DNA of 64,000 bases, taken from contig NC_018581.1 of NCBI RefSeq assembly GCF_000143885.2, positions 4,464,001-4,528,000 of the forward strand. Direction: 5' to 3'. This DNA comes from Gordonia sp. KTR9. Its GTDB lineage: Bacteria; Actinomycetota; Actinomycetes; Mycobacteriales; Mycobacteriaceae. How positions within the stretch are numbered: position 1 is the stretch's first letter; the number at the start of each line of letters is the position of its first letter. Position numbers and translations under genes: made by a program. A model generated the notes under the pieces. The model made no database searches. It saw only the letters and a list, made by a program, of their open reading frames with translations, and was not told where the DNA came from. Of the stretch, positions 1 to 64,000 are shown piece by piece.

Positions 1-351
1 CGCGTCCTGGATCGTCACCTCGGACACCACCGACTGCTTGCGCACCTCGGCGGCGAGGTTGTTGTCGGTGATCAGTTTCGTGTACTCCGGCTTGGCCGGC
101 CCGGTGAGCACACTCATCGACTGATCGATGTGCTCGGTGACGTTCTCGGCGTTGTAGCCGAACATCGTCGTCGCATACTCACGAGCCGCCGCGAGTGACG
201 ATGCACGCGCATCCTCGACGGTGCGGCCCTGGGTGAAGCGGAACCCGAGGAACGCTGTCGCCACGACCGCGGCGACCAGCACGACACCGAGCGCGATCAA
301 CCCGAGACGCCCCTTCCCCACCGTGAATCGGGACCTCGACTTCGACGCCAT
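1..351 (-). CDS. Mce-associated membrane protein, partial (3' end beyond window)
   Basis: Reading leftward from an ATG at 351, the frame stays open to the window edge. It encodes a short basic N-terminus, one hydrophobic segment (about residues 15-36, GLIALGVVLVAAVVATAFLG) and the start of an extracytoplasmic domain with a tyrosine-rich TMFGYNAENV stretch. This layout is typical of the small single-pass Mas proteins that close mce operons and are thought to stabilise the Mce complex. Its start overlaps the stop of the upstream gene (TGATG), so it is translationally coupled and is the last visible gene of the mce4 operon. The C-terminus lies outside the window, so full length cannot be judged. 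Confidence 0.8.
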   Translation of the reverse strand, partial: MASKSRSRFTVGKGRLGLIALGVVLVAAVVATAFLGFRFTQGRTVEDARASSLAAAREYATTMFGYNAENVTEHIDQSMSVLTGPAKPEYTKLITDNNLAAEVRKQSVVSEVTIQDA

Positions 352-1295
352 CACGCCACCCACTCGAAGTCGGTCATCTTGAGGTCGCCGTTGATCCGTG
401 TCATGTCGACCCGCCAGCGGAAGACCTTCTCCTGCGACGGCACCTCGCCGTCGAGGGACCGCTGGTGCCAGCCGAACACCATGATGACCGAGCCCTCGTC
501 GGGTTCGGCCTTGGTGACCGCGGAGCTGAGGATGAGCGACCGTGTTTCCAGCTTGCCGTCCCGGACGAGTGCCGCGACCTGCTGGATGTTGGTCTCCACC
601 TCCTGCTTGACCTTGCCGCTGGTGTCCTCCTGCACCGAGGTCAGCGTCTGGTCGACGGTGTCGGGGTTCATGCTGGTGAGGTTCACGAGCACCTGCGACG
701 CGAACGCCGAATACTCGGCACGCAGGTCGTCGGTCCGGTCCTGTCGCGCGATACCGAGCGCGAACACCACCGACGCGATGGCACACACCACGATGACCAC
801 GAGCGCCACCACGACACCCACGATCGTCCGCGGCGAGCGACGGCCGGAACCGCGATAACGGATGCGGCGCTTGCCCTTCGGTGCCCGGGCATTCGACGAC
901 GCCGCAGCCGTCCGGGCTCGTCGGCGCTCCCGGTAGCTGACGGTCTTCTCGACCTCGGACGGGTCGGGCGCGATCGGTGGTTCGGCCTCGGTCCGCTGGC
1001 TCGACTCCGGCGGGGACACCGTCGACGTCGTGTCCTGCGCGGAATCGCCGGTGGCCGGCGACGGCTTGTCGGCGTCCCCACCTGTGGCTGCGGGATCGTC
1101 GGATGCGGGAGCCGGCGCGGTCGGCGTCGACGACTTCGACGGCTTCTTGCCGGCCGGACGGCCACGCCTGATCGGAGCCGACCGCACGGGCCGCTTCGTA
1201 TTCCGACTGTCACCCGTGCCGGTGCGATCTGGGGATGAGGTACCGGGCCCGTCCGGGGTCACGGGGCGACCGTCCCGCTGATCATCGTCTGCCAT
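351..1295 (-). CDS. Mce-associated membrane protein with long disordered cytoplasmic tail
   Basis: This 314-residue protein sits directly after mce4F. Residues 1-155 are rich in Pro, Ser, Thr and Ala with basic patches and look disordered. A single transmembrane segment lies at about 158-182 (IVGVVVALVVIVVCAIASVVFAL), followed by a Mas-like extracytoplasmic domain containing a FASQVLVNLTSM stretch. This is the Rv3492c/Rv3493c type, an accessory of the Mce4 importer. The long tail is unusual, since such proteins are often under 250 residues. The ATG at 1295 lies 37 bases inside mce4F, and a later start is possible because the tail is low in complexity. The frame ends by TGATG overlap with the next gene. 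Confidence 0.82.
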   Translation of the reverse strand: MADDDQRDGRPVTPDGPGTSSPDRTGTGDSRNTKRPVRSAPIRRGRPAGKKPSKSSTPTAPAPASDDPAATGGDADKPSPATGDSAQDTTSTVSPPESSQRTEAEPPIAPDPSEVEKTVSYRERRRARTAAASSNARAPKGKRRIRYRGSGRRSPRTIVGVVVALVVIVVCAIASVVFALGIARQDRTDDLRAEYSAFASQVLVNLTSMNPDTVDQTLTSVQEDTSGKVKQEVETNIQQVAALVRDGKLETRSLILSSAVTKAEPDEGSVIMVFGWHQRSLDGEVPSQEKVFRWRVDMTRINGDLKMTDFEWVA

Positions 1296-2692
1296 GTACT
1301 GCTCTGTCCCTGCTCATCGCTGCCGGCCCCGGCGTTGTAGGTCTTCCCGTCGGGTCCGATGAAGTTGCCCGAGTCCGGGTCGTATGTCGTGGCGTACACC
1401 GCGGGCTCCGCGTCGAAGTCCTTCGGTGTGCCCGGTGTCACGGTACCGGAGGAGGCCGGCTGCCATTTCAGCCCGAACGGCAGTCCGCTCTGGAACGGGT
1501 CGACCGAGCCCGGCTTGGGTACATAGCCGGTTTCACACTCAGCCGGGGTGGGCGCCCGTCGTCCCGGGAACTCCGCGCACGGGTAGTTGCGGGCGCCGCG
1601 GACGGCGATGTTCGAGTTCCGCGGCACCCGGCACAGCATGCCCGGCGGCAGTTCACGGGCGGTCTGCTCCGAGGGCCAGCGCCAGTCCTCCTTCGGCAGG
1701 AAGCCGATGTTGCACGGCGGCCGGTCCTGGAAGGCCAGCGAGAAGTTGACGTTGGGACCGAACCGCGTGGTTCCGGTGTTCAGCGCCGTGATCAGCGAAC
1801 TGACCAGTCGCGGATAGAGAACCAGCACCTGCTTCCAGTTCGGCAGGTACACCACCTGCGTCTTGGCGATGGTCCCCAGATTCGAGACCAGCAGCGGGTA
1901 CGACGCACCGAGGGACTCGAAGAGTTCCTGGCTCTTCGACGCGGTGGCCGGCCCCTTCCGCAGGATGTCGCCGATCTCGGGCCGGTTCGCGCGGAGCTGG
2001 TCGGTGAACGCGGTGACGTCCCGCGTCCAGGATCGGATGGCGTCGGCCGTGCGCGACTGGGTGGCCAGCAGCGGCGCACCCTGTTCGACCAGCTGGATCG
2101 TCGTGTCGGTGTTCTTGTTCGCCTCGTCGACGAACAGGACCATCGAGTCGAGCAGCCGCTGGAGCGCTTCCCCCGTGCCGTTGAACGCGACGAAGGCCTC
2201 GTCCATGAGCGAGCGCAGCCGAGTGTCGCCGATCTCGGCGAGCAACCGGTCGGCCTGGTCGAGCATCGCGGAGATCTCCACCGGCACCTTGTCGGTCGAG
2301 ACCGTGGCACCGTCCTGCAGCAATTCTCCGGACTCACCGGCCTCGGGGTCCGGCGTGAACTCCACGAACTGCTCGCCGATCGCGGACACGCTGCGCACCG
2401 ACGCGGTCGACGACGCCGGGATCTCCGCACCGTTCTCGATGGTGAGCATCGCCTCGACACCGGTGTCGGTCAGCTGCACCGAGTCGACCTTGCCGACGTA
2501 GACGCCGCGATAGCTGACGTTCGCGTTCTGGTACAGGCCACCGCTGGTGGGCAGCAGCAGCTGCACCTGATAGCTACCGACCCCGAACATCGACGGGATG
2601 CGGATGTAGAACAGCGCCATCACCACCATCGCGACCACGGTCACGATGGCGAAGAGCATCAGCTGCATCCGGACGAATCGCGTGATCTTCAT
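1259..2692 (-). CDS. mce4F: Mce4F, sixth Mce subunit of the sterol importer
   Basis: This 477-residue protein has an N-terminal membrane anchor (about residues 8-30) and an MCE/MlaD domain (about 38-115, with the NVSYRGVYVGKVDSV signature). A long helical region reaches about residue 320, followed by a Pro/Gly-rich tail. MceF proteins form part of the hexameric periplasmic channel that carries lipid from the cell envelope to the YrbE permease. The order yrbE4A, yrbE4B, mce4A to mce4F assigns it to position F. The start overlaps the mce4E stop as TGATG. Cysteines in the C-terminal third (PPCNIGF, GMLCRV, NYPCAEF) probably form disulfides, as inferred for exported Mce subunits. Confidence 0.93.
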   Translation of the reverse strand: MKITRFVRMQLMLFAIVTVVAMVVMALFYIRIPSMFGVGSYQVQLLLPTSGGLYQNANVSYRGVYVGKVDSVQLTDTGVEAMLTIENGAEIPASSTASVRSVSAIGEQFVEFTPDPEAGESGELLQDGATVSTDKVPVEISAMLDQADRLLAEIGDTRLRSLMDEAFVAFNGTGEALQRLLDSMVLFVDEANKNTDTTIQLVEQGAPLLATQSRTADAIRSWTRDVTAFTDQLRANRPEIGDILRKGPATASKSQELFESLGASYPLLVSNLGTIAKTQVVYLPNWKQVLVLYPRLVSSLITALNTGTTRFGPNVNFSLAFQDRPPCNIGFLPKEDWRWPSEQTARELPPGMLCRVPRNSNIAVRGARNYPCAEFPGRRAPTPAECETGYVPKPGSVDPFQSGLPFGLKWQPASSGTVTPGTPKDFDAEPAVYATTYDPDSGNFIGPDGKTYNAGAGSDEQGQSSTWQTMISGTVAP

Positions 2693-3969
2693 CAGCGGCC
2701 ACCTCCCGCCGCCGGGACCGGTGTGACCGCCGGACTCCGCGGGATCATGTTCGCCGGAACCGGTTCGGTCGAGTCGGGCAACCGCTCACCACCCGGTTGC
2801 AGCGGCGCGATGAACGGGTCGAGCCCGCGCGCGGCGGCGCCGGCCGGACGACCGAAGACGCCCTCGGGACCGGTGACGCCGAGACTGGCGAACATCGTCT
2901 TGTTCAGGCGTTCGAGGGTCAGATCGAGGACGAGGTCCGAGTTCACGTAGTCACCCTTGACGATCGTCCGGATCGTCGGTTCGTAGAACGGGAAGGTCAG
3001 CAGGATGTTCAGCGATTGCGTCATCGCGGGACCGGCGGCCTGGAGCTGATCAAGGGCCGGTTCGATGCCCTCCACGATCGTCACGATGTTCTCGGAGTTG
3101 GCATCGAGGATGTCGTTGGCGGTCTTCGACAGTGTCGCGACCGAGCCGAGCGTGTCGAGGAACTGCTGACGCTGGTCGACGAGCAGCTGCAGTATCTGGG
3201 GACTGTCGGCGAGCGCGCGTTCGATGGTGCCGGCCTGCTCGTTCATGGTGCGCGACAACCGGTCGAGTCCTTCGGTGGCCCGGATGATGTTGCCCTTCTG
3301 CGCATCCAGATCGGCGACGAGTGTGTTCAGCCGCGGGATGAGTTCCTTGATCTGGTCCTCGCGTCCGCCGAAGACCTCACTCATCTCGTGCACGATGTCG
3401 CCGATCTGCGACAGGCCACCACCGTTGAGCACCACCGACAGTGAGCTCAGCACCTGCTCGGTACTGGGATAGGTGCATGCCGACACCTGTTGTGCCGCAT
3501 TGATGTCGGGGACCGCGGGCACTGACGGGTCCGGCACGATGTTGGATTGCTCCGGGCACTTGGTGAGGGGGATCTGGTCGCCCGGTTCGAGCCGGCCGCC
3601 CTCGGGTTCGGACGGTTGCACGATCTCCAGGTGCGTCGAACCCAGCACACTCGTCAGCCCCACCATGACGTGCGATCCGCGCGGGACGATCACACCGTCG
3701 TTGAGCCGGATGGTGACCAGCGCGTTCCAGTCCTCCACCTCGATGTCGCCGATGCTCCCGACCGTCGCGTCGTCGATGAGGACCGGCGCGTTGTTGACCA
3801 GTCCGGCAGCCGACGGGATCAGGGCGGTGATCTCGTAGGAACCACCACCGGTGCCCTCGGCGCCCGGGACCGGCAGCGAGTTGGGGCCGTCGAACGAACA
3901 TCCGGTCAGGATCAGCGCGAGGGATGCCGCGCCTGCGATCAGCCCGCCGCGCAGGCGTGCCGGCCTCAT
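2692..3969 (-). CDS. mce4E: Mce4E, lipoprotein subunit of the sterol importer (LprN-like)
   Basis: This 425-residue protein begins with a lipoprotein signal peptide and a clear lipobox, LTGC with the acylated Cys at 24. An MCE domain follows (about 44-120, ending VLGSTHLEIV), then a helical region and a Pro-rich tail. In Mce operons the E subunit is the lipoprotein member, which fits this position. It overlaps mce4D upstream by four bases (ATGA) and mce4F downstream by one, so translation is coupled. Its role is cholesterol or sterol uptake as part of the Mce4 hexamer, by family knowledge. Confidence 0.94.
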   Translation of the reverse strand: MRPARLRGGLIAGAASLALILTGCSFDGPNSLPVPGAEGTGGGSYEITALIPSAAGLVNNAPVLIDDATVGSIGDIEVEDWNALVTIRLNDGVIVPRGSHVMVGLTSVLGSTHLEIVQPSEPEGGRLEPGDQIPLTKCPEQSNIVPDPSVPAVPDINAAQQVSACTYPSTEQVLSSLSVVLNGGGLSQIGDIVHEMSEVFGGREDQIKELIPRLNTLVADLDAQKGNIIRATEGLDRLSRTMNEQAGTIERALADSPQILQLLVDQRQQFLDTLGSVATLSKTANDILDANSENIVTIVEGIEPALDQLQAAGPAMTQSLNILLTFPFYEPTIRTIVKGDYVNSDLVLDLTLERLNKTMFASLGVTGPEGVFGRPAGAAARGLDPFIAPLQPGGERLPDSTEPVPANMIPRSPAVTPVPAAGGGR

Positions 3970-5240
3970 CGGTCACCTCCGAACGGGACCAGCAGATCCT
4001 CGAGCGGACTGCCCCGATTGTCACGCCGGGTCTCGTTGTCCAACCGGGTGACACCGGCGTTCGCACGCGCGCGAACGCTCGCGTTCTGATATTGGAGCTG
4101 GCTCGGTGTCGCGTTGCGGCCCTGCACCGGATTGGTCAGGAACGGTGGGTAGTTCATCGAGATCGACGACAGGACGGGCGCGAGGATCTCCACGCACTTG
4201 TCGACGTCGGCCATCGTGGTGCCGGGTCGCTTGGTCGATTCCATCGACCCGCACAGCAGAGTGATCAGGTTGGTGCCGTTGCCTAGACCGAACACACCCG
4301 AGAGCGAACCCGACAGCGGGTTGTAGATGTTGTAGAAGTTCGCGAGCTGGTTGGGCGCCGAGTGCAACACGCCGCGCACCTGTTGGTCCTTGTCCGCCAC
4401 GATCTTCGTACTCGCCGCCAGGCGCTCCACCGACGACGACAGCGCCGTCTGGTTGGTGTCGATGAAGGTCTGCACGTCGGTCATCGCCGCGTCGAGGCCT
4501 TTCAGCGCCTCATCGAGTTCGGTCGTGTTGTCCGCGAGAACCGAACTGACCGAGGCGATCCGGCCGTTGAACTGCACCAGCTGTTCGTGGCTGCCCGACA
4601 GTGCGTCGGTCAGTTTCTGCAGGCTCTGGATGGTGGCGAACAGATCGCCGCTGCCGGCCGCGAGGGTGCCGATCACGTCGGACACCTCGCGGATCGAAGC
4701 GTTGATCGCCTCCCCGTTGCCCTCGAGGTTCTCGTCGAAGACGTTGACCGCCTTGGCCGCCGAACCCGGATCGGCCCCCTCCGGCCCGATGGCCTCGGTG
4801 AGCCGGGTGAGCTGGGCCTTGATGTCGTCCCACTCCATCGGCACCGCGGTGCGATCCATCGGGATGTCGGCGCCGTCGGACATCTGCGGCCCGCCCGAGT
4901 AGACCGGCGTCAGCTGCACGAACCGGCCCGAGACCAGACTCTGTGCGACGATGACGGCTTTCGCGTCCTGCGGGATGTCGACGCTCTTGTCCACGCGCAG
5001 TTCGACTTTCACGTCGTTCTCGCGCGGGGTGATCGCCGAGACACTGCCGACGTTCACACCGAGCACCCGGACCGGGTCGCCCTTGTAGAGACTGGCGACA
5101 CCGCCGAAATAGGCGGTGAAGGTGTTCGTCGTGGATTTGGTGAACACCTTCCAGCCCACGAGGATCAGGGCGATCGCGAGAACCACGGCGAGCACACCGA
5201 AGAGCACCTTGCGCCCGATGGTCATACTTCCGACGGTCAT
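3966..5240 (-). CDS. mce4D: Mce4D, subunit of the sterol importer
   Basis: This 424-residue protein has an N-terminal anchor (IGRKVLFGVLAVVLAIALILVGW), then an MCE domain with DPVRVLGVNVGSV and a long helical region. I chose the ATG at 5240 because GGGAGGTG lies five bases or less upstream and one base separates it from the mce4C stop. A longer reading to 5342 would run backward through the mce4C tail as an Arg/Pro-rich non-homologous stretch. Position D in the operon and overall length agree with Mce4D of mycobacteria and rhodococci. Confidence 0.92.
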   Translation of the reverse strand: MTVGSMTIGRKVLFGVLAVVLAIALILVGWKVFTKSTTNTFTAYFGGVASLYKGDPVRVLGVNVGSVSAITPRENDVKVELRVDKSVDIPQDAKAVIVAQSLVSGRFVQLTPVYSGGPQMSDGADIPMDRTAVPMEWDDIKAQLTRLTEAIGPEGADPGSAAKAVNVFDENLEGNGEAINASIREVSDVIGTLAAGSGDLFATIQSLQKLTDALSGSHEQLVQFNGRIASVSSVLADNTTELDEALKGLDAAMTDVQTFIDTNQTALSSSVERLAASTKIVADKDQQVRGVLHSAPNQLANFYNIYNPLSGSLSGVFGLGNGTNLITLLCGSMESTKRPGTTMADVDKCVEILAPVLSSISMNYPPFLTNPVQGRNATPSQLQYQNASVRARANAGVTRLDNETRRDNRGSPLEDLLVPFGGDR

Positions 5241-5241
5241 G

Positions 5242-6462
5242 TCACCTCCCCCTCGTGGTCGGCGCGGGCGTGGGATAGGTCGGCTTCGGCAGGGGTCCGC
5301 GCGGCGGATCGCTGCCCACCGGCGGTCCCTGCTGCCAGCCATCCGGCAGGAGGGGGAAGGCGGTGTACATGAACGATTGCCACAGCTGCGGGTACCGGCC
5401 GCGCAATGCGTTGAGGAAGACCGCGGTGTAGTCGCCGAAGGTGTTGAGTCCGACCAGCGAATCGAAGTTCGGACCCGACGCCACCGCCTCGCCGAGCGTG
5501 TTGGCGAACGGCCCCAGCCGGTCGATCGTCTCCTTCAGTTCCTTCTCCTGATCGGTGAGGATCGTCGCGACGCGGTCGAACTTCTGCAGGACGGGCGTCA
5601 GCTGCGCATTGTTCTCGGCGATGAAACCCCGCAGTTGAGCGGTGACGTCACCGATTCCCTTGATCAACTGGTTGAGCGCGTAGCGCCGCATCTCGATCTC
5701 GCCGACGAGGGCGTTGGCGTCGACGAGCAGGCGGTTGATCTGCTCGTTGCGGTCGCCGACGATCTTGCTGACCTGGTTGGCCTTGGCCAGCAGCGCCCGT
5801 AACTCGTTGTCGCGGTCGGCGACCGCCTTCGACAGTCGCGCCACACCGTTGACCGCTCCCTGCACCTGATCCGGGGTCTCGGAGAAGGTGATGGTCAGCG
5901 TGTTCAGCGCTTCGTTGAGCTGCTCGGTGTCGGTCTCGGCGACGGTGTCCGTCGCGCCCTCGAGCGCGTCTTGCAGCGAATACGGCGAGATCGTGTTGCC
6001 GACCGGGATCGAGCCACCGGGCTTGATCCGGTCCCCGCCGTGCGGGATGACGGTGAGATTGCGTCGGCCGAGCACGGTCTCGGTCCGGATCGCGGCCTGG
6101 GAGTCCGCCCCCATCTCGACGGTGTCGTCCATGCGGAATCCGACCTCGACCTTGGTCCCGGCGTCGGTGCCGGCCAGTGCGATCGACTCGACCGTGCCGA
6201 CCTGGACACCGGAGACGGTGACGATGTCGCCCTTGGTGAGTCCGCCCGCGTCGTCGAAATAGGCGGTGTAGGTGCTGATCGGCGAGATGTAGGGCAGCTT
6301 GTCCATCTGCATCGCGGTGATCACCACCAGGCCGATCACGACGATGCCGATGACGCCGACCTGCGCGCGGCTTCGCTGCCCACGCTTGACCTCGCGGGCG
6401 ACGTCGGCCTCGTCGGATTCGGATCTGCGACTCGAGAACATACCTCCGAACGGAAGACTCAT
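5242..6462 (-). CDS. mce4C: Mce4C, subunit of the sterol importer
   Basis: This 406-residue protein carries a cytoplasmic basic leader, a transmembrane segment (about 35-51, VGVIGIVVIGLVVITAM), an MCE domain with DIVTVSGVQVGTVESI and a long amphipathic helical region. It ends in a Pro-rich tail (PRGPLPKPTYPTPAPTTRGR). The start overlaps the mce4B stop by four bases (ATGA). Family knowledge places it in the hexameric Mce4 needle. The Pro-rich terminus is common in MceC proteins. Confidence 0.93.
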   Translation of the reverse strand: MSLPFGGMFSSRRSESDEADVAREVKRGQRSRAQVGVIGIVVIGLVVITAMQMDKLPYISPISTYTAYFDDAGGLTKGDIVTVSGVQVGTVESIALAGTDAGTKVEVGFRMDDTVEMGADSQAAIRTETVLGRRNLTVIPHGGDRIKPGGSIPVGNTISPYSLQDALEGATDTVAETDTEQLNEALNTLTITFSETPDQVQGAVNGVARLSKAVADRDNELRALLAKANQVSKIVGDRNEQINRLLVDANALVGEIEMRRYALNQLIKGIGDVTAQLRGFIAENNAQLTPVLQKFDRVATILTDQEKELKETIDRLGPFANTLGEAVASGPNFDSLVGLNTFGDYTAVFLNALRGRYPQLWQSFMYTAFPLLPDGWQQGPPVGSDPPRGPLPKPTYPTPAPTTRGR

Positions 6463-7517
6463 GAGCCGTCACACCTTCCGCCGGCCGTCGTGGTGTTGCC
6501 CATCACGTTGTTCGACGTGTACAGGATCGTCTGCCCCCCGGGTGCCGGGAGCAACAGGCGGATGCGACAGAAGTAGATCTGCAGCCACGCACCGTAGGAG
6601 CCCAGGTTCGACAACGTCTTGTAGTCCTCGGGAAGTCGCGAGATCAGGTTGCGGATAAAGGGTTCCGCGGCCAGCAACTCCTCCGAGACCCGTCCGGTGT
6701 TGGTGACCATCGACTGCAGGGTCGGCCGGGTGGTGGCCAGCAGATCGGCGAGACCGTTGGTGACGCGTGAGGTCTGCGTCAGCGCGTTGCCGACCGTGGC
6801 CTTCTGTTCGGCGAGCCCGGTGACCAGTTGCTGCAGGAGGTCGACGCTGGTGTCCAGGCCTTCCCGGTCGCCGTCGAGCGTGGCGAGGGTCGTGTTGAGG
6901 TTGTTGATCACGTCGCCGATCAACTGGTCGCGGTCGGCCAGCGAGTCGGTGAACGACGCGGTGTTGCCCAGCAAGGTGTTCAACGCACCGCCCTGCCCCT
7001 GGAAGACCGCGATCAGCGAACTGGTGAGCGCGTTGGCGTCGTCGGCGTCCAGGGTCCGGAACAGCGGTTTGAAGCCGCCGACGAGCTTGTCGAGGTCGAG
7101 CGCGGGCTCGGTCTGGCCGACCGGGATCTGCGCACCGTCGGCGAGGAAGGTCGACGTGTTGCCCGTCCCCTGCTGCAACTCGAGATACCGGTCGCCGGTG
7201 AGGTTCTCGTACCGGATCAGCGCGCGGGCCGACTCCGGGAGCGGATACTTCTGGTCGACGCTGAACGTGATCACGGCATCGTTGTCGCGGTTCAGTTCGA
7301 CGTCACCGACCGATCCGACCTCGACGCCGGCGATCTTGACCTTGCTGCCCGACTTCATCGCCGACGCGCTGGTGAAGACGGCACTGTACTCGTTCGACGC
7401 GCCGGAACGATAGCGGCTGAAGACGACGACCAGCGCGACGAACACCAGGACCATCACCACGGTGAAGGCACCCAGTTTGATCAGGGTCGCGCGGAACGCG
7501 CGAGCGCGGTTATCCAC
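6459..7517 (-). CDS. mce4B: Mce4B, subunit of the sterol importer
   Basis: This 352-residue protein starts at a GTG that overlaps the mce4A stop by eight bases. It has a signal-anchor (LIKLGAFTVVMVLVFVALVV), an MCE domain with KVKIAGVEVGSVGDVEL and the helical region common to Mce proteins. It ends shortly after the conserved WLQIYFCRIRLLLPAPGG stretch seen in MceB subunits. It is the shortest of the six Mce proteins here, as is usual for MceB. Confidence 0.93.
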   Translation of the reverse strand: MDNRARAFRATLIKLGAFTVVMVLVFVALVVVFSRYRSGASNEYSAVFTSASAMKSGSKVKIAGVEVGSVGDVELNRDNDAVITFSVDQKYPLPESARALIRYENLTGDRYLELQQGTGNTSTFLADGAQIPVGQTEPALDLDKLVGGFKPLFRTLDADDANALTSSLIAVFQGQGGALNTLLGNTASFTDSLADRDQLIGDVINNLNTTLATLDGDREGLDTSVDLLQQLVTGLAEQKATVGNALTQTSRVTNGLADLLATTRPTLQSMVTNTGRVSEELLAAEPFIRNLISRLPEDYKTLSNLGSYGAWLQIYFCRIRLLLPAPGGQTILYTSNNVMGNTTTAGGRCDGS

Positions 7518-8685
7518 GGGGCGGTTCTCCGAACAGGATCTGGAACAGCTTCTGCGAGTTCGCCTTCGGCTTGGTCCTGGGCTGATAGGGCTGCGGCGCG
7601 TTGTCGCCGACGTAGAACGGTGCCGGCACCGCGGAGGAGGGATCGCTGAGCCCGCCCTGGCACGTCGGCGGCCCTTCGACCCCGACCCGCGGCAGGTCGT
7701 AGGGGTAGGCGTAGGGATCCTTGCCCGGCAGCAGACCGGCGTCGAGCATCAGCATGCCGTTGCGCTCACCGAGGAACGGCGCCGCCACCTCGGAGGCGAT
7801 CGCGCTGGCGGTGAGGAAGCACTTGATCCCCGGGGCGTTGTAACCCAGCAGCGCGGCGATGGGGTCGAGGTCCGACAGCGCACCGATGAGTGTCTTCTTG
7901 GACGGCGCGATGACCCCGTCGATGGTGTTCGCCATCCCGGTGGCGTTGATGAGCAGCGCGTCGAGGTTGGACGTGTTGTCCACCAACGTGTTCCCGACGA
8001 CGGTGAAGTTGTCGACGGTCCGCAGCAGGTCGGGCATCGAGTCCGCGTACACGTTGGTGACGGTCGCGCCTTCCCGGAACAACCGGTTGAGGGCGGGCAG
8101 ATGCGGGTTGGTCTTGCCGAGCAGCGCGGTGAGTTGCTCGAGGGCGTCGCCGATCTCGTCGCCCTGCCCCTGCAGAGCCGTGTTGATCGCGCCGAGAGTT
8201 GCGTTGAGCTTCTCCGGCTGGAGTTGGGCGAGCACCGAGACGAGCTGCTGGTAGACGGTGTTCAGTTCGACGACCACCCGGTCGGCGGGGATCTCGGCTC
8301 CCGCGGTCAGCGTGCCCTCGGGTTCTCCGGGGACCACGAAGTTGACCGCCTTGGCGCCGAAGATCGTGTTCGACTTGATGTCGGCCGCCACGTTCGCGGG
8401 GATCTTCGCCATGTCGCCGTCGGCGATGTCGAGGGTCAGGATCGCGTCGCCGCCGCGCTCGGAGATCTCGGCGACCCGACCCACCTCGACGCCACGCAGT
8501 TTCACCTTGGCGTCGGGGTTCATCACCAGCCCGGCACGAGGCGCGACGAGGGTCACCTGCTGGGTGCCCTTGAAGGCACCGAGGAATGACGCGCTCGCCC
8601 CGATGATCAGGGCCAGCAGCACCGCGACCATGGCGACTGCCGCCGCTCGGCGGGTGACCCGTGAACGCTCTTGTCTCCTGCTCAT
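7510..8685 (-). CDS. mce4A: Mce4A, subunit of the sterol importer
   Basis: This 391-residue protein has an N-terminal anchor (AAAVAMVAVLLALIIGASASFLG), an MCE domain with VKLRGVEVGRVAEI and IFGAKAVNFV, and the helical region. It lies three bases downstream of yrbE4B. The IFGAK(A/Y)V motif and a C-terminal segment with two Cys (KCFLTAS, PTCQGG) are typical of MceA. The ATPase MceG that energises Mce systems is not in this window, as expected because it is encoded elsewhere in related genomes. Confidence 0.94.
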   Translation of the reverse strand: MSRRQERSRVTRRAAAVAMVAVLLALIIGASASFLGAFKGTQQVTLVAPRAGLVMNPDAKVKLRGVEVGRVAEISERGGDAILTLDIADGDMAKIPANVAADIKSNTIFGAKAVNFVVPGEPEGTLTAGAEIPADRVVVELNTVYQQLVSVLAQLQPEKLNATLGAINTALQGQGDEIGDALEQLTALLGKTNPHLPALNRLFREGATVTNVYADSMPDLLRTVDNFTVVGNTLVDNTSNLDALLINATGMANTIDGVIAPSKKTLIGALSDLDPIAALLGYNAPGIKCFLTASAIASEVAAPFLGERNGMLMLDAGLLPGKDPYAYPYDLPRVGVEGPPTCQGGLSDPSSAVPAPFYVGDNAPQPYQPRTKPKANSQKLFQILFGEPPRG

Positions 8686-8688
8686 GAC

Positions 8689-9540
8689 TCAGCCCGCCAG
8701 GTTGAACTTGCCATCGGCGCCATAGATGGCGAGGGAGGTCAGGAGTGTGATCACGACCACAACAACGAGCGATGCGCGGACCGCGTTCCCGACGGCGACG
8801 CCGACGCCGACCGGCCCGCCCGAGGCGTTGTAGCCGTAGTAGGTGTGGATCAGCATGACCGCGACCGCCATGCAGATCGCCTGCACGAACGACCAGAGGA
8901 TGTCCGACGGTATGAGGAACGTGTCGAAGTAGTGGTCGTAGACGCCGGGCGACTGTCCGTACAGGAAGACCGTCGCCGACCGGCTCGCGAGGAACGATGC
9001 CAGCGATGCCAGCGCGTAAAGCGGGATGATCGCGATCAGGCCGGCGATGATGCGCGTGGACACCAGATAGGGAATGGAGGAGATCGCCATCGTCTCCAGT
9101 GCGTCGATCTCTTCCGAGACCCGCATGGCACCGAGCTGTGCGGTCGCACCGGCACCGATGGTCGCGGCGAGCGCGATGCCGGAGATCACCGGGACGGCGA
9201 TGCGCACGTTGATGAACGCCGAGAAGAAGCCGGTGAGTGCCTCGACGCCGATGTTCGCCAGCGAGCTGTAACCCTGGACCGCGATCGTGCCGCCGGTGAA
9301 CAGCGTCAGGAATCCGACGACCACGACGGTGCCGCCGATCATCGCCAGCGCGCCGGTGCCCATGGAGATCTCGGCGATGAGCCGCAGCGTCTCCTTCTTG
9401 TAGTGCTGGATCGCGCGGGGGATCGACACGACGCTGTCCCAGTAGAACAGCGCCTGGTCGCCGATCTGGTCCCAGTCCTCGCCGGCCCTCTTGACCGCGA
9501 CGCGCGCGGTCCGGAACCGGGTGGTGAACGGAAGTACCAT
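8689..9540 (-). CDS. yrbE4B: YrbE4B permease of the Mce4 importer
   Basis: This 283-residue integral membrane protein belongs to the MlaE/YrbE permease family. Several hydrophobic segments are visible, and the conserved MlaE signature region reads ATIGAGATAQLGAMRVSEEI followed by DALETM. YrbE4A and YrbE4B form the inner membrane channel to which the Mce4 hexamer docks. It sits four bases after yrbE4A and four before mce4A. Confidence 0.95.
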   Translation of the reverse strand: MVLPFTTRFRTARVAVKRAGEDWDQIGDQALFYWDSVVSIPRAIQHYKKETLRLIAEISMGTGALAMIGGTVVVVGFLTLFTGGTIAVQGYSSLANIGVEALTGFFSAFINVRIAVPVISGIALAATIGAGATAQLGAMRVSEEIDALETMAISSIPYLVSTRIIAGLIAIIPLYALASLASFLASRSATVFLYGQSPGVYDHYFDTFLIPSDILWSFVQAICMAVAVMLIHTYYGYNASGGPVGVGVAVGNAVRASLVVVVVITLLTSLAIYGADGKFNLAG

Positions 9541-9543
9541 CGC

Positions 9544-10308
9544 TCAGCCCGCCGTTGCCTTGAGACCGACCGCGGTGACGACGACGTTGACGACGAACAG
9601 CGCCATGAACGAGTACACGACGGTCTCGTTCACGGCATCGCCGACGCCCTTCGCGCCACCCTTGACGTTGAGCCCCTGATAACAGCCGACCATCCCGGCG
9701 AACAAGCCGAACAGCGCGGCCTTGACCATCGAGATCATCAACTCGCCGAAGCCGGTGAGCAGGGTCAGATTGGCCACGAAGGCACCGGGGTTCACGTCCT
9801 GGAGGTAGACGGAGAAGATGAAGCCGCCACCGATGCCGATCGTGCAGACCAGACTGTTGAGCAGGAGCGCCACCCCGGTGGAGGCCACGATGCGGGGCAC
9901 GACCAGACGGTGGATCGGGTTGATGCCGAGCACCTTCATGGCGTCGATCTCTTCGCGGATGGTCCGGGCGCCGAGGTCGGCGCAGATCGCGGTCGCGCCC
10001 GCTCCGGCGACGATCAGGACGGTGACGATCGGACCGATCTGGGTGATCGTGCCGAGCGCGGCACCCGCACCCGAGAGGTCCTGAGCGCCGATCTCGCGCA
10101 ACAGGATGTTCAGCGTGAAGCTGACGAGAACCGTGAACGGGATGGCGACGAGGAGGGTGGGCACCATCGACACACGGGCGATCGCCCAGGACTGTTCGAC
10201 GGTCTCCCGCCACTGGAACGGCCGGTGGAACAACTCGCGCGCCGACTCGACCCCGAGCGCGACGAAATCCCCGATTCCGCTCAAGGGTGTGGCCAGTTTG
10301 CTCAGCAC
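9544..10308 (-). CDS. yrbE4A: YrbE4A permease of the Mce4 importer
   Basis: This 254-residue MlaE-type permease has the family signature (GAGATAICADLGARTIREEI followed by DAMKVLG) and several membrane spans. It starts at GTG 10308 behind a purine-rich GGCCGGAG sequence. It is the first gene of the mce4 set, only 63 bases after hsd4A. Transcription may read through from the KstR-controlled hsd4A promoter or begin locally; no KstR box lies immediately upstream. Confidence 0.94.
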   Translation of the reverse strand: MLSKLATPLSGIGDFVALGVESARELFHRPFQWRETVEQSWAIARVSMVPTLLVAIPFTVLVSFTLNILLREIGAQDLSGAGAALGTITQIGPIVTVLIVAGAGATAICADLGARTIREEIDAMKVLGINPIHRLVVPRIVASTGVALLLNSLVCTIGIGGGFIFSVYLQDVNPGAFVANLTLLTGFGELMISMVKAALFGLFAGMVGCYQGLNVKGGAKGVGDAVNETVVYSFMALFVVNVVVTAVGLKATAG

Positions 10309-10357
10309 CTCCGGCCCCCCTTCACCCTCGCACCATCGCGAAACCTATCACGCACAA

Positions 10358-10382
10358 TTGACCCGAATTGGTCAGTTGACCA
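10358..10382. promoter_or_regulatory. Overlapping inverted repeats between hsd4A and yrbE4A
   Basis: Two overlapping inverted repeats are visible: TTGACC/GGTCA arms at 10358-10374 and TGGTCA/TGACCA with a two-base spacer at 10369-10382. They overlap the hsd4A stop and lie 50-75 bases before yrbE4A. This could be an operator for a local mce4 promoter or a weak terminator stem. It does not match KstR or KstR2 sites. Confidence 0.35.
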
Positions 10383-11262
10383 GAGCGCTTGCCGAGAATG
10401 TGCGTCCCGGATCGCGGTCGGCGAAGTGACCCGTCAGGGTCTTCGCGAGGTCCTCCGCGGACCACGCGTCGCCCTCGGCGACGAAGACCTCGTCGACCGT
10501 TGGCGCGGCCATCAGGGTGACCTTGGGGCCGTAGACGACGAACACCTGGCCGGTGACCGCATCGGAGTCGGGGCCGGCGAGGTAGGACACCAGCCGCACG
10601 ACGTGCTCGGGGTCGAGGGGATCCACGCCCTCGGTGGGGGCGTCGCCGAACACCGACGCGGTCATCGCCGTCCGCGCCCGCGGGCAGATCGCGTTGGCGC
10701 GCACGCCGTATCGTTTGAGGGCGCGCGACGCCGACAGCGTGAGCGCGGTGATACCCGCCTTCGCCGCACCGTAGTTGGCCTGCCCCTCGGGACCGAGCAG
10801 GCCGGCCTCCGACGCGGTGTTGATGATCCGGCCGTAGACCGGACCGCCCGCCTTCTTCGACTCCGCGCGCCAGTGCGACGCGGCGTTTCGGGTGAGCAGG
10901 AAGTGACCGCGCAGATGGACGCGGATCACCAGATCCCACTCGTCGTCGGTCATGTTGAACAGCATCTTGTCGCGCACGACGCCCGCGTTGTTGAGGACGA
11001 TGTCGAGCGAGCCGAGTTGTTCGGTCGCCGTCGCGAGGATCGCGGTGGCCGTGGCCGATTCGCCGATGTCGCCGGGCACCGCGACCGCGCGGCCACCCGC
11101 TGCGGTGATCGTGTCGATCACGTCGCTCTGCTCGAGCGCCGCGGGGAGGTCGTTCACGACGACCGCGGCCCCCTCGGCGGCCAATCCGATGGCCTCCGCG
11201 CGACCGAGTCCTGCACCTGCACCGGTGACGACCGCGACGCGACCGTCCAACGAGTAACCCAC
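10372..11262 (-). CDS. hsd4A: Hsd4A, steroid side-chain 3-hydroxyacyl-CoA / 17-beta-hydroxysteroid dehydrogenase (SDR)
   Basis: This 296-residue short-chain dehydrogenase shows the NAD-binding TGAGAGLG motif near the N-terminus, NNAG, and the catalytic YGAAK with upstream Ser in NTASEAG. The start is GTG 11262, seven bases after AGGAGG. The longer frame to 11511 runs through fdxD out of frame and is not credible. It matches Rv3502c (Hsd4A) by order: mce4 follows downstream, fdxD lies upstream, and chsE4 is divergent. The family enzyme acts on 3-hydroxyacyl-CoA steroid side-chain intermediates and 17-beta-hydroxysteroids. A perfect KstR box lies 24 bases upstream. Confidence 0.9.
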   Translation of the reverse strand: MGYSLDGRVAVVTGAGAGLGRAEAIGLAAEGAAVVVNDLPAALEQSDVIDTITAAGGRAVAVPGDIGESATATAILATATEQLGSLDIVLNNAGVVRDKMLFNMTDDEWDLVIRVHLRGHFLLTRNAASHWRAESKKAGGPVYGRIINTASEAGLLGPEGQANYGAAKAGITALTLSASRALKRYGVRANAICPRARTAMTASVFGDAPTEGVDPLDPEHVVRLVSYLAGPDSDAVTGQVFVVYGPKVTLMAAPTVDEVFVAEGDAWSAEDLAKTLTGHFADRDPGRTFSASALVN

Positions 11263-11285
11263 CCGACATCCTCCTGAGCTAAAAC

Positions 11286-11299
11286 TAGAACCTGTTCTA
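11286..11299. promoter_or_regulatory. KstR box before hsd4A
   Basis: TAGAACCTGTTCTA is a perfect inverted repeat matching the KstR consensus TAGAACnnGTTCTA. It lies between fdxD and the hsd4A start, so hsd4A, possibly with mce4, can be derepressed on its own by 3-oxo-4-cholestenoyl-CoA-type ligands known for KstR. Confidence 0.88.
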
Positions 11300-11344
11300 G
11301 CATGATTCACGAACGGATGGAACCGAACCGCATTTTCGCCCGGA

Positions 11345-11539
11345 TCAGTCCTCCACGACGGCCAGCGCCGACTTCGGACAGTTGGCGGCGACCTGACGCA
11401 GTTCCTCGACGCGGTCGGCGGGGATGTCCTCTTGGAGAATGACCAGGTAGTCGTTGTCATCCAGGTCGAAGAAGTCCGGCGCCATCCCGACACAGATGGC
11501 GTTGGACTCACACAGGTCGAAATCTGCCTTGATACGCAT
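11345..11539 (-). CDS. fdxD: FdxD, small [3Fe-4S]-type ferredoxin
   Basis: This 64-residue acidic protein has Cys10 and Cys16 in CESNAIC and Cys54 in NCPKSA, the three-cysteine pattern of actinobacterial 3Fe-4S ferredoxins. It matches Rv3503c in size and position, between hsd4A and the divergent chsE4. The likely role is electron delivery to a steroid cytochrome P450 such as Cyp125 or to another oxygenase in the pathway; the exact partner is inference. A KstR box lies in the shared promoter with chsE4. Confidence 0.92.
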   Translation of the reverse strand: MRIKADFDLCESNAICVGMAPDFFDLDDNDYLVILQEDIPADRVEELRQVAANCPKSALAVVED

Positions 11540-11593
11540 CGGAACCGTCTCCTCGTCGATGGGTCGCCTGTTGACTGGGCTGTGAGAACAGGT

Positions 11594-11607
11594 TAGAACG
11601 TGTTTCA
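11594..11607. promoter_or_regulatory. KstR box between fdxD and chsE4
   Basis: TAGAACGTGTTTCA matches the KstR core with two changes in the right half. It sits midway between the divergent fdxD and chsE4 starts and can control both. Confidence 0.85.
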
Positions 11608-11686
11608 GAAGTGCACGAGTACTTCGACTGTCAACTTGACCATAAGCCGGGACCGGACGCTAGCCGATCCACCCCTTGGAGTGTCG

Positions 11687-12889
11687 ATGCGCATCGCCTA
11701 TACCGACCAACAAGCCGAGCTCCGTAGGGAACTCCGCGACTACTTCTCCGGCCTCATGACCGAGGATCGTCGTGCCGTCCTGTCCGGCGGCGACGGCGAA
11801 CTCGGCGAGGGCGACGCCTACCGCGACGTCGTCGCCCAGATGGGTGCCGACGGCTGGCTCGCCCTGGGCTGGCCCACCGAGTTCGGCGGTCAGAACCGGT
11901 CGATGATGGACCAGCTGATCTTCACCGACGAGGCAGCGATCGCGGGTGCGCCCGTTCCGTTCCTCACGATCAACTCGGTGGCGCCGACGATCATGAACTA
12001 CGGCTCCGCCGAACAGAAGGCGTACTTCCTGCCGCGGATCGCGGCCGGCAAGCTGCACTTCTCGATCGGGTACTCCGAACCGGGCGCCGGCACCGATCTC
12101 GCGGCCCTTCGGACCACCGCGGTGCGCGATGGCGACGACTACGTCATCAACGGTCAGAAGATGTGGACGAGCCTGGTCGCCTACGCCGACTACATCTGGC
12201 TCGCCTGCCGCACCGATCCGTCGACGCTGGAACCCGGCGGCAAGAAGCACAAGGGCATCTCCATGCTCATCGTGCCCACCACCGCCGAGGGCTTCAGTTA
12301 CACGCCGGTCCACACCATGTCGGGGGTCGACACCAGCGCGACCTACTACCAGGACGTCCGCGTGCCCACGTCGTCGATCGTCGGCGAAGAGGGTGGCGGG
12401 TGGCCGCTGGTCACCAACCAGCTCAATCACGAGCGGGTCGCGCTGTGCAGCGCGGCACCGATCCAGACCGCGCTGCGCGAGACGGTCGCGTGGGCGCAGC
12501 AGACCAAGACCGGCGACGGTCATCGGGTCATCGACGCCCCCTGGGTGCAGCAGAATCTGGCCCGGGTGCATGCCAAGGTCGAGTTCCTCAAGCTGATCAA
12601 CTGGAAGATCGCCTCGGTCGCCAGCTCCGGCGGATCGCCGAGTCCGGCCGATGCCTCGGCGACGAAGGTCTACGGCACCGAGTTCGCCACCGAGGCCTAT
12701 CGACTGCTGATGGAGGTCGTCGGACCCGCCGCGACGCTGCGTACCGGCAGCACGGGCGCCCACCTCAACGGACGCCTGGAACGGTTCCAGCGCACCTCAC
12801 TCATCCTCACTTTCGGAGGCGGCACCAACGAGATCCAGCGCGACATCATCGCGATGCTCGCTCTCGGCCTGCCGCACCAGCGTCGCTGA
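11687..12889 (+). CDS. chsE4: ChsE4 (FadE26), steroid acyl-CoA dehydrogenase alpha-type subunit
   Basis: This 400-residue acyl-CoA dehydrogenase has the family segments FSIGYSEPGAGTDLAALRT, MWTSLV and the C-terminal FGGGTNEIQRDIIA. The ATG at 11687 follows GGAG. A frame from 11600 would add 29 residues overlapping the KstR box and is less likely. It matches Rv3504. FadE26 and FadE27 form a heterotetramer that dehydrogenates CoA-activated steroid side chains; FAD and active-site contributions are split between subunits by family knowledge. Its partner chsE5 follows after a 94-base gap that holds a dispersed repeat. Confidence 0.93.
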   Translation: MRIAYTDQQAELRRELRDYFSGLMTEDRRAVLSGGDGELGEGDAYRDVVAQMGADGWLALGWPTEFGGQNRSMMDQLIFTDEAAIAGAPVPFLTINSVAPTIMNYGSAEQKAYFLPRIAAGKLHFSIGYSEPGAGTDLAALRTTAVRDGDDYVINGQKMWTSLVAYADYIWLACRTDPSTLEPGGKKHKGISMLIVPTTAEGFSYTPVHTMSGVDTSATYYQDVRVPTSSIVGEEGGGWPLVTNQLNHERVALCSAAPIQTALRETVAWAQQTKTGDGHRVIDAPWVQQNLARVHAKVEFLKLINWKIASVASSGGSPSPADASATKVYGTEFATEAYRLLMEVVGPAATLRTGSTGAHLNGRLERFQRTSLILTFGGGTNEIQRDIIAMLALGLPHQRR

Positions 12890-12900
12890 CAGAGCCCGCC

Positions 12901-12956
12901 CCGCTGGTTGAGTAGCCACGAGCGAGCGCAGCGAGCACGCGGCGTATCGAAACCAC
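12901..12956. repeat. Dispersed genomic repeat between chsE4 and chsE5
   Basis: The sequence begins GCTGGTTGAGTAGCCACGAG and runs through GCGAGCGCAGCGAGCACGC to GGCGTATCGAAACCAC. This type of short intergenic repeat is widespread in Gordonia and related genomes (recalled pattern, not searched here). It separates two subunit genes that are otherwise a single operon. Confidence 0.5.
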
Positions 12957-12983
12957 CCCGCACCCCGAACATGGAGACACACC

Positions 12984-14108
12984 ATGGATTTCTCGCTTCC
13001 CGAATCCGGCGCCGACGTCCGCGGCCTCGCGCGCGACATCGCGACGTCGATCAGCACCCCCGAACGGGTCGCCGACCTGGAGGCCACGCGTGCCGCGCTC
13101 GACGCGGACCTGTGGCGCGAACTCGGCGGTGCCGGACTCCTCGGCCTCGAGCTGTCCTCCGAAACCGTCGGTGATGCCGGTGGCGATCTCGGCGTCGTCG
13201 AGAACGCGCTCGTGGCCACCGAACTCGGCCGGGCACTGGCCCGCGTGCCGTTCGGTCCCCACGCGATCGCCGCCCTGCCGGTGATCTCCGCCCAGGGTTC
13301 GGCGCAGCTCCGCGACCGGGTCCTCGCCGCCGCAGCCACCGGTGACGCGGTGCTCACGGTCGCCGTGGAGGAAGACCTGGCCACCGACCTGCGCTCCCCC
13401 ACCGCCACGTTGTCGACGGAGGGAACACTCACCGGGGTCAAGGTCGACGTTCCTTATGCCGAGGCCGCGGACATGTTCGTGGTCACCGTATCCGGACCCG
13501 ACGGCGTCGTGGCGGTGGTCGTGGCCGCCGATGCCCCGGGAGTCGTCGTCACCCCCACCCCGTCCACCGGGCTGATCCCCTCGGCTCAGGTCGAGTTCGA
13601 CAGCACGCCGGTGTCCGGTGACGCCGTTCTCGGCGGCGGCGCCGACACGGCCGCGACACTCGTGGCCCGCGCTACCTTGGCGTGTTGCGCCGAACAGACC
13701 GGCATCGTCGAACGCGGACTCGAACTCACCGCCGAGTATGCCCGCGAGCGTGAGCAATTCGGTCGTGCCATCGGGTCGTTCCAGGCGGTGGCCCAGCGGC
13801 TCGCCGACGGGTACATCGATGCGCAGGGGCTGGCACTCACGACGACGCAGGCGGCCTGGCTGCTCGACCACTCGACCGGCCACACGCCGGAGCTGCAGAA
13901 CGCGGTCGCGACGGCCAAGTTCTGGGCCGCCGAGGCCGGCCACCGGGTGGCGCACACGGCCGTGCACGTGCACGGTGGCGTCGGCCTCGACACCAGCCAC
14001 CAGGTGCACCGATACTTCCTGCGCGCCAAGCACAACGAGTTCGCGTTCGGCTCGGCCACCGCATCGGTGCGGGTCATCGGAGCCGAACTGGCCGCCGCGC
14101 CGGCGTGA
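12984..14108 (+). CDS. chsE5: ChsE5 (FadE27), steroid acyl-CoA dehydrogenase beta-type subunit
   Basis: This 374-residue protein is an acyl-CoA dehydrogenase-fold subunit with a divergent N-terminal half and a conserved C-terminal helical domain (REREQFGRAIGSFQAVAQRL and HVHGGVGLDTSHQVHRYF). It matches Rv3505 in order and size, and would pair with ChsE4 in an alpha2beta2 enzyme. The ATG at 12984 follows ACATGGAGACACACC, with GGAGA as ribosome binding site. The stop overlaps the fadD17 start as GTGA. Confidence 0.93.
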   Translation: MDFSLPESGADVRGLARDIATSISTPERVADLEATRAALDADLWRELGGAGLLGLELSSETVGDAGGDLGVVENALVATELGRALARVPFGPHAIAALPVISAQGSAQLRDRVLAAAATGDAVLTVAVEEDLATDLRSPTATLSTEGTLTGVKVDVPYAEAADMFVVTVSGPDGVVAVVVAADAPGVVVTPTPSTGLIPSAQVEFDSTPVSGDAVLGGGADTAATLVARATLACCAEQTGIVERGLELTAEYAREREQFGRAIGSFQAVAQRLADGYIDAQGLALTTTQAAWLLDHSTGHTPELQNAVATAKFWAAEAGHRVAHTAVHVHGGVGLDTSHQVHRYFLRAKHNEFAFGSATASVRVIGAELAAAPA

Positions 14109-15634
14109 ACCAGCCGGTCGCGGTGCGCGCCCGCACGGTCGCCGATCTACTCGCGCCACTGACCGCGGTCGAGGATCGCGGGGTCTGGTTCGAGGGCGGG
14201 TTCTGTTCGTGGGCCGACCATCTCGTCGGCGCGGCACGGCGAGCCGGGGTGTTGCGCAGCCGGTTGTCGGATGACCGCCCGCGCCACGTGGGCGTCCTGC
14301 TCGCCAACACCCCGGAGTTCAGCGCGCTGTTCGCCGCGGCGGCACGCCACGGATTCGTGCTGGTCGGTCTCAACACCACACGCCGCGGCAACGCCCTCGC
14401 CGCCGATATCGCCCGCGCCGACTGCCAGATCGTGCTGTGCGACGGGGACACCCGGCATCTGCTCGACGGCCTCGAGCTCGGCGGAGCACGCGTCGTCGAC
14501 GTCGATTCACCCGAATGGACGGCCGCGGTGACCGCGAGCGACCCGGCGCCCCTCGCCGAACCGGCACCGGACGACCTCATGATGCTGATCTTCACCTCGG
14601 GGACGACCGGCGATCCCAAGGCGGTGCGATGTACGCACCGGACCTTCGCCACCAGCGGCCCGATGCTCGCCGAACGTTTCGGTCTCGGCCCGGATGACGT
14701 CGCCTACCTCTCGATGCCGATGTTCCACTCCAACGCGATGATCGCCGGGTGGTGCGTCGCGGTGTCCGGCGGAGCCTCGATCGCGTTGCGGCGCAGCTTC
14801 TCCGCGCGCGGGTTCGTCGAGGACGTCCACCGGTACGGCGTGACGTATGCCAACTACGTCGGCAAACCGCTGAACTACATCCTCGCGACCGAGCCCCACC
14901 CCGACGACGCCACCAGTTCACTGCGGGTCATGTACGGCAACGAGGCGTCGGCCCGTGACCGGCGCCGGTTCGCCGAGCGCTTCGGCTGCCGCGTCGTCGA
15001 CGGTTTCGGGTCCACCGAGGGCGGGGTGGCCATCACCCGGACCCCAGACACACCCGACGATGCCCTGGGCCCGCTGCGTGCACCTACGGCGGTCGTCGAC
15101 GTCGAGACCGGTGAGCCCGTTCCGGCCGGGGTGGTCGGTGAGATCGTGAACCTCTCGGGGCCCGGACTCTTCGCCGGCTACCACAACGACCCCGGCGCCA
15201 CCGCCGAACGCCTGCGCGGCGGGATCTATCACACCGGCGACCTCGCCTGGGTCGACGACGAGGGTTATCTGCACTTCGCCGGGCGCCTCGGCGACTGGTT
15301 GCGCGTCGACGGTGAGAACATGGGCACCGGACCCATCGAGCGAATCCTGCTGCGGCATCCGGACATCCGGCAGGCCGCCGTGCACGGCGTGCCTGTGGAG
15401 ATCGGCGACGAGATCGAGGCGGTCCTCGTCGCCGACGGACTCACCGCCGACGATCTCTCCGAGTTCCTCTCCGCCCAGGACGATCTCGGGCCGAAACAGT
15501 GGCCGCACCGGGTGCGGATCGTCGCCGAACTCCCGGAGACGGCGACCTTCAAGACCGTCAAGCGCCTGCTGGCCTCCGACACGACCCCGCCCACGTGGCG
15601 GCGTGACGGCGGGACCTACCGCGCCGCGACGTAG
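14105..15634 (+). CDS. fadD17: FadD17, steroid side-chain acyl-CoA synthetase
   Basis: This 509-residue member of the ANL ligase family has the ATP/AMP-binding signature FTSGTTGDPKA at residues 163-173, the FGSTEGG motif and a C-terminal YHTGDLAWVDDEGYLHFAGR region. It matches Rv3506, which activates steroids with a shortened (C5) side chain. The GTG start overlaps the chsE5 stop by four bases, so chsE4, chsE5 and fadD17 form one operon from the KstR box at 11594. A strong palindrome lies 17 bases downstream. Confidence 0.9.
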   Translation: MNQPVAVRARTVADLLAPLTAVEDRGVWFEGGFCSWADHLVGAARRAGVLRSRLSDDRPRHVGVLLANTPEFSALFAAAARHGFVLVGLNTTRRGNALAADIARADCQIVLCDGDTRHLLDGLELGGARVVDVDSPEWTAAVTASDPAPLAEPAPDDLMMLIFTSGTTGDPKAVRCTHRTFATSGPMLAERFGLGPDDVAYLSMPMFHSNAMIAGWCVAVSGGASIALRRSFSARGFVEDVHRYGVTYANYVGKPLNYILATEPHPDDATSSLRVMYGNEASARDRRRFAERFGCRVVDGFGSTEGGVAITRTPDTPDDALGPLRAPTAVVDVETGEPVPAGVVGEIVNLSGPGLFAGYHNDPGATAERLRGGIYHTGDLAWVDDEGYLHFAGRLGDWLRVDGENMGTGPIERILLRHPDIRQAAVHGVPVEIGDEIEAVLVADGLTADDLSEFLSAQDDLGPKQWPHRVRIVAELPETATFKTVKRLLASDTTPPTWRRDGGTYRAAT

Positions 15635-15650
15635 AGCCTCGACCCCCGCG

Positions 15651-15698
15651 ATCCGTATGACGTTGTGCCCGGAATCCGGGCACAACGTCATACGGATT
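15651..15698. terminator. Long perfect palindrome after fadD17
   Basis: A 23-base arm at 15651-15673 (ATCCGTATGACGTTGTGCCC plus GGA) is followed by one unpaired base and its exact complement at 15675-15697. A run of T begins at once. The hairpin and T run suit a Rho-independent terminator for chsE4-chsE5-fadD17. Its unusual length, with almost no loop, also resembles a mobile palindromic element. Confidence 0.7.
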
Positions 15699-15817
15699 TT
15701 CGACGCTTGCTTGTGGATGTCGTTCTCTGCTCGCGGTCGTCACGCACTACGTTGACAGCGCGCAGTCCGGTACGCGCCGACCGTGCTAGCTTCTACGCAC
15801 ACTCTCGGGGGGAGACG

Positions 15818-16072
15818 ATGGCAGATCTGACCGTGGATCCACGCTATTTCGGTCGTCGCACACCGTTTGTCGCGATTGCTGCGGTGGCCCTGTCGTTCGT
15901 TGCGTACGCACTCCTCTGGGGTCTCGGTGTGATGCTCGCGCTGCTCGCCCTGCTCGGAGGTGCTCTGTGCATGCTCTTCCCTGGCCCGGCGAGACAGACG
16001 GGGACCGGGGTTGTGGTCGGCATCATCGTGTTCGTAGCGGGTTTCGCCGCGTTCCTGCTGACGAACCTCTGA
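15818..16072 (+). CDS. Small membrane protein of unknown function
   Basis: This 84-residue protein has two or three hydrophobic segments (FVAIAAVALSFVAYALLWGL, VMLALLALLGGALCMLF, VVVGIIVFVAGFAAFLLTNL). The ATG at 15818 follows GGGGGGAGACG, a good ribosome binding site. I do not recognise a family. It lies in an accessory patch between fadD17 and fadD19 where mycobacteria carry PE/PPE genes. A role in steroid metabolism is not evident. Confidence 0.65.
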   Translation: MADLTVDPRYFGRRTPFVAIAAVALSFVAYALLWGLGVMLALLALLGGALCMLFPGPARQTGTGVVVGIIVFVAGFAAFLLTNL

Positions 16073-16097
16073 CAGGAGGTCCTGACCCACCCGGCGA

Positions 16098-16375
16098 TGT
16101 GACGATCACGCCGTCGGCGTCGGGGAACTCCGTCACCGTGACCGTCACGAACAGGTCCGCGGCGGTGGTCGGGTGCAAGATGTTCGGGCTGCCCGCGGGG
16201 TCGGTCGCCGACAGCGAGTCCCGTGCCACCGTTCGGTTACGTCAACCCCGTCGACCCGCGTGCGCTGATCGCACCGACCCCCATGCCCCCGGGCCCGTGT
16301 CCGGACGCGAGCTGTCTCCCGCCTGACGTCGCCGACGTCGTCGACGACCTGTGGGGCGAGTACACCTCGCCATAG
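16098..16375 (+). pseudogene. Decayed gene remnant with a frame change
   Basis: One frame gives a protein-like segment DVTITPSASGNSVTVTVTNR and on to GLPAGSVADSES. A shift of one base near 16231 then opens PFGYVNPVDPRALIAPTP, ending in DVADVVDDLWGEYTSP and a stop. Neither half has a convincing start, so this looks like the broken 3' part of an exported or surface protein gene. The region 16376-16649 downstream holds nothing I can recognise. Confidence 0.3.
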
Positions 16376-16649
16376 TTCGACCGTCGCACCGGTCACCATC
16401 GCTCGCCGCAACGGTCGTTCCGATGCGGGGGTTCCGCCGACACCTCGATTGGTGACGTATTGCCCGGTTGGACCGGCATGTGGTTGGACTCACGTGGCGC
16501 TGACGGCCGACTTCGGGTGCTCTGGGAGTTGGGAACTGCCGAATTCGGGCGTCCCCGACGGGACCGACCGCCGGTGCTGCCGAGTTACACATTCCCGTTC
16601 GAAGGCCTATCGCGACCACAGCCCTACTGGCAGGACTGGAGCCCAACCG

Positions 16650-17402
16650 ATGACCGTTGTCGAACGCGCCGCATCCACTGCCGACTCCCGCGGCGAATCA
16701 ACCCGAAAACAGCTGTTGGGCCCGTTCTACGACGGGCGGGAGATGGTTCTCGCAGCCGTCCTCGCCGCGTTGGCGGGCGCCACCGGCGCCGCGGCGTGGC
16801 TGTACTCCTCCGGCTGGTACGTGACCTTCATGACGGGCAACAGCGAACGGCTGGTGCTCGAGCACATCAAGGGGGCGCATCGTCTCGGTTTCACAGCTCT
16901 GGTCACCGTGATCGTCTTCGTTCTCGGCGTATTCGTGGCCACCTTGGCGCGAATGTATATATGGCGCAAGGCTCGGCACGGGGCGACGATGCTGACCGCG
17001 GGTTCGACGATCGCGGCATGGCTCATCGACATCGGCCTGGAGAACGGCAATCGCGAATTCGGCGCCGGCCCTGTCCTCTGCCTGGCCTTCGGTCTCGGCG
17101 CACTCAACACCTCGATCAGCCGCAAGGGCGAGGTCGTCATGCCCTTGTCTTATGTGACCGGCACGTTGGTGAAAATCGGCCAGGGTGCCGGGTTACACGT
17201 GGCCGGCGTCAAACGACGGGGATGGGTCGCTCACCTGAGTACCTACGCGGGATTCCTGGCCGGCGCAGGATTCGGCGGCCTCCTGTTCAACGCCTTCGAC
17301 GAACGGAACTCGCTGCTGACCTTGGCCGTGGTCGCGGTTGTCGCGGCGGCGATCACGTGGCGCCTGGATCATCCGAAATTCTTGCGTGCCGATGTCCGCT
17401 GA
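16650..17402 (+). CDS. DUF1275 (YoaK-type) membrane protein
   Basis: This 250-residue membrane protein carries the family landmark YVTFMTGNSERLVL after the first membrane segment, GALNTSISRKGEVVMPLSYVTGTL in the middle, and about six hydrophobic spans. I start it at ATG 16650; the open frame continues upstream to 16449 but the added residues have no family match. DUF1275 proteins are predicted membrane proteins of unknown transport function. It converges with the nitronate monooxygenase-like gene. Confidence 0.8.
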   Translation: MTVVERAASTADSRGESTRKQLLGPFYDGREMVLAAVLAALAGATGAAAWLYSSGWYVTFMTGNSERLVLEHIKGAHRLGFTALVTVIVFVLGVFVATLARMYIWRKARHGATMLTAGSTIAAWLIDIGLENGNREFGAGPVLCLAFGLGALNTSISRKGEVVMPLSYVTGTLVKIGQGAGLHVAGVKRRGWVAHLSTYAGFLAGAGFGGLLFNAFDERNSLLTLAVVAVVAAAITWRLDHPKFLRADVR

Positions 17403-17423
17403 CATGACGTTGCGCTCAGCCCC

Positions 17424-18563
17424 TCAGCCGCCCAGCGTCTTGTTCATCCGTCCGACGGCCTCGTCGTACTCGCTCACGAGGTCGGCGATGAGGTCGGCGA
17501 CCGGTGTGATCGCGTTGCACCGCCCGACGATCTGACCGGCCGGCATCGCGACGACATCGGGATTGTCGGCCGCCGAGATACGCGCATGCGCCTCGGCGAC
17601 GAGGAGATTCTGCAGCGGCATCGGCAGGGGCTCGGGCGCGTTGTCGGCGTCCCACGCATCGGTCCAGGCCGTCTTCAACAGTCGCGCAGGCTTTCCCGAG
17701 TAGATTCGCCGACGCACGGTGTCGCGCGACGTCGCCTTGAGCAGTGCCTGTTGGACGGTGGACGGCTTGTCGGAGCCCTCGGGCACGCCGAGCTTGTACT
17801 CCGCGGCCGTCAGCCAGTACGTCCCCATCCACACCCCCTGGGCGCCGAGCGCGATGGCCGCGGCGATCTGGCGGCCACTACCGACGCCACCGGCCGCGAG
17901 AACCGGTGCGGTGTCGCCGACCGCGTCCACGAGTTCGGGCCACAGGATCATCGAGGTGACCTCGCCGGTGTGCCCGCCACCTTCGTAACCCTGCGCGATG
18001 ACGATGTCCACGCCGGCCTCGACGTGGTGCAACGCATGGTCTTTCGCGCCGGCCAGTGCGGCCACCAGCACCCCGTTGTCGTGCGCGGTCTGGATGACGT
18101 CGGGCGGCGGGGACCCCAGCGCGTTGGCGATCAGCTTGATCTGCCCGTACTTACGACGATGCTCCATCGAGATGTCGACGTGGGACCGCGCGACCGAGTG
18201 CAGCCAGCCGAGCACACCGGCGTCGACCCGATCACCACCGGGAAGGGGCGGCACACCCAGATCGTCCAGCGTGCGTTCGACGAATGCGCGGTGCTCCGGC
18301 GGGATCATGGAACCGAGGTCGACCTTGGAACCCTCGGTGGGGATCTTGGCGGGCATCACCACGTCGACGCCGAACGGCTTGCCGTCGGTGTTCTCGTGGA
18401 TCCACTCCAGGACCTCGTCGAGCTCGTCGGCCTCGTTGAAGCGGACACAACCCAGCACCCCGAGCCCACCGGCGCGACTGATCGCCGCCGCCACATCCTG
18501 GCTGGGGGTGAATCCGAAGATCGGGTACTCGATGCCGAACTTCTCGGCCAGTTCAGTACGCAT
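17424..18563 (-). CDS. Nitronate monooxygenase-like FMN enzyme
   Basis: This 379-residue TIM-barrel flavoprotein belongs to the 2-nitropropane dioxygenase/NMO superfamily. It shows GGLGVLG near the N-terminus, the GYEGGGHTGEV flavin-contact segment and VLAAGGVGSGRQIAAAIALGAQGVWMGT. ATG 18563 is the family-type start (MRTELAEKFGIEYPIFGF). It lies 23 bases after fadD19 in the same direction and so may be co-transcribed with it. The true substrate is unknown. IpdC at 42430 is a distant relative acting on steroid CoA esters, so a steroid-related role is possible. Confidence 0.82.
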   Translation of the reverse strand: MRTELAEKFGIEYPIFGFTPSQDVAAAISRAGGLGVLGCVRFNEADELDEVLEWIHENTDGKPFGVDVVMPAKIPTEGSKVDLGSMIPPEHRAFVERTLDDLGVPPLPGGDRVDAGVLGWLHSVARSHVDISMEHRRKYGQIKLIANALGSPPPDVIQTAHDNGVLVAALAGAKDHALHHVEAGVDIVIAQGYEGGGHTGEVTSMILWPELVDAVGDTAPVLAAGGVGSGRQIAAAIALGAQGVWMGTYWLTAAEYKLGVPEGSDKPSTVQQALLKATSRDTVRRRIYSGKPARLLKTAWTDAWDADNAPEPLPMPLQNLLVAEAHARISAADNPDVVAMPAGQIVGRCNAITPVADLIADLVSEYDEAVGRMNKTLGG

Positions 18564-18586
18564 GATGTCAGCTCGCTTCCGGCGCT

Positions 18587-20212
18587 CTACTGCGCCTCGT
18601 CGGCGGGACGCCCGGTGGTGACCGACGCTCCCCATCGATAGTCGGGTTTGCCTGCGGGAGAACGCTTGATCTCGTCCACGAACCACACGCTGCGCGGACA
18701 TTTGTAGCCCGCGAGTTCTTTTCGGACGACGTCGTTGAGACTCGCGAGTGACGGTCGCGCGCCGTCCCGGGTGGCGATGACCGCAGCGACGCGCTGGCCC
18801 CACCGATCATCGGCCACACCGACCACGACGGTGTCGAACACGTCCGGGTGGGCCTTGAGCGCCCCCTCCACCTCCTCGGGGAACACCTTCTCGCCACCGG
18901 TGTTGATCGACACCGAGCCTCGGCCGAGCATGGTGATCGTCCCGTCGGCCTCGAGGACGGCGTTGTCGCCGGGCAGCGAGTACCGCACCCCGTCGAAGAC
19001 CCTGAACGTCTTGGCCGACTTCTCCGGATCGTTGTGGTAGCGCAGCGGTACATGTCCGGAGCGGGCGAGGACGCCGACCTCACCACTGCCGGGCTCGACC
19101 GGTGTGCCGTCCTCCCGGAGGACGTGGGTCTCGCTGTCGGCCTTGACCCGCGGTCCCCCGGTGTGCGGTGTGCCCTTGGCGACCACGCCCATCCCGCCGA
19201 AACCGGTCTCCGACGACCCGATCGCGTCGATGATGATCGAGTTCGGGAAACGGTCGAGGAACTGCTCTTTGACACTCGGCGAGAAGAGACATGCCGACGA
19301 CGCGATCGACAGCACGCTCGACAGATCGCGCTCGCCGCCGTTCTCGAGGGCCTCGATCATGGGTCGCCCCATCGCATCTCCGGTGATGAACACGACGTTG
19401 ACCTTGTGCCGTTCGACGATGTCCCACGCGGCGGATCCGCTGAACTCGGGGTACACCACCGCTTTTCCGCCGGCGAACAGGGACTGGAAGATCGCCCACT
19501 GCGACCCGCCGTGGATGAACGGCGGGATCGGATAGCGGACGAGCTGCCCGCCCTCGGCGCCGGTCTTGGCGAGATGCCATTCGTCGGGCACGGGTTCGCT
19601 GGTGTACCAGTCGATTCCGCCACCGAGGACGCGCCACACGTCCACCTGCCGCCACACCACGCCCTTCGGCTTCCCGGTGGTACCCCCGGTGTAGAGCATG
19701 TACAGGTCGTCGTCGCTGCGTTCTTCGAAGTCGCGTTCGGCCGACGACGCCGCGATCGCCTCCTCGAAACGGACCGCATCGCTGTGGCCCGCACAGCACA
19801 GCTCTTCGGCGGACCCGTCCTCGATGACGATGCGGTATTCGAGATCGGGCGATTTCGGCAACGTGTTGCAGACGCGTGTGGCGAAGCTGCGTTCGTGAAT
19901 CAGCACCTTCATCCCCGAGTCGGTGAAGATGTGTTCGAGCTCGGCTTCGACGTAGCGGTAGTTGACGTTGACCATCACCGCGCGCGCCTTGAAGATGGCG
20001 ACCATCGCCTCGACCGACTCGATGGTGTTCCTGCTGTACAGGCCCACCCGGTCGCCCGGCTGCACGCCCAGTTCCCGCAGCTTGTGGGCGAGGGCGTTCG
20101 ACCGCGCCTCCAGTTCGGCGTAGGAGCGCGTGCGGTCACCGGACTCGAGCGCGATGCGCTCGGGAACCAGGTCGACGGCATGCTCGATGAGGTCGGCGAT
20201 CGTGTAGGCCAT
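18587..20212 (-). CDS. fadD19: FadD19, sterol side-chain CoA ligase
   Basis: This 541-residue ANL ligase has YTGGTTGKPKG at residues 174-184, IGSSETG, and a C-terminal SPAGKPDYRW with the catalytic Lys. It matches Rv3515c, which activates full-length C8 sterol side chains and in rhodococci is needed for C24-branched sterols. The start is ATG 20212; the longer frame crosses the KstR box and is rejected. It is divergent from echA19 across a promoter with a KstR box 12 bases from the start codon. Confidence 0.93.
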   Translation of the reverse strand: MAYTIADLIEHAVDLVPERIALESGDRTRSYAELEARSNALAHKLRELGVQPGDRVGLYSRNTIESVEAMVAIFKARAVMVNVNYRYVEAELEHIFTDSGMKVLIHERSFATRVCNTLPKSPDLEYRIVIEDGSAEELCCAGHSDAVRFEEAIAASSAERDFEERSDDDLYMLYTGGTTGKPKGVVWRQVDVWRVLGGGIDWYTSEPVPDEWHLAKTGAEGGQLVRYPIPPFIHGGSQWAIFQSLFAGGKAVVYPEFSGSAAWDIVERHKVNVVFITGDAMGRPMIEALENGGERDLSSVLSIASSACLFSPSVKEQFLDRFPNSIIIDAIGSSETGFGGMGVVAKGTPHTGGPRVKADSETHVLREDGTPVEPGSGEVGVLARSGHVPLRYHNDPEKSAKTFRVFDGVRYSLPGDNAVLEADGTITMLGRGSVSINTGGEKVFPEEVEGALKAHPDVFDTVVVGVADDRWGQRVAAVIATRDGARPSLASLNDVVRKELAGYKCPRSVWFVDEIKRSPAGKPDYRWGASVTTGRPADEAQ

Positions 20213-20223
20213 GGCTTCAAAAT

Positions 20224-20237
20224 TAGAACGTGTTATC
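20224..20237. promoter_or_regulatory. KstR box between fadD19 and echA19
   Basis: TAGAACGTGTTATC keeps the full left half-site and a GTT right half-site of the KstR consensus. It is shared by the divergent fadD19 and echA19 genes. Confidence 0.82.
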
Positions 20238-20322
20238 GTTCTGGGCAAGCGGCAAAACACGGCCGCCGCGATCACCTGAGCACGGTGACACCACCCGAGC
20301 CCAGCGACACCGGAGTGCAGCG

Positions 20323-21144
20323 ATGACCACAGCAACCCCCGCCGAGTCCGTCACCGAGAAGGCGCCCGAGTGCCTCGTCGAGAAGCGCGGGCACATCCTG
20401 ATCGTGACGATGAACCGCCCGGAGGCGCGTAACGCGCTCTCGACCGAGATGATGCGGATCATGACCGAGGCGTGGGATCAGGTCGATGCCGACCCCGACA
20501 TCCGCGTGGCCATCCTCACCGGCGCGGGCGGGTACTTCTGCGCGGGCGCCGACCTCAAGAGCATGAACAAGAACGCCCCCGGCGACACGGTCGATTCCGG
20601 CGCCTGGAATCCGGCCTCGTTGCCGGCTCTGCTGAAGGGGCGCCGGCTCACCAAACCGCTCATCGCCGCGGTGGAGGGGCCGGCGATCGCCGGCGGCACC
20701 GAGATCCTGCAGGGCACCGACATCCGGGTGGCCGGCGAGAGCGCCAAATTCGGTGTCTCCGAGGCTCGTTGGGGCCTCTACCCGATGGGCGGGAGCGCGG
20801 TTCGTCTCGTCCGGCAGATCCCGTACACCGTGGCCTGCGACATCCTGCTGACCGGCCGCCACATCACCGCGCGCGAGGCGCTCGAGTACGGCCTCATCGG
20901 CCACGTCGTCGACGACGGAACCGCCCTGGACAAGGCGCTCGAACTCGCCGAGAAGATCGCGGCCAACGGCCCTCTCGCGGTGCAGGGCATCCTCAAGACG
21001 ATCCGCGACACCGAGGGCCTGCACGAACTCGACGCCTTCGAGATCGACGCGAAGATCGGCATCTCGGTCTTCAAGTCGAAGGACGCCAAGGTGGGACCCC
21101 GCGCGTTCGCCGAGAAGCGCACGCCGGAGTTCACCGGGGAGTAG
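20323..21144 (+). CDS. echA19: EchA19, steroid enoyl-CoA hydratase
   Basis: This 273-residue crotonase-family protein has [10 protein letters not shown], the oxyanion-hole [15 protein letters not shown] and [21 protein letters not shown]. It matches Rv3516 by order beside fadD19. EchA19 hydrates the CoA-linked unsaturated cholesterol side chain in beta-oxidation. The ATG at 20323 follows GGAGTGCAGCG. The downstream neighbour is convergent. Confidence 0.9.
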
Positions 21145-21193
21145 CGCCACCGGGCAGTCCGGTCGAGCAGCATGCCCGGTGCGCGCCGGGTGC

Positions 21194-21979
21194 TCAGTGG
21201 ACGACGTCCGATGAACTCCCCGACGACCTACGGGCGCGCAGCACGATCTCGTCGAGGCGCCGACGGTGGTGATTCTCCAGGGGCAGGCTCGCCTGGATCT
21301 CGACAATGAGGGCCGCGGCGACGTCCCGGATCTTGACGTTCTCCTGCTGAGACCGCCACCGGAGCACATCGAATGCGCGGTCGGCGTTGACTCCGTACAC
21401 CAGCATGAGCATGCCCTTCGCCTGCTCTATCACCCCGCTGCTGTCGCGGAAGGCCCGCACCTGGTCGTCGACGCGCCGTTGCACCACGGCCAGTTCGGCG
21501 TCGGTCAGATCGAGATAGAAGCCCTCCGTGCCGATCGTCTCCCCGGTTGCGTCGGTGATGGAGTGGGCGATGACCGCGACCGGGCGGACCCGCCCCGACG
21601 TGTCGACGATGCGGTGGCGACTCGAGAACGGTGCGTGATCGGTGAGCATCTCGGCCAGCATCGCGTCGAAGTGGGCACGATCCTCGGGGTGCTTGTGGCG
21701 GCGCATGAGTTCGGTGGTCGGCTCCACCTCACCTGGTCCGTAGCCGTGCAGCGCGGCGACCTCATCGGACCACTCCCACTTCTCACCCTCGTAGAAGAAG
21801 CGGAAGTCGCCGATGCGTCGGATTCCCGACGGCATGCGGTCGGACGTCTTGTCCGGACGCCTCGCCGGGAGGGCGCCCCGTTCGTGGTCGGCGTCCTCGC
21901 AACGAGGGTCGTGGTCATCGTGCTGCACGCGGAGAATTCTATGACCGGCGAGGCCTCGAGGATGGATTTCGGCGGGCAC
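21194..21979 (-). CDS. PAS-ANTAR domain RNA-binding regulator
   Basis: A PAS fold spans about residues 57-160 (FRFFYEGEKWEWSDEVAALHG onward) and an ANTAR domain about 170-230 (GVIEQAKGMLMLVYGVNADR, then AFDVLRWRSQQENVKIRDVA). ANTAR proteins bind two-hairpin RNA motifs and prevent termination; PAS domains sense small ligands or redox state. The start is uncertain. GTG 21979 gives 261 residues, but the first 48 are not part of any domain and ATG 21835 would still keep both domains. It stands alone, convergent with echA19. Target RNAs are unknown. Confidence 0.8.
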   Translation of the reverse strand: MPAEIHPRGLAGHRILRVQHDDHDPRCEDADHERGALPARRPDKTSDRMPSGIRRIGDFRFFYEGEKWEWSDEVAALHGYGPGEVEPTTELMRRHKHPEDRAHFDAMLAEMLTDHAPFSSRHRIVDTSGRVRPVAVIAHSITDATGETIGTEGFYLDLTDAELAVVQRRVDDQVRAFRDSSGVIEQAKGMLMLVYGVNADRAFDVLRWRSQQENVKIRDVAAALIVEIQASLPLENHHRRRLDEIVLRARRSSGSSSDVVH

Positions 21980-21997
21980 CCGCGTTCGAGAGGGGGA

Positions 21998-23035
21998 TCA
22001 GACCAGCGTCGCCAGTTCGCGGATCGTCTCGGCGTCGCGAGCGGTCACCATCAGCATCGTGACGCCGGCCGCCTCCCACTCCTTGATCTGGGCGCGCACC
22101 TCGTCGGCCGTGCCGACCAGCATCGTCTCGCGGACCATCTCGTCGGGCACGGCGGCCACCGCCTCGGCCTTCTTGCCGCCGAGGAACAGGCTCACGATCT
22201 CGTCGACCGCGTCCGAGTAGCCCATCCGCTTGTACAGCTCCGCGTGGAAGTTCTTCTCCTTCGCGCCCATTCCGCCGACGTACAACGCGGTCGACGGCCG
22301 GTATCGGTCGATGGCGGCGGCCACGTCGTCGGTGATCACCACCTGCACGGTCGCGGCCACCTCGAAGTCCTCCCGCGAGCGACGCGCACCCGGCCGTGCG
22401 AAACCCTCGTCGAGCCACGAGTTGTACTGGTCGGCGAGACCGAGACTGAAGAAGATGGCCAGCCACCCGTCGGCGATCTCCGCGGTCTGCGCGACGTTCT
22501 TCGGCCCTTCGGCGCCGAGCCAGATCGGCACGTCGGCGCGCAGCGGGTGGGTGATCGGTTTGAGCGGTTTGCCGAGTCCGGTCGCCCCGGGTGCGCCGGC
22601 CGGGTACGGCAGCGGATAGTGCGGACCCGCGCTGGTCACCTTGTCCTGCCGGGCCAGCACATCCCGCACGACACGCACGTATTCGCGCGTGCGCGCCAGC
22701 GGTTTTGCGAATGGTTCGCCGTACCAACCCTCCACCACCTGGGGACCCGACACCCCGAGTCCGATGATGTGCCGGCCACCGGAGAGGTGGTCGAGGGTGA
22801 GCGCGTGCATGGCGAGCGAGGTCGGCGGACGCGCCGACAATTGGGCCACCGCGGTGCCCAGCCGGACGCGCGAGGTCGCCGCGCCCCACCACGCGAGCGG
22901 GGTGTAGGCGTCGGAGCCCCACGACTCCGCGGTGAACACCGCGTCGAACCCGCACTCCTCCGCGGCCGCGATCAACGCCGGCGCGCCCGGAATCGGGTCG
23001 GCACCCCAGTACCCCAGTTGCAGACCGAGCTTCAC
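21998..23035 (-). CDS. LLM-class F420-dependent oxidoreductase (Rv3520c-like)
   Basis: This 345-residue luciferase-like TIM-barrel protein reads KLGLQLGYWGADP at its start and has HIIGLGVSGPQVVEGWYGEPFAKP in the middle, as in F420-dependent oxidoreductases. GTG 23035 is preferred because AAGGGAG lies five bases upstream and the resulting N-terminus matches Rv3520c. A GTG two codons earlier is the alternative. It is divergent from the DUF35 gene across a perfect KstR box. The substrate is not established; the context suggests a sterol side-chain or ring intermediate. Confidence 0.85.
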   Translation of the reverse strand: MKLGLQLGYWGADPIPGAPALIAAAEECGFDAVFTAESWGSDAYTPLAWWGAATSRVRLGTAVAQLSARPPTSLAMHALTLDHLSGGRHIIGLGVSGPQVVEGWYGEPFAKPLARTREYVRVVRDVLARQDKVTSAGPHYPLPYPAGAPGATGLGKPLKPITHPLRADVPIWLGAEGPKNVAQTAEIADGWLAIFFSLGLADQYNSWLDEGFARPGARRSREDFEVAATVQVVITDDVAAAIDRYRPSTALYVGGMGAKEKNFHAELYKRMGYSDAVDEIVSLFLGGKKAEAVAAVPDEMVRETMLVGTADEVRAQIKEWEAAGVTMLMVTARDAETIRELATLV

Positions 23036-23098
23036 CGGCACTCCCTTCTCACCCGGCCGCGCGTTCCCACGGCCTGACATGCACCTTGTGTCCAATAC

Positions 23099-23112
23099 TA
23101 GAACGTGTTCTA
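23099..23112. promoter_or_regulatory. KstR box before the Rv3521-ltp4-ltp3 operon and the LLM oxidoreductase
   Basis: TAGAACGTGTTCTA is a perfect KstR palindrome placed between divergent starts at 23035 and 23127. It can control the leftward oxidoreductase and the rightward DUF35-ltp4-ltp3 operon. Confidence 0.9.
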
Positions 23113-23126
23113 CTCGAGATGTGAGC

Positions 23127-24173
23127 ATGAGCGTAACGTCTCCGGCCGCCCCGAATCCCGACACGCCACATCCCGTCGCCGAGGTGCCCGAGCCGAAGTC
23201 CCCGATCCTGACCGCTCCCCTGACCAACTCCTTCGACTACACACGGTCGCTGGGCCCGGTTCTGAGTCAGTTCGCGCTCGCGCTGCGCGACGGCCGGATC
23301 ATCGGGTCCAAGGGCAGCGACGGCAAGGTGTCGGTGCCCCCGGTCGAGTTCGATCCCGTCACCGGCGCACAGTCCGCCGAGTTCGTCGAGGTGTCGACGG
23401 TCGGCACGGTGACCACCTGGACGTGGAACCCCGAGCCGACGCCGGGCCAGCCGCTGGACACGCCGTTCGCGTGGGCGCTGATCCGTCTCGACGGCGCGGA
23501 CACCACACTGCTGCATGCGGTTTCGGCCGACTCACCCGACGCGTTGGCGACCGGCATGCGGGTTCACGCCGTGTTCGGCGCGGCACGCATCGGCCGGATC
23601 GACGACATCGCGTACTTCGCGCCCGGCGAGGAGCCCGCCACCGCTCCGGCCAACACCGCGGAGGCCCCCCGGGGCGCCGAGACGGGGCTCGTCGTCATCC
23701 CCACCCCGGTCAGCACCGAGATCACGCACTCGGCCAACGAAGAAGAATCCGTCTATCTCGAAGGACTGAAGGCGGGCAAGCTGATCGGCACGCGCATCGG
23801 TTCGGGAGTCGACGCCGGACGCGTCTACTTCCCACCTCGCGGGGTCAGTCCCGCCGACGGCTCGCCCGCGTCCGAACGTGTCGAGCTGGGCCACACCGGC
23901 ATCGTCACCACGTTCTGCATCGTCAACGTGCCCTTCCAGGGCCAGCGGATCAAGCCACCCTACGTGGCGGCGTACGTACTCCTCGACGGCGCTGACATCC
24001 CGTTCCTGCACCTGATCCTGGACTGTGAGGCCTCCGAGGTCCGAATGGGTATGCGCGTCAAGGCCGTCTGGCTTCCCGAAGACGAGTGGGAGTATTCGAT
24101 CGGCAACATCAGTCACTTCGCACCCACCGGAGAGCCCGACGCCGAGTACGACACCTACCGCGCCCACCTGTGA
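23127..24173 (+). CDS. Tandem DUF35 OB-fold protein, partner of steroid aldolases (Rv3521-like)
   Basis: This 348-residue protein contains two similar DUF35-like halves: FVEVSTVGTVTTWTWN with TPFAWALIRLDGADTTLLHAV in the first, and RVELGHTGIVTTFCIVNVPF with YVAAYVLLDGADIPFLHLIL in the second. DUF35 proteins pair with thiolase-fold aldol lyases such as Ltp2-ChsH2. Here the gene is followed by two such thiolase-fold genes, ltp4 and ltp3. I infer that it serves as the acyl-CoA binding partner of one or both. It starts at ATG 23127, just after the KstR box. Confidence 0.85.
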   Translation: MSVTSPAAPNPDTPHPVAEVPEPKSPILTAPLTNSFDYTRSLGPVLSQFALALRDGRIIGSKGSDGKVSVPPVEFDPVTGAQSAEFVEVSTVGTVTTWTWNPEPTPGQPLDTPFAWALIRLDGADTTLLHAVSADSPDALATGMRVHAVFGAARIGRIDDIAYFAPGEEPATAPANTAEAPRGAETGLVVIPTPVSTEITHSANEEESVYLEGLKAGKLIGTRIGSGVDAGRVYFPPRGVSPADGSPASERVELGHTGIVTTFCIVNVPFQGQRIKPPYVAAYVLLDGADIPFLHLILDCEASEVRMGMRVKAVWLPEDEWEYSIGNISHFAPTGEPDAEYDTYRAHL

Positions 24174-24189
24174 TGAAGGACCACCTCTG

Positions 24190-25239
24190 ATGACACTGCC
24201 ACCGATCGCGATCATCGGCTTCGCACACAGCCCGAATGTCGCCGGTACCCACGGCACCACCAACGGTGTCGAGATGCTGATCCCCTGTTTCGACAAGCTC
24301 TACGCCGAACTCGGCATCGCCCGCACCGACATCGAGTTCTGGTGCAGCGGATCGTCGGATTACCTTGCCGGGCGCGCGTTCTCCTTCATCTCCGCGATCG
24401 ACTCGATCGGCGCCATGCCGCCCATCAACGAGTCACATGTCGAGATGGACGGCGCGTGGGCTCTCTACGAGGCGTGGGTGAAGATCGCGACCGGCGAGGT
24501 CGACCTCGCCCTCGCCTACGGATTCGGCAAGGCCACCGCGGGCAACGCCGATCAGACCCTCACCCTGCAGACCGACCCGTACACCGTCGCCCCGCTGCAC
24601 CCGGACGCGCGGTCGCTCGGCGCCCTCCAGGCACGTGCCGGCATCGACGCCGGCGTGTGGACCGAGGCCGACATGGCCGAGATCGGCGCGCGCACCTTCG
24701 GCGGTTCGGTCGACGAGCTGCTCGGCCGCGAGTACATCGCGAACCCGTTGCGGCAGCACGACATCGCGCCCTACACCGATGCCGCCGCCGCGGTCGTGAT
24801 CGCGAGCGAGCGCAAGGCCCGTGAGCTTGTGGCCAATCCCGCGTTCGTCACCGGGTGGGACCACCGCATCGACACGCCCAACTTCGGGGCACGCGATCTC
24901 ACGCTGTCGCCCTCGACGAAGGTCGCCGGCGACACCGCGTTCGGCGACCGCAGCCGGGCGGTCGACGTCGCGGAGATCAACGCGTCGTACACACATCAGG
25001 AGATCATCGTCCGCAACGCGCTCGGGTTGCCCGACTCGGTGCGGATCAACCCGTCCGGCGGCTCGCTGGCCGGCAACTCGCTGTTCTCCGCCGGTCTCCA
25101 GCGCATCGGGTACGCGGCGCACGAGATCCTCAGCGGGAACGCGGGCACCGCACTCGCCCACGCGTCGAGCGGGCCGCTGTTGCAGCAGAACATGGTGGTC
25201 ACCCTGAGTGCCCAAACGAACTCGGGAGGCGAGAACTGA
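24190..25239 (+). CDS. ltp4: Ltp4, thiolase-fold steroid aldol lyase
   Basis: This 349-residue thiolase-like protein lacks the usual nucleophilic CxS motif of thiolases. It has INESHVEMDGAWALYEAW near the front and INPSGGSLAGNSLFSAGLQR near the back. It matches Rv3522. In rhodococci Ltp3 and Ltp4 are required for C24-branched sterol side chains, acting as aldol lyases. The ATG at 24190 lies 16 bases after the DUF35 gene. The stop overlaps the ltp3 start as TGATG, so the two proteins are probably made in equal amounts and may interact. Confidence 0.88.
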   Translation: MTLPPIAIIGFAHSPNVAGTHGTTNGVEMLIPCFDKLYAELGIARTDIEFWCSGSSDYLAGRAFSFISAIDSIGAMPPINESHVEMDGAWALYEAWVKIATGEVDLALAYGFGKATAGNADQTLTLQTDPYTVAPLHPDARSLGALQARAGIDAGVWTEADMAEIGARTFGGSVDELLGREYIANPLRQHDIAPYTDAAAAVVIASERKARELVANPAFVTGWDHRIDTPNFGARDLTLSPSTKVAGDTAFGDRSRAVDVAEINASYTHQEIIVRNALGLPDSVRINPSGGSLAGNSLFSAGLQRIGYAAHEILSGNAGTALAHASSGPLLQQNMVVTLSAQTNSGGEN

Positions 25240-26417
25240 TGGGACACAACAATCGAGCCGCGGTGCTGGGTACCGGACAGACGCGGTACGTCGCCAAGCG
25301 GTCCGATGTCACGATGGCCGGCATGGTCCGCGAGGCCATCGACGCCGCGCTCCTCGACTCCAAGGTCTCTCTCGACGACATCGACGCGATCGTCATCGGC
25401 AAGGCACCGGACCTCTTCGAGGGGTCGATGATGCCCGAGCTCGCGATGGCCGAGGCCATCGGCGCGGTCGGCAAACGACTCATCCGCGTGCACACCGCGG
25501 GTTCGGTCGGCGGCTCGACGGCCAACGTGGCGGCGTCGCTCATCTTCGCCGGAGTGCACAAACGGGTCCTGGCCGTCGCCTGGGAGAAGCAGTCGGAGTC
25601 CAACGCGATGTGGGCCCTGTCGATCCCGGTGCCGTTCACCAAACCGGTGGGCGCCGGCGCGGGCGGCTTCTTCGCCCCGCACGTGCGCGCCTACATCCGG
25701 CAGTCCGGAGCCCCCGAACACATCGGCGCGATGGTCGCGGCCAAGGACCGTCGCAACGGCGCGCTGAATCCGCTTGCGCACCTGCACCAGCCGGATCAGA
25801 CCGTCGAGAAGGTCATGAGCTCGCAGATGCTGTGGGACCCGATCCGCTACGACGAGACCTGCCCGTCGTCGGACGGGGCGTGCGCGGTCGTCATCGGTGC
25901 CGAAGACGTCGCCGACGCGGCGATCGCCGCGGGCGATCCGGTGGCGTGGATTCATGCCACGGCGATGCGCACCGAGCCGCTGTCGTACGCGCACCGCAAC
26001 GTCGTCAGCCCGCAGGCCGGTCGCGACGCCGCCGCCGCCCTGTGGAAGGCAGGCGGCATCAGCAATCCCCTCGAGGAGATCGACGCCGCCGAGATCTACG
26101 TGCCCTTCTCATGGTTCGAGCCGATGTGGCTGGAGAACCTCGGCTTCGTGGCCGAGGGCGAGGGCTGGAAGCTCACCGAATCCGGTGACACCGAGATCGG
26201 CGGGCGGCTCCCGCTCAACGCGTCCGGCGGTGTGTTGTCGTCGAACCCGATCGGGGCGTCGGGCATGATCCGGTTCGCCGAGGCGGCGATCCAGGTCATG
26301 GGCAAGGCCGGCGACCACCAGGTCGCGGACGCCCGCAAGGCCCTGGGCCACGCCTACGGCGGCGGTTCCCAGTACTTCTCCATGTGGCTCGTCGGCGCCG
26401 ACAAACCCCTGCACTGA
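25239..26417 (+). CDS. ltp3: Ltp3, thiolase-fold steroid aldol lyase
   Basis: This 392-residue SCP-x/thiolase-type protein matches Rv3523. Landmarks are VHTAGSVGGSTANVAASLIF, where a classical thiolase would have a Cys, and LNASGGVLSSNPIGASGMIR in place of the second catalytic loop, followed by GHAYGGGSQYFSMWL. The ribosome binding site GGGAGG lies within the end of ltp4. It is the last gene of the KstR-controlled DUF35-ltp4-ltp3 operon and is followed by a long imperfect hairpin. Confidence 0.9.
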   Translation: MGHNNRAAVLGTGQTRYVAKRSDVTMAGMVREAIDAALLDSKVSLDDIDAIVIGKAPDLFEGSMMPELAMAEAIGAVGKRLIRVHTAGSVGGSTANVAASLIFAGVHKRVLAVAWEKQSESNAMWALSIPVPFTKPVGAGAGGFFAPHVRAYIRQSGAPEHIGAMVAAKDRRNGALNPLAHLHQPDQTVEKVMSSQMLWDPIRYDETCPSSDGACAVVIGAEDVADAAIAAGDPVAWIHATAMRTEPLSYAHRNVVSPQAGRDAAAALWKAGGISNPLEEIDAAEIYVPFSWFEPMWLENLGFVAEGEGWKLTESGDTEIGGRLPLNASGGVLSSNPIGASGMIRFAEAAIQVMGKAGDHQVADARKALGHAYGGGSQYFSMWLVGADKPLH

Positions 26418-26422
26418 CGCGG

Positions 26423-26469
26423 ATTTCGTAGCATCCATGCGCGCCATGTGCGCATGAATGCTACGAAAT
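26423..26469. repeat. REP-like imperfect palindrome after ltp3
   Basis: Outer arms ATTTCGTAGCAT (26423-26434) and ATGCTACGAAAT (26458-26469) enclose inner arms CATGCGC (26436-26442) and GCGCATG (26450-26456). It overlaps the 3' end of the convergent AhpD-like gene. Related palindromes occur at 55821 and 56782, so this is a repeat family that may also act as a bidirectional terminator. Confidence 0.7.
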
Positions 26470-27009
26470 TCGTTCGGGCACAGCGCAGGCGAGGCCGTCG
26501 GACATTCCGGTGGGCCGGACACCCAGAGACTGGTTGAGGCGCGCCCGCTGGTTCTCCCAGGCGACGGTCATGGCGAGTTCGACGATCTGGGTCTCCGACA
26601 GGTGCTCGCCCAGCTCACGACGCAGCTCGGCGAGGTCCTCCCCGACGGCCGGTGTGCGCGTCATCGCCTCGGCGTAACCGATGACGAGCTTCTCCAGGTC
26701 GGTGTAGGCCGTCGACTCCCGATAGCGCGGGAGGTCGCGGAGCTGCTGCTCGGTGATGCCCGCGCCGGACGCGACCGCCGACCCGATGTCGAGGCAGAAC
26801 TCGCAGCTGACCATGCCTGCCGCCTTGAGTTCGGCGAGTTCCTTGAGCTTCGGGTCCATCCGGTTGGACAGCAGCATCGCGCTCTCCATCCCGGCGACCC
26901 CGCCGGCAAGCAGCGGCCGCCGTGCCAGATGGCCGACGAGCTCGGTGCGGTGGCGCCGTGCCCGTCGCATGGCGCGTACGTAATTTCGGATTCGATGCAG
27001 TGCTCTCAT
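26461..27009 (-). CDS. AhpD/carboxymuconolactone decarboxylase-like protein
   Basis: This 182-residue helical protein has the AhpD-type redox pair in MVSCEFCLDIGSAVA and an ETQIVELAMTVAWENQ C-terminal segment. AhpD-fold proteins include alkylhydroperoxidases and carboxymuconolactone decarboxylases; the CxxC favours a redox role. The start overlaps the membrane protein gene by four bases (ATGA), and that gene overlaps the sigma factor in the same way. Sigma factor plus carboxymuconolactone decarboxylase-like gene is a recurring actinobacterial arrangement. Confidence 0.8.
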   Translation of the reverse strand: MRALHRIRNYVRAMRRARRHRTELVGHLARRPLLAGGVAGMESAMLLSNRMDPKLKELAELKAAGMVSCEFCLDIGSAVASGAGITEQQLRDLPRYRESTAYTDLEKLVIGYAEAMTRTPAVGEDLAELRRELGEHLSETQIVELAMTVAWENQRARLNQSLGVRPTGMSDGLACAVPERIS

Positions 27010-27626
27010 ACCCGTCCTTCCTCATCCGGCCCTCGGCTGTAACGCCCGCCCAGGACGAAAGTGACCAGCAACACCAGCGCGGCCACACCGACCGCACCGT
27101 GCGCGACCGCACCCCAGGCGAACACGCCGATCTCGTGCACGCCGCGTCCACCCATGACCAGTCCGAGCGGCACGCCCACGATGACGGCGACGGGCAACCA
27201 CCGCCGGCGCGTCGAGGCGACCGCGATCGCCGCACCCAGGGCGATGAACGCCAGTCCCCCGTCGATCATCGCGTGCCGGTTGTACGGCTCGCCCAGCGAC
27301 GCCGAGATCCATTCCCCGGCAACCAAGTTCCCCATGCCATGGATGACCAGGACCGCGCCGAGCACGGCCGCGGCCACCTGCGACGCCGACCATCGTCGTC
27401 TCGGACGGGCCGAACGCCGGGACTCCAGGCCCCGATCGACCGCGGCGAAGGTCGACGGGGGCGGATCACGGCGTAAGCCGTCGGCGAGCAGTTCGAGTTC
27501 GGGTGTCCGGGCACCCGGCATCTCGCGCCCGTCGAGGACGGCCGCGATCCTGGCGTCGAGCAGTTCGGCCGCCGCGACCTCGGCAGGGTCGTACTGCTCG
27601 GACGCAGCCGGATCCTCTGGCGTCAC
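27006..27626 (-). CDS. Membrane protein of a sigma-factor operon, possible anti-sigma factor
   Basis: This 206-residue protein has an N-terminal soluble region (residues 1-77, AAAELLDARIAAVLDGREMP with a later RRDPPPSTFAAVDRGLESRR) and then about four membrane spans. It overlaps the sigma factor stop by four bases and the AhpD-like start by four bases. Membrane-anchored proteins in this position often restrain the sigma factor, but no zinc-binding anti-sigma motif (HxxxCxxC) is visible. The anti-sigma role is therefore inference only. Confidence 0.65.
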   Translation of the reverse strand: MTPEDPAASEQYDPAEVAAAELLDARIAAVLDGREMPGARTPELELLADGLRRDPPPSTFAAVDRGLESRRSARPRRRWSASQVAAAVLGAVLVIHGMGNLVAGEWISASLGEPYNRHAMIDGGLAFIALGAAIAVASTRRRWLPVAVIVGVPLGLVMGGRGVHEIGVFAWGAVAHGAVGVAALVLLVTFVLGGRYSRGPDEEGRV

Positions 27627-28207
27627 CTCGGCATCACCTCCCTCAACTTCGCCACCCCGCGATAGACGAGCATCCGGGCGGCGGTTGCCGAGATCCCCAT
27701 CGCGACCCCGATCTCCTCAGAGCTGAGTTCGGTGCCGAACCGCAGGGCCACGGCCTCGCGTTCGCGCGCGGTGAGCACCCACAGCCGGCTGCGCACGTCG
27801 TCGGCCGCCGCGGCGCGCAACATCGAGGTCTCGGGGTCGCCGTCGGGAGCGGACATCGCCGCGGCGTCCACGTCGACCTCGGCGACCGGCACCTCCCGGG
27901 ACTGCCGCGCCCACCAGTCCGCGACGGCGTGCCGGGCTATCCCTATCAGCCAGGCGCCGACGGTGCCGCGCCGATCGTCGAATCGGTCCCAGGAGCGCAT
28001 CGCCTTCACGAAGACCTCCGCGGTCACGTCGTCGGCATCGACATTCGCGGGCACGCGTGTTCGCACGTAGCGCCAGACCCCCGCCACGTGTTCGCGGTAC
28101 ACCGCGTCGAACTGATCGACCGCGCCCGACTTCGAGTCGTCCCCCCTTCGCCATCGACACCGTGGGCCGTCGGCGACGCCCCGGGCGTCATGGACCCTGC
28201 GATACAT
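27623..28207 (-). CDS. ECF-type RNA polymerase sigma factor
   Basis: This protein of about 194 residues shows sigma region 2 (FDAVYREHVAGVWRYVRTRV then ADDVTAEVFVKAMRSWDRF) and region 4 (LTAREREAVALRFGTELSSE then EIGVAMGISATAARMLVYRG). The start is uncertain. ATG 28207 follows CCGGAAG, and the first 30 residues look non-conserved, so translation may begin further in. It heads a coupled three-gene operon with the membrane protein and AhpD-like gene. Steroid involvement is not evident. Confidence 0.8.
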   Translation of the reverse strand: MYRRVHDARGVADGPRCRWRRGDDSKSGAVDQFDAVYREHVAGVWRYVRTRVPANVDADDVTAEVFVKAMRSWDRFDDRRGTVGAWLIGIARHAVADWWARQSREVPVAEVDVDAAAMSAPDGDPETSMLRAAAADDVRSRLWVLTAREREAVALRFGTELSSEEIGVAMGISATAARMLVYRGVAKLREVMPR

Positions 28208-28284
28208 CTTCCGGCACGGGCGCCCGGCTGTAACGGCGGATGCGCGAACTCGGGCGGCCTCCTCGGCTGGGCGCACAGACGACG

Positions 28285-28319
28285 GCGGGCGGGACAGGTG
28301 AGGAACCTGTCCCGCCCGC
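28285..28319. terminator. Strong hairpin terminator after the cyp125 operon
   Basis: A 15-base perfect stem (GCGGGCGGGACAGGT at 28285-28299 and its complement at 28305-28319) encloses the loop GAGGA. It lies 20 bases after the NTF2-like stop. No long T run is seen, which is common for actinobacterial terminators. It separates the cyp125 unit from the sigma operon. Confidence 0.8.
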
Positions 28320-28339
28320 GTCGGACCGTGGTGCGACCC

Positions 28340-28804
28340 TCAGGCCTTGCGCACCGAGTTGATCGTCTTCTCTACCTCCCAGAAGGCACGCAATGCCGAC
28401 AGCTTCCCGTCGGCGTCGGCGCGGTAGGTGAACACCCCCCGCGCCTCGGAGACGTGACCCGCGATATGGGTGACGATGCTGCCGATGTAGGCGACCTCGT
28501 TCCCGCAGATGATCTCCTCGTCGAAGCGGAAGTCGATGCTCTCGGTCGTGCCGATCGACTTGTCCCAGAACTCGGAGATCTGCTCGTGCCCACGGAATCC
28601 GACGCCATCCGGATCGAACATCGACGGCCCGACCGGGTCCTCGACCGTCGCGTCGGCCGCGAAGTTGTCGATCCAGGCCTGCTTGTCCCGCGATGCCACG
28701 AACTCACGCGAACGACGTCCCGCCACGACTGCGGGATGGTTCTCCCGGTCGATGCCGAGGTACGCCGGCGTCTCCCGCGGTGCGGTGTCTTCTGCCGCGG
28801 TCAC
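28340..28804 (-). CDS. NTF2-like protein, possible ketosteroid isomerase relative
   Basis: This 154-residue protein of the SnoaL/NTF2 fold has the segments WIDNFAADATVEDPVGPSMF, GHEQISEFWDKSIGTTESID and RAFWEVEKTINSVRK. This fold includes ketosteroid isomerase, but also many hydratases and binding proteins. GTG 28804 overlaps the cyp125 stop by four bases (GTGA), so it is co-translated with the P450. Steroid isomerase activity is plausible from context and unproven from sequence. Confidence 0.8.
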   Translation of the reverse strand: MTAAEDTAPRETPAYLGIDRENHPAVVAGRRSREFVASRDKQAWIDNFAADATVEDPVGPSMFDPDGVGFRGHEQISEFWDKSIGTTESIDFRFDEEIICGNEVAYIGSIVTHIAGHVSEARGVFTYRADADGKLSALRAFWEVEKTINSVRKA

Positions 28805-30120
28805 TTGGTGCCGTAGTCGACGCGGAGTTCCTTGACCCCGTTGATCCAGCCGTGCCGCAGGCGTCGCGGCGCGGCGAGCTTGGTGATGTCGGGCACCAGG
28901 TCGGCGAGCGCGTTGAACATCAGGTTGATCTCCATCCGCGCCAGGTTCGCGCCGACGCAGAAGTGCGCACCGTTGCCGCCGAACCCGACGTGCGGGTTGG
29001 GGTCGCGCATGATGTTGAACGAGAACGGATCGTCGAAGACGTCCTCGTCGTAGTTGGCCGAACCGTAGAACATTCCGACGCGCTCGCCCTTGGCGATGTG
29101 GACGCCGCCGATCTGCGTGTCGCGCTTGGCCGTCCGCTGGAAGGCGTTGACCGGGGTCGCCCACCGGACGATCTCGTCGACCGCCGTCGCCGGACGATGC
29201 TTCTTGAACAGCTCCCACTGGTCGGGGTTGTCCAGGAACGCATTCATCCCGTGACTGATGGCGTTACGGGTGGTCTCGTTGCCCGCGACGGTCAGGAGGA
29301 TGAAGAAGAACCCGAACTCGGTCTCGTCGAGCGACTGCCCGTCGATGTCGGCGTTCACCAGCGTGGTGACGATGTCCTCGCCGGGGTTCTTGCGCTTCTC
29401 CTCGGCCATCGTGTAGCCGTAGCCGAGGATCTCGGCGTTGGCCTGCTGGGGATCCGTGGTGTAGTCCGGATCGTCGGCGTTCATCATCGAGTTCGACCAG
29501 TCGAACAGCTTCTCCCGATCCGACTCCGGCACACCGAGCAGGTCGGCGATGGCCAGCAGCGGCAGGTCGACGGCGACGTCCTTGACGAAGTCGCCGCTGC
29601 CCTTTTCCGCGGCCCGGGTGACGATCTCACGGGCGGCGTCGTCGAGCTTCTCCTCGAGCGAGTGCACCGCGCGGGGCGTGAACAGCTTGGAGACCAGCTT
29701 GCGCAGACGCGTGTGCTCCGGCGGATCATGGTTGATCAGCAGGGCCTTGGTGATCTCGATCTGATCGGCGGTCATCTCGTCGTCGAAACGCATGATGACG
29801 CCGTTGGCGTTGGTTTCCCAGTCCTCGTTGTTCTTCGAGATCTCACGGACATGGGCGTGCTTGGAGATCACCCAGTAGCCGCCGTCGTGGAAACCACCGC
29901 CCTTGCCGGGCGCCTGGGCATTCCACCAGACCGGCGCGGTCTTGCGCAGTTGCGCGAACTCCTGCACGGGGATTCCCTGCTCGAGCAGGTCGGGGTTGGT
30001 GAAATCCCACCCCTCCTGCTCCATGAACGGGCACTTCGCGACTACGTCGGAAGGGCTCGTGCGCGCAGAATCCGCCGGGGTCGGCTCGCTGCCGATCGGG
30101 GCGCTCTGGGCCTGGGTCAC
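28801..30120 (-). CDS. cyp125: Cyp125, steroid C26-monooxygenase (cytochrome P450)
   Basis: This 439-residue cytochrome P450 has the I-helix AGNETTRN, the K-helix ExxR (EIVR) and the heme-ligand loop FGGNGAHFCVG with Cys388. It matches Rv3545c, which oxidises the terminal methyl of cholesterol and cholestenone, the first step of side-chain removal. The start is GTG 30120 after GAGGTGG; an ATG at 30159 lies on the KstR box and is rejected. FdxD is a candidate electron donor. Two KstR-type boxes precede the gene. Confidence 0.95.
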   Translation of the reverse strand: MTQAQSAPIGSEPTPADSARTSPSDVVAKCPFMEQEGWDFTNPDLLEQGIPVQEFAQLRKTAPVWWNAQAPGKGGGFHDGGYWVISKHAHVREISKNNEDWETNANGVIMRFDDEMTADQIEITKALLINHDPPEHTRLRKLVSKLFTPRAVHSLEEKLDDAAREIVTRAAEKGSGDFVKDVAVDLPLLAIADLLGVPESDREKLFDWSNSMMNADDPDYTTDPQQANAEILGYGYTMAEEKRKNPGEDIVTTLVNADIDGQSLDETEFGFFFILLTVAGNETTRNAISHGMNAFLDNPDQWELFKKHRPATAVDEIVRWATPVNAFQRTAKRDTQIGGVHIAKGERVGMFYGSANYDEDVFDDPFSFNIMRDPNPHVGFGGNGAHFCVGANLARMEINLMFNALADLVPDITKLAAPRRLRHGWINGVKELRVDYGTK

Positions 30121-30144
30121 GTCACACCACCTCGCTGTGAGATT

Positions 30145-30158
30145 TAGAACCTGTTTCA
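30145..30158. promoter_or_regulatory. KstR box proximal to cyp125
   Basis: TAGAACCTGTTTCA matches the KstR consensus with two right-half changes. It is 25 bases before the cyp125 GTG. Confidence 0.85.
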
Positions 30159-30200
30159 ATCACATTCAAGCACACTGTGACCCATTCGACACCCCCGGAT

Positions 30201-30220
30201 GAGAACTTGTTCTAGTTCTC
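30201..30220. promoter_or_regulatory. Second KstR-type box upstream of cyp125, nested in a longer palindrome
   Basis: GAGAACTTGTTCTA (30201-30214) fits the KstR core apart from the first base. It is nested in a wider inverted repeat GAGAACTTGTTCTAGTTCTC reaching 30220. The rest of the 341-base gap (30121-30461) holds the other two boxes and no gene. Confidence 0.65.
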
Positions 30221-30260
30221 TGGTCGCCCCATGGTCCCCACCTGCGACGTTGACTCGTGA

Positions 30261-31624
<1,364 letters not shown>

Positions 31625-31625
<1 letters not shown>

Positions 31626-32116
31626 TGCCGGCCTTCGATCCGGACAACAAGCCGGCACAACTGGATTCGCCCGTCGTCAGCAAGTTCATCAAGCTGGGAT
31701 CGAAGGCGAACACCGCGCTGTACAAGGCCACCGGAGGCCGGATCGGGGGGACCTGGCGAGTCGGGGCGGGCCTGCGCAAGCCCGCCCCGGTGTGCCTGCT
31801 CACCACGATCGGCCGCAAGTCGGGCCAGCCGCGGACCGCACCGCTGATCTATCTGCGACGGGGTGAGTCGTTCGTGGTGGTGGCGTCGCAGGGCGGCTCG
31901 GCCAAGAATCCGGCCTGGTATCTGAATCTCTGCGACAACCCGCAGGTCACCATCCAGCTCGGCAAGAAGAAGTACGACCTCGTGGCGCGCACCGCCACCG
32001 ATTCCGAACGCGCCGACCTGTGGCCCGATCTGGTCGACACCTATGCCGACTACGACACCTACGCCGCCTGGACGGAACGGACGATCCCGGTGGTCATCTG
32101 CGAGCCGGCCCGCTGA
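31625..32116 (+). CDS. ddn: Deazaflavin (F420)-dependent nitroreductase-family protein (Ddn/Rv3547-like)
   Basis: This 163-residue protein of the split beta-barrel F420-binding family has VCLLTTIGRKSGQPRTAPLIYL, SFVVVASQGGSAKNPAWYLN and NPQVTIQLGKKKYDLVAR. It matches Rv3547 (Ddn) in position after fadA5 and in length. The family reduces quinones with F420H2 and protects against oxidative stress. The exact substrate here is inferred. It is coupled to fadA5 by a TGATG overlap. Confidence 0.88.
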
Positions 32117-32144
32117 GGCAACAGGACCGCCGGGGGCCCGATCG

Positions 32145-32780
32145 TCAGGGTTGCCGCCGCACCCAGGTGACGGAGTCGCGGCCGGTCCAGTTCGCGAGCC
32201 GCTCGGTGGGTCCGGCCTCGGGGCGGGGTTCGACGACGGGCCCGAAGGGCACGGCGGGGTCGGTGCGGATCGCGGCCGGGATGAACTGTCGGGCCACCCC
32301 GAGGGTCGTCTCGGCGAGTTCGGCGTCGGCCTCGGCCGGCCGGCCGGTGGCGACCGCCAGATCCCAAGCGTGGACGAGGGTTTCGCTGACATAACCCCAC
32401 AGGGCCCCGGCGCCCGGGACCTCACCCCAGGGCATCTGGACCATCACGGAGAGCTTGGTGTCATCCGACCATGAGTCGAGCGCCTGGTCGATGAGGGCCG
32501 CGTACGTCCGGGCGTCGTACTGCTCGGCGATCGACGCCATCGTGCGGATGTCGGCACCCTCGGCCAGCGCTGCGGCGCGATGCGCGACGGCGACGAGGTG
32601 CGCCGACAGGGTCCGGACGTCGAAGTCGTCGCAGGGCGTCGGCGAGTCGAGCTGGTCGTCGGACACTCCCTCGAGCAACTCCACGACCCAGGCGGTGGCG
32701 GTGCGGAACGCCGGCCGGGGATCGCCGAGGGCGGGTGTCGTCTCGGGAGCCGGTCCGGAGTTCGTGGTCGGTGCGTTCAT
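32145..32780 (-). CDS. TIGR03086-family DinB-like metal-binding protein
   Basis: This 211-residue protein has the N-terminal maleylpyruvate isomerase/DinB-type helix (DQLDSPTPCDDFDVRTLSAH LVAV) and the C-terminal VSETLVHAWDLAVATGRP histidine segment typical of TIGR03086 proteins. These may bind a divalent metal and act on thiol (mycothiol) conjugates; the function of this subgroup is unknown. ATG 32780 follows GAGAGGACATGCC. It is divergent from a WYL-type regulator, which probably controls it. Confidence 0.8.
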   Translation of the reverse strand: MNAPTTNSGPAPETTPALGDPRPAFRTATAWVVELLEGVSDDQLDSPTPCDDFDVRTLSAHLVAVAHRAAALAEGADIRTMASIAEQYDARTYAALIDQALDSWSDDTKLSVMVQMPWGEVPGAGALWGYVSETLVHAWDLAVATGRPAEADAELAETTLGVARQFIPAAIRTDPAVPFGPVVEPRPEAGPTERLANWTGRDSVTWVRRQP

Positions 32781-32871
32781 GGCATGTCCTCTCGTGTCTT
32801 TCGGGTACGAGGACCAGTGAAGTCTCGATACACGACACCTTCTGTCATGTTTTTCCGGGAGAATCTCAACC

Positions 32872-33822
32872 GTGCGCGCCGAACGTCTCATCGCCCTGCT
32901 GATGCTGCTGAAGAAGCACGAGCGGGTGACGGCTGCCGAGCTGGCCGCCGAGCTCGGGGTCTCCGAGCGCACCGTGCTCCGCGACATCGATGCGCTGTCG
33001 CTGTCCGGCGTGCCGGTGTACGCCGAGCGCGGACGACACGGCGGGTTCGCGCTGTTACCGGGGTACCGCACCGACCTCACGGGGCTGACCGTCGACGAGG
33101 CGACGTCTCTCCTCGCCGGCACCGGACGGGTCGACTCCCCCGCGTTCGCCAGCGCCATGCGTAAGGTCACCGCGGCACTGCCCGAAGCGCACCGGAGCCA
33201 GGCCGTGCGGGCCGCGCAGCGGATCCTGGTCCGTCCGGAGGGTTTCGTCCGGGCCCCCGAAGTCCTCGACAACCTCCAAGCCGTGCAGATCGCCGTCTTC
33301 GAGGGCCGGCGGATTCGTGTTCGCTACCGGAGCCGGGGAGCCGACGCTGCGCGCGAGCACGTACTCGATCCGATCGGCCTGATCGTGGCGGGCGACACCT
33401 GGTACCTCGTCGCGGGGTCCCGACGCGGAGATGCGGCCGCGACGCCTTCCGAACGAATGTTCCGGCTCTCCCGGATGAGCGATGTGGACATCCTCGACGA
33501 GCCGGCTCATCGCTCCGACGAGGTCGACCTCGCCGAGATCTGGGAGCGGCACCGTGACGCCTTCCGGCGCTCCTTCGAACCGGTCGACGTCGTGATCGAC
33601 TGCTCGGCCGACGAGGCCGAACGAATCGGATCGATCGCCTCGGCAACACATCTCGGTGAATCCGCGGACGGCCGGTGCCGTCTCGATCTCCGGTTCGCCG
33701 ACCGCCGGCACGCGGTGCGCGCGCTCTGGTCGACGATGTTCGATCACGACTTCGTGGTGCGCGAGCCGGACTGGCTGCGGACCGCGCTGACGGCCCGTGC
33801 CCGCGCGGCGACCGGCGAGTGA
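32872..33822 (+). CDS. DeoR/YafY-type HTH and WYL-domain transcription regulator
   Basis: This 316-residue protein begins with a winged HTH (TAAELAAELGVSERTVLRDI DALS) and a GRHGGFALLPGYRTDLTGLT linker. A WYL domain follows (about 140-230, IRVRYRSRGADAAREHVLDP, IGLIVAGDTWYLVAGSRRG) with a C-terminal extension. GTG 32872 follows CGGGAGAATC. WYL regulators bind small ligands or nucleic acids. The divergent TIGR03086 gene is the most likely target. Confidence 0.88.
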   Translation: MRAERLIALLMLLKKHERVTAAELAAELGVSERTVLRDIDALSLSGVPVYAERGRHGGFALLPGYRTDLTGLTVDEATSLLAGTGRVDSPAFASAMRKVTAALPEAHRSQAVRAAQRILVRPEGFVRAPEVLDNLQAVQIAVFEGRRIRVRYRSRGADAAREHVLDPIGLIVAGDTWYLVAGSRRGDAAATPSERMFRLSRMSDVDILDEPAHRSDEVDLAEIWERHRDAFRRSFEPVDVVIDCSADEAERIGSIASATHLGESADGRCRLDLRFADRRHAVRALWSTMFDHDFVVREPDWLRTALTARARAATGE

Positions 33823-33900
33823 CGGCGTGCACGAGGCGTCACCTGCACCGAACGAATGAATCGCCTGGCGACACCTCGGGCCGTGTGGTCTGATTCACGG

Positions 33901-35019
33901 ATGTTCGGGGTTCTCACTCCATGTCGGCACGCACTCGACGACGACCTGATGGACCAGTGGCGCTCCCACCTGTGCGGGGTCTGTCTCTCGCTGCGAGACA
34001 ACCACGGTCAGTCGAGCAGGCTGACGGTCAACACCGACGCGGTGATGGTCTCGATTCTCACCGCCGCCCAGTCGACGAAGGAGTGCGCGTCCACCGAGGC
34101 CGGACGCTGCCCTCTGCGCGGAATGCGCACGGCGACGGTCGTGTCCGCCGACGAGCCGGGCGTGCGTCTCGCCACGACCGCCTCGCTCACCCTGGCCGCC
34201 GCGAAGGCCGCCGATGTCGGCAGCGAACAACATCACGCGCTCGCACCCCGGCGTCCGGTCCGCGCGAAACTCGCCGAATACGCCGGGGGCCACCTGCGTC
34301 GGCACGCCGCGGCCGACACCACGGTCGCCGGCCGCCTCGACATCGACGCCATGATGACGACCTTGTCCCGGCAGGCGGAGATCGAGTCGACGAGCGTCGT
34401 GCTCGACGACCTCACACAACCTTCGGCTGCCGCCGCCGCACAGGTCTTCGCCACCTCGGCGGTCCTGGCCGAGGTCCCGGGCAACCAGGAGCCGCTCCGC
34501 GACATCGGTGCCGACTTCGGCCGGATCGCGCATCTGCTGGACGCGGTCGACGACTACGCCTCCGACGCCGCCGAGGGGCGATTCAATCCGCTCCGGGCGA
34601 CCGGCACGTCTCCGGAGACCGCGCTCGAGCAGTGTCGACGACTCGCTGCCGCGATCCGGGCGCGCTATGCCGACCTCTCCCTCGCCGACGACCGCTTGCT
34701 GCGCGTGGTTCTGCTCGACGGCCTGCGGCACGCCATTCACAAGCGCATGCATCCGCACGCCGACGCCATCTCCGTCACCGCCGACTCGCGCACCCAGTGG
34801 CCTCCGCACCGGCCCTTCGGATATCCCTCCGAGTGGCCCTATCCGCCGCCGTTCAAACCCAATCGTTCATTCGGCGAGCGGATTCTGCCGTTCATCGGCG
34901 TCTCCTGCTTCGGCAAGGCCTGCTGCACGGACCACTGGAATCACTTCACCGACAAGTACAAGGACGCGGTCTGCGACGACTGCGACTGCTGCGATTGTTG
35001 CGACTGCTGCGATTTGTGA
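33901..35019 (+). CDS. DUF5685-type protein with cysteine-rich C-terminal tail
   Basis: This 372-residue protein starts MFGVLTPCRHAL and contains WRSHLCGVCLSLRDNHGQSS, HLLDAVDDYASDAAEGRFNP and a SCFGKACCTDHWNHF segment near the end. It closes with CDDCDCCDCCDCCDL, eight Cys in 16 residues, encoded by a near-perfect nine-base repeat. DUF5685 proteins occur across actinobacteria with unknown function. The helical core and cysteine clusters suggest metal binding. I start at ATG 33901; an ATG 45 bases earlier would add residues outside the family start. Confidence 0.8.
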   Translation: MFGVLTPCRHALDDDLMDQWRSHLCGVCLSLRDNHGQSSRLTVNTDAVMVSILTAAQSTKECASTEAGRCPLRGMRTATVVSADEPGVRLATTASLTLAAAKAADVGSEQHHALAPRRPVRAKLAEYAGGHLRRHAAADTTVAGRLDIDAMMTTLSRQAEIESTSVVLDDLTQPSAAAAAQVFATSAVLAEVPGNQEPLRDIGADFGRIAHLLDAVDDYASDAAEGRFNPLRATGTSPETALEQCRRLAAAIRARYADLSLADDRLLRVVLLDGLRHAIHKRMHPHADAISVTADSRTQWPPHRPFGYPSEWPYPPPFKPNRSFGERILPFIGVSCFGKACCTDHWNHFTDKYKDAVCDDCDCCDCCDCCDL

Positions 35020-35061
35020 CCCGCCGGGCGGGCAGGTCAGTTGAGGAGCGAGCAATGCGCT

Positions 35062-35175
35062 CCCCCTGTGCTCCCTGAGGTGCGAGCGAAGCGAGCCACG
35101 AAGGGTCTGGCAACGTAGCTCACCATGCCCTTCGTGGCTCGTCGCTTCGCTCCTCGCACCTCAGGGAGCAGGGGG
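35062..35175. repeat. Large inverted repeat downstream of the DUF5685 gene
   Basis: The arms (about 44 bases at 35062-35105 and 48 at 35128-35175) share CTCCCTGAGGTGCGAG, CGAAGCGA and GCCACGAAGGG with a small interruption, around a 22-base spacer. The CCTCAGGGAGCAGGGG end also appears in the tandem repeats near 44560, so this belongs to a dispersed family. It lies between convergent genes and may also end transcription. Confidence 0.7.
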
Positions 35176-35210
35176 TATGCGGCTCTTTCGGATTAGGGAG
35201 CAGGGGAGAC

Positions 35211-36857
35211 CTACCCGACGCCGCGGTCGGAGTCGGCCCAGTACTGAGACCGCAGCGCCTTCTTGTCCGGCTTGCCGAGGGCGGTCAACGGCAAAGCGTC
35301 GGCGAAGATCACGCGCTTGGGTGACTGCACCGCCCCCTTGCGGTCCTTCACGGACTGCTGGATCTCGGTGACGATGCGGTCCTTCGCCGCGTCGTCGGCG
35401 GGGGCATCGCCGCGCAGGACGACGATCGCGGTGACCGCCTCACCCCACTTCTCGTCCGGGACACCGATCACACCGACCTGACCGACCGCCGGATGTTCGG
35501 CGACGACATCCTCGACCTCGCGCGGGAACACGTTGAACCCACCGGTGACGATCATGTCCTTGGTGCGGTCGACGATGAACCAGAACCCGTCCTCATCCTC
35601 GCGCGCGACGTCGCCGGTGCGGAGCCAGCCGTCGCGGAAGGTGTCCGCGGTCTGCTCCGGGAGACCCAGGTACCCACCGGCGAGAAGTGGGCCGGCGACA
35701 CAGATCTCGCCGGGCTCACCCTGGGGCACGGGCTTGTCGTCGGGTCCGAGCAGGGCGGTGCGCAGGAAGGCCGACGGCCGTCCGCAACTGCTCAGCCGAC
35801 GCTGGTCCTCACCGGGACCCGGATGGTCTCCCTTGGCCAGGTAGCTGATGACCATCGGCGCCTCGGACTGGCCGTAGTACTGGGCGAAGATCGGCCCGAA
35901 GCGCTCGATGGCCTCGGCGAGGCGGACCGGATTGATCGGTGACGCACCGTAATACACGGTCTCCAGCGACGACAGGTCACGCGTCTTCGAGTCCGGATGG
36001 TCCATCAGCGCGTACAGCATCGACGGCACCAGCATCGTCGCGGTGATCTTCTGCTCCTCGATGGTGCGCAGCACCTCGGCCGGGTCGAACTTGGACAGGA
36101 CCACCATCGATCCGCCCTTCATCAGGGTCGGGACGAAGAACGCGGCACCCGCATGCGAGAGAGGCGTGCAGAGCAGGAATCGCGGATGCTCGGGCCACTC
36201 CCATTCGGCGAGCTGGATCTGCGTCATCGTCGACATCGCACGCGCCGTCCCGATGACCCCCTTCGGCTTGCCGGTGGTCCCGCCCGTGTAGGTGATGGAG
36301 ACGACGTGGTCGGGTGAGAGGTGCGCCGCGACAAGGGGCTTCGGTTCGAAGCCGTCTGCCTCGGCGATCACGTCACGTGCATGTGCGGCCAGCTGCTCGG
36401 GCACCGGCCCGAGCGTCAGCACCTGCTTGAGACCGGGCACCCGTTCGAGGAGGGCCGCGGCCCGCTCGACGAACATGGGCACCGGATCGATGATGAGGGT
36501 CGACACGCCGGCATCGGAGAGCACGTATGCGTGGTCGTCGAGCGAGCCGAGGGGATGCAGTGCGGTGCGGCGCCACCCCTGGGTCTGGCCGGCACCGATC
36601 ACGAACAGCACCTCGGGACGATTCAGCGCGAGCAGGCCCACCGCGGTCCCGGTACCGGCTCCCAATCCCTCGAAGGCCTGGATGTACCTGCTGATCGACG
36701 CGGCCATCTCACCGCCGGTCATCTCGGTGTCGCCGAGGGACAGGACGGTGCGGTCGGCGTGCCGCCGCAGCGCCGCGACCATCAGGTCGCCCATGTGCGT
36801 GCCCCCGCGCAGGTGATCGAAGTCGGCCGCTGCTGTCGTCGTACCCTCGTTCGTCAT
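35211..36857 (-). CDS. FadD8-like acyl-CoA synthetase under KstR control
   Basis: This 548-residue ANL ligase has TYTGGTTGKPKG at about 189-200, YYGQSEAP, and a C-terminal PLTALGKPDKKALRSQYW with the catalytic Lys. Overall it resembles Rv0551c (FadD8) rather than FadD17, FadD19 or FadD3. I start at ATG 36857, preceded by TCTGGTGG; a GTG two codons earlier is the alternative. Two KstR-type boxes lie upstream, one only 12 bases from the start, so it is expected to be induced by steroids. Its substrate could be a steroid fragment such as a ring A/B product or side-chain acid, but this is inference. Confidence 0.85.
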   Translation of the reverse strand: MTNEGTTTAAADFDHLRGGTHMGDLMVAALRRHADRTVLSLGDTEMTGGEMAASISRYIQAFEGLGAGTGTAVGLLALNRPEVLFVIGAGQTQGWRRTALHPLGSLDDHAYVLSDAGVSTLIIDPVPMFVERAAALLERVPGLKQVLTLGPVPEQLAAHARDVIAEADGFEPKPLVAAHLSPDHVVSITYTGGTTGKPKGVIGTARAMSTMTQIQLAEWEWPEHPRFLLCTPLSHAGAAFFVPTLMKGGSMVVLSKFDPAEVLRTIEEQKITATMLVPSMLYALMDHPDSKTRDLSSLETVYYGASPINPVRLAEAIERFGPIFAQYYGQSEAPMVISYLAKGDHPGPGEDQRRLSSCGRPSAFLRTALLGPDDKPVPQGEPGEICVAGPLLAGGYLGLPEQTADTFRDGWLRTGDVAREDEDGFWFIVDRTKDMIVTGGFNVFPREVEDVVAEHPAVGQVGVIGVPDEKWGEAVTAIVVLRGDAPADDAAKDRIVTEIQQSVKDRKGAVQSPKRVIFADALPLTALGKPDKKALRSQYWADSDRGVG

Positions 36858-36868
36858 GTCCACCAGAC

Positions 36869-36882
36869 TAGGACGTGTTACA
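36869..36882. promoter_or_regulatory. Degenerate KstR box close to the FadD8-like start
   Basis: TAGGACGTGTTACA matches KstR at the key AC and GT positions with three changes from the palindromic consensus. Confidence 0.55.
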
Positions 36883-36924
36883 GCAAGAGGGAAGAATCTC
36901 CACGAAAACAGCCGTGCACACCTG

Positions 36925-36938
36925 TAGAACCTGTTCTA
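36925..36938. promoter_or_regulatory. KstR box between the FadD8-like and GNAT genes
   Basis: TAGAACCTGTTCTA is a perfect KstR palindrome, 68 bases before the FadD8-like ATG and 90 bases before the divergent GNAT gene. Confidence 0.88.
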
Positions 36939-37027
36939 GATTTCCGGGACGCATCGGCCGGCGGAGCCCGCCGCCGGCGGACATGATGTCCACCACATGG
37001 TGACGACCGGTGACCTAGGATCGAAGC

Positions 37028-37684
37028 ATGACTGACCTCGACCTCGCCACCACCCGTCGCGACATCGCCGACGCCCTGCTGACCGCCCTCGAACGTCGGC
37101 ACGAGGTCCTCGATGCCATCGTCGACGCCGAGAATCACGACGAGGCCGTGACCGCGATCGTGGGGCTGCTCGGGAAGTCCCGGCTCGGTGCCGAGGCCAT
37201 CCTGGACATGAAGCTCGATCAGCTCACCAAAGACGACCGTCGAAAGAACCAGGCCGAACTCGACGACCTCAACAGCGCGCTCACCTTCACGCTGGCCGAA
37301 CGGCCGGCGAGCAGCGGTGACACCCTCGACCTCCGTCCGTTCGACCCGTCCGCCGACGCGGAGCTGTTCTCGGCACGCACCAACGAGATCGGCACCGCCG
37401 GAGACGGTTCCGGCGCTCCCGCCGGAGATGTCGCGGCCGAGATCAGCGCGGCCACCGCCCGGGTCGACGCCGAGGAGGCCGTCTGGCTGGTCGCCGTCGA
37501 GGGCGACTCGAAGGTCGGCTTCGTCTTCGGCGAACTGAAGGACGGCGAGATCGACCTGCGCATCTGGATTCATCCGCAGTTCCGCAAGGCCGGGTATGGC
37601 ACCGCCGCCCTGCGCAAATCCCGTTCGGAGATGGCGGCCTACTTCCCCGGCGTACCGATGGTCGTCCGCGCGCCGGGCGCCTGA
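37028..37684 (+). CDS. GyrA-like segment fused to GNAT acetyltransferase domain
   Basis: Residues 1-85 (RRDIADALLTALERRHEVLD, then DEAVTAIVGLLGKSRLGAEA and ILDMKLDQLTKDDRRKNQAE) resemble the coiled-coil and AILDMRLxxLT segment of type IIA topoisomerase A subunits. Residues 100-215 form a GNAT fold ending in GEIDLRIWIHPQFRKAGYGT AALRKS, the acetyl-CoA binding stretch. The catalytic domain of gyrase is absent. The fusion's role is unknown. It is divergent from the FadD8-like ligase and shares its perfect KstR box. Confidence 0.75.
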   Translation: MTDLDLATTRRDIADALLTALERRHEVLDAIVDAENHDEAVTAIVGLLGKSRLGAEAILDMKLDQLTKDDRRKNQAELDDLNSALTFTLAERPASSGDTLDLRPFDPSADAELFSARTNEIGTAGDGSGAPAGDVAAEISAATARVDAEEAVWLVAVEGDSKVGFVFGELKDGEIDLRIWIHPQFRKAGYGTAALRKSRSEMAAYFPGVPMVVRAPGA

Positions 37685-37706
37685 CACGCAGCTCCACCCG
37701 GAGGGC

Positions 37707-37735
37707 GTGTCCACCGCCCCTCGGGTGGTGGACAC
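37707..37735. terminator. Bidirectional hairpin between convergent genes
   Basis: GTGTCCACC (37707-37715) pairs with GGTGGACAC (37727-37735) around an 11-base loop, between the GNAT stop and the NTF2-like stop. Confidence 0.55.
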
Positions 37736-37763
37736 GGCCATCCGTGGTGAGTGCGCTCGGCGA

Positions 37764-38144
37764 TCAGGCCCGCTGGGGCCGTGGAAGCCCGAAGTGCGCG
37801 ACGATCGCGCGAATCCGATTGTCCTCGTCGACGACGAAGGTCTCCGACACCGTCGCACCCAGCCGTAGCCTCTTGGGTCGAACGTGGACGACGTAGCGCG
37901 TGGTCACGCTGTGGCCGTCGACCGTCGCGGTGAAGTCCGAGATCCGATGGATGAGACGGAATTGCGGACCGCGGGCGAGGCTTCGGGCGATGTGGGCACC
38001 GTTGCGACCGGTTCGGACGCCGAACTCCACGCGTGTGCAGTCGGGGTGCAGCGCGACCGCCGATGGATCGTGACTCACCAGGGCGTCGACATAGGCCCGC
38101 GCCGCCGCGATCCGTTCGGCCGAGAAGTCGGCGTGTGGCGTCAT
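37764..38144 (-). CDS. Small NTF2/SnoaL-like protein of the KstR2 regulon
   Basis: This 126-residue protein has an N-terminal helix (IAAARAYVDALVSHDPSAVALHP), a beta-rich middle (IHRISDFTATVDGHSVTTRY) and IRAIVAHFGLPRP at the end. It looks like a small NTF2-fold protein. The ATG overlaps the upstream SDR stop (ATGA), so it is the last gene of a three-gene leftward operon from the KstR2 box at 39895. Such proteins can be isomerases, hydratases or chaperone-like binders; the actual role is unknown. Confidence 0.75.
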   Translation of the reverse strand: MTPHADFSAERIAAARAYVDALVSHDPSAVALHPDCTRVEFGVRTGRNGAHIARSLARGPQFRLIHRISDFTATVDGHSVTTRYVVHVRPKRLRLGATVSETFVVDEDNRIRAIVAHFGLPRPQRA

Positions 38145-39037
38145 CGCGCGCCGTAGACCGGCATCGGATCCGGCGCCTTCGCCAGGATCTCCTCGATCAC
38201 CGGGCCGAGCTCGGCAGCTTCCCAGCGAGACCCCTTGTCCCGCTCGATGCTTCGCTGCCAGCCGTCGGTGACCGAGATCTTGCCGCCCTCGACCTCGAAC
38301 ACCCGGCCGCTCACCGAACCCGCTTCGGGCGAACCCAGCCAGACCACGAGTGGCGACACATTCGCGGGATCCATCGTGTCGAAGGAACCGTCGGCGGGCG
38401 CGGCCATCTGAGCGGCCATCGCCTCACCGGCACCCATCGTCATCTGGGTGCGAGCGGCCGGGGCGATCGCATTCACGGTGACACCATACGACCCCAGCTC
38501 CGCCGCCGCCTGGATCGTCAGGGCCGCGATCCCGGCCTTGGCCGCGACGTAGTTCCCCTGACCCACCGAACCGTAGAGGCCCGCACCGGAACTCGTGTTG
38601 ATGATGCGTGCCTGCGGGACGTCGCCGGCCTTGGCCTGGGCACGCCAGTGCGCCGCCGCATGGCGCAGGCCGACGAAGTGTCCCTTGAGATGCACGCGGA
38701 CGACCGCATCCCATTCCTCCTCCGACAGCGAGACCAGCATCCGGTCGCGCACGAAACCCGCGTTGTTGACCAGGACGTCGAGGCGGCCGAACTCCGAGAG
38801 AGCGGTCTCGACCATGGCCGCACCCGAGTCCCAGTCCGCGACATCACCCACCGACGCGACAGCGTGCCCGCCCGCGGCCACGATCTCGTCGACCACCTCG
38901 GTCGCCGGATCCTCGGCGTAGTCGTTGACCACGACCTTCGCGCCGTCGGCGGCGAACGCGAGGGCATGGGCACGGCCGATGCCCTGGCCGGCACCGGTCA
39001 CGATGACGACACGACCCTCATTCATTGTGCTGGTCAC
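38141..39037 (-). CDS. Short-chain dehydrogenase (Rv3548c-like)
   Basis: This 298-residue SDR has TGAGQGIGRAHA, NNAG and the catalytic YVAAK with NTSSGAG upstream. It is a close paralogue of Hsd4A at 10372, sharing the HLKGHFVGLRHAAAHWRAQA-type region and a C-terminal extension beyond the core SDR. GTG 39037 follows AAAGGAAAGAGT; ATG 39025 is an alternative. Order and orientation match Rv3548c. It probably oxidises a hydroxyacyl-CoA intermediate of ring C/D or side-chain breakdown. Confidence 0.85.
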   Translation of the reverse strand: MTSTMNEGRVVIVTGAGQGIGRAHALAFAADGAKVVVNDYAEDPATEVVDEIVAAGGHAVASVGDVADWDSGAAMVETALSEFGRLDVLVNNAGFVRDRMLVSLSEEEWDAVVRVHLKGHFVGLRHAAAHWRAQAKAGDVPQARIINTSSGAGLYGSVGQGNYVAAKAGIAALTIQAAAELGSYGVTVNAIAPAARTQMTMGAGEAMAAQMAAPADGSFDTMDPANVSPLVVWLGSPEAGSVSGRVFEVEGGKISVTDGWQRSIERDKGSRWEAAELGPVIEEILAKAPDPMPVYGAR

Positions 39038-39085
39038 ACTCTTTCCTTTCCGAACTTCTCTCGGGCCCGATCCGCACGCCGGGTC

Positions 39086-39874
39086 TCAGACTGCATTGCC
39101 GGCGGTCGCGGCGTCGAGGAATGCCGGTTTCTCGCCACCCCCGTGCACGGTCAGCGTCGATCCGCTGATGTAGCAGGCGAGCGGCGACAACAGGAACGCC
39201 ACCGCGTTGCCGACATCGACGGGCGTGGCCATGCGGCCCATCGGGATGGTCTCGCCGACCGCCGCGACTCCGGCGTCATCCCCGTAGTGCAGATGCGACT
39301 GCTCGGTGACGACCGGGCCGGCCACGACCGAGTTCACCCGCACCCGTGGCGCCCACTCGACGGCGAGTGAACTCATCAGATTGTCGAGTCCGGCCTTCGC
39401 CGCCCCGTAGGCCGATGTCCCGGGTGACGCTCGGTGGCCACTGACACTCGAGATGTTCACGATGGCACCGCCGTCGGGCTGCGTCTGCATCACGGCGTTG
39501 GCCGCGCGGGCCACTGCCAGCGGGGCCAGCAGGTTGAGGTCGACGATCTTGCTCGCGAATCGAACCGATGCGTCGGCGGCCAGCGCGAAGGGTGAGCCGC
39601 CGGCATTGTTCACGACACCATCGAGACGTCCGGCGCGCCGGATGACCTCGTCCACCATCGCCTCGACCGCATCCGCGTCGCGAACGTCGCAGGACACGAA
39701 GTCGACGTCGCGGAGGTCGTCGGCGAGGTTGTCGGCGTTGCGGCCACAGATCACCGGTCGGGCGCCGAGCGAGCCCAGGACACGGGTGATCCCCGCACCC
39801 ACCCCGCGACCCCCGCCGGTGACCAGCACGACCTTTCCGACCAGGCCCAGCTCGACCTGTGACTGCGTCTGCAT
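39086..39874 (-). CDS. Short-chain dehydrogenase (Rv3549c-like)
   Basis: This 262-residue SDR has TGGGRGVGAGI, NNAGGSPF, the catalytic SAYGAAKAG and a C-terminal ISGSTLTVHGGGEKPAFLDA. ATG 39874 lies 20 bases from the KstR2 box. Order matches Rv3549c, divergent from echA20. It is the first gene of the leftward operon. Its precise reaction is not established. Confidence 0.85.
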   Translation of the reverse strand: MQTQSQVELGLVGKVVLVTGGGRGVGAGITRVLGSLGARPVICGRNADNLADDLRDVDFVSCDVRDADAVEAMVDEVIRRAGRLDGVVNNAGGSPFALAADASVRFASKIVDLNLLAPLAVARAANAVMQTQPDGGAIVNISSVSGHRASPGTSAYGAAKAGLDNLMSSLAVEWAPRVRVNSVVAGPVVTEQSHLHYGDDAGVAAVGETIPMGRMATPVDVGNAVAFLLSPLACYISGSTLTVHGGGEKPAFLDAATAGNAV

Positions 39875-39894
39875 GGGTGCTACCCTACCAAACA

Positions 39895-39908
39895 ACCAAG
39901 CACTTGCT
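39895..39908. promoter_or_regulatory. KstR2 box between the Rv3549c-like SDR and echA20
   Basis: ACCAAGCACTTGCT fits AnCAAGnnCTTGnT exactly and extends to a wider ACCAAGCA/TGCTTGGT repeat (39895-39912). It sits in the divergent promoter and can control the SDR operon to the left and echA20-ipdABC to the right. The KstR2 ligand is HIP-CoA in related bacteria. Confidence 0.9.
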
Positions 39909-39964
39909 TGGTGCGCTTCCGCAGTCCTCTGGGCTGTCCGAACCGCCCCATGAGAGGAGCCCGC

Positions 39965-40750
39965 GTGCCGATCACCACGACACGTTCCGATACCGGGATC
40001 GTGACGGTCACCGTCGACTACCCGCCGGTCAACGCGCTGCCATCGGCCGCGTGGTTCGAACTCGGCGACGCCATCACCGCCGCGGGATCGGACCCGACCA
40101 CCCACGTGGTGGTGCTGCGTGCCGAGGGTCGCGGCTTCAACGCGGGCGTCGACATCAAGGAGATGCAGGCGACCGACGGATTCGACGCGTTGATCGGCGC
40201 CAACCGCGGATGCGCCGCCGCGTTCGGTGCGGTCTACGACTGCGCCGTACCCGTCGTCGTCGCCGTGAACGGGTTCTGCGTGGGCGGGGGCATCGGACTC
40301 GTCGGGAACGCCGACGTCATCGTGGCGTCCGACGACGCCGTCTTCGGTCTGCCCGAGGTCGACCGCGGAGCGCTCGGCGCGGCAACACATCTCGCGCGTC
40401 TCGTGCCACAGCACATGATGCGAACCCTCTACTTCACCGCCAAGAACGTCACCGCCCAGCAACTCGAGCACTTCGGGTCGGTGTATCGGGTCGTGCCCCG
40501 CGAGGAGCTGCTCGACGCCGCACTCGAGATCGCGGAGGCCATCGCCGCCAAGGACACCCGGGTGATCCGCGCCGCCAAGGAGGCGATCAACAACATCGAT
40601 CCCGTCGACGTCAAGGCGAGTTACCGCCTCGAACAGGGATACACCTTCGAGCTGAACCTGGCCGGTGTCGCCGACGAACACCGCGATGCCTTCGTGTCGA
40701 CCGGCAAGCCGCTCGCCGCGAATTCCGCTTCGGATGGAGGACGTGCCTGA
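39965..40750 (+). CDS. echA20: EchA20, ring D-opening CoA-ester hydrolase (crotonase family)
   Basis: This 261-residue crotonase-fold protein has VDYPPVNALPS, the oxyanion-hole RAEGRGFNAGVDIKEM and VVAVNGFCVGGGIGLVGNAD. GTG 39965 is preceded by GAGAGGAGC and gives the family N-terminus. It matches Rv3550. EchA20 hydrolyses the bicyclic ring D intermediate in the HIP pathway. The stop is one base before the ipdA ATG. Confidence 0.92.
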   Translation: MPITTTRSDTGIVTVTVDYPPVNALPSAAWFELGDAITAAGSDPTTHVVVLRAEGRGFNAGVDIKEMQATDGFDALIGANRGCAAAFGAVYDCAVPVVVAVNGFCVGGGIGLVGNADVIVASDDAVFGLPEVDRGALGAATHLARLVPQHMMRTLYFTAKNVTAQQLEHFGSVYRVVPREELLDAALEIAEAIAAKDTRVIRAAKEAINNIDPVDVKASYRLEQGYTFELNLAGVADEHRDAFVSTGKPLAANSASDGGRA

Positions 40751-40751
40751 G

Positions 40752-41645
40752 ATGCCCACCGACAAGACAAGCACTTTCGACGACGTCATCGCCGAGCTGC
40801 GCGACGGCATGACCATCGGCATCGGCGGATGGGGTTCGCGCCGTAAGCCGATGGCGCTCGTGCGCGCACTCGCCCGGTCCGACGTCAAGGACCTCACCGT
40901 GGTCACCTACGGCGGACCCGACCTCGGATTGCTCTGCGCCGCAGGCAAGGTGCGCCGCGCGTATTACGGCTTCGTCTCACTCGACTCGGCCCCGTTCTAC
41001 GATCCGTGGTTCGCCAAGGCGCGCACGAACGGCGAGATCGAGGTCCGCGAGATGGACGAGGGAATGGTGAAGTGCGGCCTGGAGGCAGCCGCCGCGCGCG
41101 TGCCGTTCCTGCCCATCCGCGCCGGCCTCGGCTCCGACGTCCTCAACTTCTGGGAAGGCGAGCTGAAGACCGTCACCTCGCCCTATCCCGACGCCGACGG
41201 CCGTACCCAGACGCTGGTGGCCATGCCGGCGCTGACGCTCGACGCCGCCTTCGTGCACCTGGATCTGGCCGACGTCCACGGCAACGCCGCCTACACCGGT
41301 GTCGACCCGTACTTCGACGATCTCTACTGCGCCGCGGCGCAACGTCGCTACCTCGAGGCCGATCAGATCGTCTCGACCGAGGTGCTCGTCAAGACCGTTC
41401 CGCATCAGCGTCTTCTGCTCAACCGCATGGCCGTCGACCGGGTTGTCCAAGCGCCCAACGGGGCCCACTTCACGTTCGCCGGGGAGTACGGGCGGGACGA
41501 GAAATTCCAGCAGTTCTACGTCGCGTCCGCGAAGGAACCCGAGACGTGGGAGGCGTTCTCGCGCCGATTCCTCGACGTCGACGAGCAGACGTACCAGCGA
41601 GAAGTGGCCGCGTGGCAGGACGAGCAGAAGGAGACCGGACAGTGA
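40752..41645 (+). CDS. ipdA: IpdA, COCHEA-CoA hydrolase alpha subunit
   Basis: This 297-residue protein has the CoA-transferase family I alpha fold, with MTIGIGGWGSRRKPMALVRA at the front and NAAYTGVDPYFDDLYCAAAQ in the middle. It matches Rv3551. IpdAB opens the last steroid ring (ring C) of COCHEA-CoA by hydrolysis rather than CoA transfer. ATG 40752 follows the echA20 stop; a GTG nine bases earlier is possible. The stop overlaps the ipdB start as GTGA, which supports an obligate heteromer. Confidence 0.94.
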   Translation: MPTDKTSTFDDVIAELRDGMTIGIGGWGSRRKPMALVRALARSDVKDLTVVTYGGPDLGLLCAAGKVRRAYYGFVSLDSAPFYDPWFAKARTNGEIEVREMDEGMVKCGLEAAAARVPFLPIRAGLGSDVLNFWEGELKTVTSPYPDADGRTQTLVAMPALTLDAAFVHLDLADVHGNAAYTGVDPYFDDLYCAAAQRRYLEADQIVSTEVLVKTVPHQRLLLNRMAVDRVVQAPNGAHFTFAGEYGRDEKFQQFYVASAKEPETWEAFSRRFLDVDEQTYQREVAAWQDEQKETGQ

Positions 41646-42433
41646 GCACCGCCGAAACCGCGACCACGCCCGGCGATTTCCCCGCGCCGGAGGAACCCAC
41701 ACGCGCCGAGTACTGCGTCATCTCGTGTGCCGACATCTTCGCCGGCGCCGGCGAGATCATGGCATCGCCGATGGCACCCACTCCCCTGCTCGGCGCCCGG
41801 CTGGCGCGCCTCACCACCGAACCCGACCTGCTGATCACCGATGGCGAGGCGCTGATCCTCGCCGACACCCCGCCGATCGGCAAGACCGGGCCGATCGAGG
41901 GCTGGATGCCCTTCCGGAAGGTCTTCGACGTCGTGGCGTCGGGCCGTCGTCATGTGGTGATGGGCGCCAACCAGATCGACCGGTACGGCAACCAGAATCT
42001 GTCGGCCTTCGGCCCGTTGCAACATCCCACCCGCCAGATGTTCGGTGTGCGCGGCGCGCCCGGGAACACCATCAACCACCCCACCAGCTACTGGGTGCCC
42101 CGCCACACGGCGCGCGTCTTCGGCGAGTCCGTCGACATCGTGTCGGGCATCGGCTTCGACAAGGTCGATCCGGAGAACCCAGCCTTCGACGACCTGAACA
42201 TCCACCGCGTCGTCACCAATCTCGGCGTCTTCGACTTCGGCGGGCCGGGCCACACCATGCGCGCCCTGTCCCTGCATCCCGGGGTCGGTGCCGACGAGGT
42301 GGCCGAGAACACCGGCTTCGAGATCGCGGGTCTTGCCGACGCACCGGCAACGCGCCGGCCGACGGCGGAGGAGCTCGGCCTGATCCGGGACGTCCTCGAC
42401 CCGAACGGCGTCCGCAACAAGGAGGTCCGATGA
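41642..42433 (+). CDS. ipdB: IpdB, COCHEA-CoA hydrolase beta subunit
   Basis: This 263-residue CoA-transferase beta-type protein has YCVISCADIFAGAGEIMASP, VVMGANQIDRYGNQNLSAFG and GGPGHTMRALSLHPGV. It matches Rv3552, the partner of IpdA. The GTG start overlaps the ipdA stop and its own stop overlaps the ipdC start (ATGA). All three genes are thus coupled. Confidence 0.94.
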   Translation: MSTAETATTPGDFPAPEEPTRAEYCVISCADIFAGAGEIMASPMAPTPLLGARLARLTTEPDLLITDGEALILADTPPIGKTGPIEGWMPFRKVFDVVASGRRHVVMGANQIDRYGNQNLSAFGPLQHPTRQMFGVRGAPGNTINHPTSYWVPRHTARVFGESVDIVSGIGFDKVDPENPAFDDLNIHRVVTNLGVFDFGGPGHTMRALSLHPGVGADEVAENTGFEIAGLADAPATRRPTAEELGLIRDVLDPNGVRNKEVR

Positions 42434-43542
42434 GCGGCCCCACCGCCGCGCAGCCGAGCCCGGCACGCGCGGCGGGACTGTCGACCCCGTTCACCCGGCT
42501 CGTCGGGATCGAGTACCCGATCGTCCAGACCGGGATGGGCTGGGTGTCCGGCCCGTCGCTGACGTCGGCCACCTCGAACGCGGGCGGGCTGGGAATCCTG
42601 GCGTCGGCCACGATGACCTTCGCCGAACTCGAAACGGCCATCGGGAAGACGAAGTCGTTGACCGACAAGCCGTTCGGCGTGAACATGCGCGCCGACGCCA
42701 CCGATGCCCCGGCTCGGATCGACCTGCTGATCCGCGAGGGCGTCAAGGTCGCATCCTTCGCGCTCGCACCCAAACCCGAACTCATCGCCAAACTCAAGGA
42801 CCACGGCATCGTCGTGATCCCGTCGATCGGTGCTGCCAAACACGCCGTCAAGGTCGCATCCTGGGGTGCCGACGCGGTGATCGTGCAGGGCGGCGAGGGC
42901 GGCGGCCACACCGGGCCCGTCGCCACCACGTTGCTGCTGCCATCGGTGCTGGATGCGTTGGCCGCCAAGGGTATCGACATGCCGGTGGTGGCCGCGGGCG
43001 GGTTCTTCGACGGTCGCGGACTCGCCGCCGCGCTCGCCTACGGCGCTCAAGGCGTCGCCATGGGCACCCGGTTCCTGCTGACGTCGGACAGCGCGGTGCC
43101 CGACTCGGTCAAGCAGGAGTACCTCGCACGTGGTCTCAACGACACCGTCGTCTCGGTGAAGGTCGACGGCATGCCGCACCGGGTGTTGCGTACACCGTTG
43201 GTGGAGGCGCTGGAGAACGGGAGCCCGGTCAAGGCACTCGTCGCCGCGGCCCGAAACGCCAACGAGTTCAGGCAGATGACCGGGATGCGCTGGACGACGA
43301 TGCTCAAAGACGGACGCACGATGAAGAAGTCGGGCGAACGCACGTGGCAGCAGGTGATCATGGCCGGCAACACCCCCATGTTGCTCAAGGCCGGCCTCGT
43401 CGAGGGCGACACCCGCGCCGGGGTGCTCGCCTCCGGCCAGGTGGTCGGGATGATCGAGGACCTGCCGAGCTGTGACGAGCTGATCCAGTCGATCATGACC
43501 CAGGCGCACGAACGGCTGAAGGGCCTCGGGGCGCTGGGTTAG
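42430..43542 (+). CDS. ipdC: IpdC, flavin-dependent steroid ring C/D enzyme
   Basis: This 370-residue NMO-superfamily TIM barrel has NAGGLGILASATMTFAELE, VIVQGGEGGGHTGPV and MPVVAAGGFFDGRGLAAALA YGAQG. It matches Rv3553, needed in HIP catabolism before ring D cleavage and assigned to a flavin-dependent double-bond step. It is the last gene of the echA20-ipdA-ipdB-ipdC operon, followed by dispersed repeats. Confidence 0.92.
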   Translation: MSGPTAAQPSPARAAGLSTPFTRLVGIEYPIVQTGMGWVSGPSLTSATSNAGGLGILASATMTFAELETAIGKTKSLTDKPFGVNMRADATDAPARIDLLIREGVKVASFALAPKPELIAKLKDHGIVVIPSIGAAKHAVKVASWGADAVIVQGGEGGGHTGPVATTLLLPSVLDALAAKGIDMPVVAAGGFFDGRGLAAALAYGAQGVAMGTRFLLTSDSAVPDSVKQEYLARGLNDTVVSVKVDGMPHRVLRTPLVEALENGSPVKALVAAARNANEFRQMTGMRWTTMLKDGRTMKKSGERTWQQVIMAGNTPMLLKAGLVEGDTRAGVLASGQVVGMIEDLPSCDELIQSIMTQAHERLKGLGALG

Positions 43543-43610
43543 GGTCGGTGGCTTTCGAGGCCTTCGAGGCTCGTCGCTATCGCTCCTCGCACCTCAGGCA
43601 GCGGAAGGCG

Positions 43611-43672
43611 CCCCCTGAGGAGGCCCGGAGCGTGCGGAGGGCCGACACCCCCTGAGGAGGCCCGGAGCGTGC
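43611..43672. repeat. Direct repeat pair left of the ABC ATPase gene
   Basis: The 25-base unit that begins CCCCCTGAGGAGGCCCGGAG occurs at 43611-43635 and again at 43648-43672. Its complement is closely related to the 43-base tandem unit right of the ATPase gene. The 148-base gap 43543-43690 holds these repeats and no gene. Confidence 0.8.
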
Positions 43673-43690
43673 CGCCGGTAGGTTCGCATC

Positions 43691-44482
43691 GTGACGAACC
43701 CCGATGTCCTCCGCCTTGATTCGGTCGACTTCGTGCGGCAGTCCCGCGCGATCCTCACCGACATCGACCTCACCATCCGGGCCGGCGAGCGGTGGGCGCT
43801 CATCGGTCCGAACGGTGCGGGCAAGTCGACGATCCTGAGCCTCTGCGGCGCTCAGGAACATCCGACGCGCGGCAGCGTTCACGTCCTCGGACACCAGCTG
43901 GGGCGGGTCGAGACCCGGAAGCTCCGTGAGTCCATCGGCCACGTCAATCCCAGGCATCCGCTACGGTCGCCGCTGACGATCCGCGAGGTCGTGCTCACCG
44001 GCGCGACCGGAACCACCGAGCTGATGGATCGCAGGCAACCGACCCCGGAGACTCTCGCCCGAGCCGACGAGTTGATCGAGACGCTCGGCCTGAGCGCCCT
44101 CGCGTCGGCGCCGTGGACGAACCTGTCGCAGGGCGAACGCGGCCGGACCCTGATCGCCCGCGCGCTGCTCCCCGATCCCCGCCTCCTGCTGCTCGACGAG
44201 CCGTCGACCGGTCTCGACGTCGCCGCCCGCGAGCGACTCCTGCAGACCGTCGACCGACTCCACCGGACCCACCCCGACCTCGCGACGGTGCTCGTCACCC
44301 ATCACCTCGAGGAACTGCCCGAGACGACGACGCACGCCGTCCTGGTGACCGGCGGCCGGGTCCTCGCCGCGGGCCCGGTCCACGACGTCCTGACCACCGC
44401 TCTGGTGACCGAGTGCTTCGACCACCCCATCGAGATCACCCACCGCGACGGGCGATGGTCGGCGCGAGGCGCCCGCGACTGA
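43691..44482 (+). CDS. Orphan ABC transporter ATP-binding protein
   Basis: This 263-residue ABC ATPase has Walker A GPNGAGKST, the signature LSQGERGRT, Walker B LLLLDEPSTGLDVAAR and a VLVTHHLEELPETTTHAVLV switch region. GTG 43691 is the visible start. No permease gene is adjacent in the same direction, so its partner is unknown. It could serve a permease elsewhere or a non-transport role. It is bracketed by inverted copies of the same repeat (43611-43672 and 44489-44660). Confidence 0.85.
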   Translation: MTNPDVLRLDSVDFVRQSRAILTDIDLTIRAGERWALIGPNGAGKSTILSLCGAQEHPTRGSVHVLGHQLGRVETRKLRESIGHVNPRHPLRSPLTIREVVLTGATGTTELMDRRQPTPETLARADELIETLGLSALASAPWTNLSQGERGRTLIARALLPDPRLLLLDEPSTGLDVAARERLLQTVDRLHRTHPDLATVLVTHHLEELPETTTHAVLVTGGRVLAAGPVHDVLTTALVTECFDHPIEITHRDGRWSARGARD

Positions 44483-44488
44483 CCCTTC

Positions 44489-44660
44489 GTGACGGCCCTC
44501 CGCAAGCTCCGGACCTCCTCAGGGCGCAGGGGTGACGGCCCTCCGCAAGCTCCGGACCTCCTCAGGGAGCAGGGGTGACGGCCCTCCGCAAGCTCCGGAC
44601 CTCCTCAGGGAGCAGGGGTGACGGCCCTCCGCAAGCTCCGGACCTCCTCAGGGAGCATGG
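44489..44660. repeat. Four tandem copies of a 43-base repeat
   Basis: Unit starts are at 44489, 44532, 44575 and 44618, exactly 43 bases apart. Each begins GTGACGGCCCTCCGCAAGCT and continues CCGGACCTCCTCAGGGAGC. Only a few bases differ (GGGCG in the first, CATGG in the last). The period is not a multiple of three and no frame is maintained. A partial related stretch runs to about 44710. Confidence 0.92.
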
Positions 44661-44717
44661 GGACGCTCACACCTCAGGCAGCAGTAGGAAAACCGCCCTG
44701 AGGAGGAGTGACGCCGC

Positions 44718-46454
44718 CTACGCCGACGGCGTCAGCGTCCATCCGGCAGCGGCGGCGCGCTGGTCCCAGAACTCCCGGTAACGCCCACCGCGGGTGAGCA
44801 GTTCGTCGTGGGTGCCGATGTCGTCGACGCCACCCTGGTCGTCGAGCACGACGATCTGGTCGGCGGCGATCACGGTCGACAGCTTGTGTGCGATGACGAG
44901 CACCGTGCTCTGGTCGGCGAGCCTGCGGATGGATTCGGCGACGTGGGTCTCATTCTCGGGATCGAGAGCGCTGGTCGCCTCGTCGAAGAGCACGATCGGC
45001 GCGCCCTTCAGCAGAGCACGGGCGATCGAGACACGTTGCCGCTCACCGCCGGACAGGGCCGAACCGCCCTCGCCGACCACCGTGTGCCAGCCGTCGGGCA
45101 ACCGGTCGACGATCGAGGTGACCCCGGCGGTCTCGGCGGCCGCGCGGATCTCGTCGTCGGTCGCCTCGGGGCGGCCGAGTTTGATGTTCTCCCACAGCGT
45201 GTCGTCGAAGAGGTAGACGTCCTGGAACACCTGGGAGAGCTGGCCCATGAGTGCACCGGTCTCCTGCTCGCGCACGTCGACGCCGCCGACCTTCACGACG
45301 CCGCCGTCGACGTCGTAGAACCGGGCGATGAGGCGGAAGATCGTCGACTTACCCGAGCCCGACGGGCCGACGAGAGCGGTCATCGTGCCCGGGCGCGCCC
45401 GCAGCGACACGTCGCGCAGGACCTGCGCACCGGTCTCGTATCCGAATGCGACACCGTCGAGTTCGACGGCACCCGGTTCGGTGATCTCCGCCGGTTGATC
45501 GGGCGCGGGCATCCGGTCGGTGTCGAGCACGCCGGTGATGCGGTTGATCTCGTCGGTGGACATGCGCAGCGTCGAACCCAGTTCCGCGAGTTCGCCGATG
45601 GGACCGAAGAAGCGCGCCGCGAGACCGAAGACCGCGATCAGCAGGGCGGGCTCGATGTGTCCCGCCACGGCCAGCCACGCACCGAGCGCGAGCACGGCGC
45701 TGAAGACGACCTGCACTGACAACCCGTTCAGCAGGATGCCGAGGATCGAGCGCCACAGCATCGACTTGCCCACGCGTGCTTGCTGTCCGAGGGCGTCGGC
45801 GAGTGGCTTGTGCGCGGAGTCCGAATCGCCGAAAGCTCGCAGCACCGCCTGGCAGCGGGCGAATTCCAGGACGCGGTTGTTGACCTTGACGGCCTCGGCG
45901 CGCTTGCGTCCCTCGGATTTCGCGAGGAACGAGCTCGACAGCTTGCCGACATACATGAGGAGCAACGTGCCGGCGACCATGAGAAGGCCGATGCGCCAGT
46001 CGAAGAAGCAGATGCCGATGACGACCACGACGGAGCTGACCGTGTTGACCACGACCGGGGTGATGTAGTGCGCACCGGTGCTGCCCACGAACATCGTTCC
46101 CTTGACCGCGATCTGGGAGACGTCGCCGACCCGGTCACGGGTGAACCATCCGAGCGGCAGCGTGACCATGTGATCGCCGAGCCGGTGGTGCAGCATGCGC
46201 ATGGCGTAGAGCGCCATCGTCATGCCCTTGAGTGACTGCACGTAGGCGCTCACCGCGCAGATGACGACGAGGACGGCCAACGGCCACAACCAGTTCGCGG
46301 CGGCGGACAGATCACCGGTCAGCAGATGCTCGACGATCGGGACCAGGGTGAGCATCGCCAGCCCCTGCGCGACGCCGTAGACGACCACCCAGGACAGGAA
46401 GACGACCATGCGTGCACGTTCGGAACCCAGGATCGTGTAGAAACCGCGGATCAT
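44718..46454 (-). CDS. ABC exporter-fold half-transporter, IrtB-like siderophore importer subunit
   Basis: This 578-residue protein has about six membrane spans and then an ABC domain with GPSGSGKST, LSGGERQRV and IVLFDEATSALD. Length and C-terminus (LLTRGGRYREFWDQRAAAAGWTL) resemble IrtB of mycobacteria, which imports iron-siderophore despite an exporter fold. ATG 46454 overlaps the upstream transporter stop (ATGA). The longer frame to 46535 is Arg/Gly-rich and not homologous. Iron uptake is inferred from similarity and a possible IdeR box upstream of the operon. Confidence 0.85.
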   Translation of the reverse strand: MIRGFYTILGSERARMVVFLSWVVVYGVAQGLAMLTLVPIVEHLLTGDLSAAANWLWPLAVLVVICAVSAYVQSLKGMTMALYAMRMLHHRLGDHMVTLPLGWFTRDRVGDVSQIAVKGTMFVGSTGAHYITPVVVNTVSSVVVVIGICFFDWRIGLLMVAGTLLLMYVGKLSSSFLAKSEGRKRAEAVKVNNRVLEFARCQAVLRAFGDSDSAHKPLADALGQQARVGKSMLWRSILGILLNGLSVQVVFSAVLALGAWLAVAGHIEPALLIAVFGLAARFFGPIGELAELGSTLRMSTDEINRITGVLDTDRMPAPDQPAEITEPGAVELDGVAFGYETGAQVLRDVSLRARPGTMTALVGPSGSGKSTIFRLIARFYDVDGGVVKVGGVDVREQETGALMGQLSQVFQDVYLFDDTLWENIKLGRPEATDDEIRAAAETAGVTSIVDRLPDGWHTVVGEGGSALSGGERQRVSIARALLKGAPIVLFDEATSALDPENETHVAESIRRLADQSTVLVIAHKLSTVIAADQIVVLDDQGGVDDIGTHDELLTRGGRYREFWDQRAAAAGWTLTPSA

Positions 46455-48355
46455 CGTGCCACCTCGCTGTTCGCGACCGCGCCGCGCGCGATCTCCTCGT
46501 CCTGTCTGGTGGTCCCGGCCTCGTAGGCGGCCCACATCGACGCGTACAGCCCGCCGCGGGCGACCAGTTCGTCCTGGCGGCCCTGTTCGACGACCCGGCC
46601 CCGGTCGAGGACGACGATGTTGTCCGCGTGCGTGATCGAGCCGAGACGGTGGGCGATGACGAGTACGGTCCGCCCGGTCATCAGCGCGCCGATGGCCTGC
46701 TGGATCTGCGCCTCGGACTCGGGGTCGGCGAAGGCGGTGGCCTCGTCGAGGACGAGGATCGGCGTGTCGGCGAGCAGTGCCCGCGCGATCGAGACACGTT
46801 GTGCCTCACCGCCGGAGAAGTGGGCACCATCGCCCACCACGGTGTCGTAGCCGTCGGGCAGCTCCAGGATGCGCTCGTGGATCTGCGCGGCCCGGGCGGC
46901 GTCGTGGACCTGCTCGTCGCTCGCGTCCGGACGGCCGAGGCGAATGTTGTCACGCACCGACATCGTCAGCAGCTGCACGTCCTGCAGCACGAAACCGACG
47001 TGGCGGTAGAGCTCGGAGGGTGCGATGTCGCGCACGTCGACCCCGCCGATACGCACCGCACCGGAGTCGGGATCACCGAAACGCGGGAGCAGCGTCGCGA
47101 GCGTCGACTTCCCGCTTCCCGACGGCCCGACGAGCGCGGTCACGGTGCCCTCGGCCAGCTCCACGCTGACGTCGTCGAGCGCCTTCACCCCGGACGGCAC
47201 CCCGAGACGGGGCGGGTAGGTGAAGTGCACGTTCTCGATACGCACGTCGTGACCGGCAGGCACCTGTGGATTCTCCGGGACGACCAGCTCCGGTTCGGCG
47301 AGCAGCGCGGCGATGCGCAGCGCCGCGGCCGAGGCCTGCTGACGGGTGTGCACCGCGGTGGACACGGTGAGCAGCGCGGTCGGCAGCACCATCGCGATCA
47401 GCGTCGAGCCGACGAGTTCGATGGGCTGCACCCAGCCGTTGTCGACGAGCCAGTACCCGACCCCGAGGTTGACCAGCAGGATCAGCGGCGCGCTGATCAG
47501 GACGGTGGTGACCGCCTGGACGCGCAGCATCGGACCCATGTAACCGGCGAAGTCGTCGTTGAACTCGTCGGCGGCGTCGACGAACCGCCGGTGCGCCTTA
47601 CCGGTCTGGCCGAACGTCTTCACGACGGCGACACCCGAGATGAACTCGACGATGGTCGCACTGATCCGCGCCACACCCTTGTCCATCTTCTCCATCTCGG
47701 TCGTGAGGTCACGGGCCATGTAGGAGTAGGTCAACGCGTACAGCGGCACCGTGGCGACGGCGAGGAGTCCGAGACGCCAATCCAGGTAGAAGCAGTAGAT
47801 CAACGCGAAGATCGGCGAGAGCATCGCCGCCGTCGCCTCGACCGTCGCGTGCGCGACGAGGTAGTGCAGGTCGGCGACGTCGTTCTGCACGGACTTGCGG
47901 ACGGCACCGGAGCTGGTGCGGCTGAACCAGCCCAGCGGCAACCGACCGAGCTTGTCCGCGATGCGGATTCGGAGTTGCGCCTGTAGATCGAGATCGGCGA
48001 AGTGGGTGATCGCCAGTGCGAGGAAACTGAAGGCGGCGCGAGCACCGAGACCGGCGACGACCAGCCACACGACCAGCCACACGCGTCCCGAGTCGATCGG
48101 TCCCGGCTCGAGCAGGATGCGCCCGAGTTCGACGATCCCGATGAACGGCACCACCGTTGCGGCGGAGGCGAAGATCTGCACGAACTGGGCGAGCATCGTG
48201 CGCGTCTTCACCGGGGCCAGGACGTCGGCGAGCGCGGCGGCTTTCGCCTTGGACTCGGATCTGGCCTGGGCGCGCGCGGCTTTCGGATCGTCGGGTTCGG
48301 CGTCGACGTCGGAGACTGCTGCCGGCGCGGACACATCGGTTCCGCCAATTGTCAT
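46451..48355 (-). CDS. ABC exporter-fold half-transporter, IrtA-like without siderophore-interacting domain
   Basis: This 634-residue protein has a charged Ala-rich N-terminus (1-45), about six membrane segments (60-320), and an ABC domain with GPSGSGKST, FSGGEAQRV and ILVLDEATAFADPESE. It pairs with the IrtB-like gene through a four-base overlap, suggesting a heterodimer. Mycobacterial IrtA carries an N-terminal FAD siderophore-reductase domain; that is absent here, so iron release would need a separate reductase. The unit interrupts the KstR2 regulon between ipdC and kstR2. Confidence 0.85.
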   Translation of the reverse strand: MTIGGTDVSAPAAVSDVDAEPDDPKAARAQARSESKAKAAALADVLAPVKTRTMLAQFVQIFASAATVVPFIGIVELGRILLEPGPIDSGRVWLVVWLVVAGLGARAAFSFLALAITHFADLDLQAQLRIRIADKLGRLPLGWFSRTSSGAVRKSVQNDVADLHYLVAHATVEATAAMLSPIFALIYCFYLDWRLGLLAVATVPLYALTYSYMARDLTTEMEKMDKGVARISATIVEFISGVAVVKTFGQTGKAHRRFVDAADEFNDDFAGYMGPMLRVQAVTTVLISAPLILLVNLGVGYWLVDNGWVQPIELVGSTLIAMVLPTALLTVSTAVHTRQQASAAALRIAALLAEPELVVPENPQVPAGHDVRIENVHFTYPPRLGVPSGVKALDDVSVELAEGTVTALVGPSGSGKSTLATLLPRFGDPDSGAVRIGGVDVRDIAPSELYRHVGFVLQDVQLLTMSVRDNIRLGRPDASDEQVHDAARAAQIHERILELPDGYDTVVGDGAHFSGGEAQRVSIARALLADTPILVLDEATAFADPESEAQIQQAIGALMTGRTVLVIAHRLGSITHADNIVVLDRGRVVEQGRQDELVARGGLYASMWAAYEAGTTRQDEEIARGAVANSEVAR

Positions 48356-48383
48356 ATGCGCACAATAACGGCCGGACGCTGGG

Positions 48384-48402
48384 AAAGGAAAGCTACCCTA
48401 AC
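48384..48402. promoter_or_regulatory. Possible IdeR/DtxR iron box before the IrtA-like gene
   Basis: AAAGGAAAGCTACCCTAAC shares about 12 of 19 positions with the DtxR/IdeR consensus, with one good half-site (complement TTAGGGTAGC). It is 29 bases upstream of the transporter ATG. If real, the operon is iron-repressed. Confidence 0.45.
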
Positions 48403-48416
48403 TTCGACGTCGGTGG

Positions 48417-49106
48417 TCAGCGCGGCAGGATGCCGTCGAGGACCACCGACAGATACTGGTCCGCGATCGAATCGACCGACATCGTGCCGCCGGGCCGGTA
48501 CCACCGCACGGCGACCCACACGGTGTCGCGCATGAACCGGTAGACGAGCTCGACGTCGAGATCTGCCCGAAACTCCCCGTTCTCGACCCCGCGTTGCAGC
48601 ACCGACTGCCACAGCTGCCGGAACTCGACGTTCAGTTCGGAGATGTAGGTGAAGCGTTCCTGGCCGGAGAGACGCTTCGCCTCGTCCTGGTAGATCGCGA
48701 CCGCGTTGCGTTCGGCATCGATGGACTCGAACGACGCGATGACGAGTCCGCGCAGGGTCTCGGTCGCCGACGTGCTCGACGCCGCGATCTGCCGGTAACG
48801 GGCGAACAGGTCGTCGAGGAAGCCCCGCAGGATCTCGTCGACCATCGACTCCTTGGAGTCGAAATGGTGATAGAGGCTGCCCGACAGGATGCCGGCGGCG
48901 TCGGCGATGTCCCGGACCGTCGTCGACCGCAGACCCTGCTCGGCGAACATCCGCCCGGCCGTCGCCAGCAGCTCGTCTCGACGCGACGAGCGGGCCGGCG
49001 TATCGGTCCGCTGTCCGCCGGCCGGCTTGACGTCCGCGGCGGCCGCGGTCGCGTCGGATCTGCCTTTCGCATCGATCCTGGTCTGGCCTCGTGGTGACAA
49101 GCGCAT
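48417..49106 (-). CDS. kstR2: KstR2, TetR-family repressor of ring C/D catabolism
   Basis: This TetR-family protein of 229 residues has an HTH reading LRSTTVRDIADAAGILSGSL and then YHHFDSKESMVDEIL, nearly as in Rv3557c. The ligand domain ends FMRDTVWVAVRWYRPGG. KstR2 binds HIP-CoA and represses fadD3, fadE30, fadA6, the ipd genes and itself. ATG 49106 has AGGAGG immediately upstream; a TTG two codons in has better spacing. The N-terminal 40 residues are an extension relative to the mycobacterial protein. A KstR2 box lies 28 bases upstream. Confidence 0.93.
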   Translation of the reverse strand: MRLSPRGQTRIDAKGRSDATAAAADVKPAGGQRTDTPARSSRRDELLATAGRMFAEQGLRSTTVRDIADAAGILSGSLYHHFDSKESMVDEILRGFLDDLFARYRQIAASSTSATETLRGLVIASFESIDAERNAVAIYQDEAKRLSGQERFTYISELNVEFRQLWQSVLQRGVENGEFRADLDVELVYRFMRDTVWVAVRWYRPGGTMSVDSIADQYLSVVLDGILPR

Positions 49107-49133
49107 CCTCCTGAGAGAGTCTGCGCACACCCT

Positions 49134-49147
49134 AGCAAGCGCTTGGC
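49134..49147. promoter_or_regulatory. KstR2 box upstream of kstR2
   Basis: AGCAAGCGCTTGGC matches AnCAAGnnCTTGnT except for the last base. It suggests autoregulation. Confidence 0.8.
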
Positions 49148-49187
49148 CGGGACCGTCGGTCGACGATCCCGGCCACGACGACCGATC

Positions 49188-50714
49188 TTATGCGCCGAGG
49201 CGCTTGCGCACCTTCTTCATCGCGCGGTTGTTAAAGAACTTCCACAGTTTGAGCTGATTGTTCGTCAGCTTCGTGTCCTTGGGCAGGAACGGCGGCGACA
49301 TCATCTCGGCGACACTCACCGGCAGCGTCGAGAACGCGACGGCCCGCGCGTGGCTGAACGTCTCGAAGCCGGTGCGGCCGTGGTATCCGCCCATCCCGCT
49401 GTTGCCGACACCAGCGAACGGCAGCTCGCCGCTGAACAGGTGGATGGCGAAGTCGTTGCCGTTGATCGAGCCGCTGCGCGTGTTGTCGGCGAGCTTCTGG
49501 AACCGCTCGTTCTGGTCGCCGCACCAGTACATGGTCAGCGGATGCGGATGCGAGCCGATCTGACTGATGACCTCGGACAGGTCGCGGTAGGGGTACACGG
49601 TCAGCACCGGACCGAAGACCTCGTCCTCCTCGATCTTCATGCCCGCCTTGACGCCGGTCAGCAGCGTCGGCGGGATCTTGCGGCGCGCGGCGTCCGGCAG
49701 CGGTTCGCCGCCGGGGATCACCTGACGCTTGGTGGCGCCCAGCTGCTCGGCGTCGTCGATGAGCCCGAGGATGCGCTCGTAGTTCTTCTGGTTGATCGTC
49801 GAGGTGTACTGGTCGTTGTCGATGATCGTCGGGAAGTTCTTGGTCCACCGCGCGACGACCTTGTCGGTGAACTCACCGAGCTTGGCCTCGGGAACGAAGA
49901 CGTAGTCCGGGCACAGGCACACCTGGCCACCGTTGACCATGCGGGCGTCGGCGAGCATCGTCGCGGCCTTGTCGATGTCGGCGTCGATGTCGACGACAGC
50001 CGGGTTCTTCCCGCCGAGTTCGAGAGTGACCGGGATGAGGTTCTTCGCGGCCTCCTGAGCCACCGAGGCACCGACGCCGGGCGAGCCGGTGAAGAACATG
50101 TGATCGACCTTGAGCTTGGCGAAGTCCGAACCCGAACCGTGCTTCGACGTGGCGACCGCCAGCTCCTCGATCGAGAAGTAGTCCGGCGCGTGCTTGGCGA
50201 TCACGTCCGTGGTCTTCGCCGTCACCGACGACGGGCGCAGGATGACCCGGTTACCGGCCGCGAAAGCCGAACCCGCGGGCACGATCGTGAGCTGCAGCGG
50301 GAAGTTCCACGGCCCCATGATCCCGACGACACCCAGCGGGTCGTGCCGGATGCTCTGCTTGTATCCGAGCAGGCCCTGGACCTTGGCGACCTTGGACTCG
50401 GCCATCCAGTCCTTGACGCCCCGGCGCTGGTGAGCGAGGTCGATCATGCAGCCGGCCACATCGGCGGCCAGCGACAGCTCACGCGGACGGGCACCGAAAT
50501 CCTCGGCCAACGCGGCAGCGATCTCGTCGGCGTTGTCGAGCAGCAGCGCCGCCAGCCGCGTGATGCGGTCGATGCGGGTGTCGGCGTCGGGGATCCCGTC
50601 GCGCAGGAACGCCGCGCGCTGGATGTCGACCAGTTCGGTCAGCGTGTGTGCCTCCGACGAAACACCCCGCGTCGAAATCGCGTCGGTGCTGGTGTGTTCA
50701 GCAGGCTTGGTCAT
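49188..50714 (-). CDS. Aldehyde dehydrogenase (coniferyl-aldehyde dehydrogenase-like)
   Basis: This 508-residue aldehyde dehydrogenase has VTLELGGKNPAVVDIDADID with the general-base Glu. Its Cys-containing active-site loop reads NGGQVCLCPDYVFV (Cys266 and Cys268). It also has GIMGPWNFPLQL and EDEVFGPVLTVYPY. ATG 50714 follows AGGGGATCTCG. The QVCLCPDYV loop is typical of the coniferyl-aldehyde dehydrogenase subgroup. It sits between kstR2 and fadA6, a place without such a gene in M. tuberculosis. No KstR2 box is visible in its 160-base upstream region, so a steroid link is uncertain. Confidence 0.88.
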   Translation of the reverse strand: MTKPAEHTSTDAISTRGVSSEAHTLTELVDIQRAAFLRDGIPDADTRIDRITRLAALLLDNADEIAAALAEDFGARPRELSLAADVAGCMIDLAHQRRGVKDWMAESKVAKVQGLLGYKQSIRHDPLGVVGIMGPWNFPLQLTIVPAGSAFAAGNRVILRPSSVTAKTTDVIAKHAPDYFSIEELAVATSKHGSGSDFAKLKVDHMFFTGSPGVGASVAQEAAKNLIPVTLELGGKNPAVVDIDADIDKAATMLADARMVNGGQVCLCPDYVFVPEAKLGEFTDKVVARWTKNFPTIIDNDQYTSTINQKNYERILGLIDDAEQLGATKRQVIPGGEPLPDAARRKIPPTLLTGVKAGMKIEEDEVFGPVLTVYPYRDLSEVISQIGSHPHPLTMYWCGDQNERFQKLADNTRSGSINGNDFAIHLFSGELPFAGVGNSGMGGYHGRTGFETFSHARAVAFSTLPVSVAEMMSPPFLPKDTKLTNNQLKLWKFFNNRAMKKVRKRLGA

Positions 50715-50877
50715 CGAGATCCCCTCAGCTAGGTCGTGCTGCACCTGACGTGCGGCGTTGGAACAAAACAGTCCGCCTGTCCCACACAATAGTATGCGCC
50801 AGGTCACACCGTGATGTGGGCACGCCTGTTGTCAGAATGGTACGACCCCGGGACCGAAACGTCGAGGGGGTGAACTC

Positions 50878-52035
50878 TCAACCGAGCCGCTCGATGATGG
50901 TGACGTTGGCGGTCCCGCCGCCTTCACACATCGTCTGCAGTCCGTAGCGGCCGCCGGTGCGCTCGAGTTCGTTGAGCAGGGTGGCGAACAGCTTGGCACC
51001 GGTGGCGCCGAGGGGGTGGCCGAGTGCGATGGCGCCGCCGTTGGGGTTGACCTTGGCGGGGTCGGCGCCGGTCTCCTTGAGCCAGGCGAGCACGACCGGC
51101 GCGAATGCCTCGTTGATCTCGACGACGTCGATGTCGTCGATCGACAGTCCGGTCTTGTCGAGCGCGTACGTGGTGGCCGGGATGGGCGCGGAGAGCATCA
51201 TCACGGGGTCGTCGCCGCGCACGGACATGTGGTGGATGCGGGCACGCGGTGTCAGGTTGTGCTCCTTCAGCGCACGTTCGGAGACGACGAGTGTCGCCGA
51301 GGAGCCGTCGGCGATCTGCGAGGCGACGGCCGCCGTCAGCCGCGACCCCTCGGCCAGCACCTGCAGACCGGCCATCTTCTCCATCGAGGTCTCGCGCGGG
51401 CATTCGTCGACGACGCAGTCGCCGAGCGCGATGTTCTCGGTGTCGAACCTGCCGCCGGCGATCGCCGCCCGGGCACGCTCATGTGACTGCAGCGCCCAGC
51501 GCTCCATGTCCTCACGACTGATGTCCCACCTCTTGGCCATCATGTCGGCGCCGAGGAACTGGGAGATCTGCGCGTCCCCGAAGCGCTCCTGCCAGCCCGC
51601 GGATTCGGCTGTGGGCGTGGTGAATCCGAACTCCTTGCCGGAGATCATCGCCTGCGAGATCGGGATGGCGCTCATGTTCTGCAGGCCGCCGGCGACGACG
51701 ATGTCCTGGGTGCCGCTCATGACGCCCTGCGCGGCGAAGTGAATGGCCTGCTGGCTGGAGCCGCACTGTCGGTCGACGGTGGTGCCGGGCACCTCCAGCG
51801 GGAGACCGGCTGCGAGCCAAGCGGTCCGGGCGACGTTGCCGGCCTGGCCGCCGATGGTGTCGAGGCATCCGAACACCACGTCGTCGACGGCAGCCGGGTC
51901 GATTCCGGTGCGCTCGACGAGGGCGGAGATGATGTGGGCGCCGAGGTCGGCGGGGTGGGTCTTGGCCAGTGAGCCGTTGCGCTTGCCGACCGGGGTGCGG
52001 ACGGCGTCGACGATGTAGGCCTGGGGGGTGGTCAT
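50878..52035 (-). CDS. fadA6: FadA6, thiolase of ring C/D catabolism
   Basis: This 385-residue thiolase has the nucleophile Cys91 in [29 protein letters not shown] and the C-terminal TMCEGGGTANV cysteine. It matches Rv3556c, which cleaves a beta-ketoacyl-CoA after ring opening in the HIP pathway. It is the last gene of the leftward fadE30-ipdF-fadA6 operon, 37 bases after ipdF. Confidence 0.92.
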   Translation of the reverse strand: MTTPQAYIVDAVRTPVGKRNGSLAKTHPADLGAHIISALVERTGIDPAAVDDVVFGCLDTIGGQAGNVARTAWLAAGLPLEVPGTTVDRQCGSSQQAIHFAAQGVMSGTQDIVVAGGLQNMSAIPISQAMISGKEFGFTTPTAESAGWQERFGDAQISQFLGADMMAKRWDISREDMERWALQSHERARAAIAGGRFDTENIALGDCVVDECPRETSMEKMAGLQVLAEGSRLTAAVASQIADGSSATLVVSERALKEHNLTPRARIHHMSVRGDDPVMMLSAPIPATTYALDKTGLSIDDIDVVEINEAFAPVVLAWLKETGADPAKVNPNGGAIALGHPLGATGAKLFATLLNELERTGGRYGLQTMCEGGGTANVTIIERLG

Positions 52036-52072
52036 GGTCGGTGCTCCTTGAATCGGTGGACGTCGTTGGCGG

Positions 52073-52912
52073 TCAGGCGCGCTGACTGGAGATCGAGACG
52101 ACCTCGCCGGTGAGGTAGGTGGTGTAGTCGCTGGCGAGCATCGCGACGGTCGCGGCGACCTCCCAGACCTCGGCGGCGCGCCCGTATGCCTCCCGGGCGG
52201 CGAGTTCGTCGAGGAGGTCGTCGCTGGTCACCTTCGCGAGGAACGGGTGTTTGGCTATCGACGGCGCGATGGCGTTGATGCGCACCCCGACGTCGGCGGC
52301 TTCGAGTGCCGAACACCGGGTCAACGCCATCACCCCGGCCTTCGCCGCGGCGTAGTGGGCCTGTCCGCGCTGGGCCCGCCAGCCGAGCACCGAGGCGTTG
52401 TTGACGATGACCCCGTTGTGCTCGACCGAGCCGAAGTACCTCAGGGCCGCGCGGGTGGCGCGGAAGGTACCGGTGAGCGTGATGTCGAGGACGCGGTCCC
52501 ATTCCTCGTCGGTCATCTCGGCGACCGGGGTCTCGCCGCCGAGTCCGGCGTTGTTGACCAGCACATCGATGCGTCCGAGTTGCGTTGCGGCGTCGTCGAT
52601 CAGCGCGTCGACCTCCGCGGTGACCTGCACATTGCAGGTGCGCTGGGTGACCGTGCGGCCGGGGAACTCGGCGGCCAGCTTCTCGGCGGCCTCGCCGAGG
52701 CGCCGTTCGTGCCAGTCGCTGATGAGCACGTCCGCGCCTTCGAGAAGCGCGCGGCGGGCCGACGCGAAGCCGATACCCGTTCCGGCAGCGGCGGTCACCA
52801 CGACCTTCTTGCCCAGCAACAGGTCGTGTCCGGCGACCTCGGCGGGAGGAGTGGCGAGCGGGGACGCCGCTCGGTCCGTGGCGCGGGCCCCGTTGACGTC
52901 GACTCCGGTCAT
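52073..52912 (-). CDS. ipdF: IpdF, SDR-family hydroxyacyl-CoA dehydrogenase of HIP catabolism (Rv3559c-like)
   Basis: This 279-residue SDR has VTAAAGTGIGFASAR, NNAGLGGETPV and the catalytic AHYAAAKAG with NNASVLGW. Order between fadA6 and fadE30 matches Rv3559c (IpdF), an oxidoreductase for hydroxylated HIP-CoA. ATG 52912 overlaps the fadE30 stop (TGATG). The longer frame to 53161 runs through fadE30 and is rejected. Confidence 0.9.
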   Translation of the reverse strand: MTGVDVNGARATDRAASPLATPPAEVAGHDLLLGKKVVVTAAAGTGIGFASARRALLEGADVLISDWHERRLGEAAEKLAAEFPGRTVTQRTCNVQVTAEVDALIDDAATQLGRIDVLVNNAGLGGETPVAEMTDEEWDRVLDITLTGTFRATRAALRYFGSVEHNGVIVNNASVLGWRAQRGQAHYAAAKAGVMALTRCSALEAADVGVRINAIAPSIAKHPFLAKVTSDDLLDELAAREAYGRAAEVWEVAATVAMLASDYTTYLTGEVVSISSQRA

Positions 52913-54183
52913 CAGCGTGCCTCTCGGGGTAGGCCGAGCACCCGCTCGGCGATGATGTTGCGCTGCACCTCGTTCGACCCGCCGTAGATCGTGTCGGCAC
53001 GGGTGAACAGGTAGAGCCGTTGCCATTCGTCGAGTTCGACGTTCTCCGGATCGGCGATGTCGTTGGCCTTGCCTTCGGCGGTCGCGGCCGGACCGATCAG
53101 TGCCGGTGCACCGACGACATTCATCGCGAGTTCGCCGAGATCGCGATGCCAGTTGGCCCACAACAACTTCGACACCGACGCCGCGCCCGCTTGGGAGGTG
53201 ACGTCACCGTCGAGCGTCCGCTGGGCGTGGGCCCGCATGACCTTCAGCCCGATGTCGGCGCGCGCGAGTCGCGACGCGATCTCCGGATCGTCGACCGACC
53301 CGTTGGCTCGCGCGAGGTCGGTGAGATTGCCCAGCTCGCGCGCGAATCCGACCTGCTGGCCCAGCGTCGAGACACCGCGCTCGAACTGCAACAGCCCCAT
53401 CGCGACCTTCCAGCCGTCGCCGGGGTCGCCGACGATCAGATCGTCTTCGGTCTCTGCGTCGTCGAAGAACACCTCGTTGAATTCCGATGTGCCGGTGAGC
53501 TGTTGGATCGGCCGGACGGTGATTCCCGGTTGATCGAGCGGGACCAGCAGGAAACTCAGCCCGGCGTGCCGCGACGACCCCTTCTCGGTACGCGCGATGA
53601 CGAACACCCACTGCGCGACATGCGCGAGCGAGGTCCAGATCTTCTGGCCGTTGATGATCCACTTGGCCGATCCGCTCGACTCGTCGAGCCGCGCGGTCGT
53701 GGAGACCCCCGCGAGGTCGGAGCCGGCGCCCGGTTCCGAGTAACCCTGCGACCACAACTCGGTGACGTCGACGATCCCGGGCAGCAGACGCCGCTTCTGC
53801 TCGTCGGTGCCGTAGGCGATGAGTGTGGGGCCCAGCAGTTCCTCGCCCAGGTGGTTGACCCGGGCGGGCGCATTCGCGCGGGCGTACTCGCGGTGGAAGA
53901 TGATCCGCTGCTCGAGTGTCGCGCCACGACCGCCGTACTCGACCGGCCAGCCGATGCAGGTCCATCCGGCGCGGGCGAGATGGCGGTCCCATTCGAGCCG
54001 TTCGGCGAAGAACTCATGTTCGCTACCCGGGCCGCCACGGCCCTTCAGATCGGCGAAGTCGCCAGTCAGATTCTCGTCGAGCCACGCCCGCACCGCGGCC
54101 GCGAACTCGGTGCCGGCGTTCGGTGTCGATTTCGCCCATTCACCCAGGTCGACGGCACGATCGGCGAGATTCGTCGTGGTCAT
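52912..54183 (-). CDS. fadE30: FadE30, HIP-CoA pathway acyl-CoA dehydrogenase
   Basis: This 423-residue acyl-CoA dehydrogenase has ELWSQGYSEPGAGSDLAGVS, INGQKIWTSLAHVAQWVFVI and the C-terminal YGGSNEVQRNIIAERVLGLP. ATG 54183 lies 22 bases from the KstR2 box; the longer frame crosses into fadD3. It matches Rv3560c, dehydrogenating the propionyl side chain of HIP-CoA. It is the first gene of the fadE30-ipdF-fadA6 operon, divergent from fadD3. Confidence 0.93.
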   Translation of the reverse strand: MTTTNLADRAVDLGEWAKSTPNAGTEFAAAVRAWLDENLTGDFADLKGRGGPGSEHEFFAERLEWDRHLARAGWTCIGWPVEYGGRGATLEQRIIFHREYARANAPARVNHLGEELLGPTLIAYGTDEQKRRLLPGIVDVTELWSQGYSEPGAGSDLAGVSTTARLDESSGSAKWIINGQKIWTSLAHVAQWVFVIARTEKGSSRHAGLSFLLVPLDQPGITVRPIQQLTGTSEFNEVFFDDAETEDDLIVGDPGDGWKVAMGLLQFERGVSTLGQQVGFARELGNLTDLARANGSVDDPEIASRLARADIGLKVMRAHAQRTLDGDVTSQAGAASVSKLLWANWHRDLGELAMNVVGAPALIGPAATAEGKANDIADPENVELDEWQRLYLFTRADTIYGGSNEVQRNIIAERVLGLPREAR

Positions 54184-54204
54184 GAGCGCTAGCATAACGC
54201 ACCA

Positions 54205-54218
54205 AGCAAGTGCTAGGT
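54205..54218. promoter_or_regulatory. KstR2 box between fadE30 and fadD3
   Basis: AGCAAGTGCTAGGT matches AnCAAGnnCTTGnT with one change. It is 8 bases before the fadD3 ATG and 22 before that of fadE30, so it can control both. Confidence 0.82.
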
Positions 54219-54226
54219 TGGGGCGC

Positions 54227-55810
54227 ATGGCGCAGACCTCTCTGCACGAGACTCTCCCCTCTCCCACCACACCAGCCGCACTGCGTCGCGCTGCGCGCAC
54301 CTGGCCCGACCGTATCGCTCTCGTCGACGGCCAGTGGGACCCTTCGTCACATCCGCGACTCGAGTTGACCTGGGCCCAGTTGCACAGCGCGGTCCGCGCC
54401 TTCGCCGGTTCACTCGTGGCGTCGGGCATCGAGGCCGGGGACCGGGTCGCCATCTGGTCGCCGAACAGCTTCCACTGGCCGATCGCGGCGCTGGGAGTCC
54501 ACTACGCCGGCGCCACACTCGTCCCGCTCAACACCCGCTACACCACCGGCGAGGCAGTCGAGATCATCGAACGTTCGGGGGCCCGGGCGGTCGTCGTGTC
54601 CGGCGAGTTCCTCGGCGCCGACCACGCGTCGGAACTCCTACGCGATCACCGCGCCTCGATGCCCGCGGTGGTCGTGCGGGTGCCGCTCTCCCCCGGCGCG
54701 ACAGGACCCGACGGTGCGGTCGACTGGCACGAGTTCCTCGAACGCGCGACCGACGACGCGCGGGCAGATGCCGACCGTCGCGCCGACGCCGTCTCCCCGG
54801 AGGACATCTCCGACATCCTCTTCACCTCCGGCACGACCGGGAAGTCCAAGGGCGTGCTGGCAACACACCGGCAGACCCTGACCGGGTCACACGGGTGGGG
54901 TGCGAACGCGGGGCTGACCCCCGATGACCGCTATCTGATGGTCAACCCGTACTTCCACACGTTCGGATACAAGGCCGGCATCCTGCCGAGCGTCCTGTTC
55001 GGCGTGACCATGCTGCCGCTCGCCGTCTACTCGCCGGAGCAGGCGATGAAGCTCGTGTCCGACGAACGCGCGACGGTCTTCCCGGGCGCTCCCACGATCT
55101 TCCAGACCATCCTCGACGACCCCAAGCGCGCCGACCACGACCTCTCGAGCCTGCGCATCGTCATCACCGGCGCCGCCATCGTGCCCGTCGTCCTCGTCGA
55201 ACGCCTGCAGCACGACCTGGGTGTCGACACCGTCATCACCGCCTACGGCCTGACCGAGGCGAGCGGCTTCGTGTCGACCTGCACGCCCGACGACGACGAC
55301 ACGACGGTGGCCAACACCTGCGGACGCGCGTTCCCCGGCATGGAGATCAGGCTCTCCGACGACGGTGAGGTGCTGGCTCGCGGAGACATGGTGATGGTCG
55401 GATACCTCGACGACCCGGACGCCACCGCGGCGACGATCGACGCCAACGGGTGGCTCCACACCGGCGACATCGGGACCATCGACGAGCGCGGCAATCTGAC
55501 GATCACCGATCGACTCAAGGACATGTACATCTGCGGCGGGTTCAACGTCTATCCCGCGGAGATCGAGCAGACCCTCGCCCGGATCGACGGCGTCACCGAA
55601 TCGGCGGTCGTCGGCGTACCCGACGATCGCCTCGGCGAGGTGGGCCGCGCCTATCTGACGGTCCGCTCCGGCACCGACCTCGACGAAGCGCAGGTCATCG
55701 CATATGCCAGAGAGCACCTCGCCAACTTCAAGATCCCCCGGTCGGTCGTCTTCGTCGACGAGTTCCCCCGCAACGCGTCGGGCAAGATCCTCAAGCGCGA
55801 CCTCACCTAG
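54227..55810 (+). CDS. fadD3: FadD3, HIP-CoA synthetase
   Basis: This 527-residue ANL ligase has FTSGTTGKSKG at 199-209, TAYGLTEASG, and a C-terminal PRNASGKILKRDLT with the catalytic Lys. It matches Rv3561, which activates HIP (3aα-H-4α(3'-propanoate)-7aβ-methylhexahydro-indanedione) and creates the KstR2 inducer HIP-CoA. ATG 54227 starts eight bases after the KstR2 box, so repression is likely direct. A REP-like palindrome follows the stop. Confidence 0.94.
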   Translation: MAQTSLHETLPSPTTPAALRRAARTWPDRIALVDGQWDPSSHPRLELTWAQLHSAVRAFAGSLVASGIEAGDRVAIWSPNSFHWPIAALGVHYAGATLVPLNTRYTTGEAVEIIERSGARAVVVSGEFLGADHASELLRDHRASMPAVVVRVPLSPGATGPDGAVDWHEFLERATDDARADADRRADAVSPEDISDILFTSGTTGKSKGVLATHRQTLTGSHGWGANAGLTPDDRYLMVNPYFHTFGYKAGILPSVLFGVTMLPLAVYSPEQAMKLVSDERATVFPGAPTIFQTILDDPKRADHDLSSLRIVITGAAIVPVVLVERLQHDLGVDTVITAYGLTEASGFVSTCTPDDDDTTVANTCGRAFPGMEIRLSDDGEVLARGDMVMVGYLDDPDATAATIDANGWLHTGDIGTIDERGNLTITDRLKDMYICGGFNVYPAEIEQTLARIDGVTESAVVGVPDDRLGEVGRAYLTVRSGTDLDEAQVIAYAREHLANFKIPRSVVFVDEFPRNASGKILKRDLT

Positions 55811-55820
55811 CCCCGCGGCG

Positions 55821-55865
55821 TTTCGTAGCAACAATGCGCGCTATAAGCGCATTCTTGCTACCGAA
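55821..55865. repeat. REP-like imperfect palindrome after fadD3
   Basis: TTTCGTAGCAACAATGCGC (55821-55839) pairs with GCGCATTCTTGCTACCGAA (55847-55865) with few mismatches. It is the same family as the palindrome at 26423. Confidence 0.75.
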
Positions 55866-55919
55866 TCGACCCGTGATTCGCGGCGGGAACCGGTGGGGGC
55901 AGCGGTGCGTCGAAGTTCT

Positions 55920-56795
55920 GTGACCGAGGACCCACGCGCGATGATCGCGGCCCACGACGGCGTGTTCACGACCCGGCAGTTGCTCGACGTAGGCGTGTCC
56001 GCCGACAGGATCCGACATCGCGTCGCCACCGGCGAGTGGGTCCGGGTCGCCAGGGGTGTCTTCCGAGTCGGCGACCGGACGGTCGATGACCGGATGCGGA
56101 TGCGGCTCGCCGTGCTGCGTGCCGGGCCGGACGCCGCTCTTGCGAGCTCGGCCGCGGCGTGGTGGCACGGCATCGTCCCCCAGGTCCCCGCGTCCCCCGT
56201 GGTGGTCGCACCGCACGGTCGGCACGGGTCACCGGTCGACGGCGCGCGGATCTGGCATCGCAACGTCGACCGCCGGGACCTCACAGAGGTCGACGGATTG
56301 GCCGTGACCGCGCTCGAGCTGACGGTTCTCGACGCATCGGTGGAATCGGGGGTGAAAGTGATGGACTCCGCGCTGCTGAACAAGAAGGTCACCGTCGCCG
56401 CGCTCGACGTTGTCCAGCGTCGGAACGCCGGGCGTCGAGGCTCTCCGAGAGCGCGCGCGATGCTCGAGGCGATGTCCTCGGGCGCGAGGTCCGAGGCGGA
56501 ACGAATCACCGCCACACTGCTGCGCGGTTCCGGACTGACGGGATGGTCGGCGAACACGCCCGCCTGCGGTTATGTCCTGGACTTCGCCTTCATGGCGTCG
56601 AAGATCGCCATCGAGATCGACGGCATGGCCTTCCACAGCGACGCCGTCGCCTTCCAACGGGACCGGACCCGCCAGAACGACCTCGTCGCGAACGGTTGGA
56701 CCGTCCTGCGCTTCACCTGGCAGGACGTCACCGCCCGCCCGGCCTGGGTGCTGGCCCAGGTCCGAACGGCCCTGCGTCGGAAATCCGTAGCGTGA
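55920..56795 (+). CDS. AbiEi-like HTH plus DUF559 endonuclease-like protein
   Basis: This 291-residue protein has an N-terminal AbiEi/type IV antitoxin-like winged helix (IAAHDGVFTTRQLLDVGVSA, then WVRVARGVFRV). A C-terminal DUF559 domain has the PD-(D/E)XK-like core FMASKIAIEIDGMAFHSDAV followed by RQNDLVANGWTVLRFTWQDV. DUF559 is related to very-short-patch repair nucleases. The start is uncertain: GTG 55920 is used, and ATG 55941 is an alternative. It is flanked on both sides by REP-like palindromes. Its role is unknown; DNA processing or a toxin-antitoxin relation is speculative. Confidence 0.75.
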   Translation: MTEDPRAMIAAHDGVFTTRQLLDVGVSADRIRHRVATGEWVRVARGVFRVGDRTVDDRMRMRLAVLRAGPDAALASSAAAWWHGIVPQVPASPVVVAPHGRHGSPVDGARIWHRNVDRRDLTEVDGLAVTALELTVLDASVESGVKVMDSALLNKKVTVAALDVVQRRNAGRRGSPRARAMLEAMSSGARSEAERITATLLRGSGLTGWSANTPACGYVLDFAFMASKIAIEIDGMAFHSDAVAFQRDRTRQNDLVANGWTVLRFTWQDVTARPAWVLAQVRTALRRKSVA

Positions 56796-56828
56796 ATACG
56801 GCCATAGCGCGCGTTGTTGCTACGAAAT
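56782..56828. repeat. Degenerate REP-like palindrome between the DUF559 gene and lysS
   Basis: On the reverse strand the sequence TTTCGTAGCAACAACGCGCG continues into CTATGGCC, closely following the palindrome at 55821. The partner arm is eroded, with only GTAGC kept. It lies between convergent genes and overlaps the DUF559 stop. Confidence 0.6.
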
Positions 56829-56837
56829 CCCGGGAGG

Positions 56838-58379
<1,542 letters not shown>

Positions 58380-58466
58380 CCCACGCACCCTATCGGGGCC
58401 GGTCATCGACTCCCAACTCACCGCCTCGGCGTGATCGCGGCCACAATCGGGTCGCGCTGCGCGGGT

Positions 58467-58931
58467 TCAGCTCTCGTGCGCGGAGATGACGGCGAGGTCG
58501 TCGGGACGAATCCGGCCGTTGACCCGTGCCGACCGCATCCGGCGGTGCCCGCCGACGACGAACACCGCACCGTGCACGCCACGCGCCTGGAGGTGCCAGG
58601 CGAGCCATTCCGCCTCGTGTCCGTCCTCGCTGACGAGAACCCACCGGGAGTCGGGTCGCGCGGTGCGCAGCGAATCCGGGGTGTCCGGCGTGAGCCGGTC
58701 GAGAACCTCGACGGCGTCGATGGCCAGCGCGCCGAACAGGGCGCCGTCGAGCTGACGGCGCCGGTGGGAGCGGACATCGACGGGGGTGGCGCCGGCGGCG
58801 ACCGCGGACGCGTAGTCCTCGACGCGCAGGGACAGCGGCGCCGACGGGGCCGGGGCGACGGTCGGCGGCGCCACGGCGAACACCGACGCGGCCGACGGGG
58901 CAAGAGCAGAAGAAACAACCGAAGCGGTCAT
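58467..58931 (-). CDS. Cysteine-free rhodanese-like domain protein
   Basis: This 154-residue protein has an Ala/Pro-rich front (1-35) and a rhodanese fold: GATPVDVRSHRRRQLDGALF, WVLVSEDGHEAEWLAWHLQA and GAVFVVGGHRRMR. The active-site loop has Ser in VSEDG where rhodaneses have the catalytic Cys, and the whole protein contains no cysteine. Sulfurtransferase activity by the usual mechanism is therefore unlikely. ATG 58931 follows AGGACTTCAC. A polycysteine leader ORF lies 65 bases upstream, which points to induction when cysteine is scarce. Confidence 0.75.
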   Translation of the reverse strand: MTASVVSSALAPSAASVFAVAPPTVAPAPSAPLSLRVEDYASAVAAGATPVDVRSHRRRQLDGALFGALAIDAVEVLDRLTPDTPDSLRTARPDSRWVLVSEDGHEAEWLAWHLQARGVHGAVFVVGGHRRMRSARVNGRIRPDDLAVISAHES

Positions 58932-58995
58932 GTGAAGTCCTGAAGTGATCGAGATCGAGCGGGGAGCGCGAAGTAGGGCAGCCGCAGACGCGGTA

Positions 58996-59025
58996 CTAGC
59001 CCCGACAACACTCCTGACAGCTCAT
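58996..59025 (-). CDS. Polycysteine leader peptide MSCQECCRG
   Basis: A nine-codon ORF starts at ATG 59025 and ends at TAG 58996-58998. It has three Cys codons, two adjacent. It lies upstream of the rhodanese-like gene on the same strand. In mycobacteria polycysteine upstream ORFs attenuate sulfur-metabolism genes in response to cysteine. Here the peptide size, Cys content and neighbouring gene type all fit that pattern. Confidence 0.7.
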   Translation of the reverse strand: MSCQECCRG

Positions 59026-59089
59026 GATCACGGCGACGAGTATGCCACAGCCCGGCCCCACCGGCCAGACCCCGACTTGACCGACACCG

Positions 59090-60232
59090 TCACACCTCAG
59101 GCGGCTGCCACTGCTGCACGCGTCGCATCTGCGCATTCAGGACGGCGTCGGGCGTCATCCGCAATGCGAGGTCACGGGCCCAGACGGCGGGCGCGGCACG
59201 CATCTGCCCGACCCGCCCGATCATCGACGCCTGCCGTGCGATGCGCTGGGTCCGCGGGCGCCGCAGGCGGTCGTAGGCCCGCAGGGCGTCGTCGAGGCCG
59301 CTGTGGCCCGACCGTCGGAGCAAGGCCACCAGGGTGGCCGCGTCCTCCATCGCCTGGTTGGCCCCTTGGCCCAGATTCGGGGTCATCGCATGCGCGGCGT
59401 CGCCGACGAGAACGCTCCCACATGGCCGGCCTGCTCCCACGAAGGTCGGCAGCGGCGAGGCGAGCTCCTCGATCGGGAGGTAACCGACGGTCGCCGGGTC
59501 GGTGGCGTCGAGCAGTTCGCCGATCGGCCGGTGCCAACCCGAAAACCGTTGCCGCACTTCATCGAGACCACCTTCGGCGCCGTCTCCGGCGTCCGACACC
59601 GAGGCGAACCAGTAGACGTGACCGTCAGCCAGCGGCGCGATCCCGAAGCGCGCTCCGCGACCGGTCGTCTCGCCGGCCGCGTCGACCGCCACCGGGGACG
59701 ACGTGACCGCCCGCCACGCGGCGTATCCACACCTGCGGACGCCCGGGTCCGCGACGATCGCGCCACGCACCCGGCTGCGCAACCCGTCCGCGCCGACGAT
59801 CAGGTCGCACCCGTCGATCTCTGTTCCGTCGGCCAGGCGTACGACACTGTTCCCGGGGGCGATCTCCTCGAACCCGGAACCCGTCCGGATGTCCGCGACA
59901 CCTGCGACGGCGCCGAGCAGGGCCGCGTGGAGGTCGGCACGGCGGACCACGCGCATGTCGGTGAGCGACGCCGGATCGAAGCGACTGAGCCAGCGTCCGT
60001 CCGGTGTCCGCGTTCCGCTTGCCGGCGGGGTCGGCACCGGGGCCTCACCGATCACCGATCGCAGCCCGAGCGAGTCGAGCGCGCGCATTCCGTTTTCGAA
60101 GATGCTCAGTCCCGCGCCCCCGCCCCGAACCTCCGGCGCCCGCTCGACGACCGTGACACGCGCCCCCGTCGACGCCAGACCGGCCGCCGTGCACAGCCCG
60201 GCGATCCCCGCACCCACCACCACGACCTTCAC
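59090..60232 (-). CDS. FAD-dependent aromatic-type monooxygenase
   Basis: This 380-residue flavoprotein monooxygenase (p-hydroxybenzoate hydroxylase class) has the Rossmann start VKVVVVGAGIAGLCTAAGLA, DLIVGADGLRSRVR and the FAD-binding SVLVGDAAHAMTPNLGQGAN. GTG 60232 follows GGAGAAGAGACCC. It is divergent from a TetR gene, with two copies of an 16-base inverted repeat between them. The substrate is unknown. Tetracycline, phenolic or polyketide substrates are possible for this class. Confidence 0.87.
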   Translation of the reverse strand: MKVVVVGAGIAGLCTAAGLASTGARVTVVERAPEVRGGGAGLSIFENGMRALDSLGLRSVIGEAPVPTPPASGTRTPDGRWLSRFDPASLTDMRVVRRADLHAALLGAVAGVADIRTGSGFEEIAPGNSVVRLADGTEIDGCDLIVGADGLRSRVRGAIVADPGVRRCGYAAWRAVTSSPVAVDAAGETTGRGARFGIAPLADGHVYWFASVSDAGDGAEGGLDEVRQRFSGWHRPIGELLDATDPATVGYLPIEELASPLPTFVGAGRPCGSVLVGDAAHAMTPNLGQGANQAMEDAATLVALLRRSGHSGLDDALRAYDRLRRPRTQRIARQASMIGRVGQMRAAPAVWARDLALRMTPDAVLNAQMRRVQQWQPPEV

Positions 60233-60239
60233 GGGTCTC

Positions 60240-60289
60240 TTCTCCACATGGAGAAGAACCATAGCAGATAGACTTCTCCATGTGGAGAA
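60240..60289. promoter_or_regulatory. Paired TetR operators between the monooxygenase and its regulator
   Basis: TTCTCCACATGGAGAA (60240-60255) and TTCTCCATGTGGAGAA (60274-60289) are exact reverse complements of each other, and each is itself nearly palindromic. The second overlaps the TetR start codon. Such paired sites are expected for TetR autoregulation and repression of the divergent gene. Confidence 0.85.
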
Positions 60290-60785
60290 ATCAGCGAGCG
60301 CCTCGACACGCGACGTGCTGCTCGACGCCGGCATCACCCTCATCGGCACGGTGGGGATCCGCCAGGCGTCCGCGCGCGCCGTCGAGGACGCGTCGGGCGT
60401 GCCGCACGGGAGCGTTCGTCACCATTTCGGCGGTCAGAGCGGCTTTCTCGCGGCGCTCGTCGAACACGTCTTTCTCGGCGACCGGGCCGCCGACGGCGAG
60501 TCGACGCACGAGGTGATCGTCCGCTGGCTGGGCGCCGACCGAGTCCGGACCAGGGCCCGCTACGAGCTCATGCTCCTGTCGACTCGTGACGAGGAGCTGC
60601 GACGGGCCATGGTCGGGCACCGCGACCGCTACGTCGACGGGCTCGTCGACGGCGGACTGTCCCGCGGCGAGGCCCGGCAGCTGGTCGCCGCGCTCGACGG
60701 CCTGGTCCTCGACGCACTGCTGCGCAACTCCGACGGCACCGACGCCGACCACGATCCCACTCCCCTGCTCCGCGCGTTCCGCTGA
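60282..60785 (+). CDS. TetR-family regulator of the adjacent monooxygenase
   Basis: This 167-residue protein has a TetR HTH (IRQASARAVEDASGVPHGSV, then RHHFGGQSGFLAALVEHVFL) and a short ligand domain. The GTG at 60282 lies within the operator, so the transcript may be leaderless; the next in-frame GTG (60315) would cut into the HTH domain. It most likely represses itself and the divergent FAD monooxygenase. Confidence 0.82.
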   Translation: MEKSASASTRDVLLDAGITLIGTVGIRQASARAVEDASGVPHGSVRHHFGGQSGFLAALVEHVFLGDRAADGESTHEVIVRWLGADRVRTRARYELMLLSTRDEELRRAMVGHRDRYVDGLVDGGLSRGEARQLVAALDGLVLDALLRNSDGTDADHDPTPLLRAFR

Positions 60786-60796
60786 CCGACGGGGAT

Positions 60797-61762
60797 TCAG
60801 GCCGTCCCGACGAGATCGACGGCCAGCGCGCGGAGGTGTTCGGCCAGCTCGTCGACGCCTGGCTGTTCGACCGGGAAGTGCCCGCACCCGGTCAGCAGGT
60901 GGATGTCGGTGCGCGCCGCCATCCGTCGCGCGAAACGCACACTGATCTCCGGCGGCGTCCAGGAGTCCGCCGCCGGGTGGACCAGCAGCACGCGCGGACC
61001 CCGGTACCCCTCTGGGTCCGGCACGTCGTGCGTCATCAGGTCCGACAGGAACCCCAGCGACACCGACGATCCGGCACCCAGCCGGTCGTCGAGGCACGCC
61101 CGGGACAGCTCCGGGTCGAGACTCATCGCCGACATCGGCGCCACCCAGCGGATCGGGAACCGCACGCGCGCGAGAGCCCCGACCCGGGCGAGCACCGGCA
61201 TCAGCGGGACCAGTCGTGCGAGCACCGGCGTGCGCGCAACTGCTCGACGCGCAGCCGGGTCACCGGCCAGATCCAGCAGGCACGTCGCGACGACCGCGGC
61301 GACACGCCCCGTTCGGTCGGCGACCTCGTAGGCGAGCATGCCGCCGAGGCTCGCGCCCAGCACGACGAGCGGACGCGGGTCGTCCTCGGTCTCCGCCGCC
61401 ACGAGGTCGGCGACCAGGTCGACCCAGTCCTGATAGCGGACCCGCCCGGTATCGCTCACCCGGGTGCGCCCGTACTGCGGCAGATCGGGGGCGAGGACCT
61501 CGAACCCCTCGTTCGCGAGGATCGCGCCCAGCGGCCAGACCAGGGCGCTGTGGCCGCCACCTCCGTGCAGCAGCAGCACGCGCAGCGGTGCGGCACTTCG
61601 GCGCGCCCGCAGGACGTGCACGTCCACGTCCCCGCACGGCCGCCCGGAGCTCGACGGCCACGCCCACCAGGTGGATTCGGCCGCGACCCCGGCGGCTTCG
61701 GATCGCCACGGTTCGGGCAGGAAGCGAAGGTAGGATTCGGGGGTTCCGGATTCGCAGCTCAT
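60797..61762 (-). CDS. Alpha/beta hydrolase
   Basis: This 321-residue alpha/beta hydrolase has the oxyanion HGGGGHS, the nucleophile elbow GASLGG with Ser, and the late catalytic LLTGCGHFPVEQPG His; the acidic member is probably in HPAADSWTPP. ATG 61762 is the only in-frame start that fits the domain. It is divergent from a TetR regulator 60 bases away, which may control it. The substrate is unknown. Confidence 0.85.
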   Translation of the reverse strand: MSCESGTPESYLRFLPEPWRSEAAGVAAESTWWAWPSSSGRPCGDVDVHVLRARRSAAPLRVLLLHGGGGHSALVWPLGAILANEGFEVLAPDLPQYGRTRVSDTGRVRYQDWVDLVADLVAAETEDDPRPLVVLGASLGGMLAYEVADRTGRVAAVVATCLLDLAGDPAARRAVARTPVLARLVPLMPVLARVGALARVRFPIRWVAPMSAMSLDPELSRACLDDRLGAGSSVSLGFLSDLMTHDVPDPEGYRGPRVLLVHPAADSWTPPEISVRFARRMAARTDIHLLTGCGHFPVEQPGVDELAEHLRALAVDLVGTA

Positions 61763-61822
61763 GCATCCATCGTCGAACCGGTGGCGGCATGGGACAACTC
61801 GCATTTCACCAGGATCGAGCAG

Positions 61823-62410
61823 ATGCGCAAAAGGCCACGGCAGCAACGCTCCTCGTTCACCGTCGACCTGATCCTCGAGGCGACCACTCAACTTCTCGAC
61901 ACCGAGGGCGCGGAACTGACGACCAACCGCATCGCCGAGAAGGCCGGGGTGTCGGTCGGCTCGGTCTACCAGTACTTCGGCGACAAGCAGGCGATCTTCG
62001 ACGAACTCGCACTCCGCCATCTGGACGCCGCCGGCCAGGCGATCACCGCGATTCTCGACGCCCACCCCGCCGGTTCGCGTCCGTGGCCGGAGGTGATGCG
62101 CGCGGTGATCGAGGTGGCGGTGCACGAGAACTCGACCCACGGCCGTGCCCACGGACGCCTGCGTGAACTGGCCGACCCGGCACGCCTCGCAGCCGGGTAC
62201 ACCGCCCTCGTGGACAGCCTGATCGAGCGGCTGAGCGCTCATCTCGTCGCCGACGGCTGGACGGCGGACTCCGCGGTCACCGACCTACGGCTCGCGTTCG
62301 CGGCGGTCGACGCCCAGGTCCATCAGCTGGCCGGCACCGACCTGGCCGGCGGCGAACTGACCGACCGCATCACGGCCTACACCGAGGCCGCACTCCGCGG
62401 GGACCGGTGA
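61823..62410 (+). CDS. TetR-family transcription regulator
   Basis: This 195-residue TetR protein has the HTH ELTTNRIAEKAGVSVGSVYQ followed by YFGDKQAIFDELA. ATG 61823 follows AGGATCGAG. It is divergent from the alpha/beta hydrolase. No clear palindromic operator was found in the 60-base gap. Confidence 0.88.
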   Translation: MRKRPRQQRSSFTVDLILEATTQLLDTEGAELTTNRIAEKAGVSVGSVYQYFGDKQAIFDELALRHLDAAGQAITAILDAHPAGSRPWPEVMRAVIEVAVHENSTHGRAHGRLRELADPARLAAGYTALVDSLIERLSAHLVADGWTADSAVTDLRLAFAAVDAQVHQLAGTDLAGGELTDRITAYTEAALRGDR

Positions 62411-62428
62411 TCACCGCGGTTCGTGAGA

Positions 62429-63232
62429 TCACTTTCCGCGACGCGGATTGGCCTTGGCCCGTTCGTGGACCAGGCGCAGACCCTCCAGGGTCAGATGCGG
62501 GTGATGATCGGTGAGCGAACGGCATTCGTCGAACATGAGCGGTGCGAGGTAGCCGGTCGCGACGACGGTCACATCGTCGCCGTCGAATCCGGGGACGGTG
62601 TCGCAGACACGGTCGACCAGGCCGTCCACCTGACCGGCGAAGCCGTAGAGGATGCCCGACTGCAGCGCCTCGACCGTGTTCTTGCCGAGCACGCCGCGCG
62701 GCGGCATGAGCTCGACCTTGCGAACGGTCACCGTGTGCTCGGAGAGGGCCTCGACAGCGAGATTCACCCCGGGCGCGATCGCCCCGCCGAGGAACTCGCC
62801 CGACGCGGACACCGCGTCGACGACCGTTGCCGTGCCGAACGCGACCACGATGCAGGGCCCGCCGAATTCATGATGTGCGGCCAGACAATTGGAGACCCGG
62901 TCGGTGCCGACCTCCTTGGGATTGTCGACCAGGAGCGGAACGCCGGTGCGCACGCCTGGTTCGAGCAGCACGTGCGGACCGTTGCCGAAGTAGCGCGGCA
63001 CCATGACGCGGAGCTCGCGCAGGAGCGACGGCACCGTCGACAACGCGCTCACACCGGTGACCTGGTCGATGTCGTCGCCGAGCATGCCGCGGAACGCCCA
63101 CGCCAGTTCGTCGGCGGTGTAGTGCGGGTCGGTGTGGATTCGCCAGTCACGCACCAGACGTGCGTGATCCCCCACCCCCGCGTACACGCCGAGATGGATG
63201 TTGGTGTTCCCGACGTCGACGGTGAGCAGCAT
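62429..63232 (-). CDS. coaX: Type III pantothenate kinase
   Basis: This 267-residue protein of the ASKHA fold begins MLLTVDVGNTNIHLGVY and has KEVGTDRVSNCLAAHH, IVVAFGTATVVDAVS and GGAIAPGVNLAVEALS. CoaX phosphorylates pantothenate, the first step of CoA synthesis. It follows panD in the same direction, giving a panC-panD-coaX pantothenate/CoA cluster. Abundant CoA demand suits the neighbouring CoA-linked steroid pathway, though linkage is conserved in related bacteria regardless. Confidence 0.95.
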   Translation of the reverse strand: MLLTVDVGNTNIHLGVYAGVGDHARLVRDWRIHTDPHYTADELAWAFRGMLGDDIDQVTGVSALSTVPSLLRELRVMVPRYFGNGPHVLLEPGVRTGVPLLVDNPKEVGTDRVSNCLAAHHEFGGPCIVVAFGTATVVDAVSASGEFLGGAIAPGVNLAVEALSEHTVTVRKVELMPPRGVLGKNTVEALQSGILYGFAGQVDGLVDRVCDTVPGFDGDDVTVVATGYLAPLMFDECRSLTDHHPHLTLEGLRLVHERAKANPRRGK

Positions 63233-63249
63233 CGAAAGTTGTTGCCGCG

Positions 63250-63690
63250 TCAGAGCGAGGCGTCGGCGAAGATCGGACTGTCGAGGTGACGCGGGTCCAG
63301 CAGACCCGACCCCTCGGGCACGTCGGCCGGGTCGTCGCCCGTGGTCACGATGCGGTTCTGCGCGTCGACGAACACGACGTTCGGCGAGTACTCACGCAGT
63401 TCGGCCGCGTCGAGCATGCTGTAGGCGATGATGATGACGAGATCGCCCGGGTGGACGAGATGCGCTGCCGCGCCGTTGATCCCGATGACACCGCTGCCAC
63501 GCTCACCGGCGATCGCGTAGGTCACGAGCCGGGCACCGTTGTCGATGTCGACGATGGTGACCTGCTCGCCCTCGAGCAGGCCCGCGGCATCGAGCAGGTC
63601 GGAGTCGATGGTGACCGAACCGACATAGTGCAGATCGGCCTGGGTCACGGTGGCGCGGTGGATCTTCGAGGTCATCATGGTGCGCAACAT
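63250..63690 (-). CDS. panD: Aspartate 1-decarboxylase proenzyme
   Basis: This 146-residue protein has the self-cleavage site YVGSVTID. Starting at ATG 63690 places the pyruvoyl-forming Ser at position 25, the usual place. An ATG two codons earlier (63696) overlaps the panC stop as ATGA and is also possible. It makes beta-alanine for pantothenate synthesis. Conserved segments [20 protein letters not shown] and [19 protein letters not shown] are present. Confidence 0.95.
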
Positions 63691-63692
63691 GG

Positions 63693-64000
63693 TCATCGTC
63701 CCTCTGTCGTGGTTGTGGTGGCATTGGTCCAGGCAAGTTCTTCTTCGAGCGCGGCGACTCCGCCGACCGTCACACCGACGTTGTCGATCAGGCGCGCGTT
63801 GCCGAGCCGCGCCGCGACGAGCAATCGTCCCGGTCCCTTCTCCGGCGGTTCGTCGAGCTGGCGTCCGCGCAGGGCGAGATAGTCGACCTCGATCTCGGGC
63901 ACCGTGGCCAGCACCGACTGCGCGGCAGCCAGAATGGCGTCCCGGCCGCCCTCGGCCGCATGGGCGCCCGCGACGAGCGACGCCGAGATGGCCGTCGCCA
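63693..64000 (-). CDS. panC: Pantothenate synthetase, partial (5' end beyond window)
   Basis: Only the C-terminal about 100 residues are present, including [20 protein letters not shown] and [20 protein letters not shown], as in PanC. The enzyme condenses pantoate and beta-alanine. It overlaps panD or abuts it, so the two are co-translated. Confidence 0.9.

Follow-up and report, generated by a model that had tools for sequence, protein, structure and literature searches.

Leaderless sORFs that encode polycysteine were reportedly described in M. smegmatis by Canestrari et al. in 2020. As far as the accessible text of the citing papers goes, the polycysteine leaders of M. smegmatis are reported as cysteine-responsive attenuators (Canestrari 2020, as cited in PMC9031893, PMC13236596), the polycysteine sORFs of that study are also cited in PMC9094748, and attenuation by slow Cys decoding is reported for M. 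smegmatis in a review (PMC9031893). Cys-rich leaders have also been predicted for mycobacterial cys operons, with Rho-dependent attenuation suggested (PMC1262725), and are placed before cysA2, nirA and Rv0485 in mycobacteria (PMC4633059), going by the accessible portions of both papers.

Here we describe a short Cys-rich leader that precedes a rhodanese-like gene in Gordonia. Like the M. smegmatis polycysteine sORFs, it has contiguous Cys codons and is followed by a sulfur-type gene; it may also, like them, lie at the mRNA 5′ end and is predicted to mask the region of the RBS. Unlike them, it has two contiguous Cys codons plus one, nearly always UGU, its predicted helix is built on the leader’s own start codon, and its target has neither Cys nor the catalytic residue. 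With the mycobacterial cysA2, nirA and cys-operon leaders it shares Cys-richness and a place ahead of sulfur genes, but it differs from them in its ECC[RQ]G sequence and its coaX-lysS site. The leader should work like the mycobacterial Cys-rich attenuators, and we think it probable that it attenuates translation in response to cysteine, as the polycysteine leaders of mycobacteria do, and that it drives a protein with a rhodanese fold but no catalytic residue. Our literature search, which covered titles and abstract openings and had subscription papers outside its scope, returned no description of this leader or of a dioxygenase-rhodanese leader; the cysteine switch is known from mycobacteria, and the target protein and RNA design found here look new. 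These observations add to the known Cys-rich leaders a distinct one that Gordonia and its relatives conserve, and offer a concrete RNA design, backed by covariation, whereby the leader start codon would pair beside the downstream RBS.

A short Cys-rich leader is conserved across Gordonia

Within the window, the whole 64,000-nucleotide stretch of Gordonia sp. KTR9 DNA that was analysed, the minus strand at 58996-59031 reads GTG ATC ATG AGC TGT CAG GAG TGT TGT CGG GGC TAG, with 64 nt separating it from the rhodanese-like gene. The preliminary description had proposed a nine-codon leader at 58996-59025 on this strand; its sequence, ATGAGCTGTCAGGAGTGTTGTCGGGGCTAG, is correct, but its ATG start at 59025 is likely internal. 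Relatives retain an in-frame GTG ATC two codons upstream (VIKSCQECCQG etc.), and the true leader is therefore probably V(M)IMSCQECCRG*, 11 codons that start from the GTG at 59031.

The rhodanese-like homologue was present in all 37 same-genus genomes of our whole-genome set, the window’s own included, and so was the leader: the pattern [VM][IM]x[SR][CV]xxCCxx followed by a stop lies 63-111 nt upstream of the gene in 37 of 37 loci, which bears out the leader’s conservation among homologues, a check set by the preliminary description. Start codons were GTG in 35 of these loci and ATG in 2, and every leader has the contiguous Cys codons. TGT accounts for 109 of the 110 leader Cys codons in Gordonia, cases that are not independent since the 37 leaders are related, as against 32 TGT and 99 TGC in the 43 coding-like ORFs of the window. 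The reading frame, the stop and the CC pair are kept across leaders while other codons vary; Cys5 is replaced by Val in one Gordonia leader (L037) and is also absent from some Williamsia leaders.

A −10-like element, CATACT (59039-59044, minus strand), stands 7 nt 5′ of the leader GTG. Hexamers with A2 and T6 and 3-4 of 6 matches to TATAAT recur in all 37 loci, at 7 nt before the leader start in 34 of them and at 5-6 nt in the other 3; a strict sigma-70 promoter scan of the leader region found no promoter. A weak −10-like hexamer in this position would fit a leaderless transcript, and the leader transcript is perhaps leaderless.

Beyond the whole-genome set, a scan of a contig collection gave 43 loci (Gordonia 37, Williamsia 4, Jongsikchunia 1, Tomitella 1), many of them from the same strains as the 37 genomes; among those with a name, Gordonia lacunae comes nearest to the window (88%). 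A related leader was found by script in 42, and in the 43rd, from Jongsikchunia, a shorter one (VSKSCQVCR) was recognised by eye and then by a rescan. A family-level search gave matches in 113 of 121 genomes, ordinary paralogues counted in. Among 17 neighbouring-genus loci (L093-L109), the script found a CC leader in 16, and L093 has the Jongsikchunia-type leader. No ECC leader was seen in five loci of one other genus (L110-L114); L110 gave no readable gene start, and the other four have related rhodaneses without the leader. In two of these, L111 and L113, a Cys-free rhodanese lies between coaX and lysS, and a frame ...VRVQHWCPRPAGP..., translated by eye, continues into the start of the gene. 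Eight of the 20 more distant loci (L115-L134) have an ECC leader near the rhodanese; farther upstream, in a scan that left out L126 and L134, 7 of 9 further loci have it ahead of another gene preceding the rhodanese and 2 have none. ECC followed by R or Q recurs across genera, and the L131 leader ends ECCRF.

Order-wide, the exact leader pattern occurs in 4 of 298 genomes, all of the same genus, and misses G004, a same-genus genome with a divergent leader. A looser pattern matched 55 of 200 genomes with much background; within that list the strict form GAGTGTTGTCRRRGCT plus stop, picked out by eye, is confined to the same family, where 7 of 30 genomes have it, as against 0 of the 170 others.

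The downstream gene encodes a predicted rhodanese fold without a catalytic Cys

The rhodanese-like gene (58467-58931, minus strand), preceded by a Shine-Dalgarno-like AGGA at 58938-58941 on that strand, encodes 154 aa with no Cys, as previously described, and with one internal Met and three Trp. The protein scores 15.3 bits against the Pfam rhodanese model PF00581, below the gathering cut-off of 22.2, and that model matches 14 of 37 same-genus members at E ≤ 0.01. An AlphaFold2 model of the protein has a mean pLDDT of 83.2, and a Foldseek search of the PDB with it returned mostly rhodaneses as top matches (best 2hhg, E 8.7e-7, TM 0.72 by target), from which we predict a rhodanese fold.

In alignments with Cys-bearing relatives, Ser101 falls where these have their catalytic Cys, in agreement with the earlier assignment of Ser to the catalytic site. 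None of the 37 same-genus homologues keeps a catalytic Cys, a possibility that had been raised against that assignment: by pattern, 33 have Ser and 3 Thr, and L037 has Ser by eye. Across 46 compared rhodaneses, 10 have Cys at the catalytic position (the seven dioxygenase-type loci described below, L127, L133 and a paralogue from the same genome as the window); the other 36, which include every one of the 13 Gordonia members in the comparison, have Ser, Thr, Gly or Ala there. A rhodanese tree, midpoint-rooted only and without L134, needs two changes of catalytic state, with a single change still possible. The single-domain rhodaneses 2hhg, 3gk5 and TSTD1 (6bev) have a like fold (Foldseek E 8.7e-7, 4.7e-5 and 5.2e-4), but differ from proteins of the present type, which have Ser, Thr, Gly or Ala for the catalytic Cys and of which the window’s falls under the Pfam cut-off. 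With Ser101 and no Cys anywhere, the protein lacks the catalytic Cys of an active rhodanese or sulfurtransferase; a rhodanese fold of this kind could not carry a persulfide in the usual way, and the sensor or binding protein suggested in the preliminary description is a guess.

The Cys-free ORF of L129, 279 aa long, has a C-terminal rhodanese domain in which Ser occupies the catalytic position. Its N-terminal part was taken by eye for a dioxygenase, an assignment that we rejected when Pfam gave no convincing family for the 230 N-terminal residues examined.

Absence of Cys is weak evidence alone and stronger genus-wide

The preliminary description had read the absence of Cys, together with a low Met content, as purging for synthesis under sulfur starvation. 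The rhodanese has no Cys in 35 of 37 same-genus loci, in 42 of 43 contig-collection loci when residues are counted from where the match begins, and in 117 of the 120 homologues listed out of 143 that passed the threshold, the other 3 having one each. Together the same-genus rhodaneses amount to 5393 residues, of which 2 are Cys (0.037%, as against 0.85% in the window’s ORFs); internal Met makes up 0.46%. Other proteins of the same locus have 1.11% (CoaX, 14 sequences), 0.76% (FAD monooxygenase, 9), 0.46% (LysS, 32) or no Cys (PanD, 11).

At the window’s Cys frequency, the chance that a 154-aa protein has no Cys is P = 0.27, and 5 of 43 coding-like ORFs of the window are Cys-free, the rhodanese-like one included; PanD, encoded nearby, is Cys-free in 11 of 11. 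Conservation of zero Cys, which holds in Gordonia, is looser outside it: in neighbouring genera it was seen in 11 of 17 loci, and 6 have Cys, a count that in three of them (L100-L102) takes in a doubtful upstream start. Since P is 0.27, PanD is also Cys-free and 6 of 17 neighbouring-genus homologues have Cys, Cys-lessness is weak alone; as strong evidence it is ruled out by this composition control and these homologues. What fits purging under sulfur starvation is the genus-wide near-absence of Cys, the low Met content and the Cys-poor dioxygenase-like proteins of related leader-bearing operons, 6 of 7 of which have no Cys. Absence of Cys in one protein means little; its absence throughout a genus, in a protein without the catalytic Cys, means more.

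The leader start codon is predicted to pair next to the Shine-Dalgarno sequence

Pairing was assessed in an alignment of 34 of the 37 same-genus leaders, L024, L029 and L032 being omitted for their long spacers; all strands named below are on the minus strand. The first two codons of the leader (GTGATC, 59026-59031) form the 5′ strand of a helix, P1, whose 3′ strand GATCAC (58945-58950) lies 3 nt upstream of the Shine-Dalgarno sequence, and 99% of cells are paired. An extension of P1 pairs GAGC (59020-59023) with GCTC (58957-58960), 93% paired with no both-side changes. A second helix, P2, joins GGGGC in the last two sense codons (58999-59003) to GCCCT (58975-58979), with both-side changes at 2 of 5 pairs, and encloses a small hairpin CCGC...GCGG (58982-58993) with 96% of cells paired. 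In P1 itself, 2 of 6 pairs change on both sides: GATCAT stands opposite the start of the two leaders that begin with ATG (GC to AU), and the two GTGATG leaders change CG to GC, although one of these, L033, loses two other P1 pairs. What is conserved, with compensatory changes, is thus the leader, the codons that it uses and the match between its start and the sequence just upstream of the Shine-Dalgarno sequence.

The full structure (P1, three inner helices and the small hairpin) has 91% of cells paired, compared with 30-54% when slid, and both-side changes at 5 pairs, a number equalled by 1 of 500 shuffles. Its covariation score equals that of the control slid by +1 (0.084 and 0.086), and helix 3 is weak (78% paired). 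The free RNAalifold consensus of the 34 leaders has P1 and the small hairpin with other inner pairs and a covariation term of just −0.37; the P1 extension and P2 are not in it. The window’s own leader folds into one long hairpin of −37.4 kcal/mol with the Shine-Dalgarno sequence unpaired beside the helix, a predicted fold only mildly better than shuffles (z −1.7, other estimate −1.4; 12 of 200 as good).

Taken leader by leader, P1 outdoes 95% of shuffles in 18 of the 37 leaders from Gordonia and in 4 of the 27 from other genera, and a contiguous P2 does so in 1 of 37 Gordonia leaders and 7 of 27 others; P2 sequences change among leaders (GTCGAGGC/GCCTCGAC, GTCGGGT/ACCCGGC, GTCGG/CCGAC). Duplex energies in Gordonia stand out weakly from shuffles (mean z −0.63 for P1 and −0.40 for P2). 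Since just 4 of 27 other leaders pass, we rejected start-codon pairing as a general feature of other genera.

Rfam covariance models, run over 801 bases around the leader, matched nothing at the leader itself with E values up to 5 and gave two weak matches elsewhere. A terminator scan found no terminator-like site in the leader-gene spacer, its sole match being at the rhodanese start codon, which in the window lies inside a small hairpin, ATGACCGCTTCGGTTGT (58915-58931, minus strand), that is also in the fold. This hairpin may add to masking of the start site.

Stalling at the first Cys codon is predicted to ease opening of the gene start

We modelled a stalled ribosome by holding its assumed footprint unpaired, which reaches 15 nt upstream and 13 nt downstream of the first base of the A-site codon, and computed the opening energy for −20 to +12 around the rhodanese gene start. 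Across the 37 same-genus leaders, a stall at the first Cys codon lowers the mean opening energy from 13.3 to 9.6 kcal/mol, a mean drop of 3.7 compared with 1.1 kcal/mol in their own shuffles, and the drop is at least 2 in 33 of 37 compared with 30% of shuffled spacers. A stall at the CC pair lowers it from 13.3 to 12.2, with a drop of at least 2 in 11 of 37; this is no better than shuffles (29%) and lends no support to the Cys8-Cys9 stall as the Gordonia switch, although this pair is better conserved than the first Cys codon. The window’s own sequence gives 11.4 kcal/mol unstalled, 7.8 with the first-Cys stall and 13.3 with the CC stall.

Among 27 other-genus leaders, the CC stall gives a drop of at least 2 in 16, compared with 54% of shuffles. 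When these were grouped post hoc, with L084, L117, L118 and L119 in neither group, the CC stall eased opening by 10.0 kcal/mol in 11 dioxygenase-type or short-spacer loci, compared with 5.0 with shuffled spacers; in 12 Williamsia-type loci it gave 1.2 against 1.8 for shuffled spacers, and the first Cys 2.1 against 1.4. The model thus supports expression when the ribosome is stalled in Gordonia and in the dioxygenase type, but not in the Williamsia type.

In the mechanism that we propose, the sORF, with its three UGU codons at the mRNA 5′ end, would serve the downstream gene as a sensor, acting in cis, of the supply of cysteinyl-tRNA. When cysteine is sufficient, the ribosome would leave the leader and GUGAUC (perhaps with GAGC) would pair with GAUCAC (and GCUC), making it difficult to open the RBS. 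Under cysteine shortage, the ribosome would stall at the first UGU, cover about the first 26 nt and block P1, and the gene would be translated, giving a product that could be made without any cysteine.

Related leaders often occupy one site between coaX and lysS

The next gene downstream on the same strand, 45 nt beyond the rhodanese gene, is lysS (lysine--tRNA ligase, 56838-58421, minus strand), the true start of which may be internal. The leader’s usual upstream neighbour by tblastn synteny lies at 62429-63232 on the minus strand, a gene that we take to be a coaX-type pantothenate kinase; in the window other genes intervene, one of them an FAD-dependent monooxygenase-type gene (59090-60349, minus strand) with a tblastn match in 9 of 37 same-genus loci. 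Of the 37 same-genus loci, 32 have LysS downstream on the same strand and 5 have no LysS match within reach; CoaX was upstream on the same strand in 13, without a match in 23, and downstream on the other strand in one (L022). The corresponding counts for LysS downstream and CoaX upstream were 16 and 15 in the 17 neighbouring-genus loci, and 15 and 16 in 18 distant loci. LysS is not always downstream: in L074 (Williamsia sterculiae) and in a like genome, L098, leader and rhodanese stand together between coaX and lysS in inverted orientation, which suggests that the two are a unit of their own.

In seven loci, an ECC leader precedes a dioxygenase-like gene and a Cys-bearing rhodanese. The two dioxygenase-like genes tested are of cysteine dioxygenase type I (CDO_I, PF05995), and the other five were assigned by likeness. 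Five of the seven loci have both CoaX and LysS, L130 has LysS only and L131 neither. This synteny places the Gordonia gene at the site of the dioxygenase-rhodanese pair of other genera. In other genera of the family (L121, L122, L123, L128, L132) the pair shares with Gordonia the site, an ...ECCR leader and a related rhodanese, whereas Gordonia has no dioxygenase there and its rhodanese no Cys. Judged by site, leader and tree, the Gordonia gene is probably the counterpart of the rhodanese in that operon. Related leaders at one site, with catalytic and Cys-free versions of the target in sister genera, amount to a natural experiment that makes the role of a rhodanese fold without Cys directly testable.

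A probable cysteine-responsive attenuator and its alternatives

The regulatory Cys-rich leader of the preliminary description is backed by its conservation, the fixed TGT codons and the covarying start-codon helix, and that interpretation was likely right in kind and overstated on Cys-lessness. Several observations count against the attenuator reading: the Shine-Dalgarno sequence is unpaired in the window’s own fold, the covariation and duplex scores are weak, the CC stall is of no help in Gordonia, and the Williamsia type gains no advantage. Cys5 is missing from L037 and some Williamsia leaders, and the relatives in L111-L114 have no ECC leader. A cysteine dioxygenase, as in the related operons, would be an odd gene to induce at cysteine shortage, and in the accessible text of a Rhodococcus IGTS8 proteome study two rhodanese-type proteins, not necessarily this homologue, are down, not up, on dibenzothiophene (PMC8557817). 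The seven loci with an ECC leader before a dioxygenase-like gene (2 confirmed as CDO_I, 5 by likeness) and a Cys-bearing rhodanese would also suit a switch of opposite sign, in which passage of the Cys codons when cysteine is plentiful permits expression and the operon deals with an excess of cysteine or sulfide. We consider this unlikely: the eased opening on CC stalling in the 11 dioxygenase-type or short-spacer loci predicts expression when stalled, the M. smegmatis attenuation by slow Cys decoding, as the accessible text of PMC9031893 presents it, speaks against it, and Cys-poor products better match scarcity.

That the element is instead a structured RNA or a Rho-dependent transcription attenuator, with leader translation of little weight, strikes us as distinctly unlikely; nucleotide conservation greater than the peptide requires would suit it, as would the Rho-dependent attenuation proposed for mycobacterial cys leaders in the accessible part of PMC1262725, but Rfam gave no match at the leader, the sole terminator-like site is at the gene’s own start codon and not in the spacer, and frame, stop and CC pair are kept while other codons vary. 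The recurrence of ECC with R or Q across genera might point to a nascent peptide that itself stalls the ribosome, as an arrest peptide or a thiol, metal or redox sensor, with no dependence on tRNA-Cys supply. The residues before ECC vary freely, and a peptide of 11-13 residues would barely enter the exit tunnel, which makes this a very improbable account. Short ORFs and Cys-free proteins are both common (P 0.27), yet a chance ORF before an ordinary degenerate rhodanese is hardly credible, being refuted by conservation in 37 of 37 loci and by the compensatory changes.

Going further than the attenuator reading itself, the ...ECC[RQ]G leader could be a cysteine switch of long standing in the coaX-lysS region, read by the ribosome, whose target in Gordonia changed from a sulfur-transfer operon to a single Cys-purged rhodanese fold that lacks the catalytic residue, is made specifically in cysteine starvation and acts as a regulator or binding protein. 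In this reading the switch might also reach expression of lysyl-tRNA synthetase, lysS being the usual next gene on that strand. We hold this to be rather doubtful, and it is weakened by the Cys in neighbouring-genus homologues and by the inverted modules of L074 and L098.

Further Cys-rich leaders in the same genome

The genome that contains the window has two further Cys-rich leaders before sulfur genes. One, at about 3853.4-3854.5 kb (L149, the same as L115), ends MSMCCC and is followed by a Cys-free cysteine-dioxygenase-family gene and a Cys-bearing rhodanese. The other lies just left of the window, at about 4457.8-4458.9 kb (L135, L141), where a protein of two rhodanese domains stands behind a leader ending ...DFCRVADCCCRTRR, which resembles the mycobacterial cysA2 leader.
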